Shown in pieces: positions 1 to 14,549 of a stretch of 14,549 bases of DNA. Both the position numbers and the translations under genes were made by a program. A model generated the notes under the pieces. That model saw nothing but the letters and a program-made list of their open reading frames with translations. It ran no database searches and was not told where the DNA came from. Within the stretch, counting starts at the first letter, position 1; every line of letters starts with the position of its first letter. This stretch comes from a bacterium (GTDB taxonomy: Bacteria > UBP15 > UBA6099 > DSWB01), in contig JAGUYV010000350.1 in NCBI GenBank assembly GCA_020061125.1, positions 1 through 14,549 on the forward strand. The letters are read 5' to 3'.

Positions 1-719
1 AGGGCCACGGCGTCCGCAGACGCCAGCAGCGCGTTCCAGGCCCGCGGCTTGCCCTGGCTCGGCCCGGTGCCGTCCATGCCCACAATGGCGTCCATGACAT
101 TCAATGCCGGAACCATGCTTGAAAAAATGTCCACGAGCGCGGACGAAAACGCCCGGAACCGGCTGTGGTTGTGCGCGCCCTGGCGGTCGTGCGTGGTCAT
201 CAGCCCGAACAGGTTTTTCACCGCCCCCGTGTAAAGAGCCTGCATGTGCGTCTTCATTTTTGGCAGATTGATGAGCACATCCATGTCGTCGAGCAGTTTG
301 GGCGTGTGGATGGCCGTGAGCTTTTTGCCGTCCGGAATGGCGCGTTCGCGGAACCCGGTCTGTTCGAGCAGGGGCAGGTTTGCGCCCGTGCGCTCGGCCA
401 CGGCGGCCATGCCGCATTTTTTATAAATGCGGCGCGTGTTGCCGATGTGGAACCCGCCGGGCAGGTCGCCGAAGAAAACCTCGGCGCCCTGGGCCTGGAC
501 CTCGCGGATCACCGCTTCGACAACCGCGGGGTGCGTGGTGATGGCCTGGTCCGGGTCCGCGGCAAGGAGCAGATTCACTTTCAGAAAAACCTTTTGTCCC
601 TTTTTGACAAAAGCGCCCATGCCGCCCAGAGGGTCGAGGGCGCGCGCGAGCGCATCGCGGACCGCATCCGGCTCGTAGCCCGCGCATTTGATCAGAGAAA
701 CCTTGGCGTGCGTACTCAT
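1..719 (-). CDS. DUF362 domain-containing protein (3' part cut by window edge)
   Basis: The minus-strand frame is open from ATG at 719 to the left edge, giving 239 codons with no stop. The translation begins MSTHAKVSLIKCAGY and carries features typical of DUF362 proteins: a KKGQKVFLKVNLL segment near residues 39-51, TTHPAVVEAVI near 61-71, a GDLPGG loop near 84-89, and a central LINLPKMKTHMQ followed by GAVKNLFGLM. Members of this family are often fused to or paired with 4Fe-4S ferredoxin domains; the end of the protein is outside the window, so that cannot be checked. The biochemical role of the family is poorly defined and I assign no reaction. An AGGAG Shine-Dalgarno lies at 730-734, ten bases before the start. 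The gene is divergent from the propeller gene at 880, with a TATAAT between them (771-776). Confidence 0.88.
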   Translation of the reverse strand, partial: MSTHAKVSLIKCAGYEPDAVRDALARALDPLGGMGAFVKKGQKVFLKVNLLLAADPDQAITTHPAVVEAVIREVQAQGAEVFFGDLPGGFHIGNTRRIYKKCGMAAVAERTGANLPLLEQTGFRERAIPDGKKLTAIHTPKLLDDMDVLINLPKMKTHMQALYTGAVKNLFGLMTTHDRQGAHNHSRFRAFSSALVDIFSSMVPALNVMDAIVGMDGTGPSQGKPRAWNALLASADAVA

Positions 720-770
720 ATCGGTTAGGCTCCTGCCGCGCGCGCTTTGTGTGCGGGCGACGGCAGCAAC

Positions 771-776
771 ATTATA
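771..776 (-). promoter_or_regulatory. Candidate -10 box for the DUF362 gene
   Basis: TATAAT reads on the minus strand, about 51 bases upstream of the DUF362 start, which would give a leader of roughly 45 bases holding the AGGAG ribosome site. No convincing -35 is seen at 16-18 bases upstream, so the call rests on the perfect hexamer and its position in a divergent intergenic region. Confidence 0.4.
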
Positions 777-807
777 ACACACCGCGCGCGCATCGCCCGC
801 GCCCTGT

Positions 808-837
808 TTGCCCCGGTGCGCCGTGCCGCCGTATAAT
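808..837 (+). promoter_or_regulatory. Candidate sigma-70-type promoter upstream of the propeller gene
   Basis: TTGCCC at 808-813 and a perfect TATAAT at 832-837 are separated by 18 bases. The start point would be near 844, giving a leader of about 36 bases before ATG 880. The -10 is framed by a 6-base inverted repeat, CCGCCG at 826-831 and CGGCGG at 840-845, which could be an operator or chance in GC-rich DNA. Confidence 0.5.
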
Positions 838-879
838 AGCGGCGGACGGCCGCAACGCGTAGCGCGCCGGGGGCAGGGC

Positions 880-2469
880 ATGGACATCACGACGCACGCA
901 TCCGTTTTGCGCAGCCTGGCCGCGGGCGCGCAGGCCAACGCCTACGGCGGCGTCAGCCCGTTCGTGATCCATTTCATAACATCAGGCATTCTCGCCATGA
1001 TCGCCGTGTGCGCGGCCGTGTTTCTGGTGCTCAAGCTGTGGGCGCGCATACGGCGCAGGCCGTGGCTGCGAAGAGGCGCATACGCGGTTCTCGCCTTGAG
1101 CCTGATCCCCATCCGCCCATTCGCCGCTGCCCTGTGGCTGCAATACAAATGGCCCGTTATCATAATTTGCGCGTTGCTTACCGGAACTCATTTGCGGCTG
1201 AAGCGCGCGGGCGGCCCGGGCCTGTTTCAGCGGAAGTATCTGCTGTGGGCCATTGTCCTGTTTCCCGTGATCGTGTCGTTCACGATTGTGCGCCAGTACG
1301 CATTCGAGGCGGACAACTGCGGCCGCCTGGCGATGGACCGGCGCATTACGCCTTTGTTCTCGCTGTGCCGGGACGGGTGGCGCGAGCGCATCGTGCGCGC
1401 CGAACCGCACGGCGCGCCGCCCGCGCCGGAAATCGCACAGGACCCGCGCACCATCTTCCCCTCCGCGGACGGGCGATCCGTATATTGCGCCCTGGGTTAT
1501 CAGGACCTCGAATACAAGCAGCCGCTCATGAAAATCCGGCGGCGCGACAACAAAATCCAGAAGGTGTATTACCTGTACTCGCCGTTCCGGGGCGAGTGCG
1601 CGCCGGGACAGGGGCGGTGCTTCGTGGTGTCGCCCATGAAGCGCGGCCTGCTCGAAATTGACGATGAAAAAAATGAAATTTCGCGCGAGGTGCGGCTGCG
1701 CAATTATGTGCCCCTGTTCCTGGGCCTGGACACCGCGCGCAAACAGGTCCTCATGACGCCCATGTACAACCGCCGCCTGGTGGACACCTCCGAGGATGTT
1801 GTGAACGAGACCGTGGCGCGGCGCACCCTTACGCCGCCGCACAGGGCCGTGCGCGCCGCGGAGCGCGAAAGCGGCGGGCTGATCGGTCTGCCGCACGCGC
1901 GCGTCTGGGTTTACGACTGGGGTGAGGGCCGCGCCTGGGGCCTGGAGCAGACCGGGGACTTCCCCATGTCCCACGGGCTGACCCATTACAGCGAAGAACT
2001 CGAAACCCTGTACGCGGTCAACGGCATCATCTCGTGGAATGTGTTCGCGGGCCGGCGCCCGCACCTGCAGATGAAAGGCGCGTCCATCGGCCTGTTCAAT
2101 TTTCTCATGGGCCTGGGCGTGGGCAACGGCATCGCCGCGGACGCCGAAGGCGCGCAATTCTTCACCGGCATGCCCATGCACGGCGCGGTGTATGTGTTCG
2201 ACGCGCGTGAAAACCGCTACAAGCGGCGCATCAACCTGGAGATCGGCGTGCGAGACCTGGCCTTCGACCCGGAGCGGCGCGCCCTGTTCGCCGCGGGATA
2301 CCTCACTGGCCATGTGTTCGTGATCAGCGCGGACACATACAAAGTCGTGGACAAGATCTTCGTGGGCCGCAAGGTGCGGCACATCCACTGGGACGCGCGC
2401 GCCCGCCGCCTGCTCGTGACCTCGGCCAACGGCTGCCTGGAAGTGGATCCGTTCCTGTCCGGGCAATAA
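880..2469 (+). CDS. Membrane-anchored beta-propeller-like protein, function unknown
   Basis: 529 residues from ATG 880. The frame stays open upstream to a TTG at 808, but that TTG coincides with the likely -35, and ATG 880 has a purine-rich GGGGGCAGGG just before it, so 880 is preferred. The first 140 residues hold about four hydrophobic segments (roughly 28-53, 66-86, 90-104 and 120-139). The remainder, from about residue 165, looks like a beta-propeller of the YncE/SMP-30 kind: repeated short strands with motifs such as VRDLAFDPERRALFAAGY, GHVFVISADTYKVVDKI, and VRHIHWDARARRLLVTS near the C terminus. I do not recognise a named family. It lies 54 bases upstream of the HEAT-repeat gene on the same strand, so it may belong to the glycosyltransferase locus as a sensor or scaffold; that is inference from position only. 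Confidence 0.75.
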   Translation: MDITTHASVLRSLAAGAQANAYGGVSPFVIHFITSGILAMIAVCAAVFLVLKLWARIRRRPWLRRGAYAVLALSLIPIRPFAAALWLQYKWPVIIICALLTGTHLRLKRAGGPGLFQRKYLLWAIVLFPVIVSFTIVRQYAFEADNCGRLAMDRRITPLFSLCRDGWRERIVRAEPHGAPPAPEIAQDPRTIFPSADGRSVYCALGYQDLEYKQPLMKIRRRDNKIQKVYYLYSPFRGECAPGQGRCFVVSPMKRGLLEIDDEKNEISREVRLRNYVPLFLGLDTARKQVLMTPMYNRRLVDTSEDVVNETVARRTLTPPHRAVRAAERESGGLIGLPHARVWVYDWGEGRAWGLEQTGDFPMSHGLTHYSEELETLYAVNGIISWNVFAGRRPHLQMKGASIGLFNFLMGLGVGNGIAADAEGAQFFTGMPMHGAVYVFDARENRYKRRINLEIGVRDLAFDPERRALFAAGYLTGHVFVISADTYKVVDKIFVGRKVRHIHWDARARRLLVTSANGCLEVDPFLSGQ

Positions 2470-2511
2470 TTGGCCTTTTTCCCGCGCCTGAATCATAGGC
2501 CGTGGATTGTG

Positions 2512-2517
2512 TAGAAT
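2512..2517 (+). promoter_or_regulatory. Candidate -10 box abutting the HEAT-repeat gene start
   Basis: TAGAAT (5 of 6 to consensus) ends 6 bases before ATG 2524. Transcription starting about 7 bases downstream would begin at or next to the start codon, giving a leaderless message. No Shine-Dalgarno is present in the bases before the ATG. The -35 is weak (CTGAAT at 2488-2493, 18-base spacer). Confidence 0.4.
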
Positions 2518-2523
2518 AAACCC

Positions 2524-3627
2524 ATGGAATTTGTGGCCACAAACGCGCAGCTTTTGTTGCAGAAGCCAGCGGGTCTGTTCATCTTGGCAGTGCTGGCGCT
2601 TGACCTTATGTTCTGTGTGCTCGCCGTGGCCTTGATCATCCTGTTCCGCATCAAACTGCTGTTCCGTATCAGAGAACGCCAGGGTCCGGTAAAAGAATTT
2701 CAGGAACGGCTTGAGGTATTCGCCGCAGGGGACGACAGTGCGCTGGATGAGGCCCGGGAACTTCTCTCGCGGCTGTCCCCCGGCGTCCGGGCCTCGCTTT
2801 TTCTTTCATACTCGCGTTCAATCTCGGGGCGGATGCGGGAGCAGATTGTGAGCCTGTTCTCCACCCCGAGGCAGGAGGTGCAGATCCTGCGCATGTCGCG
2901 GTCGCGTCTTTGGTCACGCCGCCTGCACGCCGTGCGCCTGCTTGAATTGGTTCCCGTTGAAAAGGCCGTGCCGTTGCTCGTGGGATTTCTGCGGGATCCC
3001 ACGCCGCTGGTGCGTTTGCACGCGCTGCAGATGGCGCCGGTTTTTCCGCATGACGAGGTTGTCGCCGCAGTGTTTGGAATGCTTGAGGGGCCGCTGGCGC
3101 TGACCGGCTTCGCCGTCAAGGATGCGCTGGTGCGCATGGGGCCTTCGGTGTGCGACAGGCTTCACAAACTTCTCGATGCGCGCAGCAGCGAGCCTGCGCT
3201 GATTCTCGCCATAGAAGTGGCGGAAAGCGTGCGCAATCCCGGATGCGTGCCGCGTCTTATGGACATGCTGCGCGAGGGGCCTCCTGAAGCCGCGGCCGCA
3301 GCCGCCCGCGCGCTGGGCGGATTCCCCTCCCCGGAAACGCGCGACACCCTGCGCGCGGCCCTGACCTCGCCCCACGAGCCGGTGCGCTCCATGGCCGCCC
3401 ACGCACTCGGGCGCATCATGGATCCCGCCGTCGTGCCCGATCTCGTGACCGCTTTTCCAGCCCCGTCGTTCAATGTCCGCTACCATTGTGCGGCGGCGCT
3501 CAAGAAACTGGGCGAGCCGGGCGCCAAAGCTCTGGCCCAGTGCCAGAAGCACGAAGACCCCTTTGTGCGCGATATCGCCTGGTATGTGGGAAATATGCCG
3601 GATTTCGCCATGACCTGGATCCGATGA
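2524..3627 (+). CDS. Membrane-anchored HEAT-repeat protein
   Basis: 367 residues. One strong hydrophobic segment spans about residues 17-43 (LFILAVLALDLMFCVLAVAL), followed by a basic stretch, so the bulk is probably cytoplasmic. From about residue 125 the protein is a series of paired helices of about 30 residues with HEAT-type signatures: VRLHALQMAPVF, VRSMAAHALGRI with the following VVPDLVTAF, and VRYHCAAALKKLG near the end. HEAT repeats make alpha-solenoid surfaces for protein contacts; no catalytic motif is visible. The stop overlaps the start of the glycosyltransferase (ATGA, bases 3624-3627), so the two are almost certainly translationally coupled and made together. I infer a role as accessory or regulatory partner of that membrane synthase. 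There is no ribosome site; a -10-like box sits immediately upstream of the start. Confidence 0.88.
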   Translation: MEFVATNAQLLLQKPAGLFILAVLALDLMFCVLAVALIILFRIKLLFRIRERQGPVKEFQERLEVFAAGDDSALDEARELLSRLSPGVRASLFLSYSRSISGRMREQIVSLFSTPRQEVQILRMSRSRLWSRRLHAVRLLELVPVEKAVPLLVGFLRDPTPLVRLHALQMAPVFPHDEVVAAVFGMLEGPLALTGFAVKDALVRMGPSVCDRLHKLLDARSSEPALILAIEVAESVRNPGCVPRLMDMLREGPPEAAAAAARALGGFPSPETRDTLRAALTSPHEPVRSMAAHALGRIMDPAVVPDLVTAFPAPSFNVRYHCAAALKKLGEPGAKALAQCQKHEDPFVRDIAWYVGNMPDFAMTWIR

Positions 3628-5039
3628 ACTGGAAACTGTTCGCCTTCTCCGTGCTTTATCATTTCGACTGGGCCGTGTTTTACTATTTCATTTTCGTCAA
3701 CGGGTTTTACACCATGCTCCTGATTCTTTCCATACCGGAGCTATTCCGCAACTATGCGCTGTCCCGCGATGAGAATCTCAAGCGCCTGTTCGAGTCCGAC
3801 GCCTCGCCCGCCATCACCCTGCTTGCTCCCGCATACAACGAGGAAGCCACGATCGTCGAGAGTTTGAGCGCCATGCTGACCATCGAGTATCCGGATCTGC
3901 AGGTCGTGGTGGTGAACGACGGCAGCGGGGATCGCACCATGGATGTATTGAAAACCGCTTTCAGCCTTTTCGAAATGCCGCCGGTGTTCCGGCGGCTTCT
4001 GCCTACGGCCGAAGTCAGGGCGCTTTACCGCTCGCACCGGTTTTCGGCCCTGACCGTAGTGGACAAGGAGAACGGCGGCAAAGCGGACGCGCTGAACGCG
4101 GCCCTCAATGTTGCGGGCACGCCCCTGGTGTGCGCCATGGACGCGGATACGCTCATCGAGCCGGACGCACTGCTGCGCATGGTCAGGCCGTTTCTGATGA
4201 AGGAAAACACCGTGGCCGCGGGAGGCACCATCCGCATCGCTAACGATTGCGTTGTGGACAAAGCGCGGGTTGTGAAAGTGCGCCCTCCGCGCCGGTTCCT
4301 GCCCGCGGTGCAGGTGGTGGAATATTTGCGCGCGTTTTTGTTCGGCCGCCTCGGCATAAACAGGCTCGGCGGCAATCTCGTGATTTCCGGCGCTTTCGGA
4401 TTGTTCTCGCGCAAGGCCGTGCTTGATGCCGGCGGATGGCTGCGCGGCACCGTGGGCGAGGACATGGAGCTGGTCGTGCGCATGCACCGCATCCTGTGCG
4501 AAAAGCGCACGCCCTACCTCGTGGATTTCATCCCAGACCCCGTGGCGTGGACCGAAGCCCCGGAAACCCTCAAGGTGCTCTCCAGGCAGCGCGAGCGCTG
4601 GCACCGGGGCCTCACAGACACCCTGGCGCGGCACAGGATTATGTTCTGCAACCCCCGCTACGGCCCCATCGGCATGATCGTGTTTCCGTATTTCGTGATT
4701 GTGGAATGGCTCGCCCCGGTGGTGGAGCTGCTGGGTTATGCGGGCCTGGCGATAGGGCTGTACTTCGGCATTGTGGACTGGTTTTTCGCGGCGCTGTTTT
4801 TTGCCGCCGCCTACGGCCTGGGCGTGGTGCTGTCGCTTTTCAGCATCGTTCTGGAAGAAGCGTTTTACCAGAGGTTCCCGCGAACGAGGCACATCCTGTA
4901 CCTTGTGGCGATTGCGCTCCTGGAAAATCTGGGATACCGTCAGCTCACCGTGCTGTGGCGGGTGAAGGGCATCGTGCGCTATCTGCGGGGGGAAACCTCC
5001 TGGGGGCGCATGGACCGTCGCGGTTTTAAATCTTCCTGA
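3624..5039 (+). CDS. Processive family-2 glycosyltransferase (PgaC/BcsA/YaiP-like)
   Basis: 471 residues starting at ATG 3624, which overlaps the preceding stop; the frame is open further upstream but that part lies inside the HEAT gene. Membrane helices flank a cytoplasmic GT2 domain: about residues 12-38 before it and about four after residue 350. The nucleotide-sugar and catalytic motifs are all visible: LLAPAYNEE (66-74), VVNDGSGD (96-103), DAD (173-175), GED (278-280) and the processivity motif QRERW (322-326). These match membrane polysaccharide synthases that make beta-linked polymers such as poly-N-acetylglucosamine, cellulose or hyaluronan; the actual sugar cannot be told from sequence. 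A C-terminal PilZ domain is absent. The partnership with a HEAT protein and a nearby YaiO-type barrel suggests a secreted polymer. In E. coli, yaiP (GT2) and yaiO are likewise neighbours. Confidence 0.92.
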   Translation: MNWKLFAFSVLYHFDWAVFYYFIFVNGFYTMLLILSIPELFRNYALSRDENLKRLFESDASPAITLLAPAYNEEATIVESLSAMLTIEYPDLQVVVVNDGSGDRTMDVLKTAFSLFEMPPVFRRLLPTAEVRALYRSHRFSALTVVDKENGGKADALNAALNVAGTPLVCAMDADTLIEPDALLRMVRPFLMKENTVAAGGTIRIANDCVVDKARVVKVRPPRRFLPAVQVVEYLRAFLFGRLGINRLGGNLVISGAFGLFSRKAVLDAGGWLRGTVGEDMELVVRMHRILCEKRTPYLVDFIPDPVAWTEAPETLKVLSRQRERWHRGLTDTLARHRIMFCNPRYGPIGMIVFPYFVIVEWLAPVVELLGYAGLAIGLYFGIVDWFFAALFFAAAYGLGVVLSLFSIVLEEAFYQRFPRTRHILYLVAIALLENLGYRQLTVLWRVKGIVRYLRGETSWGRMDRRGFKSS

Positions 5040-5052
5040 TTCGGGATCATCC

Positions 5053-5081
5053 TTCACGGCAGACTTCACAACCAATAAAAT
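5053..5081 (+). promoter_or_regulatory. Candidate promoter upstream of the response regulator
   Basis: TTCACG at 5053-5058 and TAAAAT at 5076-5081 are separated by 17 bases, in the 85-base gap between the glycosyltransferase stop and the regulator start. It would allow the regulator to be transcribed separately from the synthase. The region is notably AT-rich against the rest of the window. Confidence 0.4.
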
Positions 5082-5124
5082 ATAAATGCAGCTTGGCGGT
5101 TTTCGCGGCGCCGGGGGGAGAACT

Positions 5125-6291
5125 GTGAACCAGGCGAAACATATCCTTGTCATGGACCGGAACCCGGCCGTCGCGGGCCGGCTCGGCGAATTGTGCCGCA
5201 GCAGGGGGTGGGCCATCACTGCCGCGGCATCGGCCGAACAGGGAATCAAGGCCATGCTGCCCGATTTGCCGGATGTGGCGCTGATCCGCGATCAACTGCC
5301 CGGCATGCCGGGGTATGAGGTCTGCCGCCGCATCCGCTCCAATCCTCTGTGCGCCGGCGCATCGCTGGTTTTTCTCTCGGGCGTATTCCCCAGAATAGGG
5401 TTTCTGAAAAAGTTGATTGTGGACATGAGCGTGGACCGCGTTGTTACAGCAGGCGATCTGGAAAGCGTGTGCCGGCATGTTCAGGCTTTGACGGATTCGC
5501 ATGCGGAAGCGCGGGATTGGTCCGAAATGGCCGCACGCGAGGAATACCTGCTGTTCTTGTTTCGAAAGATGCGCCGCATCGAGGATTGCATCAGGAGTCT
5601 TTCCGCAAATCCGCTGGACATGGCAGCGCTCAAGGAACTGGTTATTGATGTGCGCACCATCCGTGACACCGCGGATGCCAACGGTTATCCCCGCGCCGCG
5701 GCCGAGGCGCGCGCCTGGGCGGAGGCCCTTAATGAACTTCTGCAGGTTGTCGTGGAAGGACACACGGACGCGTTGATGCGGTCACAGCGCGAGTCCTTCC
5801 CCGGCAGATTGCGCCGGATCTTCGATCAATGCCAGCAGGAACGGGGCCGCCAGCATCCCGCGTTTCTGTCGCACGCGGCCAGGCGGCAGCAGTTGCGGGG
5901 CGCAGATCAGGCAACTGCGCGACCGCCTCAAATCCTTGTGGTTGAAGACGATCCCGCCATTCAGAAAATGGTGGCTTTCGCCCTTCGAAACCGCGGCATG
6001 GAGTGTGAAATACTGTCCGACGGCATCGCCGCGCGCGAACGCCTGCTCAACGGTTTGCCCGCGCCCAGGGTGGTGCTGCTGGACATCAACCTGCCGGGCG
6101 TGGACGGGCTTACGATTCTTGAGGAATTGAACCGGTCAGGGAAAATTCGAGCCATGCGCGTGATCGTAATTTCCGGTCACACGCGCGAGGATTTCATAGT
6201 GCGCGCCTTCGATTCCGGTGCATACGATTATGTGACCAAGCCCTTCAGCATTCCCGTGCTGGTGCGCCGCGTGCGCCGCGCTCTGGATTGA
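5125..6291 (+). CDS. Response regulator: degenerate receiver - Hpt-like - intact receiver
   Basis: 388 residues from GTG 5125, preceded by GGGGGGAG at 5113-5120. An in-frame ATG at 5086 is rejected because it lies in the promoter region and adds residues outside the receiver fold. The N-terminal receiver (about 5-125) keeps D11 and S85, but the phospho-acceptor aspartate is replaced by R55 (IRDQLPGMPG) and the conserved lysine by A109. The middle (about 130-215) is helical and aligns to the Hpt signature HTLKGSA...G as RTIRDTADANG, with R177 in place of histidine. The C-terminal receiver (about 268-388) is intact: E274-D275-D276, acceptor D320 (LLDINLPG), S350, and K372 (VTKPF). There is no DNA-binding or enzymatic output domain, so it probably acts by protein contact. 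Its place after the synthase suggests it tunes that system; no histidine kinase is in the window. Confidence 0.88.
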   Translation: MNQAKHILVMDRNPAVAGRLGELCRSRGWAITAAASAEQGIKAMLPDLPDVALIRDQLPGMPGYEVCRRIRSNPLCAGASLVFLSGVFPRIGFLKKLIVDMSVDRVVTAGDLESVCRHVQALTDSHAEARDWSEMAAREEYLLFLFRKMRRIEDCIRSLSANPLDMAALKELVIDVRTIRDTADANGYPRAAAEARAWAEALNELLQVVVEGHTDALMRSQRESFPGRLRRIFDQCQQERGRQHPAFLSHAARRQQLRGADQATARPPQILVVEDDPAIQKMVAFALRNRGMECEILSDGIAARERLLNGLPAPRVVLLDINLPGVDGLTILEELNRSGKIRAMRVIVISGHTREDFIVRAFDSGAYDYVTKPFSIPVLVRRVRRALD

Positions 6292-6316
6292 CTTCACATC
6301 TGCTTCGCCGGAAAAT

Positions 6317-7462
6317 TCAATACAGGTGTTTCAGCGCCATGCCGTAGGAAAATCGTGTCCGGGAAACGCCCGGCGCGGTGTCTTCTTCCTCGTATCCGAA
6401 CAACAGGCGCAGATATGTGTTGCGGGCGATGCGGCGTTGCCACTGCAGCTCCAGGCGGGACGAGTCGAGCCGCGCCGCATCCTGTGCCGTGAGGGTTTCC
6501 GCAGCCGCGGATCCTGCGCCGATTAGCAATTGCACATATTCCCTGTGCCCGGTTTCGCGTCTGATTGTGAACACGCCGGACAGGGCGTCTCCTGCGCTGT
6601 CCGGATTGTAGAACGCACGGAGAGCGGCCCGGTAATTGTCAAGGTATTTCCCAACGGACGCCGTGTGGATGCGCGTGTTGTCCGGGGAAAAATTCAGCAT
6701 CTTGGTTCCTGCGGAGAACTCCCATCCTCCTGGTGTGCCGTGAAAGAGTTCGCCATTAATGTACGATGTTGGGAACAGTGCGTGTCCGGAGACCCCTGCA
6801 CCCAGAAACAGATAAGTGCGCCGGGACAGCGCGGGGTATCCCTCGATTTCAAACTGCGTGGCGTTCTTGTCGAACCGGCGCGCCCGGTTCACGCGCACAA
6901 GCAGGCTGCCTCCGCCGTAACGCCGTTCCCATTCCAGAGCGCCCAGATGCCAGCCCGAGAGCGGCGTGTTCGTGAAAGCGTCCGCCGTGTAACCCAGAGT
7001 GAGGCTTTCTTCCGGCTCGCCGGAATGCGGGTCAAGGGACGCGCGGACGCGCTCTCGCGCCTTGCGATAATCCTCATAATCCGGCGCCAGGGCCAGGCCC
7101 TGTTCGGCAAGCTCAAGAGCGCGGCCGGGGTTTCCGGACCACAGAGCTGTGTCTATGAGCGCGCTGCGTGCGTCGTGATATTCGGGGGCCGCCGCAAGCA
7201 CCTGCTCCAGTTGGATTCGCGCCGCCTCGTACTGTCCGTCCCATGCAAGCACGCGGCCCAGGAGAACGCGCGCGTCGTGGCACTGGGAGCATGTCTCAAG
7301 GATTTCGCGGCACATGCGCGCCGCTTCATCACGGCGATTGTCGAAAGCGAGTTGCCTCGCCTGCTCGAACAGTGCGTCCGTATCCTGCGCGCGCGCCGTG
7401 CCGGGCGCGCACGGGGCCAGTGCAAGCAAAAATAAAAATATGAGAACGGCAGTTCGTTTCAT
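6317..7462 (-). CDS. TPR plus YaiO-family outer-membrane beta-barrel protein
   Basis: 381 residues from ATG 7462; a GTG at 7468 in the same frame would add two residues. A Sec signal peptide covers about residues 1-25 (MKRTAVLIFLFLLALAPCAPG, cleaved after ARA). Residues about 28-145 form three TPR-like helical pairs (EYHDARSALIDTALWSGNPG, ALELAEQGLALAPDYEDYRKA). The rest, from about 150, is a string of amphipathic strands rich in aromatic and small residues (LGYTADAFTN, GWHLGALEWERRYGGGSLLV) that ends in MALKHLY, an aromatic C terminus usual for outer-membrane barrels. This layout matches the YaiO family. In polysaccharide systems such as Pga, a TPR plus barrel protein forms the exit route through the outer membrane; that role is inferred here. 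It is convergent with the regulator (25-base gap), so it is coordinated by position rather than by a shared transcript. Confidence 0.85.
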   Translation of the reverse strand: MKRTAVLIFLFLLALAPCAPGTARAQDTDALFEQARQLAFDNRRDEAARMCREILETCSQCHDARVLLGRVLAWDGQYEAARIQLEQVLAAAPEYHDARSALIDTALWSGNPGRALELAEQGLALAPDYEDYRKARERVRASLDPHSGEPEESLTLGYTADAFTNTPLSGWHLGALEWERRYGGGSLLVRVNRARRFDKNATQFEIEGYPALSRRTYLFLGAGVSGHALFPTSYINGELFHGTPGGWEFSAGTKMLNFSPDNTRIHTASVGKYLDNYRAALRAFYNPDSAGDALSGVFTIRRETGHREYVQLLIGAGSAAAETLTAQDAARLDSSRLELQWQRRIARNTYLRLLFGYEEEDTAPGVSRTRFSYGMALKHLY

Positions 7463-7473
7463 AGTCACCTTAT

Positions 7474-7479
7474 TTTATA
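7474..7479 (-). promoter_or_regulatory. Candidate -10 box close to the YaiO-like gene start
   Basis: TATAAA reads on the minus strand 11 bases before ATG 7462 and 5 bases before the alternative GTG 7468. An AGGTG at 7466-7470 lies only 3 bases from the ATG. Either the transcript begins at or near the GTG, or the true promoter is further upstream. No good -35 is seen. Confidence 0.3.
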
Positions 7480-7512
7480 CAACCAACAAAAGGAGAATGT
7501 TGCGGAGTGCGC

Positions 7513-7561
7513 AAAAAGTTCCCCTGCAGCCCGGAGTCACTGAATGAGCGCCTGCGGGAAC
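7513..7561 (-). terminator. Terminator-like hairpin downstream of lysS
   Basis: On the minus strand, GTTCCCGCAG (7561-7552) pairs with CTGCAGGGGAAC (7529-7518) with a 2-base bulge, and is followed directly by TTTTT (7517-7513). It starts 6 bases after the lysS stop, as expected of an intrinsic terminator for the greA-lysS operon. The loop is long at 22 bases, which lowers confidence. Confidence 0.45.
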
Positions 7562-7566
7562 CGGGG

Positions 7567-9051
7567 TTACTCCTGCGCGTCCTGTTCCTTTTTGGCTTTG
7601 GGCTTCATGAGCGGGAACAGGATGACATCGCGGATGGAGGCGGAGTCGGTGACGAGCATGGCGAGGCGGTCAATGCCGATGCCGAGGCCGCCGGTGGGGG
7701 CCAGGCCGTGCTCCAGGGCGCGCACGAAGTCGGTGTCCACGGCGTGGGCTTCCTCGTCGCCCGCGTCGCGGTTGGCCTGCTGGTACTCGAAGCGGCGGAG
7801 CTGCTCGACCGGGTCGGTCAGCTCGCTGAAAGCGTTGGCCAGCTCGAAGGTGGCGGCATAGAATTCGAAGCGCTCCGTGAGTTGCGGATCGTCATCCCGC
7901 TGCCGCGCCAGGGGCGAGATTTCCGTGGGGTAGTCGTATACGAATGTGGGCTGCGCCAGGTTCGGCTCCACGAAATGGTCGAAGAATTTTTCCAGGATCG
8001 CGGTTTTGGTGGCTTTGGACTCGACATCAATTTTCAGCTCGCGGGCCAGGGCGAACAACGAATCGCGGTCCGCGGACAGGTCCAGTTCCGGCCCGCCGAA
8101 TTCTTTGACCGCGCCCAGCCAGGTGAGCCGCCGCCAGGGCCGGGTGAAGTCCAGCTCGGTTCCCTGATACATGATTTTCGTGGCGCCGCAGGAGAACTCC
8201 ACGGCGTGGGTGACGATCTCCTCGGTGAGGTCCATCATGTCGTGGTAATCGGCGTAGGCCTGGTAGATCTCCATCATGGTGAACTCGGGGTTGTGCTTTG
8301 TGGAGATGCCTTCGTTGCGGAAGTTGCGGTTGATTTCGAAGATTTTTTCGAAGCCGCCCACGGCCAGGCGCTTGAGGTACAGTTCCGGGGCCACGCGCAG
8401 ATACAGGTCAATGTCGAGCGCGTTGTGGTGCGTGATGAAGGGCCTTGCGAGCGCGCCGCCGGGCAGGGCCTGCATCATGGGGGTCTCGACTTCGAGGAAG
8501 CCCTTGTCCTGCAGGCGCTCGCGGATGGCGCGGATCATCATGATGCGCTTGCGGAATCCGTCGCGCACCTCGGGGTTGGCGATGAGGTCCAGATAGCGGC
8601 GGCGGTAGCGCTGCTCGGTGTCCTTGAGGCCGTGGTATTTCTCGGGCAGGGCGCGCAGGCTCTTGGTGAGCAGGTCGAGGTTTTCGGCCAGCACGGTGAT
8701 TTCGCCGGTGTTGGTTTTGAAGACCTTGCCGGACACGCCGGCGATGTCGCCGAGATCCCAAGTTTTGAAGGCTTCGTAGGCGTCGTCGCCGACCTGGTTC
8801 TTTTTGGCGTAGCACTGGATGCGGCCGTGCGCGTCGGTGATGTCGAAGAACGAGGCCTTGCCCATGCGGCGCATGGCGGTGATGCGCCCGGCCACGGACA
8901 CGGTTTGGGTTTCGGCCAGTGTGTCGAACTGCGCGGCCACCTCGGCGGAGGTGTGCGAGCGCGTGTATTTGTTCCTGTAGGGCTGAACGCCGCCGCGGCG
9001 CAGGGCCGCGGCCTTTTCCAGCCGCTGTTCGTAGATTTCGTCTTTTTCCAT
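7567..9051 (-). CDS. lysS: Lysyl-tRNA synthetase, class II
   Basis: 494 residues, the usual length for bacterial LysRS. It charges tRNA-Lys with lysine in the cytoplasm. An N-terminal OB-fold for anticodon binding covers about residues 50-130 (VSVAGRITAMRRMGKASFFD). Class II motif 1 is at about 183-193 (FLEVETPMM), followed by QALPGGALARPFITHHNALD and the YLRVAPELYLKRL segment. Motif 2 is at about 239-262 (FEINRNFRNEG then HNPEFTMME), and motif 3 at 455-480 (GLGIGIDRLAML then SIRDVILFP). The C terminus is a short charged tail. The gene starts 26 bases after the greA stop on the same strand, so it is probably expressed from the greA promoter. An AGGA lies about 13 bases before the ATG, a rather long spacing. 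Identity is secure. Confidence 0.98.
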   Translation of the reverse strand: MEKDEIYEQRLEKAAALRRGGVQPYRNKYTRSHTSAEVAAQFDTLAETQTVSVAGRITAMRRMGKASFFDITDAHGRIQCYAKKNQVGDDAYEAFKTWDLGDIAGVSGKVFKTNTGEITVLAENLDLLTKSLRALPEKYHGLKDTEQRYRRRYLDLIANPEVRDGFRKRIMMIRAIRERLQDKGFLEVETPMMQALPGGALARPFITHHNALDIDLYLRVAPELYLKRLAVGGFEKIFEINRNFRNEGISTKHNPEFTMMEIYQAYADYHDMMDLTEEIVTHAVEFSCGATKIMYQGTELDFTRPWRRLTWLGAVKEFGGPELDLSADRDSLFALARELKIDVESKATKTAILEKFFDHFVEPNLAQPTFVYDYPTEISPLARQRDDDPQLTERFEFYAATFELANAFSELTDPVEQLRRFEYQQANRDAGDEEAHAVDTDFVRALEHGLAPTGGLGIGIDRLAMLVTDSASIRDVILFPLMKPKAKKEQDAQE

Positions 9052-9077
9052 GAGAGCGGGGTTTCCTGGCGGGGGTG

Positions 9078-9566
9078 TCAGCGTTTGATGTCTTTGACGA
9101 GGTAGCGGATGCGGCCCGAGGGGGTCTGGGAGAAGACCACATCGCCTTTCTTGGCGCGCATGAGCGCGCGGCCCACCGGGCAGATGTCCGAGATGCGGCC
9201 CTTGGCCGGATCGGATTCCATGGTGGACAGAATTTCGTAAGTTTCCGATTTCTTGTTCTTGAGGTTTTCCACAATGACCTTGGAGCCGATGCCCACGCGC
9301 TCGGTGCTGATTTCGCCCTTGGACAGGACTTTGGCGCGGGCCAGGATGTTTTCCAGGTGCGCGATGCGGCCCTCGAGGATGCTCTGGTCCTTCTTGATTT
9401 CCTCGTACTCGGGGTCTTCGGACATCTCGCTGCCCTTTTCCACATTGGCCATGCGCTCGCGGATTTCGGCCCTGTGCTCGGTCTTGAGGTGCTCCAGGGT
9501 CTCCATCATGCGCTTATGGCCTTCTTCGGTCAAAGTGATAATGTCATCGTCTTCGATGATAGGCAT
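9078..9566 (-). CDS. greA: Transcription elongation factor GreA
   Basis: 162 residues from ATG 9566, chosen because GGGAG sits 8 bases upstream; the GTG at 9575 would overlap that ribosome site. GreA reactivates backtracked RNA polymerase by stimulating cleavage of the transcript. The N-terminal coiled coil (about residues 10-80) carries TEEGHKRMMETLEHLK, the tip region EKGSEMSEDPEYEEIK and LEGRIAHLENILARAKVL. The C-terminal FKBP-like domain carries VGIGSKVIVENL, ISDICPVGRALMRAKKGDVV and PSGRIRYLVKDI. The tip differs from the usual GDLSENAEY: it reads GSEMSEDPEY, one residue longer and with Glu where the catalytic Asp is usual. An acidic leader peptide MPIIEDDD precedes the normal start of the domain. 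It is the first gene of a greA-lysS operon. Confidence 0.95.
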   Translation of the reverse strand: MPIIEDDDIITLTEEGHKRMMETLEHLKTEHRAEIRERMANVEKGSEMSEDPEYEEIKKDQSILEGRIAHLENILARAKVLSKGEISTERVGIGSKVIVENLKNKKSETYEILSTMESDPAKGRISDICPVGRALMRAKKGDVVFSQTPSGRIRYLVKDIKR

Positions 9567-9584
9567 CTGTTTCACTCCCTTGGA

Positions 9585-9601
9585 CCCCGGCGGCGCCGGG
9601 G
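9585..9601 (-). other. GC hairpin in the greA leader
   Basis: CCCCGG at 9585-9590 pairs with CCGGGG at 9596-9601 around a 5-base loop. It lies inside the predicted greA leader, between the -10 and the ribosome site, and has no following T-run, so it is not a simple terminator. It may stabilise or fold the leader; in a GC-rich genome it could also be chance. Confidence 0.35.
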
Positions 9602-9620
9602 GCGTGTCGTCAAGAGCATT

Positions 9621-9649
9621 ATTTTAGGCACGGAGCGCGGGCCTGTCAA
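9621..9649 (-). promoter_or_regulatory. Sigma-70-type promoter of greA-lysS
   Basis: On the minus strand a perfect TTGACA (9649-9644) is followed after 17 bases by TAAAAT (9626-9621, 5 of 6). The predicted start near 9614 gives a leader of about 48 bases. This is the best promoter in the window and supports use of an ordinary sigma-70-like consensus in this organism. Confidence 0.75.
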
Positions 9650-9689
9650 CGCCCGCCCGCGCGCAACTCTATTAATTGTAAAGGGATCG

Positions 9690-9718
9690 TTCCCAAATAT
9701 CAGCAGGATCATTAAAAT
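9690..9718 (+). promoter_or_regulatory. Candidate promoter of the SCP2-DedA pair
   Basis: TTCCCA at 9690-9695 and TAAAAT at 9713-9718 are 17 bases apart, giving a leader of roughly 33 bases before ATG 9758. A small inverted repeat GGGA/TCCC (9683-9694) overlaps the -35. It lies back to back with the greA promoter, in an AT-rich stretch. Confidence 0.4.
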
Positions 9719-9757
9719 AAAGCGGTGTTCGCAAGCCAATGAAACCGGAGGCCAGCC

Positions 9758-10165
9758 ATGTCCGACTACCTGTTTCTGACCGAAGAATGGGTGCAGCAGA
9801 TCCCGGAAGCCATCAACACCAACGCGTCATACCAGAAAGCCGCCAAAAGCATCAGCGACCGCATGGCGTTCATCGTCAAGGGCAAACACCCGGCCGCGGA
9901 CGGCGACGAGACGCACTTCTACCTGGAGATTAAAAACGGCAAGTGCGTGGACGCCGCGCGCGAAAAGCGCACCAAGGCCGATTTCTTCCTCACCGGCTCC
10001 TACGACAACTGGAAAGCCGTGCTCCAGGGCGACATGGATGTGATCAAGGCCGTGACCGCGGGCAAGATCAAAATGAAGGGCAGCATGCTGCGCATGCTCA
10101 AGAACGCGATCCCCACGGCCAAGCTCGTGGGCTGCTTCCAGACCGTGCCCACGCGCTACTCGTGA
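9758..10165 (+). CDS. SCP2 sterol-binding domain-containing protein
   Basis: 135 residues with GGAGG at 9747-9751, six bases before the ATG. The whole protein is a single SCP2-like domain: an early helix, then MAFIVKGK, the strand HFYLEIKNGKC, KADFFLTGSYDNWKAVLQGDMD, and AVTAGKIKMKGSMLRMLKN. The series ending in a D-x-x-x-A-x-x-x-G-K-I-x-x-x-G helix is characteristic of SCP2 proteins, which bind lipids or acyl chains in a hydrophobic pocket. The bacterial single-domain members have no well-defined reaction; a lipid-binding role is likely. It lacks a signal peptide, so it should be cytoplasmic. It is followed after 49 bases by a DedA-type membrane protein on the same strand, a pairing that would fit membrane-lipid handling. 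Confidence 0.85.
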   Translation: MSDYLFLTEEWVQQIPEAINTNASYQKAAKSISDRMAFIVKGKHPAADGDETHFYLEIKNGKCVDAAREKRTKADFFLTGSYDNWKAVLQGDMDVIKAVTAGKIKMKGSMLRMLKNAIPTAKLVGCFQTVPTRYS

Positions 10166-10214
10166 GCCGCCTCGCGGCACGCGCCGCGCATCAGCCGAAA
10201 GGATTTTCTTCCTC

Positions 10215-10859
10215 ATGAAATGGATGCCCATGCTGTATTCACCGGCCATGGTGCAGTTCTGGTCCAAGCACTACTGGATTGATTTTTTCACCAACAACTC
10301 CGGGTTCGAGCTGTACGCCATGCTGTTCGTGATCAGCTTCACGGAATCGTGCTGCTTCATCATCCCGCCGGACCCGTTTCTGCCGCTGCTGACAGCGAAC
10401 AGAGCGTTTTCCGGCCTGATGCTGATCTGGTTCGTGACCACCGCGGCGTCGGTCATCGGCGCGGCGTTCGGGTACTGGGTCGGCATCAAGGGCGGCCGGC
10501 CGCTGGTGCAGAAATTCTTCGATCCCGAAAAAGTCAAAAAAGTCGAAGACATGTACAACAAATACGACGCCATGGCCGTGTTCATCGCCGCGTTCACGCC
10601 CATTCCCTACAAGGTTTTCACCATCACCGGCGGCGTGTTCCGCATCCATTTCTGGAAATTCATCGTGGTCAGCATTTTCGGCCGCGGCATCCGCTATTTC
10701 ATCTGGGCGCTGCTGGGCTGGATATTCAAGGACGCGGCCAACGCCGTGCTGCACCAGATTGACAAAGTCATGGCCATCATCATCCTGTTCCTGTTGAGTC
10801 TCGTGGTGATTATGGTGGTCAAGAACAAGCTGGCGAAGAAGGCCGCAAGCCAGGCGTAA
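10215..10859 (+). CDS. DedA/VTT-family membrane protein (YqaA-like)
   Basis: 214 residues with AAAGGA at 10198-10203, eleven bases before the ATG. Hydrophobic segments lie at about residues 34-60, 65-95, 115-145, 150-175 and 185-205. The family features are a conserved acidic residue and proline turn early (FTESCCFIIPPDPFLPLL), a G-x-x-x-G-Y-W-x-G segment (GAAFGYWVGIKGG), a charged loop, and the re-entrant-like FTPIPYKVFTITGGVFRIHFWKF... region. DedA/VTT proteins are implicated in lipid scrambling or flipping (for example undecaprenyl phosphate or phospholipid) and in membrane homeostasis. The F-T-P-I-P-Y-K form, with Lys after the Pro pair, resembles the YqaA branch rather than classic DedA. 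It is likely co-transcribed with the SCP2 gene before it. Confidence 0.88.
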   Translation: MKWMPMLYSPAMVQFWSKHYWIDFFTNNSGFELYAMLFVISFTESCCFIIPPDPFLPLLTANRAFSGLMLIWFVTTAASVIGAAFGYWVGIKGGRPLVQKFFDPEKVKKVEDMYNKYDAMAVFIAAFTPIPYKVFTITGGVFRIHFWKFIVVSIFGRGIRYFIWALLGWIFKDAANAVLHQIDKVMAIIILFLLSLVVIMVVKNKLAKKAASQA

Positions 10860-10902
10860 AGGACGCTGTTCAGCGGTAGTCGCAGAGCTTGAGGCGAGAG
10901 GG

Positions 10903-11631
10903 CTACGCGTTCTCCCGCTTGGCTATGAGTTTGTCCCACATGCGGTTCACATTGTCTATGTAGATTTGAGGCGGGGCCAGGGGCTGTTCGAGTTTCTGCC
11001 TCGTGGGTTCGGAGATGGCGCCGAGCTGCACGAATTCGCGGCCGGCCTGCGCCACCAGCGCCTTGTACCCGTCCACGATGGGCGCGAGCATGGCGTTCTG
11101 CATGGTGAGGATGCCGCCGCCGCCGCGATAGATCTCGAACGCCAGGCTCACATTCATGTTGCGCGCCATGCGCCCGGCCAGCACGCGCAGCACGGCGAAC
11201 TGGCTCTGCTCCGGGAATCCGCTGTTGGAAATCAAGCCCAGGGCGGGCCTGTGTCCGTCCGCGTCCCGGTGCCCTGTCACCCCGTCGGGCTTCATCTCGA
11301 AATGCGGGTCCACGAGCGGGAGGAGCCGGTCCATGAAATTTTTCATAATGCCCGAAACATTGTCCACATACAGTGGAGTGGCGAAGGCGGCCACATCGGC
11401 GCCCAGGTATTTCTCGCGCAGTTCTGCCATGTCGTCTTTGATGGCGCACCGGCCCGGGGTCTTGACCCAGCAGGACAGGCACCCGGTGCAGGGTTTGATC
11501 TTGAACTTTGCGAGCATCACGGATTCGGTGTCCGCGCCCGCGCCGCGCGCTCCTTCGAGAAACGCGTCCACAATCACCTGGGTGTTGGATTTCGCGAGTT
11601 TGGGGCTGGAGTTGAAAACAATGATTTTCAT
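10903..11631 (-). CDS. Iron-sulfur flavoprotein / NADPH-dependent FMN reductase family
   Basis: 242 residues with GGGAGC at 11637-11642 just before the ATG. The flavodoxin-like fold starts MKIIVFNSSPKLAKSNTQ (phosphate-binding loop for FMN, about residues 7-17), followed by ADVAAFATPLYVDNVSGIMKNFMDR (about 79-103), the second FMN contact region. A compact cysteine motif, C48-x2-C51-x2-C54-x7-C62, matches the iron-sulfur flavoprotein (Isf) pattern that holds a 4Fe-4S cluster. Isf-type proteins move electrons between ferredoxin-like donors and acceptors including oxygen or peroxide, and are commonest in anaerobes. The gene lies 186 bases downstream of a glycosyltransferase on the same strand, with a repeat element between. 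It is convergent with the DedA gene; no terminator was seen in the 43-base gap. Confidence 0.88.
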   Translation of the reverse strand: MKIIVFNSSPKLAKSNTQVIVDAFLEGARGAGADTESVMLAKFKIKPCTGCLSCWVKTPGRCAIKDDMAELREKYLGADVAAFATPLYVDNVSGIMKNFMDRLLPLVDPHFEMKPDGVTGHRDADGHRPALGLISNSGFPEQSQFAVLRVLAGRMARNMNVSLAFEIYRGGGGILTMQNAMLAPIVDGYKALVAQAGREFVQLGAISEPTRQKLEQPLAPPQIYIDNVNRMWDKLIAKRENA

Positions 11632-11654
11632 GGCGTGCTCCCGGTGCGTTTTTG

Positions 11655-11773
11655 ATCCACGAAGGGCACGAATGGAAAGAGCACGAAGAAAAACCGGTTT
11701 CTTAAAAAATGGTCGTTGATGTGAAGCGCGGCCTAAGGCCGCGGCATTCGTGTCCTTCGTGCTCTTCGTGGAT
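11655..11773. repeat. Imperfect inverted-repeat element with 9-base periodicity
   Basis: The outer arms ATCCACGAAGGGCACGAA (11655-11672) and its reverse complement at 11756-11773 match at 17 of 18 positions. Inside lies a perfect 7-base hairpin, CGCGGCC and GGCCGCG around TAA (11727-11743). The right arm repeats CGTG every 9 bases (11749, 11758, 11767); the left arm repeats CACG at 11658, 11667 and 11682. It fills most of the gap between the iron-sulfur flavoprotein and the glycosyltransferase. It does not look like a terminator, since no T-run follows the stem directly. Confidence 0.7.
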
Positions 11774-11795
11774 TAATATTTGTATTTCCCCCGCG

Positions 11796-11815
11796 CTCTC
11801 TGTGGCCTCCGTGGC
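11796..11815. repeat. Short 9-base-period repeat next to the inverted element
   Basis: CTCTCTGTGGCCTCCGTGGC holds two units of a 9-base pattern ending in GTG, of the same general kind as the right arm of the neighbouring inverted repeat. It runs up to the glycosyltransferase stop at 11818. Confidence 0.4.
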
Positions 11816-11817
11816 AA

Positions 11818-12702
11818 TCATTGCCTTTGGCGTTTCCTTCGCCGTGCGGCCTTGAGTTCGGCAAGGCGCGGTTTCACGAATTTCATGGCCTGCACGCCCA
11901 GCCAGATCAGCGCATTCACCGGCGCGGGCATTTTGGCGTAAAAGTGCTTTTTGTGGAATGTCCACATGGTGTGGTAGAACTGGTACGCGGCCGGGCCGGG
12001 GCTGGTGTCCGCGCACACCCCCTTGGCGTGGACGATGCGCGCGGCCGGGTTGTACAGCACCTTCCATCCCGCCTGTTTGGCGCGCAGGCAGAAATCAATG
12101 TCCTCGGCGTACAGAAAATAATCCTCGTCGAAGCGGCCGATTTGCTCGGTGACCGCGCGGCGGATCATCATGAACGAGCCGGACACCGCGTCCACCTCGG
12201 CCTCTTTGTCCGGGTCCAGGAAGGTGAGGTTGTAACGAGCGAAGAGCTTGCTTTTGGGAAACATGAGGCTTAAGCCGCTCAAGCGGCAGAAGGCGACCCA
12301 GGGGGTGGGGAACCCGCGGCGGCAGGCGAGCTGGAGGCGTCCGTCGGTCTCGCACACGCGGCCCCCGGCCACGCCCGCGTCCGGGCGCGCGGCCATGAAT
12401 CGCTCCATCTCGCGCAGGGTATCGGGCTGCACGATGACATCCGGGTTCAGCAGCAGAAACAGATCGCCGTGCGCCGCGTCCATGCCCTGGTTCACCGCCG
12501 CGGAGAAGCCGCGGTTGTCAGCGTTGCGGATCAGCACGGGCCGCGCCGCGTGCCGGGAGATCGGGTCCAGGCTGTTGTCCGCGGACGCGTTGTCCACCAC
12601 GATGACCTCGTCGTCCGGCCCCAGTGCGGGCGCGAGCGAATCCATCATGCGCAGGAGCGCGGGTCCGGCGTTGTAGTTGACGACGATCACGGTCACGGCC
12701 AT
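11818..12702 (-). CDS. Family-2 glycosyltransferase, rhamnosyltransferase-like
   Basis: 294 residues; soluble, without membrane helices. The GT-A fold starts VTVIVVNYNAG (3-13), with VVDNASADNS (35-44), NRGFSAAVNQG (63-73) and the DxD-equivalent LLNPDV (84-89). Later motifs are VSGSFMMIRR, FDEDYFLYAEDIDFCLRAKQAGW (acidic acceptor site EDID) and the RIVHAKG segment; the middle LMFPKSKLFARYNL resembles WbbL-type rhamnosyltransferases. It probably adds a single sugar to a lipid-linked O-antigen, capsule or cell-wall glycan on the cytoplasmic face; donor and acceptor are not deducible. The C terminus is a basic tail (AARRRKRQRQ) that could touch the membrane. No ribosome site precedes the ATG; a TATACT lies 12 bases upstream. 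It is not adjacent to other glycan genes, so its pathway is unclear. Confidence 0.92.
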   Translation of the reverse strand: MAVTVIVVNYNAGPALLRMMDSLAPALGPDDEVIVVDNASADNSLDPISRHAARPVLIRNADNRGFSAAVNQGMDAAHGDLFLLLNPDVIVQPDTLREMERFMAARPDAGVAGGRVCETDGRLQLACRRGFPTPWVAFCRLSGLSLMFPKSKLFARYNLTFLDPDKEAEVDAVSGSFMMIRRAVTEQIGRFDEDYFLYAEDIDFCLRAKQAGWKVLYNPAARIVHAKGVCADTSPGPAAYQFYHTMWTFHKKHFYAKMPAPVNALIWLGVQAMKFVKPRLAELKAARRRKRQRQ

Positions 12703-12714
12703 GGGTCTTCGTTA

Positions 12715-12720
12715 AGTATA
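12715..12720 (-). promoter_or_regulatory. Candidate -10 box of the rhamnosyltransferase-like gene
   Basis: TATACT on the minus strand ends 12 bases before ATG 12702, which would give a leader of only about 5 bases with no ribosome site. It sits at the edge of the hairpin-rich element at 12724-12895. No clear -35 was found. Confidence 0.35.
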
Positions 12721-12723
12721 ACC

Positions 12724-12895
12724 CGGATTTCTCACGAAGAAATCCGTGAAATCGCAATAACGACCGTACTGCTTCGTTATCACTGCGTTCGGGGTCGGTC
12801 ACATACCTCCAGTATGCTCCCTTCCCACTCTCTTGTTCTGCCTTGCATTCCAGACATTCTTGCGATTCCTGCCCGCATTGGCGAAAAATGCGGGC
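12724..12895. repeat. Run of four small hairpins between divergent genes
   Basis: Perfect inverted repeats follow one another: CGGATTTCT/AGAAATCCG (12724-12746, loop 5), ATAACGA/TCGTTAT (12757-12780, loop 10), CATAC/GTATG (12802-12816, loop 5) and GCCCGCATT/AATGCGGGC (12871-12895, loop 7). GAAATCGCAA at 12748-12757 and its near complement TTGCGATTCC at 12860-12869 could close the central part, and GACCG/CGGTC (12762-12766, 12796-12800) pair as well. Base composition is lower in GC than the neighbouring genes and no reading frame is supported. It may be an intergenic repeat or a structured RNA; it fills most of the 295-base gap. Confidence 0.6.
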
Positions 12896-12981
12896 GAAAC
12901 GCGGCCGCGGGTGTTTGAGAATTCGCGCGCGCGAAATTCCCGCTTGCAGGTTTGCGCCCCGGTTCCCCGTTCGTGCGCAGA

Positions 12982-12990
12982 TGCTATAAT
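12982..12990 (+). promoter_or_regulatory. Extended -10 promoter abutting the discoidin gene start
   Basis: TGC followed by a perfect TATAAT (12985-12990) makes an extended -10, which can work with a weak -35. The hexamer ends 7 bases before ATG 12998, so transcription should begin at about the start codon and give a leaderless message. No ribosome site is present. Confidence 0.55.
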
Positions 12991-12997
12991 ATGAGCC

Positions 12998-13786
12998 ATG
13001 CGCGCATCAAGACACACAGCCCCGCATTTTCTCAATCCATTGCGCCGCGCCGCTTTATTGTGTGTGGCTGTTGCGTGCGTATGCGTCCCGTGGCGCGCCG
13101 CGGCACAGACCCGGCCCAACCGCGCCGCGGCCCAGGGCGTGCAGGTGTATGTGTCCTCGGCGCCAAACCCCGCATGGACTCCGGCCCAGGCCGTGGATGG
13201 CCTGCTCGATGTGAACCACGGCTGGATCGCGTCCTCGGACAGCGGGGCCGAGCCGTGGATCGCCCTCGAATTCCCCGAGCCGGTGCTCGTGGAAACCATC
13301 GTGTTTTATCAGGCCGGACTTACCGAAGCCGGGGAGAACCGGTTCGCGCGGCCAAAGCAGTTGCGCCTGGAAATGGACGGCGTGGAGCCGCGCACCGTGA
13401 CACTCGAAGACCGCGAGCGCGTGCCCCAGCGCCTGGCCATTGACCCCGTGCGCACAAGCGTGGTCAAGATAGATGTCCTGTCCACTTACGGAGACGCACG
13501 GTTCCCGTTCCTGACCGGGTTTCAGGAGATCGAAATATACGAAGGCGCGCTGAATGTGGACGGAGCGCGCGAAGTCGCGAATCCCGCTCCGGCAAGTTCC
13601 GCGCAGAAGACCGCACCGGACCCGGTGATTGAAGAAGTCGAGGACACGGTTCTCAAGGCCGCGCGCGTGATACAGGACCAGCCGCCAGCGTCCGGCGGCG
13701 GCGCCCTCACCGCCGAGGAGCGCGAGCTGCTCATGCTTTTGCGCGAATTCACCGAGCGGCTCGAAGAGTACATGAAAAACAACTGA
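12998..13786 (+). CDS. Secreted discoidin (F5/8 type C) domain protein
   Basis: 262 residues. A long basic N-terminal region and hydrophobic core ([21 protein letters not shown], ending at AQ near residue 37) form a Sec signal peptide. About residues 46-182 are a discoidin-like beta-sandwich: [20 protein letters not shown] near the start, then [21 protein letters not shown], and [28 protein letters not shown] at the end. Such domains bind carbohydrate or other surface ligands. The last 80 residues are a proline and alanine-rich linker (185-230) followed by a charged helix ([25 protein letters not shown]) that may form a coiled coil. There is no membrane anchor or sorting motif at the C terminus, so it is probably periplasmic or exported. 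The start has no ribosome site but has a TATAAT 7 bases before it. glpK follows after 50 bases. Confidence 0.85.
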
Positions 13787-13836
13787 ACCCCGCGGCCCGC
13801 GCGCCGCGCATTCCCGCTCTCAAGGAGGCGCACACC

Positions 13837-14549
<713 letters not shown>

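Follow-up and report, generated by a model that had tools for sequence, protein, structure and literature searches.

The known synthase-dependent polysaccharide secretion systems are recognised by the partners of the synthase, such as PilZ domains, BcsB, PgaB, PgaD and the Alg proteins. In the Pga/Hms/Ica systems (PgaABCD/HmsHFRS and IcaA), which produce poly-beta-1,6-GlcNAc, the small protein PgaD is a partner of the synthase, and the exit in diderms is a TPR-containing outer-membrane barrel protein. The Bcs systems likewise have a TPR-barrel exit, and their polymer is decorated by BcsG-type proteins. In the yaiS-yaiP-yaiX-yaiO cluster of E. coli, a GT2 glycosyltransferase is encoded near a YaiO barrel, together with a putative deacetylase, YaiS, and acyltransferase, YaiX. 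Among experimentally known systems, E. coli NfrBA-YbcH, the system of the N4 receptor glycan, comes closest to the locus analysed here: in it, a GT2 and a TPR barrel act under a local cyclase (PMC8669469). It shares with our locus an inner-membrane GT2 with DxD, ED and QxxRW motifs, an outer-membrane TPR barrel, overlapping genes and a local signalling protein. Unlike the system described below, NfrB has a c-di-GMP domain (MshEN) of its own, and the paper on NfrBA-YbcH mentions neither HEAT nor YaiO and describes no receiver partner (PMC8669469). Rubrivivax EmbRS and Xanthomonas xag were also considered as prior descriptions and set aside, the available parts of these accounts naming no HEAT partner. 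A module consisting of a HEAT-repeat protein and a GT2 synthase (HEAT-GT2) is apparently undescribed: no description of it is found in the open-licence literature, and prior work may exist elsewhere.

The DNA analysed here (the window) is a stretch of 14,549 nt, which is the entire contig of an incomplete bacterial assembly (4.1 Mb, 513 contigs, 79% complete). It encodes, in this order, a DUF362 protein truncated by the contig end, a propeller-like protein, a HEAT-repeat protein, a GT2 synthase, a three-domain regulator, a TPR-YaiO protein on the opposite strand, and LysS and GreA, the last two being assigned by eye. The features under study are listed in Table 1. A second GT2 gene, unrelated to the synthase and rhamnosyltransferase-like by eye, is located at 11818-12702 (−). 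The sequence-only reading of this DNA had identified the five genes from the propeller to YaiO, and its coordinates, motifs and 4-base overlap are borne out by Pfam and by the sequence. We consider it likely that the locus encodes a distinct kind of synthase-dependent exopolysaccharide system, made up of REC, HEAT and GT2 with a YaiO exit, in which HEAT is a cytoplasmic regulatory adaptor. Because such a system contains none of PilZ, BcsB, PgaB, PgaD and the Alg proteins, it is easily missed.

Table 1. Positions of the features of the candidate exopolysaccharide locus in the window
Feature	Position	Strand	Basis or remark
Membrane protein, propeller-like repeats at its C-terminus	880-2469	+	Pfam matches far under cut-off; 54 bases 5' of HEAT
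HEAT-repeat protein	2524-3627	+	PF13646, 94 bits (cut-off 27.7)
ATGA overlap of HEAT stop and GT2 start	3624-3627	+	Sequence
Processive-type GT2 polysaccharide synthase	3624-5039	+	DAD, GED, QRERW; N- and C-terminal membrane helices
Regulator: degenerate REC, degenerate Hpt, intact REC	5125-6291	+	Residue 1 is the codon at 5128
C-terminal receiver of the regulator, HEAT-GT2-associated lineage	5929-6285	+	KPFSIPVL signature
Signal peptide, TPR repeats and YaiO barrel	6317-7462	−	PF19413, 133.8 bits (cut-off 23.9); TIGR04390, 130.8 bits (cut-off 32)

The window differs from the Pga systems in that no PgaD-like gene lies beside the synthase, no deacetylase (PgaB/IcaB) is detected among the flanking gene products of the window by the Pfam scan, and the barrel is of the YaiO type, scoring 16 bits against the PgaA model with its cut-off of 367. 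It differs from the Bcs systems in being without BcsB and PilZ. In the E. coli yai cluster, the GT2 core of YaiP shows 29% identity to that of the window over 227 residues, but the cluster contains neither a HEAT nor a receiver gene. BLASTP gives no alignment between the YaiO proteins of the window and E. coli, though PF19413 matches both. The synthase gene of the window has no GGDEF, PilZ, deacetylase or hydrolase neighbour. The earlier remark that deacetylase, hydrolase and c-di-GMP domains are missing is therefore right for the window, but, as regards hydrolase and c-di-GMP domains, not for the family, because many relatives have a GGDEF regulator and a hydrolase-like neighbour.

The window GT2 contains the motifs PAYNE, VNDGS, DAD (residue 173), GED (residue 278) and QRERW (residue 322), the last being of the QxxRW type that is linked to processivity. 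Its predicted model (pLDDT 90.8) has a synthase fold with membrane helices, and Foldseek matches it to hyaluronan synthase (3.9e-14), cellulose synthase (2.9e-13) and also chitin synthase. These results assign it to the processive GT2 type, although a modelled fold of this kind would not by itself prove that a long polymer is made. The product might instead be a short surface glycan or glycolipid, with HEAT serving as an assembly factor. The family indeed stays well under the threshold of each curated NCBIfam synthase model that it touches: the nearest one, the PgaC_IcaA model (TIGR03937), gives 133.2 bits for the window GT2 and 127-146 bits for its relatives against a cut-off of 422.3, and the CelA model gives 53.4 bits for the window GT2 against 699.1. 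However, the nearest solved folds with membrane helices are those of processive synthases, QxxRW is present, and the barrel, glycosidase-like and sulfatase/LtaS-like partners found in relatives suit an extracellular polymer, so that a short glycan is an improbable product. No PilZ match is found in the window synthase by the Pfam scan.

To what extent HEAT belongs to the synthase is seen from 80 named relatives of the GT2, chosen by similarity. HEAT is encoded directly 5' of GT2 on the same strand, as it is in the window, in all 75 relatives with at least 1.1 kb of upstream sequence, and the exact 4-base overlap is present at 44 of the 78 measurable junctions. The ATGA overlap suggests that translation of HEAT and GT2 is likely to be coupled. 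Judged by record titles, the carriers belong to Gemmatimonadota, Nitrospira, Actinomycetota, Bacillota, Bacteroidota, Ignavibacteria, Spirochaetales, Acidobacteria, Aminicenantes, Chloroflexi and Alphaproteobacteria, and include one archaeal bin, about ten phyla in all. Because this set was picked by similarity, a broader sample of 386 genomes, in which most families are represented by a single genome, was also searched with a GT2 profile at E 1e-70. It yields 30 loci, among them the window and one same-order relative and possibly species of the named set, and HEAT lies beside GT2 in all of them except L168 (28 of the 29 loci other than the window itself). Thus, the pairing proposed earlier proves genuine, and HEAT and GT2 appear, from gene order, to form an almost obligate pair. 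The distance matrices of the two proteins are also correlated (r 0.89; permuted maximum 0.10), but this carries little weight, since shared descent would give the same result. Around the pair, a receiver is encoded in most of the 80 named loci, a YaiO barrel in 33, and a propeller in none. The outcome that the sequence-only reading had named as refuting its proposal, a pair standing by itself in most genomes, is thus borne out by half, for the propeller.

The HEAT protein modelled by AlphaFold2 with a 44-row alignment (mean pLDDT 93.8) consists of a long N-terminal helix (residues 15-67) followed by the HEAT solenoid. Over 44 orthologues, Lys and Arg residues number on average 0.5 ahead of the hydrophobic segment and 4.7 behind it, and by the positive-inside rule these averages place the solenoid in the cytoplasm. 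HEAT is thus predicted to have a single N-terminal transmembrane helix and a cytoplasmic solenoid, a position from which the catalytic domain of GT2 and a receiver could both be within its reach. This topology makes it unlikely that HEAT replaces a periplasmic partner of the BcsB type, one of the roles first suggested for it; its place is closer to that of PgaD, of which we propose it as a functional analogue. Two results on HEAT count against the proposed system: the HEAT sequence is weakly conserved, with zero invariant columns, and a fold search with its model retrieves only generic HEAT/armadillo solenoids.

The window regulator has Arg at the phospho-Asp position of its N-terminal receiver (R54) and Arg at the His position of its Hpt-like domain (R176), so that it is not a working REC-Hpt-REC phosphorelay, but its C-terminal receiver retains D319, Ser and Lys. 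The description 'pseudo-phosphorelay' given to it by the sequence-only reading therefore fits two of the three domains and fails for the third. In another genome of the same order (G005, contig C362, locus L136), one of the six other members of this order among the genomes examined, a GT2 closely related to that of the window (65% identity across the portion that is present) is followed by a homologous regulator, which shows 30% identity to the window regulator over its length and retains both Asp and His. Because the window has Arg at both sites and L136 keeps Asp and His, the window regulator is best read as a decayed phosphorelay with a surviving output receiver. The dead first receiver and Hpt domain nevertheless count against the proposed mechanism of control in the window. 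The regulators adjoining HEAT in relatives range from REC-Hpt-REC-GGDEF-REC down to a lone REC, and their terminal receiver keeps Asp, Thr/Ser and Lys in nearly all of them, L007 and L017 being the exceptions. In a tree of 187 receiver domains, the receivers nearest to HEAT cluster together across regulator architectures, with 11 label changes where none of 200 shuffles gives fewer than 46; the shuffles ignore the kinship of the sampled loci. The window C-terminal receiver falls among the HEAT-nearest terminal receivers of relatives.

Since many of these regulators contain GGDEF domains, the true signal at those loci could be c-di-GMP. If it were the general signal, the regulators would be diguanylate cyclases feeding the synthase locally, and the GGDEF-less regulator of the window would be a decayed form. 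Regulators of the type REC-GGDEF-REC do lie directly 5' of HEAT-GT2 in several phyla, with an intact GG(D/E)EF motif in L012, L013, L017, L054, L073 and L074, and a local pairing of cyclase and synthase is known, as DgcJ feeds NfrB (PMC8669469). However, the GGDEF motif is degenerate in many regulators (GGAEF, SGAEF, GGPDF, ADDTF) and absent where REC stands alone, whereas the terminal REC is intact in nearly all, and neither GT2 nor HEAT has a recognisable PilZ or other known c-di-GMP domain. These results make c-di-GMP unlikely as the general signal, although it is the chief alternative to the reading preferred here. The reading preferred here, control by the receiver through HEAT, might extend beyond the window: we suggest tentatively, and with somewhat less than even confidence, that a widespread class of synthases in diderms and monoderms is gated post-translationally by a phosphorylated receiver via an obligate HEAT adaptor, c-di-GMP being an optional input that has decayed in many lineages.

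The TPR-YaiO protein of the window scores far above the cut-offs of both YaiO family models (Table 1), and these matches make it the probable export pore. The gene was said to follow the regulator; it is adjacent to it, but lies on the opposite strand and converges on it, with 25 bases between the stops. Because of this orientation it is not in an operon with HEAT, GT2 and the regulator, a point against a single system. The convergent arrangement recurs in L012, L013 and L030. With a barrel-only search within 6.5 kb and the monoderm class assigned from record titles, YaiO is found at none of the 27 monoderm loci among the 80 and at 33 of the 53 others (Fisher p 7e-9, which is optimistic because related genomes are not independent). 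About 20 of these 53, some of them on short contigs, have no YaiO nearby, which also counts against the proposed system. Among 13 genomes carrying the GT2 family, 7 match PF19413, each with a single gene that lies no more than about 6.3 kb from the GT2; several of these genomes had been selected after the barrel was seen, so what counts here is that they contain no second YaiO gene. The copy in the window is the only YaiO gene found in its genome (79% complete). A sample of 98 genomes not chosen for barrels has 7 YaiO genes, distributed over 6 genomes. Four of these genes (that of the window, one from G024 and two from G068) have a GT2 of the family within about 3 kb, and the other three are in genomes without a GT2-family match. 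These results agree with the earlier proposal that YaiO is a companion of the synthase, in that it accompanies HEAT-GT2 in many diderms and lies near GT2 wherever both are present in the genomes tested. A protein of 284 residues encoded after the HEAT-GT2 pair on a same-order contig (L135:1437-2291 (−)) has a signal peptide and is barrel-like by eye; it was not counted as YaiO, because no Pfam family matched it.

The locus would then work as follows. On the cytoplasmic side, GT2 would polymerise a sugar nucleotide, and it would pass the chain across the membrane through a channel of its own. HEAT, held by its one-helix anchor, would bind the synthase with its cytoplasmic solenoid as a regulatory adaptor. 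A dedicated receiver, which in the window would be the intact C-terminal REC, would dock on HEAT or on the synthase in a phosphorylation-dependent manner and switch synthesis. In diderms, the chain would leave through the TPR-YaiO barrel. If so, the locus would be a candidate example of direct control of a synthase by a receiver domain, and a possible role is provided for the little-studied YaiO barrel. The observations behind this mechanism are the genes and their motifs, the conserved gene order, the receiver lineage, the association with YaiO and the synthase-like fold; synthesis and export of a polymer, contacts of HEAT with GT2 and with REC, and the direction of control are inferred from them.

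The propeller gene has no place in this mechanism. That all five genes, the propeller included, form one system in the lineage of the window was the original proposal, and the position of the propeller gene just 5' of HEAT on the same strand, with a promoter-like site ahead of it at 808-837 (a consensus match only), agrees with it. However, no propeller relative is found near any of the 80 named GT2 relatives or on the same-order contig L135, which carries the HEAT-GT2 pair. The evidence that the protein has a propeller is itself weak and confined to residues 417-523. Among the loci examined, propeller relatives are seen only in the genome of the window, where a copy with 57% identity is located on contig C65 amid unrelated genes. 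The paralogue family is lineage-specific and expanded in the order of the window, with 10 matches in G001; L004:713-2530 (−) is another member. The absence at the loci of relatives and the paralogue in an unrelated context exclude the propeller as a component of the system or a partner of the synthase, and we judge the gene beside HEAT to be a bystander. Thus, the five-gene proposal stands for HEAT-GT2, for YaiO in many diderms and for the C-terminal receiver; in the form that includes the propeller it is very improbable.

The HEAT-GT2 pair, almost never split across about ten phyla, is a testable module with exchangeable outer partners, namely the YaiO barrel in diderms, a glycosidase-like protein in monoderms and a fused sulfatase/LtaS-like domain in some. 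The glycosidase-like family, which has no Pfam entry, shows weak similarity to GH113/GHL10 and contains an invariant EFG-type motif (members L024:11435-13669 (+) and L054:273-3500 (+)); it is encoded near HEAT-GT2 at 18 loci, 15 of them monoderm. A search of the genome of the window and seven others, run without a positive control, does not find it. Single reading frames join GT2 to YaiO in two different genomes, L034:8750-12163 (+), where the barrel is detected by Pfam, and L147:397-3630 (+), where it is detected by our own profile and not listed by Pfam, and both have a signal-peptide-like stretch at the GT2/YaiO junction. In L021:8532-10262 (+), GT2 carries a C-terminal Hpt domain with an intact His, and the fusion gene lies in an operon with REC, REC, YaiO and HEAT. 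GT2 is fused to a PF00884 sulfatase/LtaS-like domain, recalling the BcsG-type decoration of Bcs polymers, in L161:1-3003 (−), and L164:1-2925 (−) is a similar reading frame by a resemblance not based on Pfam. Through these fusions the synthase appears to be connected with export, with phosphorelay and with modification of the polymer, but an error in the sequence of a draft contig can mimic a fusion. A sulfatase/LtaS-like domain is also fused to or adjoins HEAT-GT2 at L075:11438-13471 (+) and L081:6426-8459 (+). The Nitrospira reading frame L017:11384-12976 (+) has an extension of 530 residues after GT2, which matches no Pfam family; it has a signal-peptide-like start and, by eye, a DIEPY motif, and is perhaps another glycosidase.
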